A stretch of DNA of 64,000 nt from a virus, in IMG/VR virus record IMGVR_UViG_3300028392_000034, positions 62,001-126,000 of that record; one strand, 5' to 3'. A program made the translations under genes and the position numbers. The notes beneath the pieces were generated by a model, which made no database searches, was not told the DNA's origin, and saw only the letters and a program-made list of their open reading frames with translations. Positions 1 to 64,000 of the stretch are shown here, one piece after another. How positions within the stretch are numbered: position 1 is the stretch's first letter; the number at the start of each line of letters is the position of its first letter.

Positions 1-219
1 GCCACGCCAATGGAATTTGTAATTGAAACACTAATTGACTCATTTAATTACAATACAGAAACTGCTGAAAAGATCACTATAGATATCCACGAAGCCGGAT
101 CAGCTGTGGTTGCAGTATTACCATATGAAATAGCCGAACAAAAAGGTATTGAAGTAACAGTTCAGGCTCGTAACAATAACTATCCGTTACAAATTAAATT
201 AGAGCCCGAGACAGTTTAA
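1..219 (+). CDS. clpS: ClpS-like adaptor of ClpAP protease, 5'-truncated by window edge
   Basis: The reading frame is open from base 1 and ends at TAA 217-219. The visible start, TPMEFVIETL, followed by DIHEAGSAVV and a C-terminal PLQIKLEPE, matches the conserved ClpS core (TPMEFV, VHxxG, PLxCxLEPE). ClpS binds ClpA and delivers N-degron substrates to ClpAP. The ATG at 10 is internal to the domain, so the real start lies outside the window. A clpP gene lies at 13943, so the phage may carry a partial Clp pathway. Family assignment rests on motif recognition. Confidence 0.85.
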   Translation, partial: ATPMEFVIETLIDSFNYNTETAEKITIDIHEAGSAVVAVLPYEIAEQKGIEVTVQARNNNYPLQIKLEPETV

Positions 220-1007
220 ACGTCAATTTCTATGCGTCGGGGATAGAACACAGATCGACTCCATTGGGTATTGCCTCGCCCTTTGGGATTGCTTAGATAT
301 TGTATTCCACCTAGTTGTTGATCTACGGGTTGATGATAGTGCCCAAAACACCATGTTTTAATTTTATTTTCAGTGTCCCCGTTGATGGCCCTGGCAATGT
401 GTGTGTTGCCCATACCATTAAATCTCCAAGTATCTATTAGATCTAAATCATGCGCGATTATCCACGGTGCTGGAACAGTATGGCTAGCTAACACTATTGC
501 TTTTACCTCACTGTGTTTTTGTAGTTTCTCTACACTCTTGATCAAGTAGGCTGCGTCATGGTATGCTATACCGATTATACTAGTAGCAGCCGAATTACTA
601 ATATGAAAATGCTCTTGAACGTGCATTACGCTTTGATCCACGTCCATTACAGGATCAAAATCATAGGTCCACCATCCATTAGTTCCTAATATAGCCACAC
701 CGTTGACAATGACCACATTGTCTTGAAGATACACTACATTTTTAATTTGACTAACCCGTTGATATAAGTCACGGTAGCTTTCGCTTAGATCTTCGTAGTG
801 GTTTTTGTGTTCTTCGTTGCCGTCGATATAAAATACTCCACCTGGATAACATTTTCCAAGATGTGTCAGCGTGTTGATCAAAACGTCTCTGTCTTGGGCA
901 ACATCGCCTGCTACTACGCAGTAAGGCGCGGTGGCTTGACCGGTCCAATCAAAGTCGGGCCAAGTTTCTACGTGTAAATCGGAGATCAAATCAAATGCAA
1001 ATTTCAT
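216..1007 (-). CDS. Calcineurin-like metallophosphoesterase
   Basis: The protein has the ordered metal-binding motifs of metallophosphoesterases: D-x-H near the start (DLISDLHVE), GDVA, GNEEH, then ASHTVP and GHYH near the C-terminus. The substrate is unknown; such phage enzymes may act on nucleotides, phosphoproteins or phosphodiesters. A longer frame reaches 1034, but starting at MKFAFD (about 1007) gives the family's usual N-terminus and clears the oppositely oriented late promoter at 1022-1029. It converges on clpS, overlapping by 4 bp. A second phosphoesterase lies at 28510. Confidence 0.8.
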   Translation of the reverse strand: MKFAFDLISDLHVETWPDFDWTGQATAPYCVVAGDVAQDRDVLINTLTHLGKCYPGGVFYIDGNEEHKNHYEDLSESYRDLYQRVSQIKNVVYLQDNVVIVNGVAILGTNGWWTYDFDPVMDVDQSVMHVQEHFHISNSAATSIIGIAYHDAAYLIKSVEKLQKHSEVKAIVLASHTVPAPWIIAHDLDLIDTWRFNGMGNTHIARAINGDTENKIKTWCFGHYHQPVDQQLGGIQYLSNPKGRGNTQWSRSVFYPRRIEIDV

Positions 1008-1021
1008 AACGTATTTAATTC

Positions 1022-1029
1022 GATAAATA
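1022..1029 (+). promoter_or_regulatory. T4-type late promoter core (GATAAATA)
   Basis: GATAAATA lies 24 nt before the ATG at 1054, with an AAGGAG Shine-Dalgarno between. The spacing matches the other late promoters here (10935, 11693, 49935, 57147). Confidence 0.65.
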
Positions 1030-1053
1030 CCCATATAATAATAAGGAGCTGAT

Positions 1054-1608
1054 ATGTCAACTATTCAAGATCCAAAACCACTATCACGGTCTGAACGTGA
1101 AGCACAAATCAAAGACAAAGCCGGTTGGGTTATTGTTGTTTTAGCTGCACTGTTGGCCATTAACACATACCTGGGTAATGGCAACAGCGGAAAAGTATTA
1201 AACAATACCATTGATGCCAACAACACCTGGGCGTTTTATCAGGCAAAATCGATCAAAGTTACCCTGGCAGAAATGGCTCTAGATGATGCTGTGGTTCGTA
1301 AAGATGTAGCCAAGGTAGCTGTGCTCAGTAAAAAAATTGCCAGATATGAATCAGACCCTGCAACAGGCGAAGGTAAGAAAGAATTAATGGCCAAAGCCCG
1401 GTCTCTAGAAGCAGATCGTGCAGTGGCCAAACAACGTAGTCCTTGGTATACGTTTGCTGGATCACTGTTTCAAATTGCTATTGTGCTATTATCAGCTAGT
1501 ATATTAGCAGTCAACACGAGATTGTATACTGCCAGCTTGTATGTAGGCAGCGGCGCGATGATCTTGATGAGTCAAGCAATTTGGCTCTGGATTCCTACTA
1601 TACTTTAA
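1054..1608 (+). CDS. DUF4337-like membrane protein
   Basis: This 184-residue protein has one transmembrane helix near residues 24-40 (WVIVVLAALLAI), a helical charged middle region and two more hydrophobic segments near 132-180. It resembles the DUF4337 family of small bacterial and phage inner-membrane proteins, whose function is unknown. It has an AAGGAG ribosome site and a late promoter at 1022, so it is probably made late. A role in the virion or in envelope alteration cannot be told from sequence. Confidence 0.6.
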   Translation: MSTIQDPKPLSRSEREAQIKDKAGWVIVVLAALLAINTYLGNGNSGKVLNNTIDANNTWAFYQAKSIKVTLAEMALDDAVVRKDVAKVAVLSKKIARYESDPATGEGKKELMAKARSLEADRAVAKQRSPWYTFAGSLFQIAIVLLSASILAVNTRLYTASLYVGSGAMILMSQAIWLWIPTIL

Positions 1609-1674
1609 ACCCAGCTTAATGTAACCTAAGAATCCTGTAAATACTTCAAGCTCTGACCAACAAGAGCATGGAGT

Positions 1675-1932
1675 ATGATGAAAAAATATAGGGCTATCCA
1701 CAGTGCTGTAATCTTGGTATTATTGTCGATACTATGCGGTTCTACGATGGTGTCAAGTTCGCCCATGTACGGTGGCGATCGTCCCAGTGTAGCACAAGAA
1801 CTACCTGCCAGAGAACGAGAAGTCAGACTCAATCACGGAGTTGCTGAATGTGTTAGGACCGCTTGGATCGGTGACGTCAACAATAGAAAACTGATCTGTG
1901 TTGAGTATCGCTATCGGAAAGAGGTTAAGTAA
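1675..1932 (+). CDS. Small exported protein, unknown function
   Basis: The 85-residue product begins MMKKYRAIHSAV and has a hydrophobic stretch of about 12 residues followed by small residues, consistent with a signal peptide or anchor. The mature part carries two cysteines (AECVRT and LICVEY). Its TAA overlaps the ATG of the next gene (TAATG), indicating translational coupling. The start could be the first or second Met (1675 or 1678). No family recognised. Confidence 0.55.
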   Translation: MMKKYRAIHSAVILVLLSILCGSTMVSSSPMYGGDRPSVAQELPAREREVRLNHGVAECVRTAWIGDVNNRKLICVEYRYRKEVK

Positions 1933-2708
1933 TGGATCCATTAACCCTCTTTGCTCTGGCCAATGGCGCTGTGTCTGCAGTCAAGGCCGGATGTAAACTC
2001 TACAAAGATATCAAAGGTGCTGCCGGTGAGGTCAAGGACGTTCTCAAGGATCTTGACGAACAGTTTGCTAAACTACACCCTCCAGAAAAACCCGCAACTG
2101 TAGCACAGAAAAATGCCTACATACAAGAAAAAAATCGCGTCATTGAATTAAACAAACGCGATGGCGAGACCACTGGAATTTACACTGAAATTGGTGAACA
2201 TCTTGGTGCATACTATGACAACTATCACAAATGCATAGCCATCTTTGAAGAAGAAGAGCGGCGCAGTAAAAATGAAATATACACAGGTGATGCTAGCCTG
2301 GGCAAACGTGCCTTGCAACGTGTGCTGATGAAAAAGCAACTGGAACAGATGGAGGTTGAGTTGCGTGAAATTATGGTTTACCAAAGCCCACCGGAGCTGG
2401 GTGCATTGCACACCGAAGTGGAAGAAATGATGGGAGTCATGGGCCGGCAACAAAAAAGTCTCATCGTACAGCAGATGAAACAACATGAAATTGCAGAAAG
2501 AAAAAGAAAACAAAAATCACACCAATTGTATATGAATATATTAATTGGTATTGGTGCATTGGTAGTTTGTTGTGGTGTTGGGTTAACATTGTCGTATGTT
2601 GTAGAAGATAGAATTAAAAAGTATCCACAATACGGCACAGATTGGATACCAAAAAATCAGTCACAACGACAACGAGAAGCACAAAAACAAATCTATGTAG
2701 GAAGATAG
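1932..2708 (+). CDS. Coiled-coil protein with one transmembrane helix, unknown
   Basis: The N-terminus is hydrophobic (LTLFALANGAVSAV). A long Lys/Glu-rich helical region runs from about residues 30 to 195, a transmembrane helix lies near 198-222, and the charged tail is about 35 residues. It overlaps the preceding exported protein by one base, so the two may act together at the membrane. Similar architecture occurs in uncharacterised proteins of T4-like environmental phages; no function can be assigned. Confidence 0.6.
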   Translation: MDPLTLFALANGAVSAVKAGCKLYKDIKGAAGEVKDVLKDLDEQFAKLHPPEKPATVAQKNAYIQEKNRVIELNKRDGETTGIYTEIGEHLGAYYDNYHKCIAIFEEEERRSKNEIYTGDASLGKRALQRVLMKKQLEQMEVELREIMVYQSPPELGALHTEVEEMMGVMGRQQKSLIVQQMKQHEIAERKRKQKSHQLYMNILIGIGALVVCCGVGLTLSYVVEDRIKKYPQYGTDWIPKNQSQRQREAQKQIYVGR

Positions 2709-2722
2709 AGAGTCATAATAAT

Positions 2723-4015
2723 TTATTGTGTTTTAGTTTTTAATAAATCTAAAATATGATCTAAATCTGCTCTAGTTGGCAAACATGTTTCTTGGTTGGC
2801 TGAAACAAAATCAATTATTTCAGGAGTAGATGCCAACTTGTTCCAATAATCACTTTTGTAATTTTTTGGATCATCCAGCTGATCAAATGCTGAAGTTAAA
2901 TTTGTTTTTAATTCATTAATCACTTGATTAAAAAAATCTTGGCTAAAAAATCTCTGACGATTATATTCGGCAATGGCCTGTGCTTCTGCCATATTTCGTT
3001 CACGCTGATGTGGCAACCAAGTTGAAATATATTTCATAAGCTCGGCAATCTGTATCAAACGTTCGGCAGGATCTTCTATTTGATCATAGCTTTCGTCCCA
3101 TACATCGCTAAATGTTTGAAATCCATAACTTTTTAAATATTCTAAACTACCGTATGTGCCGGCCAATATAAACGGTTGTCCAACCGCAACGGGTCGCAAA
3201 CTTTTTTCAGTCAGGTGTAACCGATCGTCATCAAATAAGGTTTCAAGAACTACTTCAATATCTGTTGAATTATAATCATTTGTGTCAAAGTCTGCGCTGT
3301 AACTGCTGTGAGCGTTGCTAATTGGAAAGAAATTTTCCAACACAGTATGTGGGCGCCACGTTGGATTTTTAAACTGGTGCGAGTCGTAGTGTATACCCAG
3401 TTCGGGTTCAATGGGATTGATGCTGGTTTTACAGTGCTCTTGTAGATTTAGAGATATCAATAGTTCAGCAAATCGTAAACGATATTCTCTAGTATTGCTC
3501 CAGGCACGATTGTAAATCAAAAATGTTTTGTCAGATTTTTTTGTCTGAGCGACATGTTCGGCATATCTAAACCAGTCTCGAGCTATTACCGCATGACTCC
3601 AGTAGTATACCGGTATCAATTCATTGCTGGCTTCATACTTTTTGAGATTGCTGGACCGCTGTTCACTGTGCAATAATATATTTTTTTCAAAAATGCTTTG
3701 TCGTCGATAATTCAAATTTGTAGTCGGGATATAGAAACCAGTAGACCTCATCAATGACGCAAATACGTTGTTTTTTTGATTGGGAAGATTTTTACTGTAA
3801 AAATCGTAATCCAGTGGTTCTTGATCATTACACCATATAGCAGGATAAGTGGTTTTGCATAGCCATTCTGTCAGTCCATAGTCTGTCAGGTTATTTAAAT
3901 CATTAATATTTTTTGAACCGTGCGGATAAAATCGATAAATTATTATGCGATCATTGTAAATCTCTTGGGCAACATTTTCAATATAATGATATAGCCGGTC
4001 TAACGGAATGCTCAT
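2723..4015 (-). CDS. Putative glycosyltransferase-like protein
   Basis: About 430 residues if started at MSIPLDR. The segment HLTEKSLRPVAVGQPFILAG followed by SLEYLKSYGFQTF resembles the donor-binding C-terminal part of GT10/fucosyltransferase-like enzymes (TEK...P...G.P). The N-terminus includes AIWCNDQEPLDYDFY, unrecognised. An upstream frame reaches 4078, but a late core (TAAATA on the minus strand, 4023-4028) sits 7 nt before this ATG, making MSIPLDR the likely start of a leaderless late mRNA. It is divergent from the gene at 4059. The family call is tentative. Confidence 0.5.
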   Translation of the reverse strand: MSIPLDRLYHYIENVAQEIYNDRIIIYRFYPHGSKNINDLNNLTDYGLTEWLCKTTYPAIWCNDQEPLDYDFYSKNLPNQKNNVFASLMRSTGFYIPTTNLNYRRQSIFEKNILLHSEQRSSNLKKYEASNELIPVYYWSHAVIARDWFRYAEHVAQTKKSDKTFLIYNRAWSNTREYRLRFAELLISLNLQEHCKTSINPIEPELGIHYDSHQFKNPTWRPHTVLENFFPISNAHSSYSADFDTNDYNSTDIEVVLETLFDDDRLHLTEKSLRPVAVGQPFILAGTYGSLEYLKSYGFQTFSDVWDESYDQIEDPAERLIQIAELMKYISTWLPHQRERNMAEAQAIAEYNRQRFFSQDFFNQVINELKTNLTSAFDQLDDPKNYKSDYWNKLASTPEIIDFVSANQETCLPTRADLDHILDLLKTKTQ

Positions 4016-4022
4016 AGGCATA

Positions 4023-4028
4023 TATTTA
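4023..4028 (-). promoter_or_regulatory. Late promoter core upstream of the GT-like gene
   Basis: GTAAATA on the minus strand lies 7 nt before the ATG at 4015 (MSIP) and 1 nt before an alternative ATG at 4021. There is no Shine-Dalgarno between. Confidence 0.45.
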
Positions 4029-4058
4029 CACAGGAAACAGCACATTACAATTAAAATT

Positions 4059-4580
4059 ATGACACAGACTCTACACAAGTATCAATTATATCCATTTTGG
4101 GACAATGAATACACAGCATTAACGTATATTCAAGAAGCGTTCAATGATCACGATCTTGTTGCCAAGTGGCGTCAACAAGGATACATGCCCAAGTTTACCG
4201 GAGACATGTGTGATATGCGTAGCCCACAACCTGGCTGGAATCAAAGATTTGTAGAGATGTTTGAAGGACAAGGATGGAGGGATGTTGGAACCAGTTACTA
4301 TAGAATGACGACCGGCACCATATTACCAACACACAGCGATCTGTATTTAAAATATATCGATCTGTTCAACCTTAAAGGTCGCGAACACACCATACGTCGT
4401 GCCATAGTATTTTTAGAAGATTGGCAACCTGGTCACTACGCTGAATATCAAGATCAGGCCTATGTAAATTGGAAAGCCGGAAGTGTAGTTGAATGGAAGT
4501 ATGATACACCACACATGGCAGCCAACTTAGGATTAACGCCACGATACACACTACAAATTACAGGACATGTTGATGATTGA
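4059..4580 (+). CDS. 2-oxoglutarate/Fe(II) oxygenase-like (Asp/Asn hydroxylase type)
   Basis: The product (173 residues from MTQTLHKYQL) has a plausible non-haem iron site: H92-x-D94 in LPTHSDLY, H152 in DTPHMAANLG, and R162 ten residues later for 2-oxoglutarate. Strand-rich spacing (RRAIVFLEDW, GSVVEWKYDT, RYTLQITG) fits a double-stranded beta-helix. The substrate is unknown. It overlaps the following amidinotransferase gene, so the two may modify the same target. The upstream in-frame start at 4008 was rejected because it would run into the divergent gene's promoter. Confidence 0.65.
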   Translation: MTQTLHKYQLYPFWDNEYTALTYIQEAFNDHDLVAKWRQQGYMPKFTGDMCDMRSPQPGWNQRFVEMFEGQGWRDVGTSYYRMTTGTILPTHSDLYLKYIDLFNLKGREHTIRRAIVFLEDWQPGHYAEYQDQAYVNWKAGSVVEWKYDTPHMAANLGLTPRYTLQITGHVDD

Positions 4581-5496
4581 TAGTCGCAATGAATGGGATC
4601 CGATAGAAGCCATTATAGTAGGTACAGCCACTGGGGCCAATTGGCCCATGACTGATCCGGTGTTTGCTGAGGAAGCTCGTAACAGTTTATGGACTGAATC
4701 TCCTGCCCCTAGCGGAGCAGTACCCCAATTCATCATAGACGAAGCCAATAGAGAACTTGACACATTATCAGAGACCCTGGCCCGTAACGGTGCCACGGTA
4801 TATAGACCCCGACCCATGGATTTTGTTGCGATGAACGGAATGTATAACTATTGTCCCAGGGACCGTTTATTGGTGGCCGGTGACACTGTGGTTGACTGCA
4901 ACATGATGTATCCATGCCGCAATCAAGAAATAGCCAACTATCCACGCTTGTTAGGTGATGCCCGACAGGTATTGACCATGCCAAGAGATTCGGGCATGAC
5001 GCTAGATGCAGCCAACATTTGTCGACTAGGCGATACTTGGCTGTTCTTGGAATCAGCTTCGGGTAATCGAGCCGCATACGAATGGTTGTGTGAACATTTT
5101 CCCAGCATCACGATCGAGTTGGTAAACTTTTATGCCGGAGTGCATATTGACAGCACAATTACACCGCTACGCGAAGGACTGGTTATGTTGAACGCCAGTC
5201 GTGTAACCTCGGACAACTGTCCCAAAGCATTTCAAGATTGGGAAAAAATTTGGGTAACTGAAGATCAAATTGTAGCCCAGGATTTTTATCAGTATCCATA
5301 CGCATCAAAATGGATTGCTATGAATATGTTGGCCGTGAATCCAGAAACAGTTATTATAGATGCGGCCCAAACTGAGCTAATTACTATACTAAAGAAACAC
5401 GGCATTGACAGTATTCCTTTAACCTTGAGTCATAGTAGAACACTAGGTGGTGGATTCCATTGTGTTACTTTAGATACACGGAGACATCATGCTTGA
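4567..5496 (+). CDS. Amidinotransferase-family enzyme (glycine amidinotransferase-like)
   Basis: This 309-residue protein has the residues of the guanidine-modifying superfamily: Asp147 in MTLDAAN, His193-x-Asp195 in GVHIDSTITP, and nucleophilic Cys299 in GGGFHCVTLDTRR. The HIDST motif and C-terminal GGGFHC favour arginine:glycine amidinotransferase-like activity over arginine deiminase. It would transfer an amidino group from arginine to an amine; the acceptor is unknown. It overlaps the oxygenase gene by 14 bp and the next gene by 8 bp. The start may be Met1 or Met3. Confidence 0.8.
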   Translation: MLMIDSRNEWDPIEAIIVGTATGANWPMTDPVFAEEARNSLWTESPAPSGAVPQFIIDEANRELDTLSETLARNGATVYRPRPMDFVAMNGMYNYCPRDRLLVAGDTVVDCNMMYPCRNQEIANYPRLLGDARQVLTMPRDSGMTLDAANICRLGDTWLFLESASGNRAAYEWLCEHFPSITIELVNFYAGVHIDSTITPLREGLVMLNASRVTSDNCPKAFQDWEKIWVTEDQIVAQDFYQYPYASKWIAMNMLAVNPETVIIDAAQTELITILKKHGIDSIPLTLSHSRTLGGGFHCVTLDTRRHHA

Positions 5497-6769
5497 TACA
5501 GCGGCCATTGAGCAACTAGTACGACAACAGATTACAGAACAAGTAAGTGAACAAATTTCAGTTACATTAGGGTCAGATGCCTGGCTGGCTAGTTTTGAAC
5601 AACAAATAATTGAATATGTGCAGGCCCGTGTTATGGCAAAATTTGCCAACGCTGAATACCTGCCCGAAATAACCGATACAGTTAAATCAAGTGTCAGTGA
5701 ATTATTTAAACGCGGTGCGGTTCCTGGCATTGACCAATATGTAGATACTGTAACTATCCGTAGAACTATTGATACGGCTGTAGAACAATTGGTTGACAGT
5801 TCTATTGAGGTATTGGGCAAGGATCCTGTATGGCTAGCCAAAATTGAACAGCAAATTAATCAAGCAGTGGTAGATCGTGTAATTCGACAGTTTGGTCAAA
5901 TCGATCTCAACCCAATTATCAAAGAACGAGTTGATGAACACATGACTCAGTTCCAGCAAGATATTTTAAACAATTTTGCCAGCACAGGAATCAGTGATCA
6001 AGCCGGTACCTGTCAGTTGATCATAAATGATGATTCTGTTGTAGTTGGAAATCAATTGACCACACGTGATTTAACTGTGTCTAATGCGGCAGTGATACAA
6101 GATCTTGTGGTCAAAGGATCTGTCAACATTGACAATCCAAGCTGGGAGTTATTGGCCACAGGTATTAGTGAAAAAACAATCAATCGACTTTCTGATGAAT
6201 GGAAAACAGTATTAACAGCTCAAGTGGCAGAACAAATACGATCCAATGGTGTTGATTTTGATTCTGTAAAAATCAACGGAGAAACATTGGTCAGTGGTAA
6301 TACCTTGGCAAAAAGTATTACTGATACCAATATACGATCTGTGGGTGTATTAAAGACTTTGACTGTTGACGGAGAGTCTATATTTAATAATCAGACTCTG
6401 GCAGTATTAAACAAACGCATAGGTGTAAACACTATAAGTCCAGAAATGGCTCTAAGTGTGTGGGACGAAGAAGTCAGCATAGTAATTGGAAAAAACAAAG
6501 CCAACGAAGCCTACATTGGAACCAATAGAGCTCAAGGTGTTGCCATTGGTGTTAATCGACAACCGCAAATTGAGATCTCAGCAGATGGCCTAACACGAAT
6601 ACGACAATTACAGGTTGGGCTACATCGTGTCAGTCACGCCACACAGGTTCCTGGATGGTCAGGTACCAAAGGTGATATAGTATTCAATTCAGATCCTAAC
6701 GATACTCCTGTGTTTGCTTGGGTTTGTATAGGCGGCCATCGTTGGAAAACTCTTAAAAGCGCCGAATGA
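5489..6769 (+). CDS. Tail fibre / virion structural protein
   Basis: The first 150 residues are helical and Gln/Glu/Val-rich (LVRQQITEQVSEQI and similar repeats), suggesting a trimeric coiled coil. A beta-rich shaft follows. The C-terminus (VSHATQVPGWSGTKGDIVFN, then WVCIGGHRWKTL) is of a type seen at the ends of phage fibre and baseplate proteins. It overlaps both neighbours by 4-8 bp, within an amidinotransferase-fibre-unknown cluster. Confidence 0.65.
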   Translation: MLDTAAIEQLVRQQITEQVSEQISVTLGSDAWLASFEQQIIEYVQARVMAKFANAEYLPEITDTVKSSVSELFKRGAVPGIDQYVDTVTIRRTIDTAVEQLVDSSIEVLGKDPVWLAKIEQQINQAVVDRVIRQFGQIDLNPIIKERVDEHMTQFQQDILNNFASTGISDQAGTCQLIINDDSVVVGNQLTTRDLTVSNAAVIQDLVVKGSVNIDNPSWELLATGISEKTINRLSDEWKTVLTAQVAEQIRSNGVDFDSVKINGETLVSGNTLAKSITDTNIRSVGVLKTLTVDGESIFNNQTLAVLNKRIGVNTISPEMALSVWDEEVSIVIGKNKANEAYIGTNRAQGVAIGVNRQPQIEISADGLTRIRQLQVGLHRVSHATQVPGWSGTKGDIVFNSDPNDTPVFAWVCIGGHRWKTLKSAE

Positions 6770-7323
6770 ACATCAGTTGGGTAATAGCTGACAGTGCAGA
6801 GTTGGATCCTACTCAGAATATTGATGCACTTAAAAAATTAGGACCAATTTGGGGATCGTGGCGAACCTGGCGTGCCTATCAAACAGACAATGTTGTATGC
6901 CATAATCAAAACAAAGCAGAAGAGTTGGTCAAACGCAAGTTTCATGAACGTTGCAATTTTTATATTCCTGATTCGGTAAATGTATCATTAGGAAGACCCG
7001 CTGGAGTTCGGTTATACGCTGGGGATTTTGTTCACGATGTCATTAGGCAAGAAGAACTTGTGGCACTACATCTAGCCGCAACCACCAGTGATATTGTATT
7101 GTTACTAGGATGGGATCTTGCCAAACTAAAACCAAATTCTGATCGACTGGAATCAAATCAAGCACAGCATCACCGTAACCTATTTCACCAAGCGGTAAAA
7201 GATTATGGACAAACACAATGGGTAGCGGTGGATCATCTGGAGCCATTGGCTCCGTCATTGCAGGTTTTGGAAAATTTAGTCCTCGACACAATGGATGCGG
7301 TTTTGGCCCTAGCTCCTGATTGA
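6766..7323 (+). CDS. Conserved phage protein, unknown function
   Basis: This 185-residue protein starts in an ATGA overlap with the fibre gene, so it is translationally coupled to it. It has no signal peptide or transmembrane helix. Segments such as SDIVLLLGWDLAKLK suggest an alpha/beta fold. No catalytic motif was recognised. Its last codons lie against the promoter of uvsE. Confidence 0.55.
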   Translation: MNISWVIADSAELDPTQNIDALKKLGPIWGSWRTWRAYQTDNVVCHNQNKAEELVKRKFHERCNFYIPDSVNVSLGRPAGVRLYAGDFVHDVIRQEELVALHLAATTSDIVLLLGWDLAKLKPNSDRLESNQAQHHRNLFHQAVKDYGQTQWVAVDHLEPLAPSLQVLENLVLDTMDAVLALAPD

Positions 7324-7348
7324 CAACTAAGTTGTGATGCTGTATAAT
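7320..7348 (+). promoter_or_regulatory. Perfect sigma70 promoter, leaderless (uvsE)
   Basis: TTGACA (7320-7325), 17-bp spacer, TATAAT (7343-7348). The ATG at 7355 begins 6 nt after the -10 box, where transcription should start, so the mRNA is predicted to be leaderless. No Shine-Dalgarno is possible. Confidence 0.85.
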
Positions 7349-7354
7349 AGCAGT

Positions 7355-8416
7355 ATGACTACACTAAAGCGTATTGGTTTCTGTTGCAAATGGCTCAATG
7401 ATCCGTCCGAATGTGGCGGCATGAAAGTCAATGCAGTGGATCGGGACCTTAACGGGCGTTCAACTACCATGCGTTGGTTGCGTGAGCACCCACTTGAAGC
7501 CGAACAGCGCCAGTGGGACATTATGAATCACAATACTGCAGCCGCTGTACGGTTGATTGAACGTGTGGCCACACTGCCTGCTGAACGCAGAATGGTACGC
7601 TTGGGCAGTGAAATGCTACAAGGCTACACTGAAAAAGATTGGATCACTTGGTGGCAACGCAAGGAAATACAAGACCACTGTGCAAAGATATTTGCACCCA
7701 TTGGTGAAACTGCCCGCAGACTTGACGTTAGACTCAGCTTTCACCCTGGACAGTTTTGTGTATTGGCCAGTGAGAACGAAGGCATCGTAAATAGAAGTAT
7801 ACAGGAGTTTGAATATCATGCAGATATGGTCAGATGGATGGGATATGGTCGGTCGTTTCAAGACTTTAAAATCAATGTTCACATCTCAGGTAAAAGAGGT
7901 CCAGCCGGTATCAAAGACGCACTTAAACGACTCTCGCCTGAAGCAAGAAACTGCATCACAATCGAAAACGACGAAAACGCCTGGGGCATCGATTCAAGTC
8001 TCGAACTCGCAAACGATTGTGCCCTTGTGCTTGATATACACCATCACTGGATCCGTACAGGAGAATACATTCAAGCCACCGATAGTAGACTTGCTCGCAT
8101 AATTGATTCGTGGCGCGGAGTAAGACCAGCCCTGCACTATTCAGTAAGTAGAGAAGATGTGCTGGTAGATCATCCGGCGGATACTGTGCCTGATCATGCA
8201 CTACTATTAGAATCAGGCTACAAAAAACAAAAAATGCGAGCACACTCGGACTTTTATTGGAATCAACCAGTGACAGACTGGGCCTTGAGCTTTTGGGATC
8301 AGTTTGATATACAGTGCGAAAGCAAAGGCAAGAACTTGGCCAGTGCTCAGGTTTACAACAGGGCAGTAGAACTGGGACTAGCGGATGATACAGTTAAAAC
8401 TTTGGCCACCGCCTGA
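7355..8416 (+). CDS. uvsE: UV DNA-damage endonuclease
   Basis: UvsE/UVDE cuts 5' to UV photoproducts, starting an alternative excision repair path. The 353-residue product starts MTTLKRIGFCCK and contains the family's N-terminal LGYCC-like strand, LSFHPGQFCVL (His130), ITIENDE and LDIHHHW, consistent with the TIM-barrel, multi-metal site. The ATG at 7355 is preferred to in-frame upstream codons at 7334 because the latter fall inside the promoter. It is an early gene from a perfect host-type promoter. Confidence 0.9.
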   Translation: MTTLKRIGFCCKWLNDPSECGGMKVNAVDRDLNGRSTTMRWLREHPLEAEQRQWDIMNHNTAAAVRLIERVATLPAERRMVRLGSEMLQGYTEKDWITWWQRKEIQDHCAKIFAPIGETARRLDVRLSFHPGQFCVLASENEGIVNRSIQEFEYHADMVRWMGYGRSFQDFKINVHISGKRGPAGIKDALKRLSPEARNCITIENDENAWGIDSSLELANDCALVLDIHHHWIRTGEYIQATDSRLARIIDSWRGVRPALHYSVSREDVLVDHPADTVPDHALLLESGYKKQKMRAHSDFYWNQPVTDWALSFWDQFDIQCESKGKNLASAQVYNRAVELGLADDTVKTLATA

Positions 8417-8618
8417 TTGGCACGAGTGTGTAGTCAGTTGGGATTGGTTATTGGAAGATAATAGTCCACATATAAATGAAATATACAGTTGGTGCGATCA
8501 ACACGGTAGTCCCAGCAGATATCATGTGCATGGGTGGAAGTCAACTAAAGGATTTGCATTTCAATTTGAAGATCCCAAGGACGCTGTTTTGTTTAGTTTA
8601 ACATGGACACATCGGTAG
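8385..8618 (+). CDS. Small protein of the C-terminal 'DAxxF' group
   Basis: A 77-residue protein that overlaps the end of uvsE by 32 bp. Its C-terminus, FQFEDPKDAVLFSLTW, carries a pattern (aromatic strand, 4-6 residues, DA-x-x-F-x-hydrophobic-x-W) that recurs in several other small proteins in this window (32259, 32871, 42409, and more loosely 8603 and 45705). Function unknown. Confidence 0.55.
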   Translation: MIQLKLWPPPDWHECVVSWDWLLEDNSPHINEIYSWCDQHGSPSRYHVHGWKSTKGFAFQFEDPKDAVLFSLTWTHR

Positions 8619-8779
8619 AATACTACGGTGTTGAGTTGCACCGAGTCTCTACTCGGGTATTGGCATGGATAGTTGACACTTATGGCCCGCTGGGTGCAAG
8701 ACGTTGGTTTGTAAAAAATAAAACAATATATTTTTACAACAAAGCCGACTATGAAATGTTTCTATGGAGATGGATGTAA
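8603..8779 (+). CDS. 58-residue protein, possible relative of the preceding gene
   Basis: A short frame from ATG 8603 to TAA 8777-8779 encodes MDTSVEYYGVELHR...IYFYNKADYEMFLWRWM. It overlaps the preceding gene by 16 bp, and its stop overlaps the next ATG (TAATG). The end, YFYN-KADYEMFLWRW, matches the aromatic strand plus acidic-helix pattern of its upstream neighbour, suggesting tandem duplication with divergence. Confidence 0.5.
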   Translation: MDTSVEYYGVELHRVSTRVLAWIVDTYGPLGARRWFVKNKTIYFYNKADYEMFLWRWM

Positions 8780-9078
8780 TGAATTTTATTTTTGTTGCTG
8801 CCGCTAATGTTTGGAAGTATATCAAAACGGATTGGCATTCAAATCCAATTAGATTTTGTGCCGAAGCATTTGCCTGGGCCTGCAGTGTAATATCTGCTGT
8901 GATATTTGCGGTCACTATTCCTGATATTCCGGTAGTGCCACTTTACACTATCTTTATTTCCGGGTGTTGTGCCAGTTGCTGGGCTTGCTGGACTAGACGC
9001 AGCTTTGGCCTAATGGCCAACTCTGCATTTTTGGTTATTATCGACAGTATCGGTCTTGTACGATACTGGTTACATTAA
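8779..9078 (+). CDS. Small polytopic membrane protein
   Basis: Starting at MNFIFVAAANVW (TAATG overlap), this 99-residue protein has three hydrophobic segments (about residues 25-45, 47-65 and 72-92) and a Cys/Trp-rich loop (CCASCWACW). It resembles small inner-membrane proteins common in T4-like environmental phages. An in-frame ATG at 8764 is less likely because it lies inside the previous gene. Function unknown. Confidence 0.55.
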   Translation: MNFIFVAAANVWKYIKTDWHSNPIRFCAEAFAWACSVISAVIFAVTIPDIPVVPLYTIFISGCCASCWACWTRRSFGLMANSAFLVIIDSIGLVRYWLH

Positions 9079-9251
9079 GCCTTGGGAGTTCGTGGCTTAC
9101 GTGGCGCGGCTTTTTTAACAGCAGGCGTTTTGGCTACTTTTTTAACCGCTGGGGTAGTTTCTGCTACCGGAGCAGGTGTTTCGACCTTGTAAGGTGCTGG
9201 GCTTGCTTCAGTTGGTTTTGTACCAAAAATTTTCTTTAAAAACGATAGCAT
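9075..9251 (-). CDS. Short Lys/Ala/Pro-rich basic protein (histone H1-like tail)
   Basis: A 58-residue frame from ATG 9249-9251 to TAA 9075. It begins MLSFLKKIFGTKP, then becomes very rich in Ala, Pro and Lys (TPAVKK repeats, AAPRKPRTPKA). An AAGGAG site lies 8 nt upstream and a late core (CATAAATA, 9271-9278) precedes it. The composition resembles histone H1-like or nucleoid-binding tails. A DNA-condensing or packaged role is inference. Confidence 0.6.
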   Translation of the reverse strand: MLSFLKKIFGTKPTEASPAPYKVETPAPVAETTPAVKKVAKTPAVKKAAPRKPRTPKA

Positions 9252-9270
9252 AATAAATCTCCTTGTCGAT

Positions 9271-9278
9271 TATTTATG
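9271..9278 (-). promoter_or_regulatory. Late promoter core (CATAAATA, minus strand)
   Basis: CATAAATA on the minus strand lies about 20 nt upstream of the ATG at 9251, with an AAGGAG site between. Confidence 0.6.
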
Positions 9279-9356
9279 GGCATATTATTCAATTACAAAT
9301 CTATTAGATTTCAATGAATTCTCTCAGTAGAAACACTGACTATTATTGCACCACAG

Positions 9357-9364
9357 CATAAATA
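9357..9364 (+). promoter_or_regulatory. Late promoter core (CATAAATA)
   Basis: CATAAATA precedes the small-gene cluster at 9414-9780 by about 50 nt. AAGGAAAAACAC forms the ribosome site. The 160 bp between the divergent genes at 9251 and 9414 hold only these two late promoters and AT-rich DNA. Confidence 0.55.
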
Positions 9365-9413
9365 AATTTGTAGAAGCCAAGAGCCTCTACTAAAATTTAA
9401 GGAAAAACACAAA

Positions 9414-9584
9414 ATGTCTTTAGAAAGAATATTAGAACGTCTAGCAGAAATGTTTCCTAAACAGGCTTATCAGAGCCGTTTAGAACAGTATATCAACAGC
9501 AAAAATCCAACCAATGCAGCAGAAGTGGACTATTGGCAACGGCAGTATGAAACCGAAGCACAACATTGGAGTCGCGGTGTATGA
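9414..9584 (+). CDS. 56-residue helical protein, unknown
   Basis: Frame from ATG 9414 to TGA 9582-9584, with AAGG upstream. It encodes MSLERILERLAEMFPKQ, then a Gln/Tyr/Trp-rich helix ending QYETEAQHWSRGV. The stop overlaps the next ATG (ATGATGA). Too short to classify; the good ribosome site, late promoter and coupled downstream genes support it being real. Confidence 0.55.
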   Translation: MSLERILERLAEMFPKQAYQSRLEQYINSKNPTNAAEVDYWQRQYETEAQHWSRGV

Positions 9585-9688
9585 TGAAAATTATTTGGAA
9601 AATTTTAGAATCATGGGGTGAGGCTAGAGCAGCAGCATATCTAACCCGTAACGGCCGTATTGCAGAAGCCAAAGCAATATACAAATGA
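9581..9688 (+). CDS. 35-residue protein, unknown
   Basis: MMKIIWKILESWGEARAAAY, then LTRNGRIAEAKAIYK. It starts inside the stop region of the previous gene and its TGA overlaps the ATG at 9685. It looks like an amphipathic helical peptide. The evidence is the tight overlapping gene chain rather than homology. Confidence 0.4.
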   Translation: MMKIIWKILESWGEARAAAYLTRNGRIAEAKAIYK

Positions 9689-9780
9689 ACACAATTGAAG
9701 CATTTGGAGAGAAATACGGCAACAAGATTGCTGCCTGGACTATTGCGGCAATGATTATATATTTGGTTATTGCACAATAG
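9685..9780 (+). CDS. 31-residue single-pass membrane peptide
   Basis: MNTIEAFGEKYGNK is followed by a hydrophobic segment (IAAWTIAAMIIYLVIAQ), so this is probably a small membrane peptide. It is coupled by an ATGA overlap to the preceding 35-residue frame. Confidence 0.4.
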   Translation: MNTIEAFGEKYGNKIAAWTIAAMIIYLVIAQ

Positions 9781-9798
9781 ACTTTTGATAAGTAATTG

Positions 9799-10503
9799 AT
9801 GCTGACAATTATTGCAACCCTGGTGATGACACACATCACCATAGCCTGTGTTACCCTGTATTTGCACCGTAGTCAGGCGCATCGATCTGTGGAATTTAAC
9901 CCTGCAATAGCACATTTTATGCGCTTTTGGCTTTGGCTGACCACAGGCATGGTTACCAAACAATGGGTAGCTGTGCATCGCAAGCATCATAGGTTCACAG
10001 AACAAGAGGGAGACCCACACAGCCCACATGTGTATGGGATCGGGCGTGTGTTCTTTAAAGGAGCAGTGTTATATCATGCGGCAAGCAAAGATACGGTCAT
10101 GGTTGACACATACGGTCGTGGCACTCCTGCTGATTGGATGGAGCTTCACGTATACCAGCCTCACAGTAGACTTGGCATTGGCCTTCTCCTTGTGCTCAAT
10201 ACAGTGATATTTGGCTGGTGGGGTTTACTGGTTTGGGGTATACAAATGATTTGGATACCTTTTTGGGCCGCTGGAGTTGTAAATGGCGTAGGACATTGGA
10301 TAGGATATAGAAATGGACATACTAAAGATCATAGTCGTAATATTAGTCCTTGGGGCATTGTCATTGGTGGCGAAGAGCTTCATAACAACCACCACTTGGA
10401 CCCAGCGAGTGCCCGGCTCAGCAAGAATTGGTTTGAATTTGATATAGGTTGGTTTTACATTTGCCTATTAAAATGGTTAGGTTTAGCCAAATTACGAGCA
10501 TAA
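9799..10503 (+). CDS. Acyl-CoA/acyl-lipid desaturase (membrane di-iron)
   Basis: This 234-residue membrane protein has the three histidine boxes of fatty-acid desaturases: HRSQAHR (23-29), HRKHH (60-64) and HNNHH (196-200), with an extra His in GVGHWIGY. Hydrophobic segments near 3-20, 125-150 and 150-168 fit the fold. It should insert a double bond, probably delta-9-like, into acyl chains and so change membrane fluidity. It is shorter than many bacterial desaturases (about 300-400 residues), but all boxes are intact. ATG 9799 is preferred to TTG 9796. Confidence 0.85.
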   Translation: MLTIIATLVMTHITIACVTLYLHRSQAHRSVEFNPAIAHFMRFWLWLTTGMVTKQWVAVHRKHHRFTEQEGDPHSPHVYGIGRVFFKGAVLYHAASKDTVMVDTYGRGTPADWMELHVYQPHSRLGIGLLLVLNTVIFGWWGLLVWGIQMIWIPFWAAGVVNGVGHWIGYRNGHTKDHSRNISPWGIVIGGEELHNNHHLDPASARLSKNWFEFDIGWFYICLLKWLGLAKLRA

Positions 10504-10563
10504 AATTAGTGACCACTCACTAGTAGAAACCACTAGGAAATTGCGGCAGTGCCATGTATAATA

Positions 10564-10571
10564 GATAAATA
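10564..10571 (+). promoter_or_regulatory. Late promoter core (GATAAATA) with downstream leader hairpin
   Basis: GATAAATA is followed by a roughly 60-nt leader containing an inverted repeat (GTTAG...CTAAC enclosing CCGACGGTCGG, about 10590-10613), then TTAAGGAGAT before the ATG at 10643. A TATAAT (10558-10563) directly precedes the late core, so early transcription is also possible. Confidence 0.6.
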
Positions 10572-10642
10572 CAGTAGAGAAAAGAAGTTAGTGCCGACGG
10601 TCGGGCTAACACAAACCCTCGCTTAATTTAAGGAGATTTACC

Positions 10643-10867
10643 ATGTTTAATTTCAAATCCGTAGTAGACCAAGTAGCAACAGCAACTAAGACACCTTTGA
10701 TGTATGTTGAAGACAAAGCAATTCGCGCAAACCTAGAAACTCTAGTAGATGCTTATGTAGACTTTACTAAAACTGCATACGACACAGGTTTAGAGCTTTC
10801 TAAGCAAGTAGTTGAAGCTACTAAGAGTATTGACTACTCTAAGTATTTTGCTAAAGCAGGCAAGTAA
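10643..10867 (+). CDS. Small helical phasin-like protein
   Basis: A 74-residue helical protein (MFNFKSVVDQVATATKTP...) with alternating hydrophobic positions and the segment FTKTAYDTGLELSKQVVE, resembling the phasin-type helices that coat storage granules. It has a strong AAGGAG, its own late promoter, a structured leader and its own terminator, so it may be made in quantity as a single-gene unit. The phasin resemblance is weak and could reflect generic amphipathic helices. Confidence 0.5.
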   Translation: MFNFKSVVDQVATATKTPLMYVEDKAIRANLETLVDAYVDFTKTAYDTGLELSKQVVEATKSIDYSKYFAKAGK

Positions 10868-10894
10868 TAGTAACACATCCTATATAGGATTATC

Positions 10895-10919
10895 AAGCCC
10901 AGGTAACTGGGCTTTTTTA
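10895..10919 (+). terminator. Intrinsic terminator
   Basis: AGCCCAG-GTAA-CTGGGCT stem-loop followed by TTTTTT, 28 nt after the stop of the 74-residue gene. Confidence 0.85.
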
Positions 10920-10934
10920 TTGCTTATTTTTTCA

Positions 10935-10941
10935 CTAAATA
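10935..10941 (+). promoter_or_regulatory. Late promoter core (CTAAATA)
   Basis: CTAAATA sits 22 nt before the ATG at 10964, with a weak GGAG between. Confidence 0.6.
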
Positions 10942-10963
10942 CTTGGTCTAACCGGAGAGTAAA

Positions 10964-11692
10964 ATGCGTGAGAGTTTTAACTGGAGTCAACTAGATCGCG
11001 ATAATCTTTATACCATGCTGTATACAGCCGGACGTGATATTGTTGGCAAAAAAATGCCAGTGAATGTCCTACAAAAACACATAAGCTCATACATCAAATC
11101 TAACTTGCCGGTGCGGGTAGTTCGTATTAAAAACAACAAGAAACAAAAGCCCAATACTGTCTATATGGGTGGCGCCTACTATAGTGATCTAGACCGGCAT
11201 CAGCGCAGTCGATTTATAGAAATAGTATTGAGTTATCATCCTGATACTAAGGCAATTCGAATAACCGACTATCGTTGGACCAGACTTTGCACACTATTTG
11301 CTGATACTATCTTGCATGAAGTTATACACATGAGACAGTATCGCAGTAGAAATTTTAAAGATATTCCTGGCTACGAAAGCACAGCATACTATCACAAACA
11401 ACGCATAACGCAACAATACTACGGCAACAGAGATGAAATGGGTGCATTTAGTTTTAATATAGCCTGCGACATGATAGATCGTTTTGGCAACAATACACAA
11501 GAAATAAAAAAATATTTAAATAGTATGCGAGCCAAGCGCCATAAGCATTCAAGCTGGTATGAATTTTTATCTGCATTTGATTGGGATTTAGATCATGCCA
11601 AAGTGCGTCAGATGCAACAGAAGATTTTTAAACAATTGGAATACGCCGCAATAGGCCGGCCGTTTAAGACTACTACACATTTAACCTATTAG
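10964..11692 (+). CDS. Putative zinc metalloprotease (HExxH)
   Basis: The 242-residue protein contains ILHEVIHMRQY, an HExxH zinc site (His118, Glu119, His122), with a later GNRDEMGAFSF that may supply the third ligand. The N-terminal third is basic (RVVRIKNNKKQK). No signal peptide is evident. It is expressed from a late promoter, next to probable virion proteins, so a role in virion maturation or in cutting host proteins is possible. Related proteins are seen in T4-like environmental phages without a known substrate. Confidence 0.65.
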   Translation: MRESFNWSQLDRDNLYTMLYTAGRDIVGKKMPVNVLQKHISSYIKSNLPVRVVRIKNNKKQKPNTVYMGGAYYSDLDRHQRSRFIEIVLSYHPDTKAIRITDYRWTRLCTLFADTILHEVIHMRQYRSRNFKDIPGYESTAYYHKQRITQQYYGNRDEMGAFSFNIACDMIDRFGNNTQEIKKYLNSMRAKRHKHSSWYEFLSAFDWDLDHAKVRQMQQKIFKQLEYAAIGRPFKTTTHLTY

Positions 11693-11700
11693 CATAAATA
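11693..11700 (+). promoter_or_regulatory. Late promoter core (CATAAATA)
   Basis: CATAAATA lies 22 nt upstream of the ATG at 11723, with TAGGAG as ribosome site. Confidence 0.65.
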
Positions 11701-11722
11701 AAAGTAATCAGTAGGAGATATC

Positions 11723-12265
11723 ATGAGCACAGAATTATTTAGAAACTACATTGACCTTATCAATGAGAACAGTCAACCCAGGGTTCAACTGGATGAAGGC
11801 ATGATGGACACAATCAAGTCTGTAATACCCAAAGTGATGAAACTTTTGGGCGGTGATACTGCTCAACAAATTGCACAGCAAGTGAAACAAGTTACTGGTG
11901 GTGATTTTACACCCAGTAAAGAAAATGCTATCAAAGTGGCACAAGCACTTGGTTTCGACAAAATTGCACCAAAAAAGGCAGTGGCCGAACAAAAACTTGA
12001 TGAAGTTACTTGGGGCTTAGCAGGAGATTGGAAAGGTAAATTGATTCAACTTATATATACCTTGGGTTTAGCAGGCACAGCCGTTGGAGGATATCTAGGA
12101 GCACAACCGGGTGTGGCTGGCACAGATATAGGTGTAGCATCTGGTATTCTTATTCCAATCGGAATATTACTATTAATGTTTGCTGATACATTTTTTGGAA
12201 GAGGAACAGGGCAAGTCGGAGCAATGGGCCATCCAAAAGAAAAACACGATAACACAATGGGTTAA
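11723..12265 (+). CDS. Putative capsid-packaged membrane-active protein
   Basis: The N-terminus MSTELFRNYIDLINENSQ resembles T4 capsid-targeting peptides, an amphipathic helix ending in a (L/I)xE cleavage site (here INE). The body has a helical domain and two hydrophobic segments near residues 107-125 and 135-158 (GLAGTAVGGYLG, GILIPIGILLLMF). It is produced late. The packaging idea is inference from the N-terminal peptide; otherwise the protein is unrecognised. Confidence 0.5.
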   Translation: MSTELFRNYIDLINENSQPRVQLDEGMMDTIKSVIPKVMKLLGGDTAQQIAQQVKQVTGGDFTPSKENAIKVAQALGFDKIAPKKAVAEQKLDEVTWGLAGDWKGKLIQLIYTLGLAGTAVGGYLGAQPGVAGTDIGVASGILIPIGILLLMFADTFFGRGTGQVGAMGHPKEKHDNTMG

Positions 12266-12279
12266 CCATTATTTGATTC

Positions 12280-12312
12280 ACACAAAAGGCTCTTCGGAGC
12301 CTTTTTTTGTGT
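12280..12312. terminator. Bidirectional intrinsic terminator between convergent genes
   Basis: AAAGGCTC-TTCG-GAGCCTTT with flanking complementary A and T runs (ACACAAAA...TTTTTTGTGT) forms a long stem with a UUCG tetraloop. It lies between the stops of the genes at 11723(+) and 12325(-) and can work in both directions. Confidence 0.85.
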
Positions 12313-12324
12313 CAGCGTAAAATG

Positions 12325-13887
12325 TTAACGCTGGCGTTTACGTCCTAGTGCTTTTTCGGTGCCTAACTTCTCATCCGCAGCGGCTTTGATCCTACTACGC
12401 TGACTGCCAACTTGATCTAGATCTTTGGTGGACGCTTTGACGTTGGGTTGATCAGCCACGTCATTGGCCATCGGATCCAATAAGTCTGATTCTTTGGCAC
12501 CGTTCTTTAAGATCTTAAATGTAAAGTTGCCTTTGCCCTGTGTGCTCATGTAGGCCTTCGAAGCATCTAACAGCACACCGCTAACAGTGTCACTGGGATA
12601 CACAGCACGGAAGCTGGTGATTGAAATAGTGTCAGCTGTTTCTGTTGCTTCGGTATACATCTGCACCAGAGCCGAGTTGTTTAAAATCTCTGACGCAGCT
12701 TGTCCAAAATTGGTGTGCTCGTTGATGTAATCGGCTGTGTTATACGCCATCACACTGAGCATGTGCTCTATTGGAATAATCTTGGACCAATCTCTAGGAG
12801 TTCGACTTTGATACAATGTGTTTAACTTTTCATTCTTAAACTTGATTGGGTCGTTGGGACCACGTCCTTTTAATGCCCGTATTTCATTGGCCTCATCCGG
12901 GGTGATCAGTTTGTAGTCCACAGCCAAATCTAACGGAGCATTGGTGTGACCACGGTTATTAATGACGTTGAGAATCTCAACCACATCCTTGTGCTTTTCT
13001 AATAATTTTTTACCTTTGGGAGCCACTGACAATTCCTGAATACTTTTTAACAAGTTGACCACTGATGCATTGGCACCACTTTTACCTTTGCTACTTAATT
13101 TAATTTGTTTGCCGCCGGGACTCACAAGTAAACTGTCATACAATCCACCAGTTACGCTGTTGTTAAAACTGATAGTGGCATCACCGTATCCGCCTGCGGT
13201 AGGACCAAAGAATATAGTGGCTGCTTCTTGTGCATTGCCCTTGACTGGCTTGTTCATAACTAGCGCAACAGGTTGTAGCATTTCGCAAAAATAATCACGG
13301 AAGGCCGTGAAGTTGATCGAACCTTTGGGGAATGTAACAGGAAACTTGGTGGCCTGCATGAATGTAGCGGCTGCAACCACTTCATCACTGCCTTTGCCAA
13401 ACTTGGCCACAATTTGATTCATTATGGTTTCAGGAGTATTGTCCTGAAATTGTGTTAATACTTCACTGGGCTTGTAACCAGTATTTTCTTTGGCTCCGGC
13501 TTTGGATGCAAATTTAAATCCACCCGGAATGTCACTGTGAGCAAAGTTGTTTAAGGCACGATTTGGATTGATTTCTTTTACCCATTTTCCTAAATAATAA
13601 GGCTGGCCGTCTTCGCCTGTAAACGACGCAATCATAAATGCACGGGTCGATCCATTGGCCTGATTGACCCAATGCACATTAAGACCCGGCTTGTCCACAT
13701 TATCGACTTTGAGGCCAACCAACTCGCTGGCTGTGTCGACAGCACCAGATTCTGGATAAAAATCCACGCCCTGAAATGTAATAACATCACCTTCGGGGTT
13801 TTTAAACTGTTCGCCCGGGCGCCGATTGGTAAGCCCTACGCCTTCAGTTACAACAACGGTATCGAGTAAATTTAGAATATCACGCAT
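12325..13887 (-). CDS. Large putative virion/internal protein
   Basis: About 520 residues if started at MRDILNLLDTVVVTEG, a peptide resembling a capsid-targeting sequence (amphipathic helix, then a VTE processing-like site before Gly). The rest is an alpha/beta protein without recognisable catalytic motifs, with a Lys/Asp/Ala-rich C-terminus (GTEKALGRKRQR). An in-frame upstream ATG (13926) overlaps the clpP promoter region and is less likely. It converges on the gene at 11723, whose N-terminus is similar in style. Confidence 0.5.
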   Translation of the reverse strand: MRDILNLLDTVVVTEGVGLTNRRPGEQFKNPEGDVITFQGVDFYPESGAVDTASELVGLKVDNVDKPGLNVHWVNQANGSTRAFMIASFTGEDGQPYYLGKWVKEINPNRALNNFAHSDIPGGFKFASKAGAKENTGYKPSEVLTQFQDNTPETIMNQIVAKFGKGSDEVVAAATFMQATKFPVTFPKGSINFTAFRDYFCEMLQPVALVMNKPVKGNAQEAATIFFGPTAGGYGDATISFNNSVTGGLYDSLLVSPGGKQIKLSSKGKSGANASVVNLLKSIQELSVAPKGKKLLEKHKDVVEILNVINNRGHTNAPLDLAVDYKLITPDEANEIRALKGRGPNDPIKFKNEKLNTLYQSRTPRDWSKIIPIEHMLSVMAYNTADYINEHTNFGQAASEILNNSALVQMYTEATETADTISITSFRAVYPSDTVSGVLLDASKAYMSTQGKGNFTFKILKNGAKESDLLDPMANDVADQPNVKASTKDLDQVGSQRSRIKAAADEKLGTEKALGRKRQR

Positions 13888-13916
13888 TTGCTTTTCTTTA
13901 AAAAATTTGTTATAAT
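13888..13916 (+). promoter_or_regulatory. sigma70 promoter for clpP
   Basis: TTGCTT (13888-13893), 17-bp spacer, TATAAT (13911-13916). CTGGAG precedes the ATG at 13943. It overlaps the start of the divergent gene at 13887. Confidence 0.7.
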
Positions 13917-13942
13917 TACTTATCATTTATCTGGAGACCTTG

Positions 13943-14536
13943 ATGTCAAATTTAGTGCCAATTGTAGTAGAAAAAACCGCCAATGGAGAACGCAGTTACG
14001 ATATATACAGTAGACTCCTGCGTGATAGAATTGTCATGCTGGACACAGATGTTAACGAACACACAGCCAGTTTGGTTGTGGCTCAGATGCTGTTTTTAGA
14101 AAGCGAAGATCCGGACCGGGACATCCTATTTTACATCAACAGTCCAGGCGGTGTAGTCACAGCAGGCATGGCGATTTACGATACCATGCAGTTTATCAAA
14201 CCCGATGTCAGCACAGTTGTCATGGGTCAGGCTTGTAGTATGGGCAGCCTATTGGCACAAGCTGGTGCTGCAGGCAAACGATTAATTTTGCCCAATGCAC
14301 GTCATATGATTCACCAACCATCTGGGGGTGCCAGAGGACAAGCAACAGACATGCTGATTCAAGTTGAAGAGATTCTAGCTATGAAGAAAAATCTAACTGA
14401 GATCTATGTTCGACACAACACAGCCGGCAAAACTTTTGAAGAGCTAACTACAGATATGGAACGAGATAACTTTATGAGTGCCGAACAAGCAGTGGCCTAT
14501 GGTCTTGCAGACAAGATAGTTACCAAGAGAGATTAA
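13943..14536 (+). CDS. clpP: ClpP-like ATP-dependent protease proteolytic subunit
   Basis: This 197-residue protein aligns with ClpP along its full length: [10 protein letters not shown] near 63-72, [10 protein letters not shown] with nucleophile Ser99, RHMIHQP with His124, and [11 protein letters not shown] with Asp175, giving a complete Ser-His-Asp triad. ClpP forms the tetradecameric chamber used with ClpA or ClpX. The propeptide is short or absent. It could join or replace host ClpP subunits; a ClpS gene at base 1 suggests the phage steers this protease. The last base of its TAA is the A of the next ATG. Confidence 0.93.
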
Positions 14537-15780
14537 TGGCCTTATCTGATACTTTTTGTTCAGCTCCGTGGTTCCAAACTAGAATTGATTGGGATGGTCA
14601 TTACAGACCCTGTTGCGGACTAACAGAAAACGCTAGCGAGTTTGAAGGTCGAACCCAATACTCAATAAAAGACACCACCGTGGATGAATGGATGTCTAGC
14701 GAGTATTCACAGTATCTAAGAAAAAATTTAACAGAAGGTATACAGCTAAAAGAATGCAATAATTGTTGGCAAAAAGAAAAACACAATGTCAAAAGTTTTA
14801 GACATGATGCTAACAATATTGTTACTAAAAATCAAAATAGCAATCTTGACAATACCTGGGTCAAACTTTTTGTAGACAAAAATCAAAATTATCAAAATTA
14901 TCAGATAGTATCAGCTGATGTCAAATTGTCAAATGTTTGCAATTTTAGCTGTGCTATGTGTTCGCCATTTAACAGTTCAAAAGTGTATGACAAATGGCAA
15001 TCTAATTTAGATAATAAATTTGTGCAAGAACGTTTACTACAGCAACCAACGTTTTTAAAAGATATTGCATCGACTTATCAAAGTAAACGGGGATATCAAC
15101 ATCTTAAAGATATATTAAAACATCCGTTGAGATATCTTAAAGTGCTTGGCGGCGAACCAACATTAGATAAAGACTTATTTCGTGTAGTAGATCAAGTACC
15201 AATTGACAAGAAATCAAAAATACATATAGAGCTAGTTACCAATGGCAGTCAAGATCTAATAGAAATTTCTAACCGATTACAAGATTACGGATCAGTAAGT
15301 TACACAATCAGCCTTGAAGGCGTTGGAGACATACAAGATTATGTGCGTAAAGGAAGCCACTGGCCTACCATTGAAAAAAATATATTGGCCGCAAAACAGA
15401 ATGGCATACACGTCAATGTTAATTATACTATACAGGCCATGTCGGTGTTAAATTTACATGAATTATTAAAATGGTGTTCCAATAATCAAATACCGATATC
15501 GTTTGGTGTATTAGATTATCCAGGTCATCTTGCTGTGTCAGTATTGCCCAAAAAAATTCGAAACAGTATTGTTGATAATTTACGCAAAAGTTCAGGTGTT
15601 GACGTTATAAATTCTCCAGACAGTACCGATCTATTGTCAATTGATAAGATAATTGAGTTAATTGACACTATCCCGGATCAGTCTGAACTTTACCCAAAAT
15701 TTCTTGAATATGTGGCATGGTTTGATCAGGACTCGATTCAACCGCTACGTGATATACAACCTTTGCTATATTATGTTTAA
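14536..15780 (+). CDS. Radical-SAM protein with N-terminal SPASM/twitch-type cysteines
   Basis: The radical-SAM cluster motif is C135-x3-C139-x2-C142 (NVCNFSCAMC), with KVLGGEPTL as the GGE motif. Before it lies an auxiliary-cluster-like region: C8, C26-C27 (RPCCG) and ECNNCW. It probably cleaves SAM reductively to modify a peptide or another substrate. It is coupled to clpP by one base, yet has lower GC than clpP. It is one of four radical-SAM genes in the window; none has an obvious precursor peptide. Confidence 0.8.
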   Translation: MALSDTFCSAPWFQTRIDWDGHYRPCCGLTENASEFEGRTQYSIKDTTVDEWMSSEYSQYLRKNLTEGIQLKECNNCWQKEKHNVKSFRHDANNIVTKNQNSNLDNTWVKLFVDKNQNYQNYQIVSADVKLSNVCNFSCAMCSPFNSSKVYDKWQSNLDNKFVQERLLQQPTFLKDIASTYQSKRGYQHLKDILKHPLRYLKVLGGEPTLDKDLFRVVDQVPIDKKSKIHIELVTNGSQDLIEISNRLQDYGSVSYTISLEGVGDIQDYVRKGSHWPTIEKNILAAKQNGIHVNVNYTIQAMSVLNLHELLKWCSNNQIPISFGVLDYPGHLAVSVLPKKIRNSIVDNLRKSSGVDVINSPDSTDLLSIDKIIELIDTIPDQSELYPKFLEYVAWFDQDSIQPLRDIQPLLYYV

Positions 15781-15806
15781 GTAATAAAAGTGTAATGCTA
15801 TATCCG

Positions 15807-15813
15807 CTAAATA
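15807..15813 (+). promoter_or_regulatory. Late promoter core (CTAAATA) without a downstream ORF
   Basis: CTAAATA is followed within about 70 nt by an intrinsic terminator and no sense-strand gene, suggesting a short late RNA. Confidence 0.5.
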
Positions 15814-15818
15814 AAAGA

Positions 15819-15884
15819 CCGGGCACAAGATAAGGTGTCGTGGGAATCCGTAATCCACGCTAAAGGACCTACCGGTCCTTTTTC
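15819..15884 (+). ncRNA. Candidate short late RNA ending in a terminator
   Basis: Between the late core at 15807 and the terminator at 15861-15884 lie about 65 nt with a hairpin (CGTGG...CCACG, 15839-15859) and no credible reading frame. The terminator overlaps the 3' end of the convergent glycosyltransferase gene, so the RNA would be antisense to its last codons. Alternatively this is read-through termination for the upstream radical-SAM gene. Confidence 0.4.
15861..15884 (+). terminator. Intrinsic terminator
   Basis: AAAGGACC-TACC-GGTCCTTTTT stem-loop with a T tract, at the end of the clpP/radical-SAM unit or of the short RNA. Confidence 0.75.
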
Positions 15885-16885
15885 TTTGGCGTCACTGGCA
15901 CCAGGTTGTCGCGGAATATCGCCCAGGCACGTTCCCAACTCCAGCGAGCACTACCCGCCCATACCTGTTGTCGATTCAAAAACAAACAATCAGTTACGGC
16001 CTGCCGCAGGTCTGTGTTCATACAGCCGGTAACACCTTCGTCAATGACATCTTCTGGCCCCTGAACAGGATAGGCTGCCACCGGTGTACCACAAGCCATA
16101 GATTCGATCATCACAATGCCAAATGTTTCCCACTGGCTAGGAAATACAAACACTTCAGCATTGGCATAGTAGCGAGCCAATTCTACTCCTGTTTTAAATC
16201 CTGTGAAATGCACATCTGGATATTGCTTACGATAGGTTTCTAGCATGGGTCCATCACCTACCATGATTTTCAAGAAACCCGGATAGTCCATTTCGAGAAA
16301 CTTTTCAAGATTTTTTTCTTTGCTGACACGACTTACGCACAAGATATATCGACTGATAGTTTTTTTTCTATGAGTAGGATTAAACGTTTCACGGTCAACA
16401 CCGCGTGTCCAACTCACAATCTCGCCTTTAAACCCGTGTGATCTTAATTCTTGCACCATTGAATCCGTTGTGGTCAATACTTTGCCTGAGTGTTTGTGGA
16501 ACCAGCGCACCATGGGCCAAGTCACTAGTTCGGGAATGCCAAACAGCTTTTTTAGCCCTTCAGGAAACTTAGTATGATAAGCGGTGTTGTACCTATAACC
16601 ACATATTGAAAGATACTTTCTAGCCCACAAACCAAGAGGACCTTCTGTGGCGATGTGGATATGATCCGGGTCAATTTCTTCAATCTTCTTGCCCATCGCC
16701 CGCGGAATGGCAAGTTTGACTTGGTCGTAGCCAGGACAATCAACATAGCGGAACCGCCCGGGATCAATATAATCAACCCGATAACCATCCAGTACCGCAC
16801 AAGCCTCAATGTTCTTGTAAGTGGTGACCACGCCATTAATCTGATCCGGTAAGTTGTCTGTTATTATCAATATCTTCTTTGTCAT
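15869..16885 (-). CDS. GT4-family glycosyltransferase
   Basis: A 338-residue GT-B glycosyltransferase. The N-terminal domain begins KKILIITDNLPDQINGVV, with the acceptor-side loop typical of GT4 enzymes. The C-terminal domain has SRVSKEKNLEKFLE, VGDGPM and FPSQWETFGIVMIESMACG, the ExFGxxxxEAMA-type nucleotide-sugar motif. It resembles bacterial SQD2/MgtA-like lipid glycosyltransferases. It overlaps the LpxH-like gene by 50 bp, so the two are co-translated, suggesting envelope glycolipid synthesis or remodelling. The donor is unknown. Confidence 0.85.
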   Translation of the reverse strand: MTKKILIITDNLPDQINGVVTTYKNIEACAVLDGYRVDYIDPGRFRYVDCPGYDQVKLAIPRAMGKKIEEIDPDHIHIATEGPLGLWARKYLSICGYRYNTAYHTKFPEGLKKLFGIPELVTWPMVRWFHKHSGKVLTTTDSMVQELRSHGFKGEIVSWTRGVDRETFNPTHRKKTISRYILCVSRVSKEKNLEKFLEMDYPGFLKIMVGDGPMLETYRKQYPDVHFTGFKTGVELARYYANAEVFVFPSQWETFGIVMIESMACGTPVAAYPVQGPEDVIDEGVTGCMNTDLRQAVTDCLFLNRQQVWAGSARWSWERAWAIFRDNLVPVTPKKKDR

Positions 16886-17630
16886 TTTTTTGTGTCCATG
16901 TTACAATCTCCCATGTGCCATCGTGATGTTCTACCAGTGCTGTGCATGATTCAACCCAGTCGCCATCATTCATGTAAGTGACGCCATCTATTTCTTTTAT
17001 TTCTGCGTGGTGTATGTGACCGCAGACCACGCCATCAAATCCTCTTTTCTTACAGTAGGTTGCGAGGTTCCGTTCAAAGTGGAAAATAAAGTCCACTGCC
17101 TTTTTGACCCTATGCTTGAGATACAGGCTAAGACTCCAGTAACCAAAACCCATACGATGGCGGATCCAATTAAATTTGCTATTAAGTCCCAGGATAAAGT
17201 CATATGCTCGGTCTCCTAAAAAGTTCAACCACGGTGCCAATCTTGTGATGCCATCAAACATGTCGCCATGAACCACAAGGTAGTGCCGCCCGTCGGCACC
17301 TATGTGTTCGGTTTGATTTACAATTTCTATCAGTCCAAACGAAAATCCGTAGGGTATCATCGGACGCAAGAATTCGTCATGATTTCCAGATATGTATACG
17401 ACCCTAGTGCCACGTTTAGCGTGACCAAGAATGCGACGAACAACGTTGGTGTGGCTTTGTTTCCATCTCCACCGGTTTTGTTGGATCTTCCAAGCGTCAA
17501 TGATATCTCCCACAAGATACAGGGTATCACAGGTGTTGTGTTTGAGGAAGTTGTTTAGTTCTTCTGCTTTGCAGTCCCTCGTCCCGAGGTGGATGTCTGA
17601 CACAAATATACTGCGATACGTTTTTTGCAT
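16836..17630 (-). CDS. LpxH-like UDP-2,3-diacylglucosamine diphosphatase family phosphoesterase
   Basis: This 264-residue metallophosphoesterase has FVSDIHLGTRD, LVGDIIDAW, SGNHDEFLR, LVVHGDMFD and VCGHIHHAEI in order. The DxHLG start and GNHDE spacing with a helical insertion fit LpxH-type enzymes, which cleave a lipid A precursor's pyrophosphate. In proteobacteria such genes are often next to a GT4 glycosyltransferase, as here. It starts 4 nt after a minus-strand late core (CTAAATA), so the mRNA may be leaderless. Confidence 0.8.
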   Translation of the reverse strand: MQKTYRSIFVSDIHLGTRDCKAEELNNFLKHNTCDTLYLVGDIIDAWKIQQNRWRWKQSHTNVVRRILGHAKRGTRVVYISGNHDEFLRPMIPYGFSFGLIEIVNQTEHIGADGRHYLVVHGDMFDGITRLAPWLNFLGDRAYDFILGLNSKFNWIRHRMGFGYWSLSLYLKHRVKKAVDFIFHFERNLATYCKKRGFDGVVCGHIHHAEIKEIDGVTYMNDGDWVESCTALVEHHDGTWEIVTWTQKNDKEDIDNNRQLTGSD

Positions 17631-17634
17631 CTAG

Positions 17635-17641
17635 TATTTAG
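17635..17641 (-). promoter_or_regulatory. Late promoter core (CTAAATA) with almost no leader
   Basis: CTAAATA on the minus strand ends 4 nt before the ATG at 17630. No Shine-Dalgarno lies between. Confidence 0.55.
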
Positions 17642-17655
17642 GCAGAAATGTGTTA

Positions 17656-18303
17656 CTATTTTGTTACAAACAATTGATCTACAAATTCTAATAGCAGTTG
17701 ATGATGTTGACGATGGTGCCAGTGTGGTCGCATCCACGAATAACCTGTGTACCAAAACTGTTCGCTTTCGGGATGACATCCTATTAGCCCAATCTTGTTT
17801 TGATATATGGCCATTGCATCACCATTGGCATAGGTGGCTACTGTTTCAAATCGATCAGGATCGCCCACTAAGGCACAGCCATCATACCAAAACATTGACA
17901 TGGGTGTTCCTTGCCAAGTTATGGCAATATTTTTGGCATGTGGTCTACGAGTATCGGTTCCAGGTCTAGCAAGATATTGAACAGCATCTACTGAATCTAG
18001 TATATCAAAGTAATTGCTACCGGCCCAGTAGGCACCCATACAGATGCCTAGATAGCGTCCGCCCTGCTGAACAAATTCAGTTACCCTGCGTTGGTTGGCT
18101 TTTAGTAAGGTAGCAAAACTGTCAGCATCACCTATACCACCCGGAAACGCAACCATGCTTACGTCGTCAAAAAACGAGTCTTCAACTGAGTTCTTGCTGA
18201 ACAGTTTAAAACGATAATAATCGCCCAGGGCTTGCATTACGCCATTGCCCGATTGAACCGAACATTTTGGATCTTGAATGAATAATGCTATTGTGGGCTT
18301 CAT
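17656..18303 (-). CDS. BPL_N / class-I glutamine amidotransferase-like protein
   Basis: The 215-residue protein shows a GATase1-like fold: VAFPGGIGDAD, then RYLGICMGAYWAGS with a nucleophile-elbow Cys, and IGCHPESEQFW with a His-Pro-Glu as in the glutaminase triad. It resembles the biotin-protein-ligase N-terminal (BPL_N) group, whose substrates are uncertain. It starts 7 nt after a perfect TATAAATA late core, so it may be leaderless. Confidence 0.7.
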   Translation of the reverse strand: MKPTIALFIQDPKCSVQSGNGVMQALGDYYRFKLFSKNSVEDSFFDDVSMVAFPGGIGDADSFATLLKANQRRVTEFVQQGGRYLGICMGAYWAGSNYFDILDSVDAVQYLARPGTDTRRPHAKNIAITWQGTPMSMFWYDGCALVGDPDRFETVATYANGDAMAIYQNKIGLIGCHPESEQFWYTGYSWMRPHWHHRQHHQLLLEFVDQLFVTK

Positions 18304-18310
18304 GTTGGTG

Positions 18311-18318
18311 TATTTATA
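18311..18318 (-). promoter_or_regulatory. Perfect T4 late core (TATAAATA), leaderless spacing
   Basis: TATAAATA on the minus strand lies 7 nt before the ATG at 18303. The adjacent 18325-18400 holds short inverted repeats (GTTGT...ACAAC) and no gene. Confidence 0.65.
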
Positions 18319-18403
18319 GCCCTGTTAACCTGTTGTTTTTAAACAACAAAATGTGGCTAAAAAACAACAGTTTTTGCCTGTATAAATTGGGCCCAAATAA
18401 CGG

Positions 18404-18432
18404 TTGACCCAAAATGGCCCATTTGCTAAAAT
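18404..18432 (+). promoter_or_regulatory. sigma70 promoter cassette with standard leader
   Basis: TTGACC (18404-18409), 17 bp, TAAAAT (18427-18432), then ACTTGTATAGTAATTAAAAA and GGAG before ATG 18463. This is the least conserved of five copies of the cassette. Confidence 0.8.
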
Positions 18433-18462
18433 ACTTGTATAGTAATTAAAAAGGAGTCCGGG

Positions 18463-18615
18463 ATGAAAAACAAAATGACTGTAGCAGACTTGATCGAAAT
18501 ACTCCGCACTATGCCTGCTGACGCCACGGTAATCGCACATGACAGCGACTGGGGTTATACTGCACCTCTAGTGGAGATGGATGACGACGGCGAAGTTGTA
18601 ATATCAGCAGGTTGA
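18463..18615 (+). CDS. 50-residue phage protein, relative of the gene at 41432
   Basis: MKNKMTVADLIEILRTMPAD followed by a short strand and acidic turn (EMDDDGEVVISAG). The pattern VxELIExLxxMPxDAxV is shared with the gene at 41432 and occurs in many small phage proteins of unknown function. Its TGA (18613-18615) lies inside the -35 box of the next promoter. Confidence 0.65.
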   Translation: MKNKMTVADLIEILRTMPADATVIAHDSDWGYTAPLVEMDDDGEVVISAG

Positions 18616-18640
18616 CCCAAAATAGCCCTTTTGTTATAAT
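18612..18640 (+). promoter_or_regulatory. sigma70 promoter cassette with standard leader
   Basis: TTGACC (18612-18617), 17 bp, TATAAT (18635-18640), then the repeated 30-nt leader ending AAAAAGGAG before ATG 18670. The -35 box contains the stop codon of the gene upstream. Confidence 0.85.
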
Positions 18641-18669
18641 ACTTGTATAGAAACTAAAAAGGAGCGGAA

Positions 18670-18987
18670 ATGATCGACTCAAAACGCAAAGAAGATTTTT
18701 ATGTTGACGAAACCAACAGCAAGTCTGGCCCTGTGGTACGTTGGAACAGCAACGATCGTATTCCGTTTGGTGACATGTTGGCAGAGTTTGCTCATGCTGG
18801 TTGGATTTCTGTGCAAACGGTTGAGAACAGTTTGGCTCAGCGTAAAGTCGAAGACCGCATCGCACTTGAGGCTTATGCTAAAAACTACAAAGGCCCAAGC
18901 CAAGAAGACCTGTTTGAAATGCGAGCCGCATTTGGCTCTGGTGCTCGTGTAGTAAATGTTTTAACCGGCCACGAATATACCGTTTAA
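18670..18987 (+). CDS. Conserved small phage protein, unknown
   Basis: A 105-residue soluble protein (MIDSKRKEDFYVDETNS...), helical in its second half (SLAQRKVEDRIALEAYAKNY). It is produced early from its own promoter cassette and followed 9 nt later by the gene at 18997. No domain recognised. Confidence 0.6.
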   Translation: MIDSKRKEDFYVDETNSKSGPVVRWNSNDRIPFGDMLAEFAHAGWISVQTVENSLAQRKVEDRIALEAYAKNYKGPSQEDLFEMRAAFGSGARVVNVLTGHEYTV

Positions 18988-18996
18988 GGAGACAAG

Positions 18997-19323
18997 ATGA
19001 AATTTACAAATAAAGCCAATGCCAACATGACCAGCCTCAAAGGTGAGTTTGTAATTACTTTTGCAGAACTGACGGAAATTTTTGGACGACCTGATCATGG
19101 CCCTAATGCTGACTTAGACAAGGTCACTTGTGAATGGGCGTTGACGTTTGAAGACGGCACCATTGCCACTATCTATGATTGGAAAACAAACCGCACCCCA
19201 ATGGGTGAATACGAGTGGCACATTGGCGGCCACTCTGAAGCGGCTGTAGACCGTGTCGTGGACACCATTGCCATGCATCGTGACCAACTGGTCAGTATGA
19301 TTAGAGGGTATCAAGGCGCATGA
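18997..19323 (+). CDS. Conserved small phage protein, unknown
   Basis: A 108-residue protein with beta-rich segments (VTCEWALTFEDGTIATIYDW, GEYEWHIGG). The sequence style, FGRPDHGPNADLDKVTCEW, recurs in many environmental phages without a function. GGAG ribosome site; ATGA-type overlap with the next gene. Confidence 0.6.
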   Translation: MKFTNKANANMTSLKGEFVITFAELTEIFGRPDHGPNADLDKVTCEWALTFEDGTIATIYDWKTNRTPMGEYEWHIGGHSEAAVDRVVDTIAMHRDQLVSMIRGYQGA

Positions 19324-19676
19324 AAGTATTCCAAGAAACCACAGAGTGGGGCATTCCAGGTGCTAAAAATCACATCTACTTTTTGTCGGATTCAAAGGAC
19401 AAGATGTATGCTTACATCAATAAGGAAGGTCGCATTGACGAAGTAAAGACGCCTTACCGATTCCATATCAAGGGCCGTAAATTTAAAGAAGTTGCCAACA
19501 CCTGGGGATTCTTTCCTAGAGAAGAATTAGAGTCAGTTGGAGAAACTCATCGGGTTGCAGGTAGCAAGGGTTCTGTTTATACAGTTACAAACGATCGTGG
19601 ATCGTGGACTTGCACTTGCCCGGCTTCAAAATGGCAAAAGGGCGACTGCAAACATATCGTGCAGTTAAAAGGTTAA
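19320..19676 (+). CDS. SWIM zinc-finger protein
   Basis: A 118-residue protein ending in WTCTCPASKWQKGDCKHIVQ, the CxCx(n)CxH pattern of SWIM zinc fingers, which bind DNA or protein. The N-terminal part is strand-rich and unrecognised. It overlaps the preceding gene by 4 bp and the convergent radical-SAM gene by 4 bp. It is probably an early regulator or nucleic-acid-binding protein. Confidence 0.7.
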   Translation: MKVFQETTEWGIPGAKNHIYFLSDSKDKMYAYINKEGRIDEVKTPYRFHIKGRKFKEVANTWGFFPREELESVGETHRVAGSKGSVYTVTNDRGSWTCTCPASKWQKGDCKHIVQLKG

Positions 19677-20794
19677 GGTCGGGTTATCAAATGCAAGAAT
19701 TCAGGCCGAGATTTTCTTATGGTTTGATCCAGGTTTGATATACACACCTGCCGCTCACACACAACAGACTGGTTTAAAAACGCAATTTTGGAACCCAGTT
19801 GTCCAATAGGTCCGCCATTCTGACAAGGACCGCGATACACTAGACCGTCGAAATCCAAAAATAAACTGTCTACACCAACAAAACAGCGCCAGCCATGAAA
19901 TTGATTAGCATTGTTGGATACCATAGTATCTGAGTTGGTTTCTGTGTAGTTGAGATCTTGGTCCCAGACGCCGATGTTTTGCCAAGCCGTGGCCGGTATA
20001 TGGGTCGCAAGCCAGTCAAGTTCGTCAGCAGTGTAGAATGTTTCTTCGGCATACACTTGGTAGAGTCGACGATCCAACGTATCTTTTTCTAATTTTTTAT
20101 GTTGTGTTTGTTGTTCTAGGGTGTATACTTGTTTGAGTATTTCCTTTTTGGGTGTAGTTTGCCACTCTTCGTGGGTTTCATTCAACCATGGTCGTATACG
20201 CCTCAGTGTAAATTTTATACCATTTGATTCCAGTATTGGCATCACAACGTTTTCAACAAACTGTAGTTTTCCCGGCGCACACATGACCTGCACACTGATC
20301 CAATGTTCGGGGTATTTGTGATGCAGTTCGATAATTTTATGTAGAGTTGTCTGTGTTTCAGCTTCGGGTTTTTCTAAGTGCAAACTCACAGTTAGGTGAG
20401 TTAGATATTCCAGCGATTGTTTGTATAATTTCAACGGCATAGATCCATTGGTTATTGCCGACAGTTGATCACCAAATGCTGTGGCCTGATGAATTGTTCG
20501 GAGTATCTCCAGTATGTCAGGATGCACAAATGGTTCACCACCGGTTATGCTCATGTTGAATGTTTTGTTCTGCAAAGCAGCCCAGTCATTTACTTGGCCA
20601 ACAAAATTTCTTATGTGATCGATTGGGTGATGTGGGCTTACCCAGTCATGCACATACGGGCTACAATAACTACAATCGTAATTGCACCTCTTGCCTAGAT
20701 TCCAATTGACCAGAACCACTTGAGGTTCAATGTTGTTGGCGTGATGCTCGCTGCGGAGACTACGCAAGGCCACTAGATTTTTTTCCCAAGTCAT
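19673..20794 (-). CDS. Radical-SAM protein
   Basis: The cluster motif C37-x3-C41-x2-C44 (KRCNYDCSYC) is followed by MSITGGEPFVHP, the SAM-binding GGE motif. The C-terminal third has further cysteines (GWRCFVG, GPCQNGG, ERQVCIS) that may bind an auxiliary cluster. It is 373 residues, similar in build to the protein at 61792. No substrate peptide or partner gene is evident, and it is isolated on the minus strand between early genes and the fibre block. Confidence 0.8.
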   Translation of the reverse strand: MTWEKNLVALRSLRSEHHANNIEPQVVLVNWNLGKRCNYDCSYCSPYVHDWVSPHHPIDHIRNFVGQVNDWAALQNKTFNMSITGGEPFVHPDILEILRTIHQATAFGDQLSAITNGSMPLKLYKQSLEYLTHLTVSLHLEKPEAETQTTLHKIIELHHKYPEHWISVQVMCAPGKLQFVENVVMPILESNGIKFTLRRIRPWLNETHEEWQTTPKKEILKQVYTLEQQTQHKKLEKDTLDRRLYQVYAEETFYTADELDWLATHIPATAWQNIGVWDQDLNYTETNSDTMVSNNANQFHGWRCFVGVDSLFLDFDGLVYRGPCQNGGPIGQLGSKIAFLNQSVVCERQVCISNLDQTIRKSRPEFLHLITRP

Positions 20795-20831
20795 GCTAAT
20801 AGTTATGCTAGATTACGTATCTAGCAGTAAT

Positions 20832-21563
20832 TTAAAGGCCGAATCTTGATCGATAGTATTCAAAGTTTTGCGTGACTTCTGTGCCAGTTAGTGCTGAGTT
20901 GTAAAGATTAACAATGGCCAATCGGCCGCCCCAGAACCCACCCGAATCCCACCGTGTCATTAAACCATATCCAATTGAGAGATTGGCGGCACCACCAGGT
21001 GGCCTATTGGTAGTTTCGACCAGGGTGTTGTTTACATACAGGTTGAGAGTGGTGCCATCAAATGTGCCCACAATCTGATACCAGTTTCCCGGTGTTAGTG
21101 TATATGGGTCAGTGGTTTGGAATCCTGGACCATACCACCAGGTCTGTAAATCAGACGCATTATTAGTAGAACCCAGGCCAAGATTGATAGTGCCACCGCC
21201 GTATGGGTATTCTGTGAATATGTTGGGTCCAGAACCCACATTGGTTCCATCATAGTAATGCCATGCTTCGATTGACCACGCGGCCAAGGTGCCCAAGTTT
21301 GTGGGGCTGGCTGCATACTGTCCTGCGCTGGGCGTGAACTGTATGTATCCACCGTTGGCACTGTTGTATGTGGGACCGTTTACCAGTGTAAATGTCATTG
21401 ATCCAACTGTGTCAGTCCAGGTCGAGTAGCCTCCTGCTCCGGGATAACTGGCAGGATTGCCAGCGTCCAGACTCAGCACTTGGTTGGTCAACGGGGATGC
21501 TGATGAGGAAGTAACTGTTGCACCAGCTCCTATTGCAATTCCGGGTCCGATTGTTATGGTCAT
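20832..21563 (-). CDS. LamG/concanavalin-like fibre-associated protein
   Basis: This 243-residue protein begins with a Gly/Ala/Thr-rich stretch and then a LamG-like jelly-roll: AWSIEAWHYYD, GNWYQIVGTFDGTTLNLYVN and GGRLAIVNLYNSALTGTEV are diagnostic strands. Such domains bind carbohydrate and are common at phage fibre tips. It lies 13 bp after the giant fibre gene in the same direction, so it may be an accessory or receptor-binding subunit. Confidence 0.75.
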   Translation of the reverse strand: MTITIGPGIAIGAGATVTSSSASPLTNQVLSLDAGNPASYPGAGGYSTWTDTVGSMTFTLVNGPTYNSANGGYIQFTPSAGQYAASPTNLGTLAAWSIEAWHYYDGTNVGSGPNIFTEYPYGGGTINLGLGSTNNASDLQTWWYGPGFQTTDPYTLTPGNWYQIVGTFDGTTLNLYVNNTLVETTNRPPGGAANLSIGYGLMTRWDSGGFWGGRLAIVNLYNSALTGTEVTQNFEYYRSRFGL

Positions 21564-21576
21564 ATTAGTATTCTGT

Positions 21577-24500
21577 TCAACTTATTTTGGTCCAACCGTA
21601 ACGCACAGTGACATTACCGCCGCTGGTGTTGCGGATACCAAAGTCAAATCTATTGGTAGTTGCACTGGGAGCCACACTGCTTCTCACAATAGTATTTGAT
21701 GTTCCTACGAACTGATTGGGTATGCTGGTAAAGTCAATGGGCGTTCCGCCACCGTTGTAGACCCAGGCAAACTGTTGTCCTATCACAGGCACGTTGGTAT
21801 TGGTCACAGTGGCAGTGGCGTTCCAAACCAAGATACCATTAGAGATATTGCAATCAACCCACATGCTATATGTGCCGCTATTCACAGTGAAACTCTGGGT
21901 GCTGTTGCCCACAGGCACGTCCCACGATCCTGTTACTTGAGTTGCAACATTAGATAATGTTGCACCATTACCAATGAAGTTAGCGGCTGTGATGTTGCCA
22001 GCTACACTTATAGTATTGCCATAGGTGATTTCCTTGCTGGAGGTATTGTAGAACATGACTTCAGCAATGTTTGAATTATCATTTCTAACTGGGGCTACTG
22101 TGAATGTGTTGGCAGTGGTTTGATCCAACGCATCACCAGTGGCATTCAATATGATTGAATTGTTGCCTTGATTATTGTAACCAGCTTTTTTACCAATTGC
22201 TATAGATTGCTGACCTTGATTTTGATTAGCGGCCTTAAAGCCAATAGCTATTGCCTCAATACCTTGTATATTAGCTCCAGTATCTGTGCCAATGGCCACT
22301 GCAGCTTGGCCTTGACCATTACCACCAGCGCCTGCTCCAATTGCTATTGAAATAAAACCTTGTAAAGTTTGTCCGGCTTCTTTACCGATGGCCACTGCAC
22401 TATTGCCTTGATTGTTATTAGCAGAACCAGCACCGATTGCCACAGAATAAGAACCCTGGCTAACATAGCCGGCACCGTTACCAATGGCCACTGAAAAAAC
22501 TTGTTGACTTACAGCGCCAGCAAAATTGCCCACTGCTACGCTATTTAATGATTGATTGATTTCTCCAGCGCCATATCCAATGGCAATAGTTCTTGCCGCT
22601 TGCCCAACATTTCCTGACAATGTGCCAATTGCAATAGCGCCGTCGCCTTGGGCACCTGCTCCTGAATATCCAATTGCCAGAGCATTATTACTACTGTCTT
22701 TGATCAAAGTTCCATTGGCCAGTGTAACAGTTCTGGTGCTGATATTATTAACACCAAGGATGTTGCCGCTGGTCAGGACAATATCACCGCCCGACCCAGA
22801 AGATACAATTAAATTTCCACCTGCTGGCAAAGTCAAATTACCGGTTTCGCTAAAGCTCCATTGGCGTTGTGCTCCGTTCCAGTCCGTTTGGATAAACGCA
22901 CCATCGTTGCCAACACCCATGTAAGTGTTGCCAGTGCTACCAGCAAGCTCTACGTAACTGTTGGCAGCGGCATAAAGATCGTAACCAGTGAATACTGCAC
23001 CATTTGGGAACGTGGTATTACCAGTATTGCCAAAGGCCCATGAGTTAGCACCAGAGTTAGTTTGAATATAAACACTGCTATTACCAGCCAAGGTTGCTGT
23101 GTTAGCGGCGTAGTCTAGCCCTAAGTTTACTTGATATGGATCCGCTATGTTGGCAGTCAAACCTACTGTGTCTGTTCCCAAAGTCCATACAGCACCACCG
23201 CCCGGCACAGTCAAGTTACCAGCAGTGTCAAATGTCCAGTTAGACTCAACAAAATTGTTGTTGCCTTGATTGCCCAGCACATTATATTGGGTGATAACAA
23301 ATGTGCCTCCGGTGCCTTCAGACACAGTAATAACATCACCATTAACATATCCTGAGCCCGGATTTACTACAGTGACACTTGCTAATTGGTTACTCAGTCC
23401 ATAGCCTATGCCTACCGTCATTCCTGTGCCTGAACCACCAGTGGTTGCCTTCAAAGCACTTCCAGTATTATATCCACTACCGCCAGTAACAATGGTACAA
23501 ATATTAAATTGTCCACCGGCTGTTAAGGTTAACCCTTCTAGATTGATCAATCTGCCATCTGTGCCAAATGTCCATTGTGCTGAGTTGCCTACCGCATCAT
23601 TGCTGTTGACCACAATATTGCCAGTGTTGGCCAATTTCACATAAAGATTGTCGCTGCCTAGATACAGTTCAGTGTTATACAAATTGCCTGTGGTAAGATG
23701 TAAATGATTGCCTTCGACAACATTGCCAGTTGGGTATATTGCCAATTGTTGATCAATATTGCCACCATCGGCAGGGGTAATAATCACTGCATTGCCAGAA
23801 TAAGTTGTGACTGGTCCTTCTGATACGACACCGCCCTGGGGTAGCGTTAAGTCACCACCTGACCCAAAGTCCCAAGCCTGTGTGTTGCCAACGTTGCCAG
23901 AATTGCTTGTGATTACTGTACCGAAAGCATCTATGTTTAGTTGACCCTGGTCTTCACGGATGTAAACACTTTGATCTGCGCTGAACACAATGCCAGCACC
24001 TTGACTGGCATTACCTGGGCCAATCAAGTTGCCTGTACCTGTTTCAAATGTCCAAGTTCCGTAGCCATCCGTGCCCACATTGACTACCAAATTGCCGTCT
24101 GCTGTGGCTATGTTGGCATAGCTGTTACCGTTGGCAATGAGATTGGTTGCTCCACCACCTGATCCACCGTAAGGATTGCCGTTGGCATAGTTGATGCTGG
24201 CAATGTTACTGGGTAGTGTTAAGTTACCGTTTTCATCAAAGGTCCAACGAAGTGGTATACCATCACTTGCTTTCTGATTTTCAATGAATACTTGAGGTTT
24301 GTTTATTAAATTATCTTTGAATGTTACATCTATCCAAGACCATGCATCATTAGGTCCAGTAGCAACATCTTCTACGTATACATCCCAAACACCTGCTGTT
24401 TGATACTCTACTGTTCTATAATTTCCAAATGTTGTAGTGAGTTGCAATGATGTATCAGAAGTTATGTTACCTGTAGGGAATATTGTAGTTCCATTATTTC

Positions 24501-26118
24501 TAAATGACCAAGTGCTTGCACCGGAACCAATGTTTACATTACCGTATTCTGCTAGGCCGTTGGCCGAACCGCCACCGGTGATACTTACAGCAGCACCTGG
24601 ACCTGCTTGGCCAAAACCACCAATGATATCAACAGCACCTCCGGTGCCGCTACCACCAACACCACCTGTTATCTGAACATATCCGCCCGAGGTAGTGCCA
24701 CCTTGACCGCCGGTGATTTCAATAAAGCCAGGAGCACCATTGCCTTGCGATTCACCACCATCCATACGGATATAACCGCCGGTGCCATCTGCTGGAGCAT
24801 AACCACCACGGATCTTGACGTCACCACCCGAACCGTTGTTGTTGCCACCACGACCAGCCCATAAGTAGATGTCACCACCTTCTCCGCCGTTGCTGTCTTC
24901 ACCTTTGCCAGGATTGATTACCAAGCGTTGGCTATTAATACCATCTGCATTGCTACCATCTGGAGTTGAGATAATGGCTTCTTGTGTGGCATCACCAAAC
25001 AACAGGGTTTGACCACTAATTGTGCCCGACGGATTGTCACCACGTTGCACTGTTATATTTGGGAATATGGTGCTACGATCCGCACCAAAGGTCCAGGTGC
25101 CTGTGGCTGTGTTGATTGCCACATTACCTGCATAGTTGCTGACTGTCAATGCTTCTACGTTGGCATTTTGATTTGCTGGCAAATAGACATCTGCGGCACC
25201 TTCAATACCGGGATTGATACGAATACCCTCTGTACCATATTCGGCACCGTTGTATTCACCAATGGTCCACTGACCGTCCAGGTAGCCGATCAAGTTGCCA
25301 AGACCGTATTGTATAGTATTGGCGGCGCCGCTTGGTGTGTTTGGTAGTGCAATGGCGCCATTTACAGTGACATTGCCGTCGACCAAAAAGCCATCCGGTG
25401 TGGTCACAGTGATATTCACACTGTTGACATTGGCATAGATACTGCCACTAGGATCTGGAATGTTGACTTCGCTGAATTCGTTAATCAGTTTGCTTGCTGT
25501 TCCAATGTTGGCAGAGGCCACAATTCCAGTTAGCCCAGATCCGTTTCCTGAATAGTTGTAGGAATAAATTGTGTTCCAACGCAGAGTAGGAGCACCCAAA
25601 TTACGGACATGAGTCTGATCCGGCACAATGTTGACATTGCTCTTGACCATACCCGTTCCATTAGGAGCCAACACCAAGTTACCGTTGGTATTTGTGGTTT
25701 TTATGGTGTTGCTGACCATTTGGATATTGCTACCAACCGGACCTGCCGCAAAAACTTGGTCAAAGTTTAGATTGGTATCATTGAAAGCTGTGCGTAGCGG
25801 ATCGCCTGTGCCGTCGTTTGGCAAAGTGCCAATGTTGATTATTTGTTGTCCGCCCGAGCTAAATGTGCCAGTCATGACACCCGTGGCTGTGGTCAACCCA
25901 ACGACAGCACCGCCGGGCAAGCTGGTCACTGTGATGGTGCTGGTTGGGTATCCCGGAACGACGGTGCCGATATAATAAGTAGCACCAGCGGTTATTCCGC
26001 CAAATGTGGTGCCCGAAAACACAATGGGCATGCCTGAAAACATGTTGGTCGCCGAGCTGACGGTAATCGTATCGGTGGTAGCATTGGTGGCTGTAGCGGT
26101 TACTGTATAGGTGGTCAT
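21577..26118 (-). CDS. Giant tail fibre with YadA-head-like repeats
   Basis: A 1513-residue fibre. The N-terminal region contains IINIGTLPNDGTGDPLRTAF, a virion-anchor motif shared with the fibres at 49962 and 57179. Long beta-rich shaft repeats (GNLTLPxGG, WTFGxxGxL) follow, with a Gly-rich stretch (residues 400-530). Near 1210-1370 there are about nine repeats of the type SVAIGxxAGxxxQG, closely resembling the left-handed head of YadA-type trimeric adhesins. The C-terminus is beta-rich. A late core lies upstream (26141-26148). Confidence 0.85.
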   Translation of the reverse strand: MTTYTVTATATNATTDTITVSSATNMFSGMPIVFSGTTFGGITAGATYYIGTVVPGYPTSTITVTSLPGGAVVGLTTATGVMTGTFSSGGQQIINIGTLPNDGTGDPLRTAFNDTNLNFDQVFAAGPVGSNIQMVSNTIKTTNTNGNLVLAPNGTGMVKSNVNIVPDQTHVRNLGAPTLRWNTIYSYNYSGNGSGLTGIVASANIGTASKLINEFSEVNIPDPSGSIYANVNSVNITVTTPDGFLVDGNVTVNGAIALPNTPSGAANTIQYGLGNLIGYLDGQWTIGEYNGAEYGTEGIRINPGIEGAADVYLPANQNANVEALTVSNYAGNVAINTATGTWTFGADRSTIFPNITVQRGDNPSGTISGQTLLFGDATQEAIISTPDGSNADGINSQRLVINPGKGEDSNGGEGGDIYLWAGRGGNNNGSGGDVKIRGGYAPADGTGGYIRMDGGESQGNGAPGFIEITGGQGGTTSGGYVQITGGVGGSGTGGAVDIIGGFGQAGPGAAVSITGGGSANGLAEYGNVNIGSGASTWSFRNNGTTIFPTGNITSDTSLQLTTTFGNYRTVEYQTAGVWDVYVEDVATGPNDAWSWIDVTFKDNLINKPQVFIENQKASDGIPLRWTFDENGNLTLPSNIASINYANGNPYGGSGGGATNLIANGNSYANIATADGNLVVNVGTDGYGTWTFETGTGNLIGPGNASQGAGIVFSADQSVYIREDQGQLNIDAFGTVITSNSGNVGNTQAWDFGSGGDLTLPQGGVVSEGPVTTYSGNAVIITPADGGNIDQQLAIYPTGNVVEGNHLHLTTGNLYNTELYLGSDNLYVKLANTGNIVVNSNDAVGNSAQWTFGTDGRLINLEGLTLTAGGQFNICTIVTGGSGYNTGSALKATTGGSGTGMTVGIGYGLSNQLASVTVVNPGSGYVNGDVITVSEGTGGTFVITQYNVLGNQGNNNFVESNWTFDTAGNLTVPGGGAVWTLGTDTVGLTANIADPYQVNLGLDYAANTATLAGNSSVYIQTNSGANSWAFGNTGNTTFPNGAVFTGYDLYAAANSYVELAGSTGNTYMGVGNDGAFIQTDWNGAQRQWSFSETGNLTLPAGGNLIVSSGSGGDIVLTSGNILGVNNISTRTVTLANGTLIKDSSNNALAIGYSGAGAQGDGAIAIGTLSGNVGQAARTIAIGYGAGEINQSLNSVAVGNFAGAVSQQVFSVAIGNGAGYVSQGSYSVAIGAGSANNNQGNSAVAIGKEAGQTLQGFISIAIGAGAGGNGQGQAAVAIGTDTGANIQGIEAIAIGFKAANQNQGQQSIAIGKKAGYNNQGNNSIILNATGDALDQTTANTFTVAPVRNDNSNIAEVMFYNTSSKEITYGNTISVAGNITAANFIGNGATLSNVATQVTGSWDVPVGNSTQSFTVNSGTYSMWVDCNISNGILVWNATATVTNTNVPVIGQQFAWVYNGGGTPIDFTSIPNQFVGTSNTIVRSSVAPSATTNRFDFGIRNTSGGNVTVRYGWTKIS

Positions 26119-26140
26119 GAGTCTAGTTAGCCTTTTTAGT

Positions 26141-26148
26141 TATTTATG
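26141..26148 (-). promoter_or_regulatory. Late promoter core (CATAAATA) for the fibre operon
   Basis: CATAAATA on the minus strand, 22 nt before the ATG at 26118. Confidence 0.6.
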
Positions 26149-26170
26149 GTAAAATAGCTATCCAGACGGC

Positions 26171-26187
26171 ATTGCACAATGTGCAAT
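26171..26187. promoter_or_regulatory. 17-bp palindrome overlapping a -35 box (operator candidate)
   Basis: ATTGCAC-AAT-GTGCAAT is a perfect inverted repeat that includes the -35 (TTGCAC) of the HTH gene's promoter. A bound dimer here would block RNA polymerase. Confidence 0.6.
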
Positions 26188-26200
26188 TCAGTGTTATACT
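26172..26200 (+). promoter_or_regulatory. sigma70 promoter for the HTH gene
   Basis: TTGCAC (26172-26177), 17 bp, TATACT (26195-26200). Confidence 0.7.
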
Positions 26201-26213
26201 AGCATCAGCTGTT

Positions 26214-26230
26214 GTTAAACAGCGTTTAAC
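26214..26230. promoter_or_regulatory. Second palindrome in the leader (operator or hairpin)
   Basis: GTTAAAC-AGC-GTTTAAC is a perfect inverted repeat, 14 nt after the -10 box and 18 nt before the ATG. It could be a DNA operator or an mRNA hairpin. Confidence 0.55.
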
Positions 26231-26247
26231 ATTGAAAGGTAAAAACA

Positions 26248-26511
26248 ATGAAACATTTTAATCCAGAAACCAAGACGTTCAAAGTATTCACAGCATTGCA
26301 ATCCGGCAAGGCTTTGACTGCTAGTCAAGCCAGTAAAATGGGCGTAAAAAACCTGTCAGCTGAAGTGAGCAGAATCCGTTCAAACGGTTTTGCCGTCTAT
26401 ACGAATTCTCGTAAAGCAGGCAACGGTGTTACTGTAACCGAATACGTGTTGGGCAAACCAAGCCGTAAATTAGTAGCCGCTGGCTACCGCGCTCTTGCAT
26501 TAGGTATCTAA
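26248..26511 (+). CDS. Small helix-turn-helix-like DNA-binding protein
   Basis: An 87-residue basic protein with FKVFTALQSGKALTASQASK, a winged-helix/HTH-like pattern, followed by SAEVSRIRSNGFAVYTNSRK and a beta-wing (GVTVTEYVLG). Similar proteins are widespread in T4-like environmental phages. Two palindromes flank its transcription start, suggesting autoregulation. It has a good ribosome site (AAAGGT) and its own terminator, so it is a single-gene unit. Confidence 0.7.
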   Translation: MKHFNPETKTFKVFTALQSGKALTASQASKMGVKNLSAEVSRIRSNGFAVYTNSRKAGNGVTVTEYVLGKPSRKLVAAGYRALALGI

Positions 26512-26550
26512 TACCCTTCCGCTGTCCAATTCAGACTGGACACTGAGCCC

Positions 26551-26576
26551 AAACCCCGTGCAATGCGGGGTTTTTT
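26551..26576 (+). terminator. Intrinsic terminator
   Basis: AAACCCCG-TGCAATG-CGGGG followed by TTTTTT. A separate hairpin (TGTCCA...TGGACA, 26523-26542) precedes it. Confidence 0.85.
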
Positions 26577-26582
26577 CTTGAC

Positions 26583-26611
26583 TTGACCATTAAATTCATT
26601 TCCTGTATAAT
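26583..26611 (+). promoter_or_regulatory. sigma70 promoter, leaderless
   Basis: TTGACC (26583-26588), 17 bp, TATAAT (26606-26611), then ACTTGT and immediately ATG 26618. Confidence 0.85.
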
Positions 26612-26617
26612 ACTTGT

Positions 26618-27073
26618 ATGCTAAAACATCTATTCAAACGCCTGGGAAGATATAGGGTTATTATGGATCGCGAAAACAACGAACCATACCTGGAACGCTA
26701 TTATCTTTTTCTTCGAGATCGTACTTGGTTTCCATTCAATGTGTTTTTACACAAATTTTTAAAAAGTGATCCTGACCATGTGCATGATCATCCATGGCCC
26801 TATGCAACCGTAATTTTGCGTGGCGGCTACTGGGAATGGGTTCCGCAATTTGATGCAAACGGTCACAAAATTTGTGAAATTGCCAAATGGCGCAGACCCG
26901 GTCATGTTCGCATTTGCAGTGCTGACTCGTACCATCGAATCGAACTAGACCCTAGTGTTGTTACCTGGACCCTATTCATGCCAGGACCCAAACAGCGTGA
27001 TTGGGGCTTTTTGGTTCGCAATCGCTGGATACAACATGAACAGTATTTTGCTCAACGACAAGCCATTAAATAA
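26618..27073 (+). CDS. Cupin-like protein
   Basis: A 151-residue protein with DPDHVHDHPWPYATVILRGG and later SADSYHRIELD, a set of histidines in the spacing of a cupin metal site. It lies downstream of a leaderless early promoter: the ATG begins 6 nt after TATAAT. The substrate is unknown; phage cupins of this type are usually annotated only by fold. Confidence 0.65.
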   Translation: MLKHLFKRLGRYRVIMDRENNEPYLERYYLFLRDRTWFPFNVFLHKFLKSDPDHVHDHPWPYATVILRGGYWEWVPQFDANGHKICEIAKWRRPGHVRICSADSYHRIELDPSVVTWTLFMPGPKQRDWGFLVRNRWIQHEQYFAQRQAIK

Positions 27074-27077
27074 CAGC

Positions 27078-27653
27078 ATGACGTTAAAACCCTATCATCA
27101 ACTTGATTGTCCAGACGATCTGCAGAAAACTATTTCTGAAAAAACCATTGATTTTTTAAAAACAAAACATGATATTTTAAATGTAACAAAACCCTCGCTG
27201 TGGAACAAATTGGACACAGTAGAGTTTGTTCGAGCAGTTCCGGAGTTAGCACAATATTTCAAAACTCTCAAGTTGCAATTAAGAGAAGTGGCATTTACAA
27301 TTTGTGTCAGTAACGAAAATGCCAATCTACACATTGATGAATTACCAGTGACTGCTAAAATTAACTTTCCTATTTTGAATACCCAAGACAGTCGAAATTT
27401 ATGGTATTCGGTTCCGGCGGAATTAATGTCTCAAGTGAAACCGATCGTAAACAAATTTGGTGCAGCCTATTACGATCTAAGTGCAATTGATCTTAGCCAG
27501 TGCCAACAACTTGCTTCGGTAGAAGTTTTAAAACCAGTGGTATTTAACAGTCAAATTCCACACACGATTGACATGTCTAAATGTCAATCATTTCCAAGAG
27601 TAGTGTTAACCTGTATGTTTTTTAAAGAACCCGTCGATTTTCTTAAGGAGTAA
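27078..27653 (+). CDS. 2OG-Fe(II) oxygenase-like protein
   Basis: From MTLKPYHQLD, about 191 residues. ANLHIDELPVTAKINFPIL provides H85-x-D87, and FNSQIPHTIDMSKCQSFPRV provides a distal His with an Arg eleven residues later, consistent with an iron/2-oxoglutarate site on a double-stranded beta-helix. Earlier in-frame starts (26955, 27036) lie inside the cupin gene. It immediately follows the cupin gene and may work with it. Confidence 0.55.
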   Translation: MTLKPYHQLDCPDDLQKTISEKTIDFLKTKHDILNVTKPSLWNKLDTVEFVRAVPELAQYFKTLKLQLREVAFTICVSNENANLHIDELPVTAKINFPILNTQDSRNLWYSVPAELMSQVKPIVNKFGAAYYDLSAIDLSQCQQLASVEVLKPVVFNSQIPHTIDMSKCQSFPRVVLTCMFFKEPVDFLKE

Positions 27654-27655
27654 CT

Positions 27656-28183
27656 ATGCCCAATTGGTGTTCAAATCGTGCCGTTATTACAGGTCCAGCG
27701 CCGGTGATCGCTGAAATCAAACAGCGCCTGGCCCAGAATGATCCTGAATTGTTGGCTTGGATGGTGCCACAGCCTCGATTTGAAGGCGATCAAGATTGGT
27801 ACCAGTGGAATGTAAATAACTGGGGAACCAAGTGGGACATTTGTGATGTTGGTATCCTTGATGACACAGAGGAAGATTCAATCTCATTTGAGTTTTCTAC
27901 AGCCTGGGCACCACCTATTGAAGCGTTTCATACCTGGGCCGCTGGTGATGGACGGGTGCAGTTTAAATTGGACTATTGGGAGTCTGGTGTGGGTTTTATA
28001 GGAACCACCACATACGATGGCGAATACCTAGACTCAGATGACGTTGATGCAAACTCAGATCAAGAACGCTATCGAGAACTGGCAGCAGAGACGTGGGGCT
28101 ATGTTGAATGGGACGACCCGGAGCCCTTGACTGAATGGTATAAAGAAGGTGTAAAGAACAAAGGATTGACAAATGGAATTTGA
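27656..28183 (+). CDS. Api92/DUF1281-like ferredoxin-fold protein
   Basis: MPNWCSNRAVITGP and the following FSTAWAPPIEAFHTWA...YWESGVGFIGTT match the conserved start and core of the Api92/YubB-like family found on phages and plasmids. Function is unknown. The last residues, PLTEWYKEGVKNKGL, are nearly identical to the tail of the unrelated protein at 30454. GGAG ribosome site; 11-bp overlap with the next gene. Confidence 0.75.
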   Translation: MPNWCSNRAVITGPAPVIAEIKQRLAQNDPELLAWMVPQPRFEGDQDWYQWNVNNWGTKWDICDVGILDDTEEDSISFEFSTAWAPPIEAFHTWAAGDGRVQFKLDYWESGVGFIGTTTYDGEYLDSDDVDANSDQERYRELAAETWGYVEWDDPEPLTEWYKEGVKNKGLTNGI

Positions 28184-28532
28184 TGACGTTTTAAATGTGT
28201 TACTGGGCGTTGTAATCGGAATTGGCCTGGTCTTGCTGTATGCATGGTACCAATTTCAAATTCTTAGAAGTCAAATCGATCACATAATCGATCAGGCAAT
28301 CACAGAAAAGTCTGCCATTGAATTGGAAATTGAAGTTGACAAGGGCGTGTATTTCTGCTACAATAACAAAGATAAACAGTTTGTTTGTCAAGGAAAAACA
28401 GCAACCGAAATCCGCGAAACCTTGCAAACTCGTTTTCCGGGCAAAGCGGCCTACTTGGTAGCCGGCGATCCTGTAATCGTAGCACAGTTCAAAGCAGAAT
28501 TAGAAATCAATGAAAATAGCTCTAGCGTCTGA
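28173..28532 (+). CDS. Single-pass membrane protein, unknown
   Basis: A 119-residue protein with a transmembrane helix at residues 7-27 (VLLGVVIGIGLVLLYAWY) and a soluble C-terminal domain (IELEIEVDKGVYFCYNN...). It overlaps both neighbours, indicating co-translation with the phosphoesterase that follows. Similar small proteins occur in related phages without a known role. Confidence 0.55.
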   Translation: MEFDDVLNVLLGVVIGIGLVLLYAWYQFQILRSQIDHIIDQAITEKSAIELEIEVDKGVYFCYNNKDKQFVCQGKTATEIRETLQTRFPGKAAYLVAGDPVIVAQFKAELEINENSSSV

Positions 28533-29433
28533 TATTCATTTGGAATTTGGTCCAATTGATCTAACCAATGATCAAGCAGCTGATGTGCTGATCCTGGCCG
28601 GAGATATCTGTGTGGCCGACGACTTTGTTAGTCCACGTGGTTTCAAGCAAGAACAGGCACAACAGTATCGTAAATTCTTTGAGCAGGCATGCAGTGAATT
28701 TCCGCACGTGGTTTACATCCTGGGTAACCATGAACACTATCACGGTGACGCGGCTAAAAGTTATAGTATTCTTCGAGAGCATTTGGATTTTGGAAATTTG
28801 CATATTCTTGAAAAAGAAACATGGCGTCATCAGGATCATACCTTTATCTGTGGTACCTTGTGGACTGATATGAATCGTGAGGACCCGATAACCTTGATGC
28901 ATACCAAAACGGCCATGAATGATTTCCGTGGAGTGGTGAACAGCCGTCGGACCATAGCACGTAAAGTACCACTTTACGAACCCAACCCACTGTGGACTGA
29001 AGATGGCCAGAATGGTGGGCGGTATCTCACAAATGAAGCAGGTCAAATGATTGTCATTGGGCATAAACGCAAAGAAGAGCCGGCCAACTGGAGCCCAGAA
29101 GATACTGTAGAAGAGCATCAGCAGATGTTGGCCTATATCAATACCGTGGTTCAGGATCCCGGCAACTACATTGTGGTCGGGCATCATGCACCCAGCAGTC
29201 GCAGTGTAGCAGAGTATTATCGTGCCGACACAGTGATGAATGGTGCGTTCCGCAGTGAGCTGGATGAATTTATTGCAGATCGTCCACGTATCCGACTATG
29301 GGTGCATGGTCACATGCACAACGCCAGTGACTACCGGATTGGTGAGACCCGAGTGGTGTGTAACCCACGTGGATACATTGGCTATGAAACATGTGCAAAC
29401 AACTTTGAACTAAAGTATTTGGAGGTCGAATGA
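28510..29433 (+). CDS. Calcineurin-like metallophosphoesterase
   Basis: The 307-residue enzyme has ALASDIHLEFG, LAGDICVAD, ILGNHEHYHGD, VVGHHAPS and VHGHMHNASDY, all motifs of the metal centre in order. It belongs to the same broad family as the genes at 216 and 16836 but is not close to either. The substrate is unknown. It sits in an overlapping early operon. Confidence 0.85.
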   Translation: MKIALASDIHLEFGPIDLTNDQAADVLILAGDICVADDFVSPRGFKQEQAQQYRKFFEQACSEFPHVVYILGNHEHYHGDAAKSYSILREHLDFGNLHILEKETWRHQDHTFICGTLWTDMNREDPITLMHTKTAMNDFRGVVNSRRTIARKVPLYEPNPLWTEDGQNGGRYLTNEAGQMIVIGHKRKEEPANWSPEDTVEEHQQMLAYINTVVQDPGNYIVVGHHAPSSRSVAEYYRADTVMNGAFRSELDEFIADRPRIRLWVHGHMHNASDYRIGETRVVCNPRGYIGYETCANNFELKYLEVE

Positions 29434-29621
29434 AAGTAAAAGAATATACAGTGTTGGTAGATTGTATCGAGCGCGGAGTCAAATACGGTATGAACCGTGC
29501 ATATAAATATTCAGAAACCCCCACACGGGCCTACATTGAAGAACAGATTGCTGATGCTGTGTTGTTGGAAATTTCGGAGTATTTTACGTTTGACAATGAA
29601 ACAACCATGGAGATTGATTGA
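29430..29621 (+). CDS. Small conserved phage protein, unknown
   Basis: A 63-residue protein, MKVKEYTVLVDCIERGVKYG...IADAVLLEISEYFTF. ATGA overlap with the phosphoesterase; its TGA overlaps the next ATG. Alpha-beta in style, no motif. Confidence 0.55.
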   Translation: MKVKEYTVLVDCIERGVKYGMNRAYKYSETPTRAYIEEQIADAVLLEISEYFTFDNETTMEID

Positions 29622-30061
29622 TGAAAATCGGACTTAGTTATAGTCGATGCGTTCGAGACATTGTGGACGGCAAGGTAGACATTGCGGATGTGCTAGTGCT
29701 GATTACTCGTACCGATTTCGATCCGCATGATGACAAGCAATGGTCAGGTATTTGGATTGGCTACGGTGGTGGCACAGACAATGCATACAGCCGTGGATTT
29801 TTTAGCCACAGCAATCCCGAATGGGCCGGCTACCACGATGAAGATCGTTTCCGTAGTGTCAGCATTGAACTTTGGGAAACTGGTCGACTACATCAGCCAC
29901 GCAAGTTTGGCGTAAAACCTGCTCGCCGTCCAGAGATTTGGTTAGAAACTGTTTTGCCTAGTAGCGAACTGGAAAGTAATCCTGCGGCAAAAAGTGCATG
30001 GGATCAGTTTCAAACAGTGGCTGGCTTGACCAACGTTAGTTTAGATCGGGAGTATCGATGA
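29621..30061 (+). CDS. Conserved phage protein, unknown
   Basis: A 146-residue protein starting MKIGLSYSRCVRDIVDGKV, with a core VLVLITRTDFDPHDDKQWSG. This N-terminus recurs in environmental T4-like phages. No catalytic motif recognised. It overlaps neighbours at both ends (ATGA type). Confidence 0.55.
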   Translation: MKIGLSYSRCVRDIVDGKVDIADVLVLITRTDFDPHDDKQWSGIWIGYGGGTDNAYSRGFFSHSNPEWAGYHDEDRFRSVSIELWETGRLHQPRKFGVKPARRPEIWLETVLPSSELESNPAAKSAWDQFQTVAGLTNVSLDREYR

Positions 30062-30240
30062 ACTGGCTAAGATACAGTGGCATCACAGTTAGATTGAATC
30101 TAAATCCATTCCACTGGTCTTATTTGGGCGGCGCCGGTCGTGAGTTTAGAGGTGAGTGGGCCGGACCCAATGAAAAGGGCTGGTATGTTCGATTTCTTTT
30201 TTTAACTGTTAGTGTTTGGATTGATGATGGGAGTTGGTAA
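30058..30240 (+). CDS. Small conserved phage protein, unknown
   Basis: A 60-residue Trp/Tyr-rich protein (NPFHWSYLGGAGREFRGEW, then WYVRFLFLTVSVWIDD), beta-rich. Coupled to both neighbours by overlaps. Confidence 0.5.
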   Translation: MNWLRYSGITVRLNLNPFHWSYLGGAGREFRGEWAGPNEKGWYVRFLFLTVSVWIDDGSW

Positions 30241-30443
30241 TGACTGAATTGGCACTTAACCGTAAACAGCTGGGCAAGTTAACCGAGATATATACTCATT
30301 TTAAAGAAGTAGAATGGTTTACGATCAAAGTGGATCACACCAGTGGCATTGGCACAGGACTGGTAGTTACATTCAATCTGTTCAACGATAACGACAAAGA
30401 TGTTGACACCACAATTGATATCACTGATGTAAGCACCTGGTAG
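30240..30443 (+). CDS. Small conserved phage protein, unknown
   Basis: A 67-residue protein from MTELALNRKQLGK (TAATG overlap), with a helix and then strands (WFTIKVDHTSGIGTGLVVTF). Function unknown. Confidence 0.5.
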   Translation: MTELALNRKQLGKLTEIYTHFKEVEWFTIKVDHTSGIGTGLVVTFNLFNDNDKDVDTTIDITDVSTW

Positions 30444-30453
30444 TCGTTGAACT

Positions 30454-30858
30454 ATGGGCATGTTTGATAATATCCGTTATCGAGGCGAGGAGTATCAAAC
30501 AAAAGATACTCCGGCTCAGTTGTTGGATAATTACAAGATAGAACAGAATCAGGATGACGGGTATTGGTATCTATGGCATGAAGAATACGATGCCGAGTGG
30601 GTTGAGGATGATGCAGCATTGTTGGGCGGCTATATAAAACAGTCAAACCAGCATTGGATATGCTGTAATGAGTTTGATGGGGAAATACGTTTTTATCGGC
30701 ATGCATTAGAAACCCCGCAGAAATCATGGGAAAGCAATGCCTGGATAGAATACAAGGCCTTGTTCATGGATGGGCAGATGATAAAGATTCGAGAAATATT
30801 CAATGAACCTCTTACCGAATGGTACAAAGATGGTGTAAAGGAAAAAGGATTAGAATGA
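30454..30858 (+). CDS. Conserved phage protein with shared C-terminal tail
   Basis: A 134-residue acidic protein beginning MGMFDNIRYRGEEYQTKDTP, a start common to small phage proteins of unknown function. Its end, PLTEWYKDGVKEKGLE, closely matches the end of the gene at 27656 although the bodies are unrelated. Its stop overlaps the next ATG. Confidence 0.6.
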   Translation: MGMFDNIRYRGEEYQTKDTPAQLLDNYKIEQNQDDGYWYLWHEEYDAEWVEDDAALLGGYIKQSNQHWICCNEFDGEIRFYRHALETPQKSWESNAWIEYKALFMDGQMIKIREIFNEPLTEWYKDGVKEKGLE

Positions 30859-31532
30859 AAGTTTACATTAGCAAATATCGTGATCATTGGATCTCACCAT
30901 ACACCATCTTAAAAACTGTTTGTTTTTGGGAAAAGGATGAGGGTGTATTTTACGACCACGAAGATACAGGCCAAGGCCGATATGTCAAGTGGGTCAACTT
31001 CTTAAATCCCATTTGCGTTGCCGTGCGTAAGTTTTTAGACGTTGTGCATCCTCGAATCACGTATGTCAAAATTGATCGGTGGGATACCTGGAGCATGGAT
31101 CACACTTTGGCTGAAATTGTTCTGCCCATGCTTCGACAGTTGAATAAAGATAAACACGGTGCTCCGTATGTGGATGACAAAGATGTGCCCAAAGGCTTAG
31201 GCTTGCGTAGCACAGAAGCACCAGCCAAAGAAAACGAGTGGGATACTGATGCCAACCACTTCCGACGTTGGGATTGGGTGCTGGGTGAAATGATTTTTGC
31301 GTTCGAATGTAAAACAGATGACTCGTGGGAAGAGAAGTTTCGTTCGGGCGAGTTTGATCAGAAAACAGTGGCTTGTGCATGGGACGAAACCGGCAAGGCC
31401 ACCATGTATAAATGGGAAGACGGCCCTAATCACACTTACCAATGTGATTACAAAGGTATAGAAAAGGTTCAGAAACGTATCAAAAATGGGTTTGTGCTGT
31501 TTGGAAAATACTACCAGAATCTTTGGGACTGA
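30855..31532 (+). CDS. Conserved phage protein, unknown
   Basis: A 225-residue protein from MKVYISKYRDHWISPY. The central segment, KIDRWDTWSMDHTLAEIVLP, and the later DWVLGEMIFAF resemble a conserved protein of marine and freshwater T4-like phages. It is rich in Trp and acidic residues. An upstream in-frame start (30819) is inside the previous gene. No function known. Confidence 0.6.
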   Translation: MKVYISKYRDHWISPYTILKTVCFWEKDEGVFYDHEDTGQGRYVKWVNFLNPICVAVRKFLDVVHPRITYVKIDRWDTWSMDHTLAEIVLPMLRQLNKDKHGAPYVDDKDVPKGLGLRSTEAPAKENEWDTDANHFRRWDWVLGEMIFAFECKTDDSWEEKFRSGEFDQKTVACAWDETGKATMYKWEDGPNHTYQCDYKGIEKVQKRIKNGFVLFGKYYQNLWD

Positions 31533-32023
31533 TGACAGAAGAATCCAACATTGCCAAAGGCAGAGACAGTTTTGATATTTCTACTGGCAACACTTTAGTT
31601 GCCTTTTTCAATCGAAACATAACGCCTTACGCTACCAGCACCCTAGGACCCGCATTTGATCTAGTGCCGGTAGAAAAACAAAAAGATCTCATGATCAATC
31701 ATGCCAGGATGTATGCCCAGCAGGAATATGATCGTATTATGGAATTGGTCGCAGTGCTACAAAAACAAGCCGAAGATATTCGACGTAGACTAGAAGTCAC
31801 TGACCGGGTGCATGCCGCAGAATATCAGTTTCAAGTTGTGATGGGCAACTCGTATTGGTTGGTATGGCACCGGAGACGTGAACGAACTCTCTTGGTCATG
31901 ACCGGTCCTACAGAATGGAATACCGGTGTACCCGAAGATTATGAATACCTGACGCAGGTCAAATATATAGGAGATCATACTTGGTTAGAGATTGACACAA
32001 ATAGAGAAAGCGTGTTAAAATAG
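31532..32023 (+). CDS. DUF2452-like protein
   Basis: A 163-residue protein. The core, QEYDRIMELVAVLQKQAEDIRRRLEVTDRVHAAEYQF, matches the helical signature of DUF2452 (QAELLxKQAEDIxRRLExSxxIH), a small family in bacteria and phages of unknown role. TGATG overlap with the preceding gene. Its 3' end contains the promoter of the next gene. Confidence 0.7.
   Translation: MTEESNIAKGRDSFDISTGNTLVAFFNRNITPYATSTLGPAFDLVPVEKQKDLMINHARMYAQQEYDRIMELVAVLQKQAEDIRRRLEVTDRVHAAEYQFQVVMGNSYWLVWHRRRERTLLVMTGPTEWNTGVPEDYEYLTQVKYIGDHTWLEIDTNRESVLK
31992..32021 (+). promoter_or_regulatory. sigma70-like promoter inside a gene end, leaderless
   Basis: TTGACA (31992-31997), 18 bp, TAAAAT (32016-32021). ATG 32027 begins 5 nt later. 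The promoter lies within the last codons of the upstream gene. Confidence 0.65.
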
Positions 32024-32026
32024 AGT

Positions 32027-32272
32027 ATGACAAACCCTTTTGAACAGATAGTGGCCTTTGCCGATCAAGATAGTAAAATTCGTAAATCTATCTCTCAACA
32101 ACAATTCGAGCAATGGCGCCAGGAGTTCAGTTTTGATGCCTTGTACGGCATTAGATACGGGCAAAGTTTTTGTAATCACTTTGGTATTACTGATAATATT
32201 CTGTTTTATACCTTCGACGATCCAGCCAAAGCTGATCTTTACATAAAGAAACACTACATTGCACGACCCTGA
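32027..32272 (+). CDS. Small phage protein, leaderless, unknown
   Basis: An 81-residue protein ending LFYTFDDPAKADLYIKKHY, a looser version of the aromatic-strand plus acidic-helix tail seen in neighbouring small proteins. It overlaps the next gene by 14 bp. Confidence 0.5.
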   Translation: MTNPFEQIVAFADQDSKIRKSISQQQFEQWRQEFSFDALYGIRYGQSFCNHFGITDNILFYTFDDPAKADLYIKKHYIARP

Positions 32273-32477
32273 ATATATCCACTCAATCACGGTTGCCCTG
32301 GACAACAAAGATGACATGTTGAGGTGGGATCAAATCTGTATTGACGCCATTGATCTGTTCGGCTTGCCTGGTGGTAGATACATAACTGATATTGGTGGCA
32401 ACTCAATGGATTGGATTTTTCGAGACCAACAAGATGCATTACTTTTTAAATTGAAATTCAGCGAGGTCGTATGTTAG
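32259..32477 (+). CDS. Small protein of the C-terminal 'DAxxF' group
   Basis: A 72-residue protein ending MDWIFRDQQDALLFKLKF, the same pattern as the genes at 8385 and 42409. It overlaps both neighbours. Unknown function. Confidence 0.5.
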   Translation: MHDPEYIHSITVALDNKDDMLRWDQICIDAIDLFGLPGGRYITDIGGNSMDWIFRDQQDALLFKLKFSEVVC

Positions 32478-32878
32478 AAAAGAATTTATATTTTGCTTAT
32501 GGTGCCAACATGCATCCAGAAGCCATGTCATGGCGTTGTCCTAAAGCTCAAGCCGATGGTGCTTTTATTCTGCAGGATTGGCAATTGAAATTCTACAACC
32601 ACGCCACCGTTGAGCCATGCAGAGGTGCAGAAGTAGCCGGAGTCTTATGGAACATTACTGCTGATTGCGAACGTAGTCTGGATGCATTTGAAGGATATCC
32701 GCACTACTACACCAAACGCACTTGGACACAAGATGGAGTAGAATTTTTCTTTTATGAAATGACCAGTCCTAAATCAGGCCGGCCTGGTGCAGGATATGTA
32801 TCTGACATTGCAGAAAGTTATGCACTTTGGCAATTGCCTACCGAGTTATTAACCGAGTCCTTGCAGTCACATGCCTAA
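32471..32878 (+). CDS. Gamma-glutamylcyclotransferase-like protein
   Basis: A 135-residue protein with YFAYGANM near the start and LDAFEGYPHYY, whose Glu matches the catalytic acid of GGCT/AIG2-like cyclotransferases. These release 5-oxoproline from gamma-glutamyl amines. The phage substrate is unknown; the link to thiol or peptide metabolism is inferred from family only. Confidence 0.75.
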   Translation: MLEKNLYFAYGANMHPEAMSWRCPKAQADGAFILQDWQLKFYNHATVEPCRGAEVAGVLWNITADCERSLDAFEGYPHYYTKRTWTQDGVEFFFYEMTSPKSGRPGAGYVSDIAESYALWQLPTELLTESLQSHA

Positions 32879-33137
32879 CGTCCAAGTTGAATCTGCTGAT
32901 CAGTTGTTACAAAGTCCCATGCAGTTTATGCGGGACAAAGACAGTTTTGATCATGCCTGTAGAATTCAAAAAAACTATGGTGTGTTGGAAGAGATCCTGG
33001 ACTGGTCCAAAAAATCATTGATAGACCAATGGCGATGGCAACTGGTCACTGTGAGTTCTAACGATCGACCCGGGGAATATATTTTCTATTTTGATAGCGA
33101 GCGTGATTACTTGGCATTTGTAATGAAATGGAGTTGA
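32871..33137 (+). CDS. Small protein of the C-terminal 'DAxxF' group (variant)
   Basis: An 88-residue protein ending IFYFDSERDYLAFVMKWS. Overlaps the previous gene by 8 bp and is followed directly by the GTG start of the methyltransferase gene. Confidence 0.5.
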   Translation: MPNVQVESADQLLQSPMQFMRDKDSFDHACRIQKNYGVLEEILDWSKKSLIDQWRWQLVTVSSNDRPGEYIFYFDSERDYLAFVMKWS

Positions 33138-33138
33138 T

Positions 33139-33888
33139 GTGACAGTAGATAATTTTGTAGTGTTAGACAGTGTATATGGTCGATTCATTGTGGCTAGGAC
33201 CTGTTTGTTTCAAGCAGAAGCATTGGTCAAAACTGGACGTACCCATATCGAGTCAGAACTGGCCAATATCTTTGCCATTATTGATACCTTGCCTGCAGAT
33301 GCGGTCATTGTGGATGGTGGAGCCAATGTTGGATTCTTTACTGTGCCTGTGGCCCATAGAACACAAGGCCGCGGCACTAGGATCGTTAGCTTTGAACCAC
33401 AGCGTCAATTATTCCAAGCCTTGGGTGGCAGTTTGGCACTGAATGGATATCGCCATGTGTATCTGCACAATTGCGGACTTGGTGCAGAACCCGGTATAGC
33501 CCAACTGCCCGAGGTCAATTACAGTGAAGTGCAAGATTTTGGTACTGTGTCGTTAACAGATGAAACTACCGTAGATGAAGATGGTTGGATGAACGACCGT
33601 GTGGTAAACATCACCAGTATTGACGCTATGGCATTGGCCAGACTGGATTTTTTTAAACTGGACGTAGAAGGCTACGAAGTTCCAGCACTAACCGGCGCAC
33701 TTGCAACCATAAAGCAACACCGTCCGTGGATTTGGGTTGAATATTTTATCACCGGAGCGGATCCAATTAAAACGGCTTTGGCTGAACTGGATGACTATGT
33801 TTTTTATTTGGTTGATTATCAAAATATGCTGGCGGCTCCTAAAGAACGACTAGTTAGCATCACTACAACAGGACTAAAAGAGGTATAA
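33139..33888 (+). CDS. FkbM-family SAM methyltransferase
   Basis: The 249-residue protein uses a GTG start. VIVDGGANVGFFTVPVA is the SAM-binding motif I, IVSFEPQRQLF is motif II-like, and FFKLDVEGYEVPAL is the FkbM signature. FkbM enzymes O-methylate sugars or small molecules. In a phage it may decorate glycans or a cell-surface compound; no substrate can be named. Confidence 0.85.
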   Translation: MTVDNFVVLDSVYGRFIVARTCLFQAEALVKTGRTHIESELANIFAIIDTLPADAVIVDGGANVGFFTVPVAHRTQGRGTRIVSFEPQRQLFQALGGSLALNGYRHVYLHNCGLGAEPGIAQLPEVNYSEVQDFGTVSLTDETTVDEDGWMNDRVVNITSIDAMALARLDFFKLDVEGYEVPALTGALATIKQHRPWIWVEYFITGADPIKTALAELDDYVFYLVDYQNMLAAPKERLVSITTTGLKEV

Positions 33889-33889
33889 T

Positions 33890-34084
33890 ATGACAATGGC
33901 AACACGATTTACATCACCGGATGGTAAGATATTTGTAGTAGAAGAAGTTCGACAGGTTGAAAAGGAACTGTGGGTTTACTATAATAATGCCACTACCGGG
34001 CAAAAATACTCATGTCTGTTGGATGCATTTAGCCAGCGATTTCAACCATTGGTAAACGAATCTCGCAGGGTTAGTGGGCACTAA
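33890..34084 (+). CDS. Small conserved phage protein, unknown
   Basis: A 64-residue protein, MTMATRFTSPDGKIFVVEEV...WVYYNNATTGQKYSCL, beta-rich. It starts directly after the methyltransferase gene and ends just before the promoter at 34093. Confidence 0.55.
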   Translation: MTMATRFTSPDGKIFVVEEVRQVEKELWVYYNNATTGQKYSCLLDAFSQRFQPLVNESRRVSGH

Positions 34085-34092
34085 CCTACAGG

Positions 34093-34121
34093 TTGACACC
34101 AAGTTATAATGATGTTATACT
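34093..34121 (+). promoter_or_regulatory. sigma70 promoter of the ParB/HNH/methylase block
   Basis: TTGACA (34093-34098), 17 bp, TATACT (34116-34121). A roughly 60-nt leader containing CCCG...CGGG and GAAGGA precedes ATG 34186. Confidence 0.75.
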
Positions 34122-34185
34122 AGTGCTGTAGTAACAATTTATCAACTAATCCCGCATTGTGTCGGGTAACGAAGGAAAAAGTAAA

Positions 34186-35235
34186 ATGGCCGCAAAACGC
34201 CTTGTCCGTAAATTTACGGAAGTTGTCGCAGAAGTAGAATCACAGCTCAAAGCACACTACGAAGTCACAGAAAAAGATCTGGCGGCTTGGCGAGCTCGTG
34301 CAAAAGCTCTAGTTCATACATTCCCACATAGTACCATGATTACCATAGAAGATCTTTGGATTGACTATGAAGTCCAACGTGACGTTATTCATAAACATGT
34401 TATCAACATTATGAAAAAATGGGATCCACGTATTTGTAGTCCAGGAAGTGCATGCCGTATTAAGGGCAGTAATATCTATTTGTATGATGCTCAACATCGT
34501 ACCTTGGCCGCAGCCATCCTTGGCTATACAGAAATTCCTTGTGCTGTAGTAGAAACTGATGACCCAAACTTTGCTTCGTATGCGTTTGAAATGTTAAACG
34601 ACACTGGAGTCAAGCGTCTTAATCCCGGCGACTTGCATCGTAATGCTTTGGTGCGTTACAAAAATGGCAGTCGTGATATCAAGAACGTTCGTGCCAGAAC
34701 TATGCAAGATCAATTTGACAACAACGGTATTGACCTGCAAGACAAAGGTAGCCGTGCCAGTGATAACCTACGTGGTGACAACGACTACTTCTTTAGTCAC
34801 TTTAAGTATGCACAAAAAGGCATTGAGCTAGACGAGACTGGTCGGATCTTGAGTCAGATACTTGCGGCTGTTAAATCTGTGTATCCATTACAAGAAGAAA
34901 TTGATCAAGGTGTTTTTATTGGCCTCTATGAATTGCAACGACTGGCTGGCACTGCTGGCACAGTTCAGTTACCCGCAGACTGGATGAAAACACTATTAGA
35001 ATCTTGTAGGCAGACGTTTAGAAGCAGTCACTTGATGCATGCCAAAGCAAAGATTCAATGGGAGCACAGTCACCCTGGCGCAGGTTGGGTCGCTCCAACT
35101 GCCATGAGTAACTTCCTGCGTGAATTGCACCTACGCAATGGTGGCGATTTAAACTTACCATTCCACGGTGCTGGCGCCAAGGTTGGTATCGAAGATGGTA
35201 ATACGGCTCCTGGCTTGTTTCCTGAGGAGAATTGA
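34186..35235 (+). CDS. ParB/Srx-like nuclease-domain protein
   Basis: A 349-residue protein. The region 62-120 (VQRDVIHKHVINIMKKWDPR, IYLYDAQHRTLAAAILGYTE) fits the ParB N-terminal/sulfiredoxin-like fold with a DAQHR box in place of the usual DGxHR. The helical remainder is unrecognised. It heads a block with HNH-like, nuclease-like and DNA-methyltransferase genes, suggesting DNA processing or modification. GTG 34159 is in frame but ATG 34186 has the ribosome site. Confidence 0.65.
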   Translation: MAAKRLVRKFTEVVAEVESQLKAHYEVTEKDLAAWRARAKALVHTFPHSTMITIEDLWIDYEVQRDVIHKHVINIMKKWDPRICSPGSACRIKGSNIYLYDAQHRTLAAAILGYTEIPCAVVETDDPNFASYAFEMLNDTGVKRLNPGDLHRNALVRYKNGSRDIKNVRARTMQDQFDNNGIDLQDKGSRASDNLRGDNDYFFSHFKYAQKGIELDETGRILSQILAAVKSVYPLQEEIDQGVFIGLYELQRLAGTAGTVQLPADWMKTLLESCRQTFRSSHLMHAKAKIQWEHSHPGAGWVAPTAMSNFLRELHLRNGGDLNLPFHGAGAKVGIEDGNTAPGLFPEEN

Positions 35236-35236
35236 A

Positions 35237-35701
35237 ATGAACGAGCAAAAATTTATTGAGTTGTTGAACAACAAAAAAAAGTTAATGTCGTTGGTGCCCA
35301 CACATCCATACGACACAAATTATAAAGTCATGTTTGAAAAAGTTCCGGCCTGGTATCAGGTCGTGATGGGATTAAGTGAAAACTTATCAAATTCTAAAAA
35401 ACGAGCAAAAAAATTTAAATGGGACTGCAATTTGGATTTGCCTTACCTGGCTGAATTATGGATTGCTCAAAATGGAAAATGTTCATTAACTGGCCAATGG
35501 TTGGATCATGTCAGCGGCACTCCAGAATATAAAAATCCATATCGTGCTAGTGTTGATCGCATCGACAACACCAGAGGGTATGTCAAAGGAAATGTAAGAC
35601 TGTTAACACACTGGGCCAATAATGCTAAAAGCACTTGGTCTGACTCAATCTTTGAAACTTTTGTTAAAACATCTAACCAGGTATTAACGGAAAATGCTTA
35701 A
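35237..35701 (+). CDS. HNH/endonuclease VII-like nuclease
   Basis: About 154 residues from MNEQKFIELLNNKKK. It has KCSLTGQWL followed by ASVDRIDNTRGYVKGNVRLL and WANNAKSTW, the metal-binding and DxID...GNVR signature of small phage HNH nucleases. It could be a free-standing homing nuclease or part of the ParB/methylase block, whose genes it joins by close spacing. Confidence 0.7.
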   Translation: MNEQKFIELLNNKKKLMSLVPTHPYDTNYKVMFEKVPAWYQVVMGLSENLSNSKKRAKKFKWDCNLDLPYLAELWIAQNGKCSLTGQWLDHVSGTPEYKNPYRASVDRIDNTRGYVKGNVRLLTHWANNAKSTWSDSIFETFVKTSNQVLTENA

Positions 35702-36251
35702 AGAATCCTTGGACCAATTCACAGCACCAATCTATGGTAAGACTCAACGCAGTCCTGAAACATATCGTACAGTAGCTGCTCGTTGCCGTAGAAATCTCAC
35801 TAGGTTAGTAGAAGAGTACCACGGCGTGGAAAATAACCAGCAAGAGTTACGAGAAATACGCAACGACATTGATGATAACCTACGTAGATATCACGAATAC
35901 TGTATTCAACAACGTGATGGTATGAAAGCACACTATCACGAAATTGGTGCCGATGAAGACTGTGACTTTGAACACTTGATACCAGCGGCCCGTATTCGCG
36001 ATCTGTTGTTAGCTGACTGTATCACTGTGGATCAAGCTCTTAATGCTCCTACTGTAGTTTTAAGTCGTGCCAAACACATGGCACTGAAAGATGCTGGATG
36101 GGCCAGCAAGACTCCAGACATGTGGTTGCCGTTTCGTCGATACACTAATGTATTTGAGGCTACGTATCAAACACACGACGGAACAGCAGTAGATCCAACT
36201 ACTTGGACCTTGGAACGACATTTTGATTACTTTAAACACTTGGTGATTTAA
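35694..36251 (+). CDS. HNH-like (EHLIP) protein, possible nuclease
   Basis: A 185-residue protein with CDFEHLIPAARIRDLLL and LNAPTVVLSRAKHMAL, resembling the E-H-x-I-P...N-P...H arrangement of a diverged beta-beta-alpha-metal nuclease. The first half is helical (YRTVAARCRRNLTRLVEEYH). Overlaps the upstream HNH gene by 8 bp. The nuclease idea is tentative. Confidence 0.5.
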   Translation: MLKESLDQFTAPIYGKTQRSPETYRTVAARCRRNLTRLVEEYHGVENNQQELREIRNDIDDNLRRYHEYCIQQRDGMKAHYHEIGADEDCDFEHLIPAARIRDLLLADCITVDQALNAPTVVLSRAKHMALKDAGWASKTPDMWLPFRRYTNVFEATYQTHDGTAVDPTTWTLERHFDYFKHLVI

Positions 36252-36252
36252 C

Positions 36253-36897
36253 ATGGAAGTTCAAAGCCATGGTGTGGTATTTGAGGACAGTGTAGTCAGA
36301 TCTATCACTGGCCTGAGCAAAGCCGAATATCAAACCCGATTAACTCATGCCTACTTTGCCACTATGGATGTGGTCAAAGGCATTGAGAGCGACGTCAATT
36401 ACAGTATCAAAGTCAGCAAAGGCCGAGACATTGGCTGTGCTAATATACTTAGATTTATTGACCATTGTCGAGACACGGAATTTACTATGGTGGTTGGTGT
36501 ATGGCAACAGATAACGCCCACAGTCAAACGCTATACCTGCATCTACGAATTTGACGTCACTCCTGCTCATTACAATCTGTTATGGGCCAATGTTAACAAA
36601 GAAACTGTTGAACAATTTGTTGAATATGTTAAGAGTGTGCCGCACGGACCAGAAGGACAACGAGCGCATAGGAAGCTGTGGAAACAAAAACGCAAGGAAA
36701 TTTATGAAACTTACGGTCAAGGACTTTGTCAAATTGATGCCAAGATTGACAGTAAACGACAACGCAGGGTTCAAGGTCGTTTTAGAATCAAAGATCTGAT
36801 TACAGCACAAGCAATTCCGCATCGTAAATATGAAACAGCATATCGAGGCATCCAACTTCCATATGAACAAGCCAGTGGACCAAGACAGTTTGATTGA
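36253..36897 (+). CDS. Possible restriction-endonuclease-like protein
   Basis: A 214-residue protein with GIESDVNYSIKVSKGRDIG and FTMVVGVWQQ, spacing that could be a PD-(D/E)xK nuclease core (acidic residue, then a hydrophobic-x-K strand). The C-terminal half is very basic (HRKLWKQKRKEIYE, KRQRRVQGRFRIK). It sits directly before a DNA methyltransferase, as restriction enzymes do. The assignment is inference; no family was firmly recognised. Confidence 0.4.
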   Translation: MEVQSHGVVFEDSVVRSITGLSKAEYQTRLTHAYFATMDVVKGIESDVNYSIKVSKGRDIGCANILRFIDHCRDTEFTMVVGVWQQITPTVKRYTCIYEFDVTPAHYNLLWANVNKETVEQFVEYVKSVPHGPEGQRAHRKLWKQKRKEIYETYGQGLCQIDAKIDSKRQRRVQGRFRIKDLITAQAIPHRKYETAYRGIQLPYEQASGPRQFD

Positions 36898-38035
36898 TCA
36901 ATACTACCAACAACTATGTGACGAGTGGGGATACACACCTACTGTTGATGTCTGCACGGGCTACGAACCGGTTATGCCGAGACTTCGCGCCTTGGGCAAA
37001 GATGTATGGACCAAGGCTGACGATGCTGGCAAAGAATCTATCCAACAAGAAGTATTTGACATCTATAGATCAGTGGGCATAGTTCCTATTACTTACTACA
37101 GCCTAGATGGATGTCGTGCTCAGGTCAATGACTTGGCAACCAAAACCAAATCAGTTAGAAACAGTCAACTGGGTGTGGGCAACAACGAAGGTCTAGCTTT
37201 TGGTCGCTTTTGGTTTCCTAACATGCAGGACGCCAAGTGGAACGACAATGCCACAGTGAGCATTCGTGCTAGATTCAATCACGATAACAAACTCAAACGT
37301 GCCATTAAGTTGGCCTATGTTCACAGAGATGAAGGTGAAGACACAGTCATACCCAAAAACATACGCAGAGCATTGGAACTAGTCAATGGTGGCACTATAC
37401 AAAACTTCAAGCCCATGAATGCTCGTGCAGTATGGGAACACATTTGCCCTGTGTTCCGTGGCAACTTGTTGGACTTTAGTTCAGGCTATGGCGGACGCAT
37501 GTTTGGCTCAATGACCAGCAATCTACGTTATCACTATACGGGTTTAGATCCCAACACCAGAACCTTTCAAGGACTTGAAGCCCTGGGTGCATTACTAGAC
37601 GAACAAGGGCATGGTGCCGGATATCGGATGCATTGTGTTCCTAGCGAAGAATTTGAGCCTGAACCGGGTTTTTATGATGCAGCATTTTCAAGTCCACCTT
37701 ACTTCAATTTGGAAACTTACACGGACGAGCCTACTCAGTGTATGAATCGTTATACCACCTTAGATGAATGGTTTGATGACTACGTGGCCAAGACTGTTGC
37801 AATGACACATAAGGCTTTGGCCGCAGACAGTCTATATGCTGTGAACATCGCTGATTATAAGAACGGCAAGCAAGAGTTTAAAATTGTTGACCGCTGGATT
37901 CGATTGGCTGAATCTGTAGGATTTCGACACGTAGAAACTGTGGACATGATTTTAAATGTGCGCCCAGGGGTCGGAAACGGCAAACTTGAGAAGGCTTACA
38001 AGTCAGAAGGAATTTACATCTTCCAGAAAAACTAG
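36863..38035 (+). CDS. DNA methyltransferase (N4/N6-type)
   Basis: About 390 residues from MNKPVDQDSL (36863) or 401 from 36830. AAFSSPPYFNLE is catalytic motif IV (S-P-P-Y), and NLLDFSSGYGGRMFG upstream is motif I-like (SAM binding). It should methylate cytosine-N4 or adenine-N6 in DNA. It overlaps the restriction-like gene by at least 35 bp. Whether the pair is a restriction-modification system or a protective/regulatory methylase is open. Confidence 0.75.
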   Translation: MNKPVDQDSLIDQYYQQLCDEWGYTPTVDVCTGYEPVMPRLRALGKDVWTKADDAGKESIQQEVFDIYRSVGIVPITYYSLDGCRAQVNDLATKTKSVRNSQLGVGNNEGLAFGRFWFPNMQDAKWNDNATVSIRARFNHDNKLKRAIKLAYVHRDEGEDTVIPKNIRRALELVNGGTIQNFKPMNARAVWEHICPVFRGNLLDFSSGYGGRMFGSMTSNLRYHYTGLDPNTRTFQGLEALGALLDEQGHGAGYRMHCVPSEEFEPEPGFYDAAFSSPPYFNLETYTDEPTQCMNRYTTLDEWFDDYVAKTVAMTHKALAADSLYAVNIADYKNGKQEFKIVDRWIRLAESVGFRHVETVDMILNVRPGVGNGKLEKAYKSEGIYIFQKN

Positions 38036-38041
38036 TATAAT
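38013..38041 (+). promoter_or_regulatory. sigma70 promoter of the ahp cluster
   Basis: TTTACA (38013-38018), 17 bp, TATAAT (38036-38041), overlapping the methyltransferase stop. GCAGGAG precedes ATG 38063. Confidence 0.7.
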
Positions 38042-38062
38042 TACTTACTTGCAGGAGTTATT

Positions 38063-38311
38063 ATGGGCAATCAAACTGATTATTTCAACCGCATAGGTTA
38101 CCAATCAACATATCAAATCGGCGATAGAGTATTTGGTCGATTCAACGACATTCCTTTTGTAGGAACAGTTGGAAACGATCGCGTAGTCAGTCCTGCTGGC
38201 CCAGAAATAACTATTCACTTGGATTTACCAATCCGAATCAATGGCGAAGTAAAGAATTTTATTGTCGTCAAACATCAAGATATCAAACAAACTTTAAAGG
38301 AAATATTATGA
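38063..38311 (+). CDS. Small conserved phage protein, unknown
   Basis: An 82-residue beta-rich protein (YQIGDRVFGRFNDIPFVGTV) that looks like an SH3/KOW-style barrel. Its TGA overlaps the ahpC ATG by 4 bp, so it is translationally coupled to ahpC. Confidence 0.55.
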   Translation: MGNQTDYFNRIGYQSTYQIGDRVFGRFNDIPFVGTVGNDRVVSPAGPEITIHLDLPIRINGEVKNFIVVKHQDIKQTLKEIL

Positions 38312-38853
38312 AAACAGTTGGTGATAAATTAGAAAAATTCGCTGTAACAGGTGTTAAGCCAGGACAACCAGAAGATGCATTCTTCGAAATCACAGACGAG
38401 AGCTTTGCTGGCAAGTGGAAAGTAATCGTTTACTATCCAAAGGACTTTACATTTGTATGTCCTACAGAAATCGTAGCCTACGATAAACTAGCCAGTGACT
38501 TTGCTGACCGTGACGCAGTATTGCTTACAGGTAGCACAGACAATGAGTTCTGCAAAGTGGCATGGCAAACGGCACACGCCGATCTAAAGAAAATTACCCA
38601 CATGCAGTTCGCAGACACACAGCGTGGTGAGTTGAGCTTGATTGAACAACTGGGTGTATTCTATGCGCCAGCAGGTGCCGCACTTCGTGCAACATTTATT
38701 GTTGACCCAGACAACACGATCCAACACGTTACAGTCAACAACTTGAATGTGGGTCGCTCACCAGAAGAAACACTTCGTGTATTGGATTCTTGCCAAACTG
38801 GAGAATTGTGTCAGTGTAATAGACAAGTGGGTCAAGAAACACTAGGCAAGTAA
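38308..38853 (+). CDS. ahpC: Alkyl hydroperoxide reductase C (peroxiredoxin)
   Basis: The 181-residue 2-Cys peroxiredoxin has FTFVCPTEIVAYDK with peroxidatic Cys51 and a tail with Cys162, Cys168 and Cys170 (ELCQCN). The tail matches actinobacterial-type AhpC, which uses AhpD rather than AhpF as reductant. It reduces H2O2, organic peroxides and peroxynitrite. An AhpD gene lies downstream at 40135, separated by an HNH gene and a small gene. No truncation; all active residues present. Confidence 0.92.
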   Translation: MKTVGDKLEKFAVTGVKPGQPEDAFFEITDESFAGKWKVIVYYPKDFTFVCPTEIVAYDKLASDFADRDAVLLTGSTDNEFCKVAWQTAHADLKKITHMQFADTQRGELSLIEQLGVFYAPAGAALRATFIVDPDNTIQHVTVNNLNVGRSPEETLRVLDSCQTGELCQCNRQVGQETLGK

Positions 38854-38937
38854 ATGGAAGGATTGGTGATAAATAATAGTGTAGTTCACGGGACGGCAAT
38901 CCCCAACTACTCTAATGCTACAAAGGAGCAATCAGCA

Positions 38938-39846
38938 ATGATATTTATCACCAACCGATACACTCGTATCTACTTTTCTATAATAGAAACTGCTAGATCA
39001 AGAGTGCTATCAAAAGACCATTACAAAGAAACTCATCATATTATTCCTCGTTCGATGGGCGGGGATAATTCTTCTGGTAATCTAGTTAACTTAACTGCTA
39101 GAGAACATTTTATCTGTCATAAACTTTTAGTAAGAATGACTGAAGGTGAGTCTAGAGGTAAAATGGCATTTGCGTTAGTATTGATGTCTGGTAAGAACGG
39201 TAGTAAGATTTATGATTCTACTAAAAAACTTTTAGCCGAACGAATGAGTAACTTACACCTCGGAAAGATTCCAGTTACCAATGGAGTTGTTGACAAAGCG
39301 ATATTCGCAGGTGATAGTATTCCTGAAGGATTTTATCCGGGATTTTCACCTCTTACCATTAAGAAGCACGGTGCCGGCAACAAGGGGAAGAAGTGGATTA
39401 CTGATGGGAATGTGTCATACCAAATAAAACATAATATTCTTCCGGAAGGATTTTACTGGGGACAGGCAGATTATCAGAAAGAAAAATCTAGCCAACCGGG
39501 CGAACTTAATCCAATGTTTGGATTATTTTTTATCACAAACGGAACAACTAATTCTGTCTGTAATAATCTAGATAACATCCCCGAAGGATGGTATAAAGGT
39601 AAAATAGAAAAGAAAAGTGCGTTAAAAGTTGAGTCAAAACTAGGATCAAAAAATCCTATGTATGGAAGACTTCCACACAATGCCAAATCTATTGAAATCG
39701 ATGGTGTAGTTTATTCATCAATGTCAGAAGCCAGATTAAAAACTGGGTTGTCTAGAAGAACTATAGAAAACTTGGTTAAGTCTGATTTGACTACACCTGC
39801 TGATTGTGTTATACTAAACAAGAAACATTTCGGAGTTGAAGAATGA
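38938..39846 (+). CDS. HNH homing endonuclease
   Basis: About 302 residues from MIFITNRYTRIY, which has an AAAGGAG ribosome site. ETHHIIPRSMGGDNSSGNLV and REHFICHKLL are the HNH signature. The middle contains repeated EGFYPG/EGFYWG/EGWYKG segments typical of nuclease-associated DNA-binding modules, and EARLKTGLSRRTIENLV resembles an HTH/NUMOD repeat. It sits between ahpC and ahpD, the typical position of a free-standing homing nuclease. The last residues, KKHFGVEE, echo the end of the following gene. Confidence 0.8.
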   Translation: MIFITNRYTRIYFSIIETARSRVLSKDHYKETHHIIPRSMGGDNSSGNLVNLTAREHFICHKLLVRMTEGESRGKMAFALVLMSGKNGSKIYDSTKKLLAERMSNLHLGKIPVTNGVVDKAIFAGDSIPEGFYPGFSPLTIKKHGAGNKGKKWITDGNVSYQIKHNILPEGFYWGQADYQKEKSSQPGELNPMFGLFFITNGTTNSVCNNLDNIPEGWYKGKIEKKSALKVESKLGSKNPMYGRLPHNAKSIEIDGVVYSSMSEARLKTGLSRRTIENLVKSDLTTPADCVILNKKHFGVEE

Positions 39847-40112
39847 ACAAACGAATAAACGAACTTGCTGAACAGGTAAGTCCTGTTGCAACTATTGGTA
39901 ATTGGGGCAGAGTTGAATGGTCAGACAATGTCTATCCACAACTTGGTGATAAGATGTATGCGTCTATTGATTTGGAAAAGTTCGCCGAGTTGATTGTGCG
40001 AGAATGTGTTTCTATTTGTCAAGATGTAGATGGCGAAGATAACATTGATGCTAGGTCAGGTAGGCAGGATTGTGCTGTAGAGATTAGAGAACATTTCGGA
40101 GTTGATGAATGA
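39843..40112 (+). CDS. Small phage protein with REHFGVDE tail
   Basis: An 89-residue acidic protein (MNKRINELAEQV...FAELIVRECVSIC), a type common in T4-like phages, with the FAELIVRECxxxC core and HFGVxE end. It overlaps the homing-nuclease gene by 4 bp. The DNA encoding its tail nearly repeats the end of that gene. Confidence 0.6.
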   Translation: MNKRINELAEQVSPVATIGNWGRVEWSDNVYPQLGDKMYASIDLEKFAELIVRECVSICQDVDGEDNIDARSGRQDCAVEIREHFGVDE

Positions 40113-40134
40113 ATAACATTAAAAGGAAAACAAA

Positions 40135-40641
40135 ATGAGTTTTATTGAATCAGTAAAAGGTGCTTTGCCAGACTATGCCAAAGATACAAAATTGAATCTG
40201 GATGCAGTATTACTTCGTAGCACATTAGATGCAGATGTGGCCATGGGTTGTGCTGTGGCCGCACTGGCCGCAACTGGCAATGGTAAAATCCTATCAGTAA
40301 TTTTGGCAGATTCTCCGGTATATGCCGAGTCAGCAATGACAGCGGCCAGCATCATGTCCCAAAACAACGTTTGGTACCCCTATGTTGAGATGGCCGATGA
40401 TCCTGCATTAAAAGGTTTGCCAGCAGGTTTACGTATGAACGCTATTGCTAATCATGGCGGCACAACCAAAAGCAATTTTGAAGCATTTAGTTTGGCCGCA
40501 AGCATTGTGGGCAAGTGTCATTTCTGTGTAAAAGCACACTATGAAACATTGAAGCAAGAAGGCTATACTGTGGAACAACTTCGTGACATTGGCCGTATCG
40601 CGTCAGTTATGAATTCAGTGGCTCGAGTGCTAAACAGCTGA
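40135..40641 (+). CDS. ahpD: Alkyl hydroperoxidase AhpD
   Basis: The 168-residue protein matches AhpD along its length: N-terminal ALPDYAKDTKLNLD, GLRMNAIANHGG, NFEAFSLAAS with Glu116, and KCHFCVKAH with the redox pair Cys128/Cys131 plus His129 and His135. AhpD reduces AhpC, classically through lipoylated proteins, and has weak peroxidase activity. A strong AAAGGA site lies upstream. A terminator follows, ending the ahp unit. Confidence 0.9.
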   Translation: MSFIESVKGALPDYAKDTKLNLDAVLLRSTLDADVAMGCAVAALAATGNGKILSVILADSPVYAESAMTAASIMSQNNVWYPYVEMADDPALKGLPAGLRMNAIANHGGTTKSNFEAFSLAASIVGKCHFCVKAHYETLKQEGYTVEQLRDIGRIASVMNSVARVLNS

Positions 40642-40664
40642 TCTGTTGTGTAAAAACAACACCC

Positions 40665-40692
40665 AAAAACCCTACTTTTTGTAGGGTTTTTT
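40665..40692 (+). terminator. Intrinsic terminator of the ahp cluster
   Basis: AAAAACCCTAC-TTTTT-GTAGGGTTTTTT, 23 nt after the ahpD stop. A small hairpin (TGTTGT...ACAACA) precedes it. Confidence 0.85.
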
Positions 40693-40729
40693 GTGGTCAG
40701 TGCCCACTAACTCAGTGGCCACAATTCGG

Positions 40730-40758
40730 TTGACTCAAAATACTCCATTTGCTATAAT
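40730..40758 (+). promoter_or_regulatory. sigma70 promoter, leaderless
   Basis: TTGACT (40730-40735), 17 bp, TATAAT (40753-40758), ACTTGT, then ATG 40765. Confidence 0.85.
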
Positions 40759-40764
40759 ACTTGT

Positions 40765-41091
40765 ATGGAAGTTAAAAAGCAAACCCGAAAACGCCGTCAA
40801 GACAGCAACCATGCTGTCTATACCATAACCAACTTGGTCACAGGCGATTACTACATTGGTATTACCGTGTGCTCAGGTAGCATAAAACGGGCCCTAAAAG
40901 TGCGTTTTCAGAAGCACGTTCGCCGTGCAGTAACTGAAGAAAAAGTGTGGGCTTTATGCAACAGTATCCGTGAATATGGTGCTGAGATGCATACTGTTGA
41001 ATTTGTTGAAAAAGTCCGCGGTCGCAAGCCAGCCCATGCACGTGAGCGCGAGCTGATTCGCGAATATGCGCCAGCTCTAAATACACATTGA
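40765..41091 (+). CDS. GIY-YIG nuclease-like protein
   Basis: A 108-residue protein with AVYTITNLVTGDYYIGIT (GIY-YIG strands), a mid-domain Arg-rich helix, then ARERELIREYAPALNTH with the catalytic-type Glu and a terminal Asn. This is the single-domain core of GIY-YIG endonucleases, as in phage-borne homing or repair nucleases. Its early leaderless promoter is unusual for a homing gene. Confidence 0.75.
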   Translation: MEVKKQTRKRRQDSNHAVYTITNLVTGDYYIGITVCSGSIKRALKVRFQKHVRRAVTEEKVWALCNSIREYGAEMHTVEFVEKVRGRKPAHARERELIREYAPALNTH

Positions 41092-41097
41092 TTTAGG

Positions 41098-41126
41098 TTG
41101 ACCAAAAAAGCCATTTCGGTTATAAT
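41098..41126 (+). promoter_or_regulatory. sigma70 promoter cassette with standard leader
   Basis: TTGACC (41098-41103), 17 bp, TATAAT (41121-41126), then ACTTGTATAGAAACTAAAAA and GGAG before ATG 41158. Confidence 0.85.
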
Positions 41127-41157
41127 ACTTGTATAGAAACTAAAAAGGAGCAGAAAA

Positions 41158-41430
41158 ATGTCCCAACTAAAAGAATACACATTAGAAATTTACCGAACTG
41201 ATCGACGTGTCAAAGCAGGTCGTCGTTTGTATGCCAAGCAGGATTTTGCACCTAGCACCAAGGACTACATCAATGCCGTGGCCGATGCTAAACGCGGTTT
41301 GGGTTTTGTTGTTGAAGTGTTTGAAACTTTTGTCACCAAGCAAAACCTAATAGGTGGTAAAGAATTCCAAGAGCGTTATGATACGCCTTACTTCTGCTCA
41401 CCCGCAAGCGAATCTTATTGGAGCATGTAA
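41158..41430 (+). CDS. Small phage protein, unknown
   Basis: A 90-residue basic protein, MSQLKEYTLEIYRTDRRVKA, with DYINAVADAKRGLGF. Made early from the cassette promoter. The N-terminus resembles that of the gene at 29430 (KEYTVLVDCIERGVKYG), suggesting a shared small-protein family. Confidence 0.55.
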   Translation: MSQLKEYTLEIYRTDRRVKAGRRLYAKQDFAPSTKDYINAVADAKRGLGFVVEVFETFVTKQNLIGGKEFQERYDTPYFCSPASESYWSM

Positions 41431-41431
41431 T

Positions 41432-41680
41432 ATGAAAGTTCGAGAACTTATTGAATCCCTGGGCTATATGAACCCTGATGCCGAAGTGCATTTCAGCTAC
41501 AACTATGGCGACCACTGGCGCACCGAAGTAGCCCCTGCGGTTAACCAAGTGTCTGAGGGCATTGTGGAGTTCAGCGACTATCACCGTATGGACAAACTGG
41601 TCACAGACGATGAGGATGTCTATGACGAAGAAACAGGCGACTACAAGACAGAAGTCCGTCGTGTGGTAGTAATAGGTTAA
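41432..41680 (+). CDS. Small acidic phage protein, relative of the gene at 18463
   Basis: From MKVRELIESLGYMNPDAEVH, 82 residues, very acidic near the C-terminus (VTDDEDVYDEETGDY). Shares the xELIExLxxMxPDAxV start with the gene at 18463. It starts 1 nt after the previous stop. Confidence 0.6.
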   Translation: MKVRELIESLGYMNPDAEVHFSYNYGDHWRTEVAPAVNQVSEGIVEFSDYHRMDKLVTDDEDVYDEETGDYKTEVRRVVVIG

Positions 41681-41704
41681 TAATTGATACACAAGGAGTC
41701 AGAA

Positions 41705-41929
41705 ATGATTGCAGTAAGAGATTATGGTATGTTCACAGATCGCGGCAATGCCGCAATTGGTGACTTGGTAAACTTTGCCAAGACTGCAGAATTGACTTGG
41801 CCCGAAACATATCAAATATTAGGAATCCTAAGCGAGTCTAACCCTGAGATCTATGGTGAAGCCATGGACACTGAAGTGCGTGAAATCGTTTATAGTCGTT
41901 GTAATTTTACCTCTGCCTTTTACTTCTAA
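41705..41929 (+). CDS. Small conserved phage protein, unknown
   Basis: A 74-residue protein from MIAVRDYGMFTDRGN; AAGGAG lies 8-13 nt upstream. The product is helical (TAELTWPETYQILGIL). No function known. Confidence 0.55.
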   Translation: MIAVRDYGMFTDRGNAAIGDLVNFAKTAELTWPETYQILGILSESNPEIYGEAMDTEVREIVYSRCNFTSAFYF

Positions 41930-41938
41930 GGAATAAAA

Positions 41939-42412
41939 ATGGGAACTCGTTCACGTATCGCAGTCATGCATGGTCCAATCGCAAAGTCTGTCTACTGTCA
42001 TTGGGACGGCTATCTGGAACACAATGGTGCTATTTTGCAAGAGCATTATGACTCAAGCAAAGCCAACCAACTGGTTGCCCTAGGCGACTTGAGTAGCCTA
42101 CGCCCTGAGATTGGTGTAAAGCATCCTTTCAGTTGCTTGGATGCTGAGGCTGGTAGCGACTATGAACAACGCTATGGCAACATGTGTACCTTTTACGATC
42201 GCGATCGCGGCGAAACAGAATGCACTTGGTCAGTAGATCATTCATTTGAAGACTTTTTGGACCGTACCAAGGGTTGCGGTGCTGAGTTTTACTATGTGAT
42301 GAAAGATGGTACATGGTATGTGGGTGACACTTATGGCTCAACGGCCTTAAGCAATAAGTTAACACCATTGGCAGAAGCACTTGAAGCAGTGAAGGAAGAA
42401 GTACCTGCATGA
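41939..42412 (+). CDS. Conserved phage protein (SVYCHWDGY family), unknown
   Basis: A 157-residue protein starting MGTRSRIAVMHGPIAKSVYC, then HWDGYLEHNGAILQEHY. This signature is widespread in phages without a known function. It ends in an ATGA overlap with the next gene. Confidence 0.65.
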   Translation: MGTRSRIAVMHGPIAKSVYCHWDGYLEHNGAILQEHYDSSKANQLVALGDLSSLRPEIGVKHPFSCLDAEAGSDYEQRYGNMCTFYDRDRGETECTWSVDHSFEDFLDRTKGCGAEFYYVMKDGTWYVGDTYGSTALSNKLTPLAEALEAVKEEVPA

Positions 42413-42636
42413 AAACCACCAGGATCAACTGTGGCGCTTGGACATTGAGCAATGATGACGTTGAACAGGCTACCAAACTGTTTGGCCCCGGTGGTACTCA
42501 AGCAGACCGTCGTTGGTTCTATAGGTTACTCGACGATAGAGAATGGCGCAAAAAAGGTCGCTTAGACACGCAGCTGGTGTTGTATTTTCGCAACAGCGTA
42601 GATGCTGTGTTTTTTGCCCTAAAAAAGGGTGGTTGA
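42409..42636 (+). CDS. Small protein of the C-terminal 'DAxxF' group
   Basis: A 75-residue protein with RRWFYRLLDDREW and the end VLYFRNSVDAVFFALKKGG. The TGA (42634-42636) falls inside the -35 box of the next promoter. Confidence 0.55.
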   Translation: MKTTRINCGAWTLSNDDVEQATKLFGPGGTQADRRWFYRLLDDREWRKKGRLDTQLVLYFRNSVDAVFFALKKGG

Positions 42637-42661
42637 CCAGAAATGCCCGATTTGCTATAAT
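42633..42661 (+). promoter_or_regulatory. sigma70 promoter cassette with standard leader
   Basis: TTGACC (42633-42638), 17 bp, TATAAT (42656-42661), repeated leader with AAAAAGGAG, ATG 42692. Confidence 0.85.
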
Positions 42662-42691
42662 ACTTGTATAGAAACTAAAAAGGAGCCCAGA

Positions 42692-42967
42692 ATGAAAACC
42701 ATTCAAGAAGTCAACCAAGCAATCATGTTCGGTAATTGGACCAATGTAGAACTGAGTAGCATGATCGATGCTGTCAAGTTTAACCGTGCCCGATTGACCA
42801 AGGACGTGAAGAATTCAATCAAGCCGGGTCAAATGGTCAAGTTTACATCAAGCCGTACCGGCAAGGTCATGGTAGGTGATGTGACCAAAATTGCCATCAA
42901 GTTTGTCACAGTTCGCACTCCATCTGGCTTGTGGAAGGTGCCGGCCAACATGTTGGAAGCCGCATAA
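42692..42967 (+). CDS. Small KOW/SH3-like phage protein
   Basis: A 91-residue protein from MKTIQEVNQAIMFGNW. The C-terminal half (IKPGQMVKFTSSRTGKVMVG, then FVTVRTPSGLWKVP) looks like a small beta-barrel, common in phages. Function unknown; early gene. Confidence 0.6.
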   Translation: MKTIQEVNQAIMFGNWTNVELSSMIDAVKFNRARLTKDVKNSIKPGQMVKFTSSRTGKVMVGDVTKIAIKFVTVRTPSGLWKVPANMLEAA

Positions 42968-42972
42968 AACGG

Positions 42973-43001
42973 TTGACCAGAAACACCCATTTTTGTATAA
43001 T
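42973..43001 (+). promoter_or_regulatory. sigma70 promoter cassette with standard leader
   Basis: TTGACC (42973-42978), 17 bp, TATAAT (42996-43001), repeated leader with AAAAAGGAG, ATG 43032. Confidence 0.85.
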
Positions 43002-43031
43002 ACTTGTATAGAAACTAAAAAGGAGTTCAAG

Positions 43032-43379
43032 ATGTCAGTTACAGTTAACGGTATCAAAGTAGATGCAATTGTAGCCGAAGCCAAGTCAGCCGCTCGTGAA
43101 GCCGCTGAACGATTCTTCCAAGATAAACTAGGCGGCCGTGATCAGTTTGCTTGTGGCTTTGCTTGGGTTGACATTTTTGGTGTCAAAGGCAATACCAAAT
43201 TAGGCCGGGCTTTCAAAGAAGCCGGTGTCAGCAAGAGCCATACCGGTGCTTTCCAAATTTGGAATCCAGCAGGCATGTATGTTCAGAACGTGGACACACT
43301 GGAAGCCGGTGCAGAAGCAGCCGCTCAAGTGTTTAAGAAATACGGGTTCACAGCCTACGCTGGTAGCCGTTTAGATTAA
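43032..43379 (+). CDS. Conserved phage protein, unknown
   Basis: A 115-residue protein from MSVTVNGIKVDAIVAEAKSA. The core, CGFAWVDIFGVKGNTKLGRA, and GAFQIWNPAGMYVQNVD are found in small proteins of many phages. Alpha/beta, soluble, early. No catalytic site seen. Confidence 0.6.
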   Translation: MSVTVNGIKVDAIVAEAKSAAREAAERFFQDKLGGRDQFACGFAWVDIFGVKGNTKLGRAFKEAGVSKSHTGAFQIWNPAGMYVQNVDTLEAGAEAAAQVFKKYGFTAYAGSRLD

Positions 43380-43391
43380 TTGGAGTAACAT

Positions 43392-43580
43392 ATGAATAAA
43401 GTTTTTCTTATCGTGGCATTTGTGATATTGCTTATTATACTTGCACCAATTGCAACCATTTGGTCCTTGAATACCTTGTTTCCTGCCTTGGCAATACCCG
43501 TGACATTTGATACCTGGATGGCGTCACTGGTCCTAGGCGGTGTTGTAGGCGGCACAACTGGCGTTTCATTTAAGAAATAA
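43392..43580 (+). CDS. Small two-helix membrane protein
   Basis: A 62-residue protein with transmembrane helices at 4-26 (VFLIVAFVILLIILAPIATI) and 43-58, ending VSFKK. GGAG ribosome site. The role is unknown; such proteins could affect membrane or superinfection properties. Confidence 0.55.
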   Translation: MNKVFLIVAFVILLIILAPIATIWSLNTLFPALAIPVTFDTWMASLVLGGVVGGTTGVSFKK

Positions 43581-43581
43581 A

Positions 43582-43746
43582 ATGAACATAGATCAAGCCT
43601 GCGAAATCATGGAAGCCTATGCTGTGCAACAAGATTTAGAAGATCTAGAGGCAATTGAGCACATGGTCGAGAACTATCGTACATTAGATCCCAAAGTTCG
43701 TCAGGCATTGAAATTTTTTATGAACACCGCAAAGGAAATGGCATGA
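43582..43746 (+). CDS. 54-residue acidic helical protein, unknown
   Basis: MNIDQACEIMEAYAVQQDLE, then a helical remainder ending FMNTAKEMA. The TGA overlaps the next ATG by 4 bp. No strong ribosome site; the support is the overlapping gene chain. Confidence 0.5.
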   Translation: MNIDQACEIMEAYAVQQDLEDLEAIEHMVENYRTLDPKVRQALKFFMNTAKEMA

Positions 43747-44396
43747 AAGCGAATCGCGATACAATGGCCGCAGTTGATGCCAACTTGCTCTGGGCTGCGG
43801 CTTGCACTGCCTTCCGTATCAACAACGGTTACTATAAGCAACCCGAAATGATCGGTGATCAGGTTGTGCGTTCACCCAATCGTGTTATTGTTGAGCGAGC
43901 TTTGTCTGACGCCAGTATGATTACTGATGCTGATCGTACTATGGGTGTGGACTGTCGTCGACACTTGGCCTCGGCTGTTACCTTGCAGGCCTTGCGAACC
44001 GAACTAAACGAATGGGCTAGGATAACTGCTCGAGTGTGCAGTTTGGATGAGATTACCAGCCGTTACGATATGAGTGTGATCACAGCCATGCCGCACGGTT
44101 ATGCTAGACAATTAAGAAAAGAATCAGTAGATGCTAGACTTGCTCGTTGTGATGGCCTGGTTGGCAAGGTAGGTGACAAGGTTGAGCTCACAGTAGAAGT
44201 GGTTCGCAGCAGCTACAGTGAAAAATTTAATACTTGGTTTATCACAGCCATTACTGACAACAATCATTCAGTTTACTTTTCGTATCGTGAGTCAATCGAA
44301 CCCGATACTCACACAACTATTCGTGGCACGGTGAAGCGACACAATAACCTGGCCACTCAACTCAACCGTGTCAAAGTGTTAGGAGTTTCCGAATGA
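43743..44396 (+). CDS. Conserved phage protein with OB-fold-like C-terminus
   Basis: A 217-residue protein. The C-terminal 85 residues (VGKVGDKVELTVEVVRSSYS, FITAITDNNHSVYFSYRE, RGTVKRHNNLATQLNRVKVL) read like an OB-fold strand pattern. The N-terminus is helical. It could bind single-stranded nucleic acid; that is an inference from strand pattern. Overlaps neighbours at both ends. Confidence 0.5.
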   Translation: MKANRDTMAAVDANLLWAAACTAFRINNGYYKQPEMIGDQVVRSPNRVIVERALSDASMITDADRTMGVDCRRHLASAVTLQALRTELNEWARITARVCSLDEITSRYDMSVITAMPHGYARQLRKESVDARLARCDGLVGKVGDKVELTVEVVRSSYSEKFNTWFITAITDNNHSVYFSYRESIEPDTHTTIRGTVKRHNNLATQLNRVKVLGVSE

Positions 44397-44521
44397 AAAC
44401 ATTTATCATTGGTGCCATTTTTGGTATCGTTCTCTGCACCGTGGGATTTTCGGGCATTGCTCGGATGTTTGATAACGGTGTATCCAAAGTTCAACAAGTA
44501 ACCAAAGAGGCAGCACAATGA
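44393..44521 (+). CDS. 42-residue single-pass membrane protein
   Basis: MKTFIIGAIFGIVLCTVGFS, then GIARMFDNGVSKVQQVTKEA and AQ. One membrane helix and a helical tail. ATGA overlaps join it to the gene upstream and to the entericidin-like gene downstream. Confidence 0.5.
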   Translation: MKTFIIGAIFGIVLCTVGFSGIARMFDNGVSKVQQVTKEAAQ

Positions 44522-44655
44522 AATCTTTAATTGTCATTGCAATGATTGGTCTATTGACCGCGTGTAACACCGTGTCGGGTCTTGGTAAAGATCTGTCCGG
44601 CAGCGCAGAATGGACCAAAGACAAAATCAGCAAAAAAGAATTTAATCAAAAGTGA
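44518..44655 (+). CDS. Entericidin-like lipoprotein
   Basis: A 45-residue protein: lipoprotein signal MKSLIVIAMIGLLTAC with lipobox LTAC and modified Cys16, followed by NTVSGLGKDLSGSAEWTKDK. The CNTVxGxGKD core matches entericidin A/B family lipoproteins, which in bacteria form a small-lipoprotein toxin/antidote pair affecting lysis. In the phage it may assist envelope damage or act in superinfection exclusion. It overlaps the small membrane protein before it. Confidence 0.7.
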   Translation: MKSLIVIAMIGLLTACNTVSGLGKDLSGSAEWTKDKISKKEFNQK

Positions 44656-44686
44656 TACTTTTGGTTAACCGGAATCTACATTATGG

Positions 44687-44715
44687 TTGACATTCAAACA
44701 ACAGTCCGCTATAAT
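44687..44715 (+). promoter_or_regulatory. Perfect sigma70 promoter with 5' hairpin leader
   Basis: TTGACA (44687-44692), 17 bp, TATAAT (44710-44715). Just downstream, ATGCTAAA-CAAA-TTTAGCAT-type symmetry (44722-44740) forms a hairpin at the very 5' end of the mRNA, which could stabilise it. Confidence 0.85.
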
Positions 44716-44787
44716 ATGGATATGCTAAACAATTTAGCATGTGTATTTTAAATCAACTTTTTAACAGGCAACAACGAAAGGCAACTT

Positions 44788-45120
44788 ATGTCGCAAGATA
44801 AACTTTTTACCGTAGCAGGTACCGCAACTAATTCTAACGGAACAGTGAAAGCTCGTTTCGCTAACGACTTGGTGGCTCGTATCAAGATCCTGAACAAAGC
44901 AGGATGCACCAACATCAATTTGGTTGAGCTCCCAAGCCCAATGACCAAATTGCAAGCTCTCCAGCATTTGCAGAGCTTGGGCATTACCGAAGGTGATGCT
45001 GGTTATGCTGTAGCCAACAAATTGGCTGAGAAGACCAAGGTCGCCAAGAAAGGCGAAGTCAAAGTAGCAGGCGCTAGTATCAAGGCCACTGCAAAAACTT
45101 CAGCCAAAGTAACGGCTTAA
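44788..45120 (+). CDS. Conserved phage protein with Lys/Ala-rich tail
   Basis: A 110-residue protein: MSQDKLFTVAGTATNSNGTV, FANDLVARIKILNKAGCTNI and VELPSPMTKLQALQHLQSLG form a domain seen in many T4-like environmental phages. The tail is Lys/Ala/Thr-rich (KTKVAKKGEVKVAG, KTSAKVTA), like a nucleic-acid-binding tail. It has a perfect promoter and a structured leader, so it is probably abundant early. Function unknown. Confidence 0.6.
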   Translation: MSQDKLFTVAGTATNSNGTVKARFANDLVARIKILNKAGCTNINLVELPSPMTKLQALQHLQSLGITEGDAGYAVANKLAEKTKVAKKGEVKVAGASIKATAKTSAKVTA

Positions 45121-45162
45121 TAGGTACCAGGGGCAGTGCCAATAAGTCCCCTAACTTATACC

Positions 45163-45447
45163 ATGAACAAGATACTTGCAGTATCTTTTCTTTTTTTGTT
45201 ATCCGGTTGTGCGGCTCCATTGGTGTGGACCGGGCTAGGCGTGTCGAGTGTGGTCGTTAACGAAACCACAGGCAAAGGCATTGCTGATCATACTGCCAGT
45301 GCAGTAACGCAACAAGACTGTAGACTTCCTAGGGCACTCAATAATCAATCCATTTGTCAAGATCCTGCATTAACCAAAATACAATTAACTACAACTGGCA
45401 CCAAGCCATCTACAGTTAGCGAAATTGAGTTGAGATATCGTCAATAA
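45163..45447 (+). CDS. Small lipoprotein
   Basis: A 94-residue protein from MNKILAVSFLFLLSGC with lipobox LSGC. The mature part (ADHTASAVTQQDCRLPRALN, NQSICQDP) has two cysteines and resembles small bacterial lipoproteins of unknown role. It is the second lipoprotein gene within 1 kb. Confidence 0.65.
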   Translation: MNKILAVSFLFLLSGCAAPLVWTGLGVSSVVVNETTGKGIADHTASAVTQQDCRLPRALNNQSICQDPALTKIQLTTTGTKPSTVSEIELRYRQ

Positions 45448-45474
45448 CTTGATCATTTGAGCTAAGTATGTTGT

Positions 45475-45705
45475 ATGTTAGACGACCTTGATTATCCCAT
45501 TAGGATGGCCATTAACCAACTGTTGTTGGTTTTGTATCAGCAAGGTATTACGGAAATTCACACAGGCGGACTCATGCGCTTGTTAGGAGTTCCAAACGAA
45601 GTTTCACAAGAGTATGACGATGAGCGTATACTGTTAGATGACGACTTTGTTAAACATGTGAGTGAATTTGGTTCACCAAGATCTTCGGATCAATCTTTAC
45701 ATTAA
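45475..45705 (+). CDS. Small conserved phage protein, unknown
   Basis: A 76-residue acidic protein, MLDDLDYPIRMAINQLLLVL...GGLMRLLGVP. The N-terminal DxDYPIRMAINQLLxxLYxxG is a pattern seen in other phages. No Shine-Dalgarno; an AT-rich segment precedes the ATG. Overlaps the next ATG by one base. Confidence 0.55.
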   Translation: MLDDLDYPIRMAINQLLLVLYQQGITEIHTGGLMRLLGVPNEVSQEYDDERILLDDDFVKHVSEFGSPRSSDQSLH

Positions 45706-45947
45706 TGACTGCACCTTCAAATAAAAATGGGGACGCCCTATATACGGTAATCTTACGGGCACCTGACGCAAAAAGCCAACTGACTCGATGGATCAATACT
45801 AGCCGAAACATACGGGCTCGTGTTGACGACAATCGTATGCACATCTATAATCAAAATACTTTGAGCCTGTTTATGGTCACTTGGACACATGGTTGGGACA
45901 ACATGGTCATTTGGGATGCCTGGACAAAACGGCATATTAGTCTTTGA
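45705..45947 (+). CDS. Small protein, possible 'DAxxF' relative
   Basis: An 80-residue basic protein with MHIYNQNTLSLFMVTWTHGW, a strand-then-helix-then-Trp pattern similar to the C-terminal motif of the genes at 8385 and 32259, but here followed by a 15-residue extension. Function unknown. Confidence 0.45.
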   Translation: MTAPSNKNGDALYTVILRAPDAKSQLTRWINTSRNIRARVDDNRMHIYNQNTLSLFMVTWTHGWDNMVIWDAWTKRHISL

Positions 45948-45953
45948 TATTTC

Positions 45954-45981
45954 TTGACATCGTGTCTTTATAGTGTATAAT
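45954..45981 (+). promoter_or_regulatory. sigma70 promoter
   Basis: TTGACA (45954-45959), 16 bp, TATAAT (45976-45981). An AAAGGA ribosome site precedes ATG 46020. Confidence 0.75.
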
Positions 45982-46019
45982 TAAAGGGTGCTTAGGCACT
46001 TTATTATAAAGGAAATACA

Positions 46020-46208
46020 ATGTCACAAAACCATGACGCAATCAAAACAGCGTTTGATAACTATCTTACCGAAAACGAAAAGTTCACAGCCAAGGGTGTT
46101 AAAGCTGCCGCGGCTCGTGCTAGAAAAGCCTTGCAAGAAATGAGCAAAGCAATCAAAGAACGTCGTAAAGAAATCACAGTAGAAAAAGAAGCTCTAGCCG
46201 CAAAATAA
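46020..46208 (+). CDS. Histone H1/Hc1-like basic protein
   Basis: A 62-residue Lys/Arg/Ala-rich helical protein: FTAKGVKAAAARARKALQEM, AIKERRKEITVEK. The AAARARKAL...RRKEI pattern resembles Hc1-like nucleoproteins that bind and compact DNA. It may act on host or phage DNA early. Own promoter and ribosome site. Confidence 0.6.
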   Translation: MSQNHDAIKTAFDNYLTENEKFTAKGVKAAAARARKALQEMSKAIKERRKEITVEKEALAAK

Positions 46209-46209
46209 C

Positions 46210-46380
46210 ATGCGGTATAGTTCTATTACAACTATAGTAGAAGACCCTGATCACCCAGGCGAAATGTTATTGCTCCTGGGTGATGAGCTCTGCGAACACA
46301 TGGAGTGGACGGAAGGTGATGTTCTAGAGTGGATAGATAACAAGGACGGCACATGGACCTTACGCAAGAAAAAACCTTAG
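46210..46380 (+). CDS. AbrB-like small protein
   Basis: A 56-residue protein: EMLLLLGDELCEHMEWTEGD and VLEWIDNKDGTWTLRKKKP. The GDVLEWxDNxDGTWTLRK end is typical of small phage AbrB/SpoVT-like swapped-hairpin proteins. It overlaps the next gene by 28 bp. Confidence 0.55.
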   Translation: MRYSSITTIVEDPDHPGEMLLLLGDELCEHMEWTEGDVLEWIDNKDGTWTLRKKKP

Positions 46381-46886
46381 ACGAGCTCGTCTCTGAGCTT
46401 AACGATACTGTCACAATATCGTTAGACGGCTACTATAAAAAAACCAACGGATGGGCCGATCCACAATATGGTGCTATTCCGCCGTTGACTGTGAGCAATA
46501 TTGATGGCAACATCAACGGAACCACTTACAGCAACATTAGTCTTACCGGAAGTCCGTTTACATTTAGTAATACTGCTGGGCATGTTTGGACCACCGGAAC
46601 TACTAGCCCATACACTGTTAACAGTCCTTACACCATGAATCAAAGTGGTAAAGTTGTTATTCAAGGCGATAATGCCGATCTTGTGATAGGCGAAAAAAGT
46701 ATGCGAGATTGGATGGAACGGGTTGAGGAACGATTGAACATCCTAACACCTAACACCAAATTGGAAGAGGAATGGGAAGAACTCCGTGCTCTGGGCGAAC
46801 AGTATCGTCAACTTGAACAGCACATCAAAGATAAACAGGCCACATGGGACCGTTTGAAGGCCATGCCACCGCCAGTGACAGAGTAA
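46353..46886 (+). CDS. Putative virion-associated protein with coiled-coil end
   Basis: A 177-residue protein. A Thr/Ser/Asn-rich beta middle (DGNINGTTYSNISLTGSPFT) is followed by a helical C-terminus (MRDWMERVEERLNILTPNTK, LEEEWEELRALGEQYRQLEQ), a pattern found in many phages. The helical part probably forms a coiled coil and may be an assembly or fibre-type protein; the exact role is unknown. Confidence 0.55.
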   Translation: MDLTQEKTLDELVSELNDTVTISLDGYYKKTNGWADPQYGAIPPLTVSNIDGNINGTTYSNISLTGSPFTFSNTAGHVWTTGTTSPYTVNSPYTMNQSGKVVIQGDNADLVIGEKSMRDWMERVEERLNILTPNTKLEEEWEELRALGEQYRQLEQHIKDKQATWDRLKAMPPPVTE

Positions 46887-46945
46887 TATGCCCAGTTAAC
46901 GGCAAAAACCTATCAAAAATCGTAGATCTTTGCCGGCATAGGGTG

Positions 46946-47067
46946 TATAATAATAAGTATTTTAGAGAGTAGAATACACAACCAAGCTAACAGATGTTTA
47001 GCGTAGGATTATAATCTTAGATCTACTCCACAACGGATGGACCAGTGCCGCAAAGCTGGTCTTTTTT
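46946..47067 (+). ncRNA. Candidate structured small RNA
   Basis: The 360-bp stretch 46887-47246 has no convincing gene. TATAAT (46946-46951; weak -35) precedes a folded segment: GAGTAGA (46967-46973) pairs perfectly with TCTACTC (47022-47028), enclosing the GCTAA...TTAGC hairpin (46986-47002). It ends at a strong terminator (47040-47067). This is the layout of a roughly 110-nt independent RNA. No known family recognised. Confidence 0.5.
47040..47067 (+). terminator. Intrinsic terminator
   Basis: GACCAG-TGCCGCAAAG-CTGGTC followed by TTTTTT. Confidence 0.8.
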
Positions 47068-47104
47068 AGAGAGGGCTTCGGAAATCCTCTTCATTGACAA
47101 ACGG

Positions 47105-47137
47105 TCCGAATTGGCCAGCAACAACAGTCAATTCGGA
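47105..47137. other. 9-bp perfect inverted repeat upstream of the lysis genes
   Basis: TCCGAATTG and CAATTCGGA separated by 15 bases form a strong hairpin between the small-RNA terminator and the SleB gene. A weaker hairpin (AGAGG...CCTCT, 47070-47090) lies just before it. The remaining bases to 47246 hold no gene or clear promoter. Confidence 0.55.
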
Positions 47138-47246
47138 GAATATGGCACTGAGGCCCGAGGTCTTTTGTCGAATCTACAGCCACCGTCAATGCGCTCATCC
47201 TGGGCACCTCCGCTGACACGCACAGTCTTGTGATGAGGAGAAGGCA

Positions 47247-47807
47247 TTGAAATTAAATTCGATAACTGACGTAGGTAACAAAATTTTTCAATTTTGTGGT
47301 TTTATGATTGTGATGTTTGCTGTAATCACAGTAACACAATATAAATTAGATATCCTAAAAGTAACAAACGAAACAGCTCGACAAGGTTTTATCAGCGTCG
47401 AGGACAGAACCAGACAACTGGCCTGTTTAACCAAAAACATCTATTGGGAAAGTGCAAGCGAACCTTTTGAAGGTAAGGTCGCTGTAGCCCAAGTCACTAT
47501 TAACCGTGTAGACAGCGGCAAATTTGCATCCGATATTTGCGGTGTGGTTTATCAAAAGAACATGGTCTTAGGCCGAGAAGTTTGCCAATTCAGTTGGATG
47601 TGTGACGGATCCAGTCGAATTAGACCCATTTATCCAGCCTATTGGAAAGAGTCAGAAGAAGTGGCTAAAAAAGTATTACTAGAAGGTTTTAGACTACCCG
47701 GCTTGAAGAATGCTCTGTATTTTCATGCAGACTATGTTCAAGCTCAATGGGGCAAACCACAAGTGGCCAAAATTGGTCGACACGTATTTTATTCAGAGAG
47801 GATATAA
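47247..47807 (+). CDS. SleB-type cell-wall hydrolase (endolysin)
   Basis: The 186-residue protein has an N-terminal membrane helix (residues 13-32) and a Hydrolase_2/SleB domain: NIYWESASEPFEGKVAVAQV with catalytic Glu68, INRVDSGKFASDICGVVYQK, CQFSWMCDG and ALYFHADYVQ. SleB-like enzymes are lytic transglycosylases acting on peptidoglycan. The start is TTG with GAGGAG 6 nt upstream; no better ATG exists. It precedes a small multi-helix membrane protein, likely the holin. The N-terminal helix suggests a signal-anchor-release endolysin. Confidence 0.8.
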   Translation: MKLNSITDVGNKIFQFCGFMIVMFAVITVTQYKLDILKVTNETARQGFISVEDRTRQLACLTKNIYWESASEPFEGKVAVAQVTINRVDSGKFASDICGVVYQKNMVLGREVCQFSWMCDGSSRIRPIYPAYWKESEEVAKKVLLEGFRLPGLKNALYFHADYVQAQWGKPQVAKIGRHVFYSERI

Positions 47808-47809
47808 AC

Positions 47810-48121
47810 ATGGAAAAACTCGACGGTTGGATCAAGTGTGCAAGAGCATGGTTAGATCAGCAATTGCCCAAAGTAAGTGCCGATACGCTAGGGTGGTTGG
47901 CTGTGATCTTAATGCATTCCGCTACCATTCCTTCTTTGATAGCGTTATTAACCGGGTTAAGTGATCGCACTCCGGGCCTAGATATTGTGCTGTTCATTTG
48001 GGCCGGCCTGTTGTTGTTGTTTGGTCGAGCCATTGTGCTCAAGGACACCTTAAACATTGTCACAATAGGTGTTGGGTTTATAATACAAGCCGTCATAATG
48101 GCTGTGATCTTGTTCAAATAA
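47810..48121 (+). CDS. Putative holin
   Basis: A 103-residue protein with three hydrophobic segments (about 27-45, 53-70 and 78-101) and a short amphipathic N-terminus (MEKLDGWIKCARAWLDQQLP), immediately after the endolysin. Size, topology and position fit a class-I holin, but there is no sequence family match that I recognise. Confidence 0.5.
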   Translation: MEKLDGWIKCARAWLDQQLPKVSADTLGWLAVILMHSATIPSLIALLTGLSDRTPGLDIVLFIWAGLLLLFGRAIVLKDTLNIVTIGVGFIIQAVIMAVILFK

Positions 48122-48125
48122 ACGG

Positions 48126-48154
48126 TTGACCTGCGCCCAATTATCTGCTATAAT
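48126..48154 (+). promoter_or_regulatory. sigma70 promoter, leaderless
   Basis: TTGACC (48126-48131), 17 bp, TATAAT (48149-48154). ATG 48160 begins 5 nt later. Confidence 0.85.
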
Positions 48155-48159
48155 ACAGT

Positions 48160-48390
48160 ATGATTAAGATTTCTCAGGGTCGATCCTATAAAACTTTGCG
48201 TCCAAGTGACCCAGATTTTACATTCTCGCCTGATGGCTTTACACTGGTGTCACGAGCCGCAATTGAAATCAGTCAGCGATGTCCAGAAAACTATCAAGAT
48301 CTTATACAGGAATGCATTCGTCACGGTTGGCTCAAACCTGTGGCCTATATGCGTGATACCGAATACACTATGGAGTTATTACAAAAATGA
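48160..48390 (+). CDS. Small conserved phage protein, leaderless
   Basis: A 76-residue protein, MIKISQGRSYKTLRPSDPDF, with ISQRCPENYQDLIQECIRHG. A recognisable style in many phages but of unknown function. Expressed from a leaderless promoter. Overlaps the next gene by 4 bp. Confidence 0.6.
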   Translation: MIKISQGRSYKTLRPSDPDFTFSPDGFTLVSRAAIEISQRCPENYQDLIQECIRHGWLKPVAYMRDTEYTMELLQK

Positions 48391-48776
48391 CCATGCACCT
48401 AGTAGGCCCGTATCTTAGTCTCAACGGCAAAAAGAAAGGCCGAGTGAAATTTCGCAACGCCGACGAAGCTCGTAAATCACGTGAGCTCGATGCATCATGG
48501 CAAGAGTTAAAAAAGAAGTGGGAAGTAGACGCAGACGAGAAAAAACGTAGCCGGGCCTTAAAGGCCGAGCCACTCGATTATAAATTGTCCGCGCCCGCCG
48601 GCCGTTTTACCACACATCATATTCCCAGTCGCAACACTGGTGGCAATGCTACTCTAGCACCGGCCAAAGTTTACACAGGTACCAAAGTCAAAGGGATCGC
48701 TACCATGCACAAGTCAAATGCTGTTCCGGTATTTTCAGATGAGGAAGCCAAAGATATAAGTAAAATGCGTCGCTAA
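48387..48776 (+). CDS. Conserved phage protein, unknown
   Basis: A 129-residue basic protein. The C-terminal half (FTTHHIPSRNTGGNATLAPA, IATMHKSNAVPVFSDEEAKD) matches a conserved tail in proteins of many large phages. The N-terminus is Lys/Arg-rich (LNGKKKGRVKFRNADEARKS). Function unknown; ATGA overlap with the leaderless gene. Confidence 0.6.
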   Translation: MTMHLVGPYLSLNGKKKGRVKFRNADEARKSRELDASWQELKKKWEVDADEKKRSRALKAEPLDYKLSAPAGRFTTHHIPSRNTGGNATLAPAKVYTGTKVKGIATMHKSNAVPVFSDEEAKDISKMRR

Positions 48777-48794
48777 AATGAAAGAACTTATTAA

Positions 48795-49013
48795 TTGAGC
48801 AAAGAAGATGTAATAAAAATGGAAGGGGTTGTAGCAGAAGTTTTACCCAATACCATGTTTCGTATCAAAATGGAAAACTTTGAAAAGCCTGTGCTGGCCA
48901 ACCTCAGTGGTCGTATGCGTAAAAACAACATCAAGGTCCTGATGGGCGACAGTGTAGAAATGGAATTTAGTCCCTACGATCTAACCCGTGGTCGTATTAC
49001 TCGCCGTAGATAA
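48795..49013 (+). CDS. infA: Translation initiation factor IF-1
   Basis: The 72-residue product has exactly the length of bacterial IF-1 and follows it throughout: [71 protein letters not shown]. It is an S1-like OB fold that binds the 30S A site during initiation. The start appears to be TTG (48795), which gives the canonical N-terminus, with little Shine-Dalgarno; the alternative ATG 48819 would remove conserved residues. IF-1 genes are rare in phages as far as I know. Confidence 0.9.
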
Positions 49014-49016
49014 ATA
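49009..49016 (+). promoter_or_regulatory. Late promoter core (GATAAATA) overlapping the infA stop
   Basis: GATAAATA contains the TAA of infA and lies 4 nt before the SOD ATG at 49021, so a late transcript starting here would be leaderless. Confidence 0.55.
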
Positions 49017-49020
49017 CCCT

Positions 49021-49575
49021 ATGCATGTTAGTATAAGACAAGATATTGAATTATTAGAAGCTTCGACTCGGCCAGCCAAGTTGGAAACCACACCTTTGCC
49101 CTACACACACAAGGCGTTGGAGCCTGTAATGAGCCCGGCTACAATTGAATACCATTACGAGCATTTGGCCAAAGGCTATGCCAAACGCTACAATGCGGGT
49201 GAAGGCAATGCAGATTTTAACCGTGCTGGTAGTTTTTTACATAATAAATTTTTTCCACAACTTCGAGAACCCAAAGGAGCTAATCGCCCCAAAGGCGCTG
49301 TGCTAGAACTAATTGAAACCAACTTCGAAACCTACGAAGATTTTAAAGCGGCGTTCAAAGAAGTCGCGATGAAGATTCAAGGATCAGGCTGGGTATATCT
49401 CAGCACCGCGGGCACAATTAAAACCATTCCAAACCATCAGGTTAGGACAGATATTTGTGTGCTAGTGGACTGGTGGGAACACGCATGGAGCCTAGATTAC
49501 CAATGGGACAAAGAGCGTTATCTAGATAACATCTGGAAAATTATTGACTGGAACGTTTGCAACGAAAGAATATGA
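49021..49575 (+). CDS. sod: Superoxide dismutase (Fe/Mn type)
   Basis: A 184-residue SOD. Metal ligands: His45 (TIEYHYEH), His74 (FLHNKFF), Asp150 and His154 (DWWEHAW), plus Tyr53 in the gateway position and GSGWVYLS. The Gln at the FeSOD position near 69 is replaced by Gly70, while His139-Gln140 lie near the MnSOD Gln, which suggests Mn or cambialistic use; that is a guess. The second-shell His of Fe-SODs is replaced by Leu49. It dismutes superoxide. ATGA overlap with the next gene. Confidence 0.9.
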
Positions 49576-49898
49576 TCACAATTACCGACAACGCAGTGGC
49601 AAAAATACGAGATATCATTGCCGAAGAAAACAATCCCGAACTTAAACTACGTGTATTTGTCCAAGGCGGCGGCTGCAGCGGAATGCAATACGGTTTTACC
49701 CTAGACGAAATAAAAAACGAAGATGACTGGGACTTAAACTATAACGGAGTTCAAGTGCTAGTTGATAGCATGAGCGGCGGATATCTACAAGGTGCAGAAG
49801 TAGACTACAAAGAAGACCAATACGGTGCTACTTTTAGTATCAAAAATCCCACAGCACAAACCACCTGTGGCTGCGGCAGTAGTTTTAGCCCAGGTTAA
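49572..49898 (+). CDS. erpA: ErpA/IscA-type iron-sulfur cluster carrier
   Basis: A 108-residue A-type carrier with the three cluster cysteines Cys35 ([11 protein letters not shown]), Cys99 and Cys101 (TTCGCGSSF). Length and motif spacing match ErpA, which passes Fe-S clusters to apoproteins. It overlaps the SOD gene by 4 bp, so the two are co-produced. Four radical-SAM proteins in the window need Fe-S clusters, and SOD protects such clusters, giving a plausible shared purpose. Confidence 0.9.
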
Positions 49899-49934
49899 AT
49901 AAAATACCCCACGTAGTCTAGAATTGGCCCTCTG

Positions 49935-49941
49935 CTAAATA
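49935..49941 (+). promoter_or_regulatory. Late promoter core (CTAAATA)
   Basis: CTAAATA, 20 nt before the fibre ATG at 49962, with AAGAGGA between. Confidence 0.65.
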
Positions 49942-49961
49942 CAGCAAGAGGACAATTATCT

Positions 49962-52019
49962 ATGACCCAACAAGTTATCCAAGTAGGAGCCGAACCAAAT
50001 GACGGGCAGGGCACCCCTTTACGCAACTCTTTTATCATTACCAATGAAAATTTTACAGAACTTTATGCTCGTGCCCAGGTCTCTCCTCCTACTACTTTAG
50101 TTGGACAGATAGGTGATCAAGCCGGTTGGTATGCCTACGACAGCACGTATTTTTACTATTGCTTTGCAGATTATGATGGAACCAGTGTTATTTGGGCACA
50201 GATAAGTCAAATTGGCAATGTAACCGTTACTACCATTCAAAATGGAACCAGTAATGTAGCCATTACCAACATCAATGGTAATGTAATTACTGGAGTCAGC
50301 GGATTCTCAAATGTTGTAACGGTTGCTGCCACTGGACAATATGTTCAAGGTGTTGTTAGTGCTCTTGGCAATGTCACTGGCAGTTACATTTTAGGCAACG
50401 GTAGTCAATTAACTGGGCTTCCAGCAACTTACACCAATTCAAATGTTACCACATTGTTGGCCACATTTGGATCAAATACAATTTCGTCCACTGGTAATAT
50501 TACCAGTGGTAATCTAAGTGTAACTAATAATAGTGTTACTGTCGGCAATGTCACAGGTGGAAATTTAACCACTGGTGGGCAAGTTAGTGCCACTGGCAAC
50601 ATTGTAACAGATCAATATTTTGTTGGCAACTTTTTTGGTAACATCACCGGTAACTTTGTAGTCCCTGGCAGCAATACTCAAGTTATATTCAATACCAACG
50701 GCAATGCTGATGCCGTCGCCGGTATGACTTTTAACAGAGATTCTAACACATTTATAGTATTAGGAGTTGTAAGTAGCCAAGGTAATGTTATAAGTGGAAA
50801 CTTGACCACTGGTGGTCAAGTAAGTGCCACTGGCAATGTCAGAGGTGGCAATGTATTGACCACTGGTGTGATCAGTGCTACCGGGAATGCCACAGTTGGT
50901 AATATCAGTGCTACAAATTACACCGGAACCGCAGTCAGTGTCACGGGCAATGTAACAAGTGCTAATGTATCAACTGGCGGTGTGGTCAGCGCCACAGGTA
51001 ATGTCAGTTCTGCAGGCAATGTTTCGGGCAATTATCTTCGTGCTACCCTTGACGTCAATGCCGGCGGAAATGTATCGGCTACTGCACATACCGGAACCGC
51101 AGTCAATGTCACTGGCAACATAACAGGTGGCAATGTATTAACTGGTGGACAAGTAAGTGCTGTTGGCAACATAACTGGTAACTATTTTGTTGGTAACGGA
51201 TCTGCACTAACCGGCGTCAGCAATTATGGCGACAGCAATGTCAACACACTGCTGGCCGCGTGGGGGTCCAATACAGTATTAACCACTGGCACAATCACAG
51301 CCGGCAATGTAACAGGTGGCAATGTATTAACTGGTGGATTGGTAAGTGCTGTTGGCAACATAACTGGTGGCAACGTAGTAACAGGTGGATTGGTAAGTGC
51401 TGTTGGCAACATAACTGGTAACTATTTTGTTGGTAACGGATCTGCACTAACTGGTGTGATTGCCACTGGAATTGGCACCATTGGCTCGTTGAGTGTAACC
51501 GGCAACATAACAGCTGGCAATATAACCGTGTCAACTGGCACTGTATCAGTGGGCAGCATAACAAACAACAACAGCAACGCCGTTGGCAATATTGGTAGTT
51601 CGAGCAGCTATTTTAACACTGTGTTTGCTAAAGCCACTAGTGCTCAATATGCTGACTTGGCTGAAAATTATCTAGCTGACACAGATTACACACCAGGCAC
51701 TGTGGTTGTGTTTGGTGGCGAGCAAGAAATAACTATCAGCACCGACGTTGCTGATGAACGGGTAGCTGGTGCAATATCTACCAATCCGGCGCATTTAATG
51801 AATGCCGCCATGCCAGGATTACCAGTGGCATTGCGTGGACGAGTGCCGGTCAATGTCGTTGGGTCTGTAGTTAAGGGTGACAGTCTGGTAACCAGTTCGA
51901 CTGCAGGACATGCTCAAAGCGTTGGCCGCAGTCGTTTATATGGACAGGCTGTGTTTGCCAAGGCTCTTGAAACCAATCTTGAGGACGGCAAAAAAGTTAT
52001 TATCGCTGTTATAATTTAA
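49962..52019 (+). CDS. Tail fibre with repetitive Gly/Asn/Thr shaft
   Basis: A 685-residue fibre. The N-terminal VIQVGAEPNDGQGTPLRNSF is the anchor motif shared with the genes at 21577 and 57179. The shaft is built from many VTGGNVLTGGQVSAVGNITG-type units. The C-terminus (QYADLAENYLADTDYTPGTV, then GRVPVNVVGSVVKGDSL) is a conserved fibre end domain in T4-like phages. Late promoter. Confidence 0.85.
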   Translation: MTQQVIQVGAEPNDGQGTPLRNSFIITNENFTELYARAQVSPPTTLVGQIGDQAGWYAYDSTYFYYCFADYDGTSVIWAQISQIGNVTVTTIQNGTSNVAITNINGNVITGVSGFSNVVTVAATGQYVQGVVSALGNVTGSYILGNGSQLTGLPATYTNSNVTTLLATFGSNTISSTGNITSGNLSVTNNSVTVGNVTGGNLTTGGQVSATGNIVTDQYFVGNFFGNITGNFVVPGSNTQVIFNTNGNADAVAGMTFNRDSNTFIVLGVVSSQGNVISGNLTTGGQVSATGNVRGGNVLTTGVISATGNATVGNISATNYTGTAVSVTGNVTSANVSTGGVVSATGNVSSAGNVSGNYLRATLDVNAGGNVSATAHTGTAVNVTGNITGGNVLTGGQVSAVGNITGNYFVGNGSALTGVSNYGDSNVNTLLAAWGSNTVLTTGTITAGNVTGGNVLTGGLVSAVGNITGGNVVTGGLVSAVGNITGNYFVGNGSALTGVIATGIGTIGSLSVTGNITAGNITVSTGTVSVGSITNNNSNAVGNIGSSSSYFNTVFAKATSAQYADLAENYLADTDYTPGTVVVFGGEQEITISTDVADERVAGAISTNPAHLMNAAMPGLPVALRGRVPVNVVGSVVKGDSLVTSSTAGHAQSVGRSRLYGQAVFAKALETNLEDGKKVIIAVII
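51118..51460 (+). repeat. Tandem and duplicated repeat units in the fibre gene
   Basis: A segment of about 95 bp (from ACATAACAGGTGGCAATGTA through the GGATCTGCACTAAC stretch, 51118-51212) recurs nearly exactly at about 51358-51453, with a partial copy near 51309-51360. Such repeats allow slippage or recombination that changes fibre length. Confidence 0.8.
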
Positions 52020-52020
52020 T

Positions 52021-54483
52021 ATGTCACAACCGGTTTGGCAAACTCCTGCTGGTAGCCTAGGGACCATACCCGAAGGAGTCTTTTACAGTCTTCCTTTATT
52101 GGCCACAGCTGACAATACTGTATATTATCAGCTAATAGCTGGTGCATTACCTCGCGGTATGCAGATTAATGAAACAGGAATTATCACCGGAGTTCCAAAC
52201 GCCCGGGCAACAATTCAAGGCGTTCCACTTGATGTGCCAGTAGACACTCTGAGTAAGTTTGCCGTAAGAGCGTATACACGAACCGGTATGGTAATCAATC
52301 GACTGGCCGACAGAACGTTTACCATTGAAGTGGCCAATACCGCGATTCCTGCATTTGTTACACCGGCAGGGCAACTGGCTCAGTTGTATGATGCCAGTTT
52401 AATTACAGATTTGCAAATACAATACACAGGCCCGGATAATACCATAGTTAAACTGATAGCAGGCAGCTTACCTCCTGGTTTAACTATCAGCACTGCCGGA
52501 TTGATATCTGGTTTAATTGGCCTTAGTAGCGCAAACACTGACTATGCGTTTACACTACAACTGACCGATGGCACAGTAAACGGAACTGTTAATAGATCAT
52601 TCAGTATATATGTATGGAGTAGAAATAGTCTTTCGGCTGACGATACATATATCACCTCAGACAACACATTTATTACTGCCGACGGAACACCTATACTTGT
52701 GCCAGTATTATTAAATACTCCCGGATCAATTGGTACTGTGCGTAGTGACAATTTCTTTGCTTATCAATTCAATGGTGTAGATTTAAATGGTGATCAATTT
52801 CAGTATTCTACTGACGCCGACATACCTGGACTGACATTAGATCCCAATTCAGGTTGGTTCTATGGAAACATTCCTCCATTGGGTATAAACAATCAAACGT
52901 ATTCTTTTAACATTTATCTGCAATTAGTTGCCTACCCTGACTACATTAGTCCTCCATATGCGTTTTCATTAACTGTAATCGGACCAGTAAGTGCTGATGT
53001 AACTTGGTTGGTTCCTGACAATCTTGGAACAATCGACAACGGTGCCACTAGCACATTTTATGTAGCGGCTGTAAATAGAAGTGGTGTAACACTACAATAT
53101 CAACTGCTGTCAGGCAGTGATAGTTTATTACCTCAAGGTTTAGAATTATTACCCTCGGGTGAAATTGCCGGGCGAGTAAGTTTTAATACTTTTGCCTTGG
53201 ACATGGGCACAACTACATTTGACAACAACACTACTACATTTGATTTGGTTTACTATTTTACAGTTACCGCTTATAGTGTTGATGGTTTAATCAGCTCTAA
53301 CAAAGTATTTTCAATTCGAGTCAACCGAGCCTATAACGAGCCTTACGACAATCTTTATATTCAGGCCATGCCACCACTCAATGATCGGGCCGTGATCAAT
53401 AGTCTGCTACAAAATAGTGATATTTTTCAACAAAACTTATTATATCGCCCAACCGATCCCAACTTTGGTGTGGCAAAAAATGTAACTTATTATCATGCGT
53501 ATGGTCTTAGTGCCGCCACATTGGATGAATATGTAGCCAGTTTAGACATTAACCACTATTGGAAAAATCTTGTGCTGGGTTCTATCGAAGTTGCACAGGC
53601 CATTGATAGTTCAGGAACGGTCATCTACGAAGTGGTCTACAGTAGAATCATTGATGACCTGGTCAACGCACAAGGCCAAAGTGTCAGTAAAGATGTCACA
53701 CTACCCTATCCTGTCACTGCCGAATTACCGTATCCTAAAAACTCAACAGTGAGTGTCAGCACAGTATATCCTAACAGTTTGATCAACATGCGAGATCAAG
53801 TTATTGATGTAGTAGGACAAATTTCAAATACATTGCCCTTGTGGATGATTTGTAAACAGGCCAATGGCCAAACTTTGGGCTTTACTCCGGCCTGGGTCAT
53901 AGCCTATGCCAATCCCGGACGCGGTGAACAATTGGCCTATTATATTGGTCAAGATTTTATTGACCAACTCAACGTGATTGACTTTGAAGTTGATCGTTAC
54001 GAATTAGACAATCTATTAACCCGGAATTGGAATAGAGCCGATCAACATTGGGGCTATTCCGACAATTCAGCGATCCCGTACCCAGCTAGCTTGACCACGT
54101 TTGACCTTATTGGATTACCTATATTCTCTTCGACTGAATCATACCAAGTTGGGCAGGTTGTGGAATATCAAACTATACGCGGCGACGTCAGAATTAATAA
54201 AATATACGAATGTATACAAGCGACTGTGCCAGGAACGTTGCCCACTGATCCTGCATATTGGAATCAAAATGGTCAAAATATCGGCAGCTGGATCAACGAC
54301 GCAGATGCAATAACCACCTGGGAAGATGACTATTTTACACTGACCAATTGGACTTATGCAACACCACCGGGTACTACGTTTGACGGCGGAAGTATGCAGT
54401 TCACTGCGCCAGTTGACATGTATTCTAACACCAATGTATACGATAAATATCTCGTATTCCCCCGACGCAATATTTTAGGATAA
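52021..54483 (+). CDS. Large virion protein with putative-Ig (He_PIG) domains
   Basis: An 820-residue protein. At least three repeats of the He_PIG style occur: LIAGALPRGMQINETGIITG, LIAGSLPPGLTISTAGLISG and LLSGSDSLLPQGLELLPSGE. The middle to C-terminal part has a globular domain (YHAYGLSAATLDEYVASLDI...), similar to baseplate/fibre proteins of environmental T4-like phages. It begins 2 nt after the preceding fibre gene. Confidence 0.75.
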   Translation: MSQPVWQTPAGSLGTIPEGVFYSLPLLATADNTVYYQLIAGALPRGMQINETGIITGVPNARATIQGVPLDVPVDTLSKFAVRAYTRTGMVINRLADRTFTIEVANTAIPAFVTPAGQLAQLYDASLITDLQIQYTGPDNTIVKLIAGSLPPGLTISTAGLISGLIGLSSANTDYAFTLQLTDGTVNGTVNRSFSIYVWSRNSLSADDTYITSDNTFITADGTPILVPVLLNTPGSIGTVRSDNFFAYQFNGVDLNGDQFQYSTDADIPGLTLDPNSGWFYGNIPPLGINNQTYSFNIYLQLVAYPDYISPPYAFSLTVIGPVSADVTWLVPDNLGTIDNGATSTFYVAAVNRSGVTLQYQLLSGSDSLLPQGLELLPSGEIAGRVSFNTFALDMGTTTFDNNTTTFDLVYYFTVTAYSVDGLISSNKVFSIRVNRAYNEPYDNLYIQAMPPLNDRAVINSLLQNSDIFQQNLLYRPTDPNFGVAKNVTYYHAYGLSAATLDEYVASLDINHYWKNLVLGSIEVAQAIDSSGTVIYEVVYSRIIDDLVNAQGQSVSKDVTLPYPVTAELPYPKNSTVSVSTVYPNSLINMRDQVIDVVGQISNTLPLWMICKQANGQTLGFTPAWVIAYANPGRGEQLAYYIGQDFIDQLNVIDFEVDRYELDNLLTRNWNRADQHWGYSDNSAIPYPASLTTFDLIGLPIFSSTESYQVGQVVEYQTIRGDVRINKIYECIQATVPGTLPTDPAYWNQNGQNIGSWINDADAITTWEDDYFTLTNWTYATPPGTTFDGGSMQFTAPVDMYSNTNVYDKYLVFPRRNILG

Positions 54484-54486
54484 AAA

Positions 54487-55542
54487 ATGACAGTTCCATT
54501 CACATTCGGCACAGAATCCAGCCCAATTCCATTAAGTCAGCTAGATGCAAATTTTGCTGCCCCAATAGCATTTGCCAACACAGCAGGCAATGTTGCCAAT
54601 GCTGCACAGCCAAATATTACCAGTGTTGGCACGTTGACTTCGTTGTCAGTCGCTGGCAATGTCACAGGTGGGAACTTGGTAACCAATGGCGCTGTATCAA
54701 TCACTGGTAATATTGCAGTAGGCAACATTGCCACCGGCGGGCGTGTCAGTGCTACAGGCAATGTTACAGGTGGTAACTTATTAACAGCTGGATCGATTAG
54801 TGCCACCGGCAATGCCACTGTTGGCAACATATCAGTCACAGGTATCTTAGGCCTTGGTTCAACTGCGTCAATTACTGGTAATGTCAATGCTGGCGGAAAC
54901 ATAACTTCCACTGGTGATATCAGCACTCAAGGTAATGTGCTGGCACAAGGTATTGTGTCAGCCACTGGTAACATTGTGACTGCTGGCAAGTTTGTGGGAG
55001 CTTTTCAGGGCAGCATTGTTGGAAACATCACAGGTGCACCTGGATCAACTTCGCAAGTTTTATTCAATACCTCTGGCAACGTTGATGCTGTTGGCGGATT
55101 GACCTATAACAAAGGATCTAATGCATTGGGTGTGCTAGGTACAATATCAGCACAGGGCAATATTACTACGGGTGGTAATTTATCAGTGGCGGCTAATGTA
55201 TCAGTTACTGGTACAACTCAATTGGTTGGAATAGCTACAGCACCAACAGCATCAACTGGCACAAACAACAATCAAGTGGCCACCGCGGCTTTTGTTAACA
55301 ATCAAATAACTGCCTTCCAAAGTGCCAGTCTGGGAACTATGTCTAGCCAAAATGCCAATGCTGTTTCAATCACCGGTGGCGCCATTGGCAATGTGTCAGC
55401 AGTTGGTTTATCTGGCGGCTGGTCTATAACTCCTAGTGGAAATACATTGTTTTTTAGTTTTAGCGGAAGTAATATTGCTAAGTTAGATTCAAGTGGCAAC
55501 TTTACCACCATCGGCAATATAACTGGATCTGGAACCTTGTAA
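54487..55542 (+). CDS. Tail fibre with repetitive shaft
   Basis: A 351-residue fibre with VTGGNLLTAGSISATGNATV-type units like those in the gene at 49962, and a C-terminal KLDSSGNFTTIGNITGSGTL. The N-terminus is MTVPFTFGTESSPIPLSQLD. The final TAATG overlaps the next gene. Repeats shared with the other fibre could recombine. Confidence 0.75.
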   Translation: MTVPFTFGTESSPIPLSQLDANFAAPIAFANTAGNVANAAQPNITSVGTLTSLSVAGNVTGGNLVTNGAVSITGNIAVGNIATGGRVSATGNVTGGNLLTAGSISATGNATVGNISVTGILGLGSTASITGNVNAGGNITSTGDISTQGNVLAQGIVSATGNIVTAGKFVGAFQGSIVGNITGAPGSTSQVLFNTSGNVDAVGGLTYNKGSNALGVLGTISAQGNITTGGNLSVAANVSVTGTTQLVGIATAPTASTGTNNNQVATAAFVNNQITAFQSASLGTMSSQNANAVSITGGAIGNVSAVGLSGGWSITPSGNTLFFSFSGSNIAKLDSSGNFTTIGNITGSGTL

Positions 55543-56480
55543 TGACTTTGCCTACTTCAGGACCTATAAGTCTCGTTGACATACAGGCAGAGTTTGGCGG
55601 CCCAACACCAATCAAGTTAGAGAATTATTATCGTGGTGGTGCCTATGTGCTAGACACTGATTATGCACCAAATGTACCAGCGTCGGGTCCTATTAGCCTT
55701 GGCGATTTTTATGGAGCTAAACGCACAGGATTAACTACTGTTAGTTTTAATAATGTGGGAAGTAATTTTATAATTCTTCCAGCAACTTTTTCTGGTAATT
55801 TGACCATTGTTACAATGACTGGTGGTGGAGGTGGTGGAGGTGGCCCAGACAGCCAGCCAGGGCGAGTAGGGTATCCTGGATTAACTATCACCGGTGGAAA
55901 TATACCTGCAAGCCCAGGAGATGTAATCAACGCCTATGTTGGAGGCGGAGGTGGCGCAGGTGGATCCGGCGGCGGCGGTGGCGGTGGGGGTGGCAAGATT
56001 ATTTGCACCAAACTATATGAACTTGGACTAATGAGCAAAGAAATATATCTTGCAGATCAAGCATTTGGTGCAGAGTTAGTTAAATCTCATCCAGATATCT
56101 ACAATGGTTATCGCGCCTGGGCTGAAATAGTAGTGGACTGGATGGACGGACGCGGACCTAAAATGATGCCTTGGATGTCAGATGAAGATTTTAGCAATGC
56201 TGCCCGGTCTTGGTCTACTCGATGGGCACAAGCTATTGCTACACCGTGGGCCGAAGAAATGGCCTATCAAATGTCAGAAAGTATGTTGCCCAACAATACA
56301 GGTAAAGCCATTATGGCCATCGGAACACCGATATGTAAAATAGTCGGTGTATGGCAACGAGTCGTTGGGCCAAGCAACAAACCAGCTGGATTTGGAAAAG
56401 GGTTGATGTTGATTCCTGTATTTGTCTTACTTAAACTTGTAGCCGAACTAGGACGATTGATTGAAGGAAAAAAACCATGA
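55542..56480 (+). CDS. Fibre/adhesin with poly-Gly linkers and conserved C-terminal domain
   Basis: A 312-residue protein. N-terminal SGPISLVDIQAEFGGPTPIK occurs at the head of phage fibre proteins, and a second GPISLGDFYGAKR follows. Two Gly-rich runs (TGGGGGGGG near 90; GGGGGAGGSGGGGGGGGG near 135-152) separate the beta domain from a C-terminal helical domain (KIICTKLYELGLMSKEIYLA, AWAEIVVDWMDGRGPKMMPW) seen elsewhere in phage fibres. It ends in a 4-bp overlap. Confidence 0.7.
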   Translation: MTLPTSGPISLVDIQAEFGGPTPIKLENYYRGGAYVLDTDYAPNVPASGPISLGDFYGAKRTGLTTVSFNNVGSNFIILPATFSGNLTIVTMTGGGGGGGGPDSQPGRVGYPGLTITGGNIPASPGDVINAYVGGGGGAGGSGGGGGGGGGKIICTKLYELGLMSKEIYLADQAFGAELVKSHPDIYNGYRAWAEIVVDWMDGRGPKMMPWMSDEDFSNAARSWSTRWAQAIATPWAEEMAYQMSESMLPNNTGKAIMAIGTPICKIVGVWQRVVGPSNKPAGFGKGLMLIPVFVLLKLVAELGRLIEGKKP

Positions 56481-56677
56481 TAGATCTATTAACACAAAAT
56501 ATATTAACTTTAAACAAAACAGATCAGGCCCAAGTGTTTCGCATGTTGTCCGACAATGCTGATGTTCTGATAAAAGTGATACCAAACGCACCCTTATTGG
56601 TCAGTATCATAAGCGGTATGCCGGTTGACGATAGTCCAATTATTCAAGCCTACACCGCTTGGAAACATAGTTTGTAG
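56477..56677 (+). CDS. Small helical protein of the fibre cluster
   Basis: A 66-residue protein, MIDLLTQNILTLNKTDQAQV, with LIKVIPNAPLLVSIISGMP. It lies between two Gly-rich fibre genes and overlaps the first. Possibly a fibre assembly factor; no homology recognised. Confidence 0.5.
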   Translation: MIDLLTQNILTLNKTDQAQVFRMLSDNADVLIKVIPNAPLLVSIISGMPVDDSPIIQAYTAWKHSL

Positions 56678-56685
56678 GAAAAAAT

Positions 56686-57132
56686 ATGGCCATTACAGAT
56701 TATTACGGGGGGTTAGGTGGAAGTTTTGGGGGCTCTGGATATAGCGGAGGGGGTGGCGGTGGCGGTGCCGCTTCGGTAGTTTCTGTAAACACCGTAATAC
56801 TAGCTGTGGCCGGTGGTGGTGGTGGCGGGGGCGGTGGCGGGCAGTATAGTGCTGGCCTCCCCAATCAAAACACTCCGGGTAATGCTGGTACCACATATGG
56901 TGGGTATGGGCAAGGCAAAGGCAGCGGAGACGGCGCAGGTGGAGGTGGTGGAGGTGGTGGCCAATTTGGTGGTGCAGGTGGACTTGTGACCGGTGGCGAC
57001 AATGGCGCATACTCTGGAGAAAACGGCAATTGTTTAGTGCCCACCGGTGGTGTTGTATCTGCTGGATCAAATGGCGGCAGCATTAATAGTGCAGGTGCCC
57101 AAGGAATTGTAACTTTAAGTTATTATTCTTAG
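56686..57132 (+). CDS. Glycine-rich fibre tip protein
   Basis: A 148-residue protein, over one third Gly, with three poly-Gly runs (SGGGGGGGAAS, AGGGGGGGGGGQ, AGGGGGGGGQFGG) and the end AGAQGIVTLSYYS. Poly-Gly sandwich repeats of this type build the receptor-binding tips of some T-even-like adhesins. The short N-terminus (MAITDYYGGLGG) suggests a separate subunit. Confidence 0.7.
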   Translation: MAITDYYGGLGGSFGGSGYSGGGGGGGAASVVSVNTVILAVAGGGGGGGGGGQYSAGLPNQNTPGNAGTTYGGYGQGKGSGDGAGGGGGGGGQFGGAGGLVTGGDNGAYSGENGNCLVPTGGVVSAGSNGGSINSAGAQGIVTLSYYS

Positions 57133-57146
57133 CCTTATTAGAGTTT

Positions 57147-57154
57147 GATAAATA
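57147..57154 (+). promoter_or_regulatory. Late promoter core (GATAAATA)
   Basis: GATAAATA, 24 nt before the ATG at 57179, with TTAGGAA between. Confidence 0.6.
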
Positions 57155-57178
57155 TTATAGGATAAATTAGGAATACAT

Positions 57179-58087
57179 ATGACAAGTGCAATTAACCCAA
57201 ACAACATTAACGGTGCTTACCCAGTAGCCGGGCAGGACAATAATTCGCAAGGATTCCGTGATAATTTCACAAATACCTCTACGAACTTTCAATATGCAGC
57301 TGACGAAATTTCAGATCTGCAAAGCAAAGCAGTGTTAAAAGCAGCATTAACTGGAACTACACTTGACAACGATATGTTGGGCAGTCCTTTATCCAATGCA
57401 CTATTATCTAACATGAGCGAAAATGTAGTTGTGTTAAACACAGTGAGCGGAACAACTGTTATCAACTATGCCTTGGCCAGTTATCAAACCCTAACAACCA
57501 ACGGTGCTGTAAGTCTAAGTTTTACTAATTTTCCAGCAGCTGGAGCGGCCGCATCTGTAGTGGTTCAAGTCACAGTGGCCAGCACAATTCATACACTGGT
57601 ATTGCCGGCCGCAGTCACAGTAAACAACACAGGAATACAAGGTCTTAATACTTCAACCAATACTATTTCGTTTGCTGCCACTGGTGTTTATAGTTTTGAA
57701 TTTTCAACCAGCAATGGTGGAAGTACCATTACAGTTAGAGAAGTTAACAAAGTGTTACAGCCATTCAACAACAGCAGTGAAAATTTAACCGACACTGCAA
57801 ACGTTAATGCAGCAGTAACTACCAGTTATTTCAGCACAGTCACTTCTACTACAGCTCAATTGCTTGCAGGTGTTCCTGGACAAATTAAAACTTTGGCCAT
57901 GTATTCAGCTTCGGGCAACATGAGAATCACTGTTTCCAATGCCGGATGGAAAACTTCAGGCACCGGAAATATCCTATTCACTGCAACTGGCCAGGCCTGC
58001 ACACTACAATATATCAACAGCAATGTGGCCAACATAGCTCAAAGCAAATGGTTCTGTATTGGCAACAACGGCGCCACATTTAGCTAA
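57179..58087 (+). CDS. Fibre/virion structural protein
   Basis: A 302-residue protein. The N-terminal INGAYPVAGQDNNSQGFRDN and FTNTSTNFQYAADEISDLQS are a variant of the anchor motif (aqua-like loop, R-D-N-F...N-F) in the fibres at 49962 and 21577. The rest is beta-rich Ser/Thr/Ala sequence with a Trp/Phe-containing end (SKWFCIGNNGATFS). Separate late promoter. Confidence 0.7.
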   Translation: MTSAINPNNINGAYPVAGQDNNSQGFRDNFTNTSTNFQYAADEISDLQSKAVLKAALTGTTLDNDMLGSPLSNALLSNMSENVVVLNTVSGTTVINYALASYQTLTTNGAVSLSFTNFPAAGAAASVVVQVTVASTIHTLVLPAAVTVNNTGIQGLNTSTNTISFAATGVYSFEFSTSNGGSTITVREVNKVLQPFNNSSENLTDTANVNAAVTTSYFSTVTSTTAQLLAGVPGQIKTLAMYSASGNMRITVSNAGWKTSGTGNILFTATGQACTLQYINSNVANIAQSKWFCIGNNGATFS

Positions 58088-58097
58088 CCAAAACTCA

Positions 58098-58126
58098 TTG
58101 ACTTTTGTCACGAGATCATATACAAT
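58098..58126 (+). promoter_or_regulatory. sigma70 promoter, leaderless
   Basis: TTGACT (58098-58103), 17 bp, TACAAT (58121-58126). ATG 58133 begins 6 nt later. Confidence 0.75.
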
Positions 58127-58132
58127 CAGTAT

Positions 58133-58354
58133 ATGGAACATCCTTTAATTGGTAGTTTGGAAGATTTTACACCCGAACAACTGCTGGAAAAAATTACCGA
58201 ACTAAGTCGCAAATTGGGCATAGCCTACAGCATGGGCAATGGCCATCTTTGCAATCAACTCAGAATGGCCATTGAAAGCCATCAAAACAAATACCAAGAA
58301 AAAATTCGCCGCAACACCGACACCAACTTTGATGGAGTAATCGACATCTCATGA
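58133..58354 (+). CDS. Small conserved phage protein, leaderless
   Basis: A 73-residue helical protein, MEHPLIGSLEDFTPEQLLEK, with ITELSRKLGIAYSMGNGHLC. A common type in T4-like environmental phages, unknown function. ATGA overlap with the next gene. Confidence 0.6.
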   Translation: MEHPLIGSLEDFTPEQLLEKITELSRKLGIAYSMGNGHLCNQLRMAIESHQNKYQEKIRRNTDTNFDGVIDIS

Positions 58355-58962
58355 ACGTTAGACTTAAACACGACATACAATTTACCGCGGGCATATACCA
58401 TGACAATAAACTGATCATGAACAACTACACTCTTAGATTGTGGATGACCACCAACAGTGAAAATTCTGTTGACCAAAGTATTTCATTTGAACGAATTAAG
58501 TATTTTGTCTACACTCAAATCGACAATACTATTTTTATCAACAGTAACCAAAAAGCACAATGCACTCTTTTTTCCAAAGCTGGGCTCGATATTACAACCA
58601 TGCCAAATGATCCTGTTGACCAATTGGTAGGAATAATGTTATACTACAAGTTAAATGCCATTACAGAAGATCGTATGATTATTATGGAAACTGAAATATC
58701 CAGCACATACGGTGCTAATATGACGTATCTACATTCTGATTTTGAAAACACTTCTGGATTCAAACAACCCGACTGGTGGACTAGTCCCGACTTAGCTCAC
58801 AGTGATTTTGTGCTCGCTAATAAATCTGAAAAAGTATTATCTATACCAACCAGCACAGATTGGAGAGAGTTGGAATTGGCCTGGTCCGACGAACCTGCAG
58901 CAAACTCTCCAGGAAATGTTGTAGTGTTTGCAGATTTTAAACAGCCCAATGAAACAAAATAA
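58351..58962 (+). CDS. Conserved phage protein, unknown
   Basis: A 203-residue protein. The segment ERIKYFVYTQIDNTIFINSN is conserved in related environmental phages. Mixed alpha/beta, no signal peptide. It overlaps both neighbours. Confidence 0.55.
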   Translation: MNVRLKHDIQFTAGIYHDNKLIMNNYTLRLWMTTNSENSVDQSISFERIKYFVYTQIDNTIFINSNQKAQCTLFSKAGLDITTMPNDPVDQLVGIMLYYKLNAITEDRMIIMETEISSTYGANMTYLHSDFENTSGFKQPDWWTSPDLAHSDFVLANKSEKVLSIPTSTDWRELELAWSDEPAANSPGNVVVFADFKQPNETK

Positions 58963-59470
58963 ATTCGGTGAACTAGTATTTTCAGAAGATGACATTTGTG
59001 ACTTGTTGATGCAAGGGCGCACTGTCGATTCTTTACAACGCATGACAGTTGATGAAACGGTTGATCTTGAAAATTTAGTCGGGCTGATTGAAAAGCCAGA
59101 ATCATTGTTTCGTTGGAGCTTCCCTCATAACAGCGACATAGCAGTTCCAGAGTTTCATTTGACACAACAAAATAGTTGGCACATGCCTGCGGAATATAAG
59201 CAGTTGGATATTGCAGAACATATACTTGGACTTTGTAAATCTGAAGCTGAACTACAGCGATGCGGGGAAGAATTATTGCTATTCCAAGAACGCAATCTGT
59301 TTGACCTGTTACGATATTTAAAATATCTAGTGGATGTTATGACCATTAATTGTGTCATTTGGGGAGTAGGACGTGGATCGAGTGTGGCCAGTTATGTTTT
59401 ATACAAATTGGGCGTTCATCGAATTGACAGCCTATTCTATAATTTAGACTGCCGTGAATTTCTGCGTTAA
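58949..59470 (+). CDS. DnaE-palm-like fragment protein
   Basis: From MKQNKFGELVFSEDDICDLL, 173 residues. The end, VIWGVGRGSSVASYVLYKLG followed by VHRIDSLFYNLDCREFLR, closely matches the GPGRGSxxGSxVxYxLGIxxxDPLxYxLxFERFL stretch of bacterial DNA polymerase III alpha (DnaE), at the start of its palm. The N-terminal part resembles no PHP domain that I can recognise, and no polymerase catalytic Asp pair follows. It is a stand-alone relic or a repurposed binding module. Confidence 0.6.
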   Translation: MKQNKFGELVFSEDDICDLLMQGRTVDSLQRMTVDETVDLENLVGLIEKPESLFRWSFPHNSDIAVPEFHLTQQNSWHMPAEYKQLDIAEHILGLCKSEAELQRCGEELLLFQERNLFDLLRYLKYLVDVMTINCVIWGVGRGSSVASYVLYKLGVHRIDSLFYNLDCREFLR

Positions 59471-59473
59471 ATA
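59467..59473 (+). promoter_or_regulatory. Late promoter core (TTAAATA) overlapping a stop codon
   Basis: TTAAATA contains the TAA of the DnaE-like gene, 24 nt before ATG 59498, with AAGGAAA between. Confidence 0.6.
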
Positions 59474-59497
59474 CAGGTATATGCTAAGGAAATCAAA

Positions 59498-60001
59498 ATG
59501 ACACGCAACGTTTATAAATCAGCCATGGGTAAAACAGTAGACATGGGATCATTGTTATTGCAAAACGAAAGAGTTCGAGCTGTGGGCAACATGAATGTAA
59601 ATGCTCGCGGCGATCGTTTGAACAGTAATAACGAAATAGTTGAGCCAAAAAATCAACAAGCTCAACGTAGGTATAAAAAGCAAACCAATGTATCTGCTGG
59701 ACCAGCACATTCAAGCACACGTTCGGCCAAAGAAGCAGTTCAACAGCCCGTGGTTGACCCCACCGATAGTTTTTCAGATCTGCCAATAGACGAGCCACCT
59801 GCAGAACCAGTGGTTGTTCCAGAACCAGCCACACCTATAGTGACAGCACCTCCTCCAGTGTCTCCAGAGCGTCAGAATACTCCGACACCGGCCCAGGGCG
59901 GCGGCCTAGCCGGCGCTATTGCTAGATCTAGAGAAGTCAAACAAGAATTGGAAAAAACACGTCGCCAACAAGCACAGGCGCAAGGCGTAAGAAGGATTTA
60001 A
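59498..60001 (+). CDS. Conserved late phage protein with Pro/Gln-rich linker
   Basis: A 167-residue protein. N-terminal MTRNVYKSAMGKTVDMGSLL and VRAVGNMNVNARGD are strongly conserved in T4-like environmental phages. A Pro/Glu/Val-rich linker (residues 95-135) and a basic helical tail (REVKQELEKTRRQQ) follow. Probable virion or assembly protein; function not established. Confidence 0.65.
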   Translation: MTRNVYKSAMGKTVDMGSLLLQNERVRAVGNMNVNARGDRLNSNNEIVEPKNQQAQRRYKKQTNVSAGPAHSSTRSAKEAVQQPVVDPTDSFSDLPIDEPPAEPVVVPEPATPIVTAPPPVSPERQNTPTPAQGGGLAGAIARSREVKQELEKTRRQQAQAQGVRRI

Positions 60002-60010
60002 AAGGACCGT

Positions 60011-60412
60011 ATGACTAAATTAGCATTTGAACCACACCGAATCTCTCAAAGCCAACTCAAGGCTTTAAATGATAACATATTAGTAGCAGACATGGAGTTT
60101 GATACTCGATTAAGTCAGGGCGGTATTATTATACCCAATGATAATGGAACCAGTCTGGGTATTCGCCCACGCTGGGGTCGTGTATATGCTGTGGGTCCAA
60201 AGCAAACGGATGTCGTTGTGGGTCAATGGATTATGGTAGCACATGGCCGTTGGACAAGGGGCATTGATATTGACGATGGCACCGCTGACCATAAAATAAC
60301 CATTCGTAAAATTGATCCCAATGATATCTTGTTGGTTTCAGACGAGCCAGACCGTCCACGCGATGACACACATAGCGATGCTGTTTACGTTCCTAACAAA
60401 TCCAACGAATAA
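60011..60412 (+). CDS. GroES/gp31-like co-chaperonin
   Basis: A 133-residue protein with a GroES-like beta barrel: ALNDNILVADMEFDTRLSQG followed by GIIIPNDNGTSLGI (mobile-loop-like), PRWGRVYAVGPKQTDVVVGQ, then DILLVSDEPDRP. T4 gp31 replaces GroES to let GroEL fold the major capsid protein, and this protein may do the same. It is divergent from both GroES and gp31, so the call is by pattern. Confidence 0.7.
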   Translation: MTKLAFEPHRISQSQLKALNDNILVADMEFDTRLSQGGIIIPNDNGTSLGIRPRWGRVYAVGPKQTDVVVGQWIMVAHGRWTRGIDIDDGTADHKITIRKIDPNDILLVSDEPDRPRDDTHSDAVYVPNKSNE

Positions 60413-60418
60413 AGCGGT

Positions 60419-60640
60419 ATGGGATTTCGTAAACCCGATGTAGCGTCAGCGTATTCTATTATACGCCAGAGTCTAGGCGAAATACATAGTCCTTACAACG
60501 ACGGTTTTACCGGACGAGCTTGCAAACAAGAATTGTATATGTTAAAATGTTGGTTAGACGCCGAGTATAAAAAGCTACCAACTTTTTCAGGCGAAGAAAA
60601 ATGGGAACAAGACAGACTAGTAGAAATACTCAAACAATAA
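60419..60640 (+). CDS. Small conserved phage protein, unknown
   Basis: A 73-residue helical protein, MGFRKPDVASAYSIIRQSLG, with ACKQELYMLKCWLDAEYKKL. Follows the co-chaperonin by 6 nt. Function unknown. Confidence 0.55.
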   Translation: MGFRKPDVASAYSIIRQSLGEIHSPYNDGFTGRACKQELYMLKCWLDAEYKKLPTFSGEEKWEQDRLVEILKQ

Positions 60641-60658
60641 CATCAAAGGAAAAACAAA

Positions 60659-60847
60659 ATGGCATTGACTAGACCTACCAAAACACAAGTAGAAAATCCA
60701 AACATCATCAAACATCGTGTTATTACTTTTACCAAAAGCGGACTGCGTATTGTGGCCTGTGGATTTTTAGCCTATTACGACATACAAATTGCAGCCTGTT
60801 TGTTTCTAGTAGCAGAGCTGTTGGGTGTGGCCCAAGAATTAATTTAA
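60659..60847 (+). CDS. Small membrane protein, unknown
   Basis: A 62-residue protein with a hydrophobic stretch (IVACGFLAYYDIQIAACLFL, VAELLGVAQELI). AAAGGA ribosome site. Possibly one or two membrane helices. Confidence 0.5.
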   Translation: MALTRPTKTQVENPNIIKHRVITFTKSGLRIVACGFLAYYDIQIAACLFLVAELLGVAQELI

Positions 60848-60868
60848 ACAGTTGATTAAAGGTATTGA

Positions 60869-61789
60869 ATGAAAGAACTTTGGATAGAGAAATATAGACC
60901 AAAAACTGTAGATGGTTATGTGTTTGTTGATGATAATCAACGTCAACAAGTAGAGTCATGGATTCGAGATGGAAGTATTCCAAATCTATTGTTTAGCGGC
61001 AGTCCTGGCACAGGCAAAACCACATTAGGAAAACTACTGATCAATGAACTAGGTGTTGATGAGTATGATGTCCTATATGCTAACGGATCAAAAGAAGGTC
61101 GTAAGATTGAATGGGTAGATAAACTGATCAGTTTTTGTCAGACTATGCCATTTGGTAAGTTTAAGGTTGTGTTTATTGACGAAGCAGACTATTTGAATCC
61201 TAATTCAGTTCAACCTGCCATGCGTAACTTAATGGAAGACTATAGTCACAGCGTTCGATTCATTTTAACTTGTAACTATCCTAATAAAATTATTCCGCCG
61301 CTACATTCAAGACTGCAACAGTTACATATCTTAAAAAGTGATCATACTGAATTTACAGCCCGCGCTGCCACGGTGTTAGTGACAGAAGAAATTGAATTTG
61401 ATATTGATACCTTAGATAGTTATGTCCGTGCCACTTATCCAGATCTGCGTAAGTGCTTACAGTTATTACAACAAAATAGTCAGTCTGGCGTGTTGAATGC
61501 ACCCAACAGCGCAGACAAGAGTGTAGGCGATTGGAAACTGGATTGTGTTCAGTTGTTTAAGTCGGGCAAAATTCGTGAAGCCCGAACACTAATTTGTCAG
61601 CAAAGCACTCCAGAAGAAACCGAAGATATTTTTCGCTGGATGTATGACAATTTAGATCTCTGGACCACTGATGTAGAACGTCAAGACCAAGCAATCATTA
61701 TTATTCGCAACGGCATGGCTGCAATGCCAATGGTAGCTGATCAAGAAATCAATTTAAGTGCCACACTGTGTGAACTAAGCAGGCTGTAA
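60869..61789 (+). CDS. 44: Sliding-clamp loader large subunit (gp44-type)
   Basis: The 306-residue AAA+ ATPase starts KELWIEKYRPKTVDGYVF and has Walker A GSPGTGKT (44-51), Walker B VVFIDEAD (100-107), and sensor-like FILTCNYPNKI. Length is close to T4 gp44 (about 320). It loads the clamp (gp45) on DNA for replication and for late transcription, fitting the TAAATA promoters here. No gp62-like gene directly follows; a radical-SAM gene does. Confidence 0.92.
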   Translation: MKELWIEKYRPKTVDGYVFVDDNQRQQVESWIRDGSIPNLLFSGSPGTGKTTLGKLLINELGVDEYDVLYANGSKEGRKIEWVDKLISFCQTMPFGKFKVVFIDEADYLNPNSVQPAMRNLMEDYSHSVRFILTCNYPNKIIPPLHSRLQQLHILKSDHTEFTARAATVLVTEEIEFDIDTLDSYVRATYPDLRKCLQLLQQNSQSGVLNAPNSADKSVGDWKLDCVQLFKSGKIREARTLICQQSTPEETEDIFRWMYDNLDLWTTDVERQDQAIIIIRNGMAAMPMVADQEINLSATLCELSRL

Positions 61790-61791
61790 CA

Positions 61792-62928
61792 ATGCCGGCA
61801 TATGAGGTTCTTGAACCTGCAATAGATCCCAACAATAGAATCTCTTTTCTATTGGATTGGGAACTCACAATGAAGTGTAATCTTGATTGTAGTTATTGTG
61901 ACTCAGGATTAAACGGAGGACACGATAACTCTACCAAACATCCTCCAAAAGACAAATGTATCCAAGCTCTAGAGTTTATGTTTGAATATGCGGATCAATA
62001 CATGCAATTCAAGCCTAATGGACTACGGTATGTTGTGCTCAATGTGTATGGTGGAGAAAGTTTACACCACCCTGATATAGTAGAAATATTATCTCAAATA
62101 CAACAAAAATATCAACCATACGCAGACCGTTGGAAATTAACAGTTACTACAACAACCAATGCCATAATATCCGATAAAAAATTATCAAAAATAATTCCTT
62201 ATATTGATGAATTCACCGTGAGTTCTCATGTGGAATGTACCGACCGTCAAAAACAACAGTTTAAACACAATCTATTGTCTATTAGAGACTCGGGTAAGAG
62301 ATTAAAATGTATTGTGATGCTGCATGATAATCCGCAACTATTTCAACAATCTCAAGATTTTTTATTATGGCTTGATGAAAATCAAATACGCTCATTGCCC
62401 AAACAAATCGACGGCGCCAGTTTAAATCAATCGTATGATCAACAACAAATAAAATGGTTTAATTCAATATATCAAAATAAAACATACGGAACAAAAATCT
62501 TTGAAATTATCAATACTGATGTTGGTGCGTCTTCCAATCTCAGTCAGGTCGGACGAGCCTGTTGTGGCGGCAGACAAAGTTGTCTAGATCAGAATTACAA
62601 GGAACGCCACTATTACGTTCTCGATAATAAATTTCCAGACTGGTATTGTAGTGTGAATCAATTTTTTCTTTTTATCAAACAGGTCAATGGAGAAGTATAT
62701 GTCAATAAAGATTGCAAAATGACATTTGATGGAACCGTTGGGCCAATTGGAAATTTAGATGAGCCTGACAAAATCATCAACCAACTAAAAACACAACTAA
62801 ATAACGGACAGCCTGTAATACAATGTAAAATACCCGTATGTCGTTGTGGTCTTTGCGCTCCTAAAGCGAAAAATCTAGACACATATCATTCAATCATAAA
62901 AAAATATCAAAAAAATCACATCACATGA
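61792..62928 (+). CDS. Radical-SAM protein
   Basis: The motif C29-x3-C33-x2-C36 (MKCNLDCSYC) and NVYGGESLHHP identify the family. Extra Cys motifs near the C-terminus (RACCGGRQSC, WYCSVNQ, CKMTF, CKIPVCRCGLC) suggest a SPASM/twitch auxiliary cluster. 378 residues. It starts 2 nt after the clamp loader stop and overlaps the next gene by 4 bp. It resembles the minus-strand radical-SAM protein at 19673 in layout. Confidence 0.8.
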   Translation: MPAYEVLEPAIDPNNRISFLLDWELTMKCNLDCSYCDSGLNGGHDNSTKHPPKDKCIQALEFMFEYADQYMQFKPNGLRYVVLNVYGGESLHHPDIVEILSQIQQKYQPYADRWKLTVTTTTNAIISDKKLSKIIPYIDEFTVSSHVECTDRQKQQFKHNLLSIRDSGKRLKCIVMLHDNPQLFQQSQDFLLWLDENQIRSLPKQIDGASLNQSYDQQQIKWFNSIYQNKTYGTKIFEIINTDVGASSNLSQVGRACCGGRQSCLDQNYKERHYYVLDNKFPDWYCSVNQFFLFIKQVNGEVYVNKDCKMTFDGTVGPIGNLDEPDKIINQLKTQLNNGQPVIQCKIPVCRCGLCAPKAKNLDTYHSIIKKYQKNHIT

Positions 62929-63206
62929 GATACCTGATGCTAACATATTATTACCAGCCCTCTGGTAAAATCGACGAAGTCATGACTGTGGCAACTCGAG
63001 TCAAAAATAAAGATTGGCAAACTGCCAGTGTAATTTTGGACTTTAAAGAACAAATAGTTCTCAAAGCTGCCCTGCGTGATACTGCTATTCCTAAAGACTG
63101 GGATCGAATTGTTGGCTACTATTATCCGTTCTATACCAACATCATGGAAAGATTATTGCAACAAAACGGTCATGAATTACCCAAGGCAGTCGCAATGCAA
63201 CCATAA
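62925..63206 (+). CDS. Conserved phage protein, unknown
   Basis: A 93-residue protein, MRYLMLTYYYQPSGKIDEVM, with KNKDWQTASVILDFKEQIVL. The pattern is shared with small proteins of T4-like environmental phages near the clamp genes, but no function is known. ATGA overlap with the radical-SAM gene. Confidence 0.6.
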   Translation: MRYLMLTYYYQPSGKIDEVMTVATRVKNKDWQTASVILDFKEQIVLKAALRDTAIPKDWDRIVGYYYPFYTNIMERLLQQNGHELPKAVAMQP

Positions 63207-63212
63207 TGACTC

Positions 63213-64000
63213 ATGATTGAATCAATTACTGGATTTCACATTGAACCTACTAATATTTGCACACTAAAATGTCCTGGTTGTGCAAGAACTCAATTTATTG
63301 AACAGTGGCCACAGCACTGGAAAAATCAAAGTCTTGATATTGATTTATTGTTGCAGTTTCTTGATATTGATTTGACCAATATAGGTATAAAATTATGCGG
63401 CGACTACGGTGATCCGATATATCATTATGATTTTATCAATTTTGTCCGGCGGTTAAAACAAAAAGGTGCTGTGGTGATGATCACCACCAATGGCAGTTAT
63501 AAAACACATAACTGGTGGCAAGAGTTAGTTGATATGTTATCGTCCCAGGACAACATAACGTTCAGTATCGACGGTACTCCTGAAAATTTTACCCAATATC
63601 GAATCAACGCCGATTGGGATTCAATTCGAGTTGGACTAGATGTTGTTGCTGGTTCCAATTGCAATAGTCATTGGAAATATATACCTTTTGCGTTCAATCA
63701 AACTGATATTGAACAGGTAGAAAAACTCAGTCAGACAATTGGCATCAAGAATTTCTATGTGGGATTCAGTGACCGATTTGACGAAAAAACTCAGCACTTG
63801 ATCCCAGACAAGTCGTTGATTAGTTCTCGTTACGCTGTGCAGGCCAAATGGAAATTAGAAAATGCCGCAACAGCATTGACACCCAAATGCCATACCGGCC
63901 ATGAGCATTTTATTACAGCCGGCGGACATTATATTCCATGTTGCTATCTTGCCGACCATAGATTTTATTACAAAACACCATTTGGTAAAAACAAACCGCA
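63213..64000 (+). CDS. Radical-SAM protein, 3'-truncated by window edge
   Basis: The frame opens at ATG 63213 and continues to the window end (262 codons). Motif C16-x3-C20-x2-C23 (NICTLKCPGC), then KLCGDYGDPIYH in place of GGEP, NGSYKT, and a late HTGHEHFITAGGHYIPCCYL that looks like the start of a SPASM-type cluster region. It is the fourth radical-SAM gene and the second in this local run. The remainder lies outside the window. Confidence 0.8.
   Translation, partial: MIESITGFHIEPTNICTLKCPGCARTQFIEQWPQHWKNQSLDIDLLLQFLDIDLTNIGIKLCGDYGDPIYHYDFINFVRRLKQKGAVVMITTNGSYKTHNWWQELVDMLSSQDNITFSIDGTPENFTQYRINADWDSIRVGLDVVAGSNCNSHWKYIPFAFNQTDIEQVEKLSQTIGIKNFYVGFSDRFDEKTQHLIPDKSLISSRYAVQAKWKLENAATALTPKCHTGHEHFITAGGHYIPCCYLADHRFYYKTPFGKNKP

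What the first reader, a model, noticed from the sequence alone, without database searches (positions are those of the whole stretch)
15869..17641. LpxH-like phosphoesterase and GT4 glycosyltransferase overlapping by 50 bp
The pair resembles a chromosomal proteobacterial gene pair for envelope glycolipids and is driven by a late core 4 nt before the first ATG. The phage may alter lipid A or glycolipids late in infection, for example to block re-adsorption.
Basis: partly seen in the sequence, partly recalled or inferred. Interest (0 to 1): 0.55.

Follow-up and report, generated by a model that had tools for sequence, protein, structure and literature searches.

The report
Phage operon for phosphorus-free membrane lipids
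A bacterial virus, and many of its uncultured relatives, carry the two genes with which bacteria swap phosphorus-containing membrane lipids for sugar lipids when phosphate runs out, behind a DNA switch that looks built from the host's phosphate-starvation box and the virus's own late-gene signal.

Summary
The two overlapping genes exist as described (minus strand, 16836-17630 and 15869-16885, 50-bp overlap), but they are not an LpxH/lipid A pair. The first is PlcP, the metallophosphoesterase-type phospholipase C of phosphate-starvation lipid remodelling (58% identical to a P. aeruginosa PA3219-type protein; 44 bits against a 134-bit LpxH cut-off; separated from LpxH at 100% support). The second is an Agt-type glycosyltransferase, expected to make glycolipid from the diacylglycerol PlcP releases. 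Hundreds of IMG/VR phage contigs encode relatives, mostly side by side. The 'late core' is one half of a composite promoter: a PhoB box lies exactly 10 nt upstream of TAAATA. A PhoB matrix from E. coli ChIP-seq sites recovers this arrangement across the relatives (TAAATA at gap 10, or 20/21, and almost nowhere else), also before phage pstS and a new structured RNA. Burkholderiales pstS promoters carry the box but a sigma70 -10 element one base earlier. Best reading: the phage strips phosphorus from host membranes late in infection of phosphate-starved hosts. Not shown: enzyme activity, PhoB binding, a late sigma factor in this record. The glycosyltransferase has Glu where SAR11 Agt needs Asp.

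The parts
16836..17630 (-). plcP: phage PlcP-type phospholipase C (metallophosphoesterase), 264 aa
   Evidence: ORF; Pfam; 57.7% to the P. aeruginosa PA3219-type protein; tree; LpxH cut-offs not met
15869..16885 (-). agt: GT4 glycosyltransferase of the Agt (diacylglycerol glycosyltransferase) clade, 338 aa
   Evidence: ORF; Pfam; 38.5% to the P. aeruginosa Agt1-type protein; 42% to a SAR11 Agt-type protein; tree
16836..16885 (-). 50-bp overlap of plcP and agt
   Evidence: the same overlap in 17 of 47 adjacent pairs
17651..17668 (-). PhoB-box-like site TGTAACAAAATAGTAACA (direct repeat of period 11)
   Evidence: E. coli PhoB matrix score 14.2, rank 2 of the 148,970-base record on both strands; median of the 59 E. 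coli sites 14.0; period-11 enrichment
17635..17640 (-). TAAATA core (late-type), exactly 10 nt after the box and 4 nt before the plcP ATG
15780..15797 (+). second PhoB-box-like site, same arrangement (10 nt, then TAAATA at 15808-15813), reading toward the 3' end of agt
   Evidence: matrix score 13.8, rank 3 in the record; gap 10
15819..15883 (+). new structured RNA element: two covarying hairpins, then an intrinsic terminator; lies between the radical-SAM ORF and the 3' end of agt
   Evidence: no Rfam match
17656..18303 (-). class-I glutamine-amidotransferase-like gene directly upstream of plcP; its promoter here has TATAAATA but no strong PhoB box, whereas six relatives have one

Best explanation
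The operon is a phage-borne PlcP-Agt lipid-remodelling pathway. In a phosphate-starved host, phosphorylated host PhoB binds the box at 17651-17668 and, with polymerase engaged at the late-type TAAATA core, switches on a near-leaderless plcP-agt transcript during late infection. PlcP removes the phosphate-bearing head groups of membrane phospholipids, leaving diacylglycerol. Agt adds a sugar from a UDP-sugar, so the bilayer is rebuilt from phosphorus-free glycolipid while the released phosphorus can feed phage nucleic acid. Shown here: the families, the conserved pairing, the composite promoter architecture, and its sharing with phage pstS. Inferred: substrates, products, PhoB binding, timing and benefit.
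For: PlcP identity: 57.7% over 91% to a P. aeruginosa protein directly before a GT and near an adenylate cyclase gene, and 48.6% to the single match in an S. meliloti replicon of chromosome size. These two anchors are 47% identical to each other, as PMC8528852 states for PA3219 and S. meliloti PlcP (46%; passages), and that paper shows by mutants and expression that PA3219 and PA3218 make glycolipid. PlcP and LpxH separate at 100% in a 92-row tree. Agt: viral GTs form one clade (97%) beside bacterial Agts and apart from two other GT4s. Pairing: 47 of 80, 45 of 80 and 65 of 80 viral loci in three searches, and 43 of 80 bacterial loci. Promoter: E. coli PhoB matrix, 41 of 68 distinct upstream regions above the random 99th percentile, at -38 or -49 in nearly all; box and TAAATA co-occur in 40 of 41 against 4 of 27 without a box; TAAATA at gaps 9-11: 81, 19-22: 67, all other gaps 0-39: 11, against 0-1, 0-2 and 0-7 for six column-permuted matrices. 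The same promoter precedes phage PstS; 4 of 4 tested exceed the PstS equivalog cut-offs.
Against: No activity, binding or expression data. The catalytic Asp256 of SAR11 Agt is Glu in 47 of 48 and 80 of 80 GTs of the window clade (overlapping sets), and D256E cost the SAR11 enzyme more than 90% of its activity (PMC8231724, passages), so donor, acceptor or rate may differ. The amount of phosphorus is modest: halving the phospholipid of Phaeobacter MED193 frees about 0.27 million P atoms (PMC4796936), about one 148,970-bp genome (297,940 P), so a membrane may pay for only a few virions. No PstS match in this record. PMC10976474 (passages) warns that predicted Pho boxes in phages are unreliable. 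A minority of relatives lack the box (27 of 68) or the GT (28 of 80, partly truncated loci).
Confidence: 0.72

Rival explanations
1. LpxH-type lipid A enzyme plus LPS glycosyltransferase: the phage alters lipid A or LPS late in infection.
For: Same metallophosphoesterase fold: the top 10 PDB fold matches are LpxH; databases name the family 'UDP-2,3-diacylglucosamine diphosphatase'.
Against: LpxH models 44.0 and 33.6 bits against cut-offs 134 and 190; GNHD instead of the LpxH GNRD; 100% tree split; four bacterial genomes carry a true LpxH over the cut-off and, at another locus, a PlcP relative scoring 31.9-45; phosphate-type promoter shared with pstS.
Confidence: 0.04
2. PlcP-Agt chemistry is right, but the benefit is to the envelope: glycolipids change receptors, block superinfection or tune lysis, rather than supply phosphorus.
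For: Late-type core; GT adjacent to PlcP in most pairs; modest phosphorus yield; PMC9804370 mentions an unpublished effect of lipid remodelling on adsorption.
Against: PhoB-type box, co-occurrence and shared promoter with pstS, a phosphate-uptake gene, point to phosphate stress rather than constitutive exclusion; Mosig has plcP but no detected Agt, next to a putative phosphate transporter gene.
Confidence: 0.18
3. The GT has drifted to another donor or acceptor (for example a phage-specific glycolipid or a non-lipid target), so the operon makes a product other than MGDG/GADG.
For: Asp256 to Glu and WETFG instead of TDTFG in nearly all window-clade GTs.
Against: All other residues found critical in SAR11 Agt that could be mapped are kept (His104, Thr160, Arg161, Arg186, Lys191, Glu261, Trp317); Glu is the residue of the GT4 enzyme MshA at this place (PMC8231724); clade placement.
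Confidence: 0.15
4. TAAATA is merely a host sigma70 -10 element, so these are ordinary host-type Pho promoters.
For: Box plus -10 spacing resembles that of Pho promoters; no late sigma was detected in this record.
Against: Burkholderiales pstS boxes have TANNNT at gap 9 in 24 of 27, phage boxes in 2 of 114; phage boxes have TAAATA at gap 10 instead. The one-base shift equals the register of the T4 late box (8 bp from -13; PMC2988020) at unchanged box-to-start distance. TAAATA also precedes virion genes.
Confidence: 0.35

Closest known systems
PlcP-Agt lipid remodelling of bacteria (S. meliloti, Phaeobacter MED193, SAR11 HTCC7211, P. aeruginosa PA3219-PA3218)
   Same: Same two families, same order, overlapping or abutting genes, Pho-box promoter
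   Different: Encoded by phages as separate clades; Glu at the GT catalytic Asp; late-type TAAATA core in place of the sigma70 -10
Cyanophage Pho-responsive genes (pstS and others; PMC10976474, passages read; Zeng and Chisholm 2012 seen only as a reference there)
   Same: Phage genes that respond to host phosphate state through host PhoB
   Different: There PstS and replication genes with a cyanobacterial box; here membrane remodelling, an enterobacterial-type box at fixed spacing to a late-type core
T4 late promoters (TATAAATA, gp55/gp33/gp45; PMC2988020, passages)
   Same: TAAATA core at the same register, used across the genome including virion genes
   Different: T4 late promoters have no conserved sequence at -35; here a PhoB box lies there
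Pelagibacter phage Mosig EXVC030M (MT647606)
   Same: Carries a PlcP relative (48.5%), annotated as UDP-2,3-diacylglucosamine hydrolase
   Different: No Agt detected in the 10.7 kb around it; marine; host HTCC1062 is reported to lack plcP (PMC4796936)
LpxH
   Same: Metallophosphoesterase fold and metal-ligand motifs
   Different: About 20% identity; LpxH signatures and cut-offs not met

Membership tests
PlcP (phospholipase C of lipid remodelling) | Sequence clade with characterised PlcPs, apart from LpxH | tested here: met
   92-row tree, 100% split; 57.7% and 48.6% to the two anchors. That the anchors are PA3219 and the S. meliloti PlcP is inferred from species, gene order and the 47% mutual identity
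PlcP (phospholipase C of lipid remodelling) | Metal-ligand motifs of the metallophosphoesterase fold and the motif GDWVES | tested here: met
   Invariant D12, H14, D42, N83, H121, H205, H207 (that these are the metal ligands is recalled); WVES in 82 of 85 PlcP rows, 0 of 7 LpxH rows
PlcP (phospholipase C of lipid remodelling) | Cleaves PE/PG to diacylglycerol | not testable with these tools
   needs enzyme assay
Agt (GT4 DAG glycosyltransferase) | Member of the Agt clade (46-58% within the set of PMC8231724, below 25% to other GT4) | tested here: met
   42% to a SAR11 Agt-type protein, 38-45% to GTs adjacent to bacterial plcP; clade placement against only two outgroup GT4s
Agt (GT4 DAG glycosyltransferase) | Catalytic dyad His104-Asp256 | tested here: not met
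   His104 kept, Asp256 is Glu253; so it is filed as an Agt-clade variant, not as a proven DAG glycosyltransferase
LpxH | NCBIfam equivalog cut-offs (134 and 190.35 bits) | tested here: not met
   44.0 and 33.6 bits
LpxH | GNRD motif of LpxH | tested here: not met
   GNHD; 7 of 7 LpxH rows GNRDF
Pho-regulon promoter | Two 7-bp repeats of period 11 matching known PhoB sites, at fixed distance from the promoter core | tested here: met
Pho-regulon promoter | PhoB binding and phosphate response | not testable with these tools
   needs EMSA and expression data
T4-type late promoter | Full TATAAATA | tested here: not met
   plcP has CCTAAATA; only TAAATA is constant
T4-type late promoter | gp55-type late sigma in the same phage | tested here: inconclusive
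   phrog_234 in 3 of 10 records tested, including the contigs of L034 and L025, not in the window's record; divergent members could be missed

The most novel reading that the evidence does not exclude
These phages carry their own Pho regulon built on a new kind of composite promoter: a host PhoB box fills the empty -35 position of a T4-type late promoter, so late transcription of plcP-agt, pstS, an amidotransferase-like gene and a new structured RNA is gated by the host's phosphate-starvation signal.
Probability: 0.5. Interest if true: 0.86.

Novelty: new variant of a known kind. Interest (0 to 1): 0.74.

Why it matters
If true, phages dismantle host membrane phospholipids to obtain phosphorus, a pool outside the viral phosphate strategies that I recall (uptake by PstS, DNA recycling), and decide to do so by reading the host's own phosphate sensor. 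The literature searches made listed no paper that, from title and abstract, reports phage-encoded PlcP or Agt. Viral 'lpxH' genes are listed as lipopolysaccharide genes in PMC9611531 and PMC10653327 (passages); some may be PlcP, which was not tested. The composite promoter poses a sharp biochemical question: can PhoB activate a polymerase whose sigma lacks region 4?

Tried and rejected
LpxH reading: rejected. 'Late promoter only' reading: incomplete, because the PhoB box sits at fixed spacing. A phage-trained weight matrix was set aside because it contained the window's own promoter; the E. coli matrix is independent. By that matrix the plcP site is rank 2 in the record, not rank 1; rank 1 (window 46398 +) was not examined. 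A tmRNA in the window: none found; four relatives have a permuted tmRNA by ARAGORN. A loop-loop contact in the new RNA was considered by eye and dropped, because the loop letters do not covary. Fold prediction gave pLDDT 80 and LpxH as nearest fold with TM about 0.55, which does not separate PlcP from LpxH. A search for the T4 late sigma in this record by tblastn and by profile found nothing. The RNA model found nothing in 200 Burkholderiales genomes, and the tool notes that an empty answer without a positive control shows little. Counts over viral loci are of related sequences, and searches 8, 50 and 77 overlap in contigs, so shuffles and Fisher tests overstate independence.

Full report
Observation. 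Two ORFs lie where stated, on the minus strand: 16836-17630 (264 aa) and 15869-16885 (338 aa), overlapping by 50 bp. Pfam gives Metallophos and GT4 domains above their cut-offs. The window is part of a 148,970-base IMG/VR virus record. Viral genes elsewhere in the record (terminase large subunit, ribonucleotide reductase, DNA ligase, virion proteins) and T4-type terminase, UvsW and clamp-loader matches show that it is a phage.

Identity of the first gene. It is not LpxH. The two LpxH equivalog models score 44.0 and 33.6 bits against cut-offs of 134 and 190. E. coli LpxH is 20% identical in the alignment. The 39 aligned proteins have an invariant GNHD where 7 of 7 LpxH rows have GNRDF, and WVES is in 82 of 85 PlcP rows but 0 of 7 LpxH rows. 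In a 92-row tree PlcP and LpxH lie on two sides of a branch with 100% SH-aLRT (quick method). Of ten bacterial genomes that carry a close relative, five have a true LpxH above the cut-off; four of these also show the PlcP relative elsewhere, scoring 31.9-45 bits with the same model. The closest characterised kin is P. aeruginosa PlcP: a plasmid-borne P. aeruginosa protein, 57.7% identical, lies directly before a GT and near an adenylate cyclase gene. It is 47% identical to the S. meliloti protein, matching the 46% that PMC8528852 gives for PA3219 against S. meliloti PlcP (passages). That paper shows by mutants and expression that PA3219 and PA3218 make glycolipid under phosphate stress. PMC4796936 (text parts 1-3 of 6) shows the role of plcP by deletion in Phaeobacter and of SAR11 agt by expression in E. 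coli.

Identity of the second gene. It is 38.5% identical to the P. aeruginosa GT and 42% to a GT directly after plcP in a Pelagibacteraceae genome. In a 58-row tree the viral GTs form one clade (97%) next to that SAR11 protein and apart from two other GT4s. Residues shown to be critical in SAR11 Agt (PMC8231724, text parts 1-2 of 7 and passages) are kept: His104, Thr160, Arg161, Arg186, Lys191, Glu261, Trp317 in window numbering. The exception is Asp256, which is Glu in 47 of 48 and 80 of 80 GTs of the window's clade, while it is Asp in 41 of 42 bacterial and 41 of 44 Mosig-group viral GTs. D256E cost SAR11 Agt over 90% of its activity. This is the main reason for caution about the product.

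Distribution. 486 of 491 candidate stretches in IMG/VR encode a relative of the phosphoesterase, 110 of 110 a relative of the Mosig version, and 323 of 328 a relative of the GT; only the best 80 of each were fetched. Adjacent same-strand pairs: 47 of 80, 45 of 80 and 65 of 80. Among 50,697 named phage records only five have a PlcP relative and none has a close Agt (best-ranked match 27.7%). The named ones include Pelagibacter phage Mosig, whose host HTCC1062 is reported to lack plcP (PMC4796936). Viral PlcPs and Agts group apart from bacterial ones, save two MAG contigs in the PlcP tree, so these look like old phage lineages rather than a recent pick-up.

Promoter. Upstream of plcP lies TGTAACAAAATAGTAACA, then 10 nt, then TAAATA, then 4 nt, then ATG. 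Seven-base repeats at period 11 occur in 56% of 68 distinct upstream regions against 8% in shuffles; no other period from 8 to 15 stands out. A matrix from the 59 E. coli PhoB ChIP-seq sites of PMC10294691 (section part 1 read) ranks this site second in the whole record (14.2; E. coli median 14.0), and 41 of 68 relatives exceed the random 99th percentile, 34 of them at -38 or -49, one repeat apart. Box and TAAATA occur together: 40 of 41 with a box against 4 of 27 without. Over all viral loci the gap from box to TAAATA is 10 (77), 20 (45) or 21 (21), with almost nothing elsewhere; six column-permuted matrices lose the peaks. Of 1,114 other ORFs in these loci, 24 have a box and six have box plus TAAATA; all six are the amidotransferase-like gene just upstream of plcP. 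Further genes behind such promoters include PstS, for which 4 of 4 tested proteins exceed the equivalog cut-offs. PstS lies in 12 of 80 window-type loci and 2 of 80 Mosig-type loci, but no match was found in the window's own record.

Host or phage core? In 27 Burkholderiales pstS upstream regions (30 loci fetched, 3 without the signature) the best box is followed by TANNNT at gap 9 in 24. Only 5 of these 27 exceed the random 99% of their own loci, so single boxes there are weak evidence; the common spacing is the argument. Phage boxes have TANNNT at gap 9 in 2 of 114 and TAAATA at gap 10 in 50 of 114. The 8-bp T4 late box begins at -13 (PMC2988020, passages), which puts TAAATA at -11 to -6 and, with the sigma70 element at -12 to -7 (recalled), leaves the PhoB box at the same distance from the start in both. 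TAAATA is also found before many other ORFs of this record, virion genes among them. The phage therefore seems to have put a PhoB box where T4 late promoters have no conserved sequence. Against this, a gp55-type sigma was found in only 3 of 10 records tested and not in this one, and gp55 lacks the sigma region that PhoB is thought to touch (recalled; PMC2988020 notes the missing region-4 equivalent). The start predicted from the T4 register falls within about one base of the plcP ATG, so the message would be leaderless or nearly so (inference).

Host. Relatives carry permuted tmRNAs of betaproteobacterial type with tags ANDELYALAA/ANDELYSLAA, and phage PstS is up to 72% identical to Burkholderiales PstS. 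This points to Betaproteobacteria for those relatives; for the window's phage it is an inference.

A new RNA. At 15819-15883 on the plus strand, behind a second PhoB-type box (15780-15797, gap 10, TAAATA), lies a two-hairpin RNA with a terminator. Across 31 sequences 96.8% of cells pair, with 39 double changes against 12 in shuffles. The model (built from many of the same loci) matches the window and 30 of 80 window-type viral loci, on the plcP strand in all 30 but on the opposite strand in the window, and 3 of 82 further phage loci. It matches 0 of 80 bacterial plcP loci and 0 of 200 Burkholderiales genomes. Rfam has no match for it.

How it likely works, and how sure. Families and pairing: about 0.9. 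Phosphate gating by PhoB: about 0.75. Phosphorus gain as the main benefit: about 0.6, because the yield is small: 0.27 million P atoms from halving Phaeobacter phospholipid against 297,940 in one phage genome. An envelope effect remains the main rival.

Noticed in passing
window 15819-15883 (+); L003-L009, L043, L056, L071, L267, L298, L346-L363: New structured RNA (two covarying hairpins plus terminator), often between pstS and plcP or just before plcP, frequently behind a PhoB box plus TAAATA; not in Rfam.
   Followed up: partly
window 17656-18303 (-); L003, L004, L006-L009 about 5.3 kb: Class-I glutamine-amidotransferase-like gene directly upstream of plcP; six relatives have a strong PhoB box plus TAAATA before it, the window's copy has only TATAAATA.
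   Followed up: partly
window 13940-14536 (+) and L090 14130-16403 (record position 140130-142403): The phage encodes a full ClpP protease (Pfam 260.7 bits) and a large 'ATP-dependent protease' protein (phrog_4871, 770 bits): possibly a phage Clp machine.
   Followed up: no
L022, L027, L065, L079 (also L049 by Rfam): Permuted, betaproteobacterial-type tmRNA genes near plcP in related phages.
   Followed up: no
H24-H26 (NZ_CP137508.1, CP075839.1, NZ_CP042268.1): Three P. aeruginosa plasmids carry plcP relatives with an adjacent GT, apparently of chromosomal origin.
   Followed up: no
PMC9611531, PMC10653327: Published viral 'lpxH' genes filed under lipopolysaccharide synthesis may be PlcP; not tested.
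   Followed up: no
window 14536-15780 (+), 19673-20794 (-), 61792-62928 (+): Three radical-SAM-type proteins in one phage window.
   Followed up: no
L093, L094: Two bacterial MAG contigs (Hyphomonas, Hellea) whose PlcP falls inside a viral clade: mis-binned phage or transfer.
   Followed up: no
record G000: e.g. window 49021, 18303, 17630; L086 6881; L088 17819: TAAATA cores 10-13 nt before an ATG at several genes, suggesting leaderless late messages.
   Followed up: no
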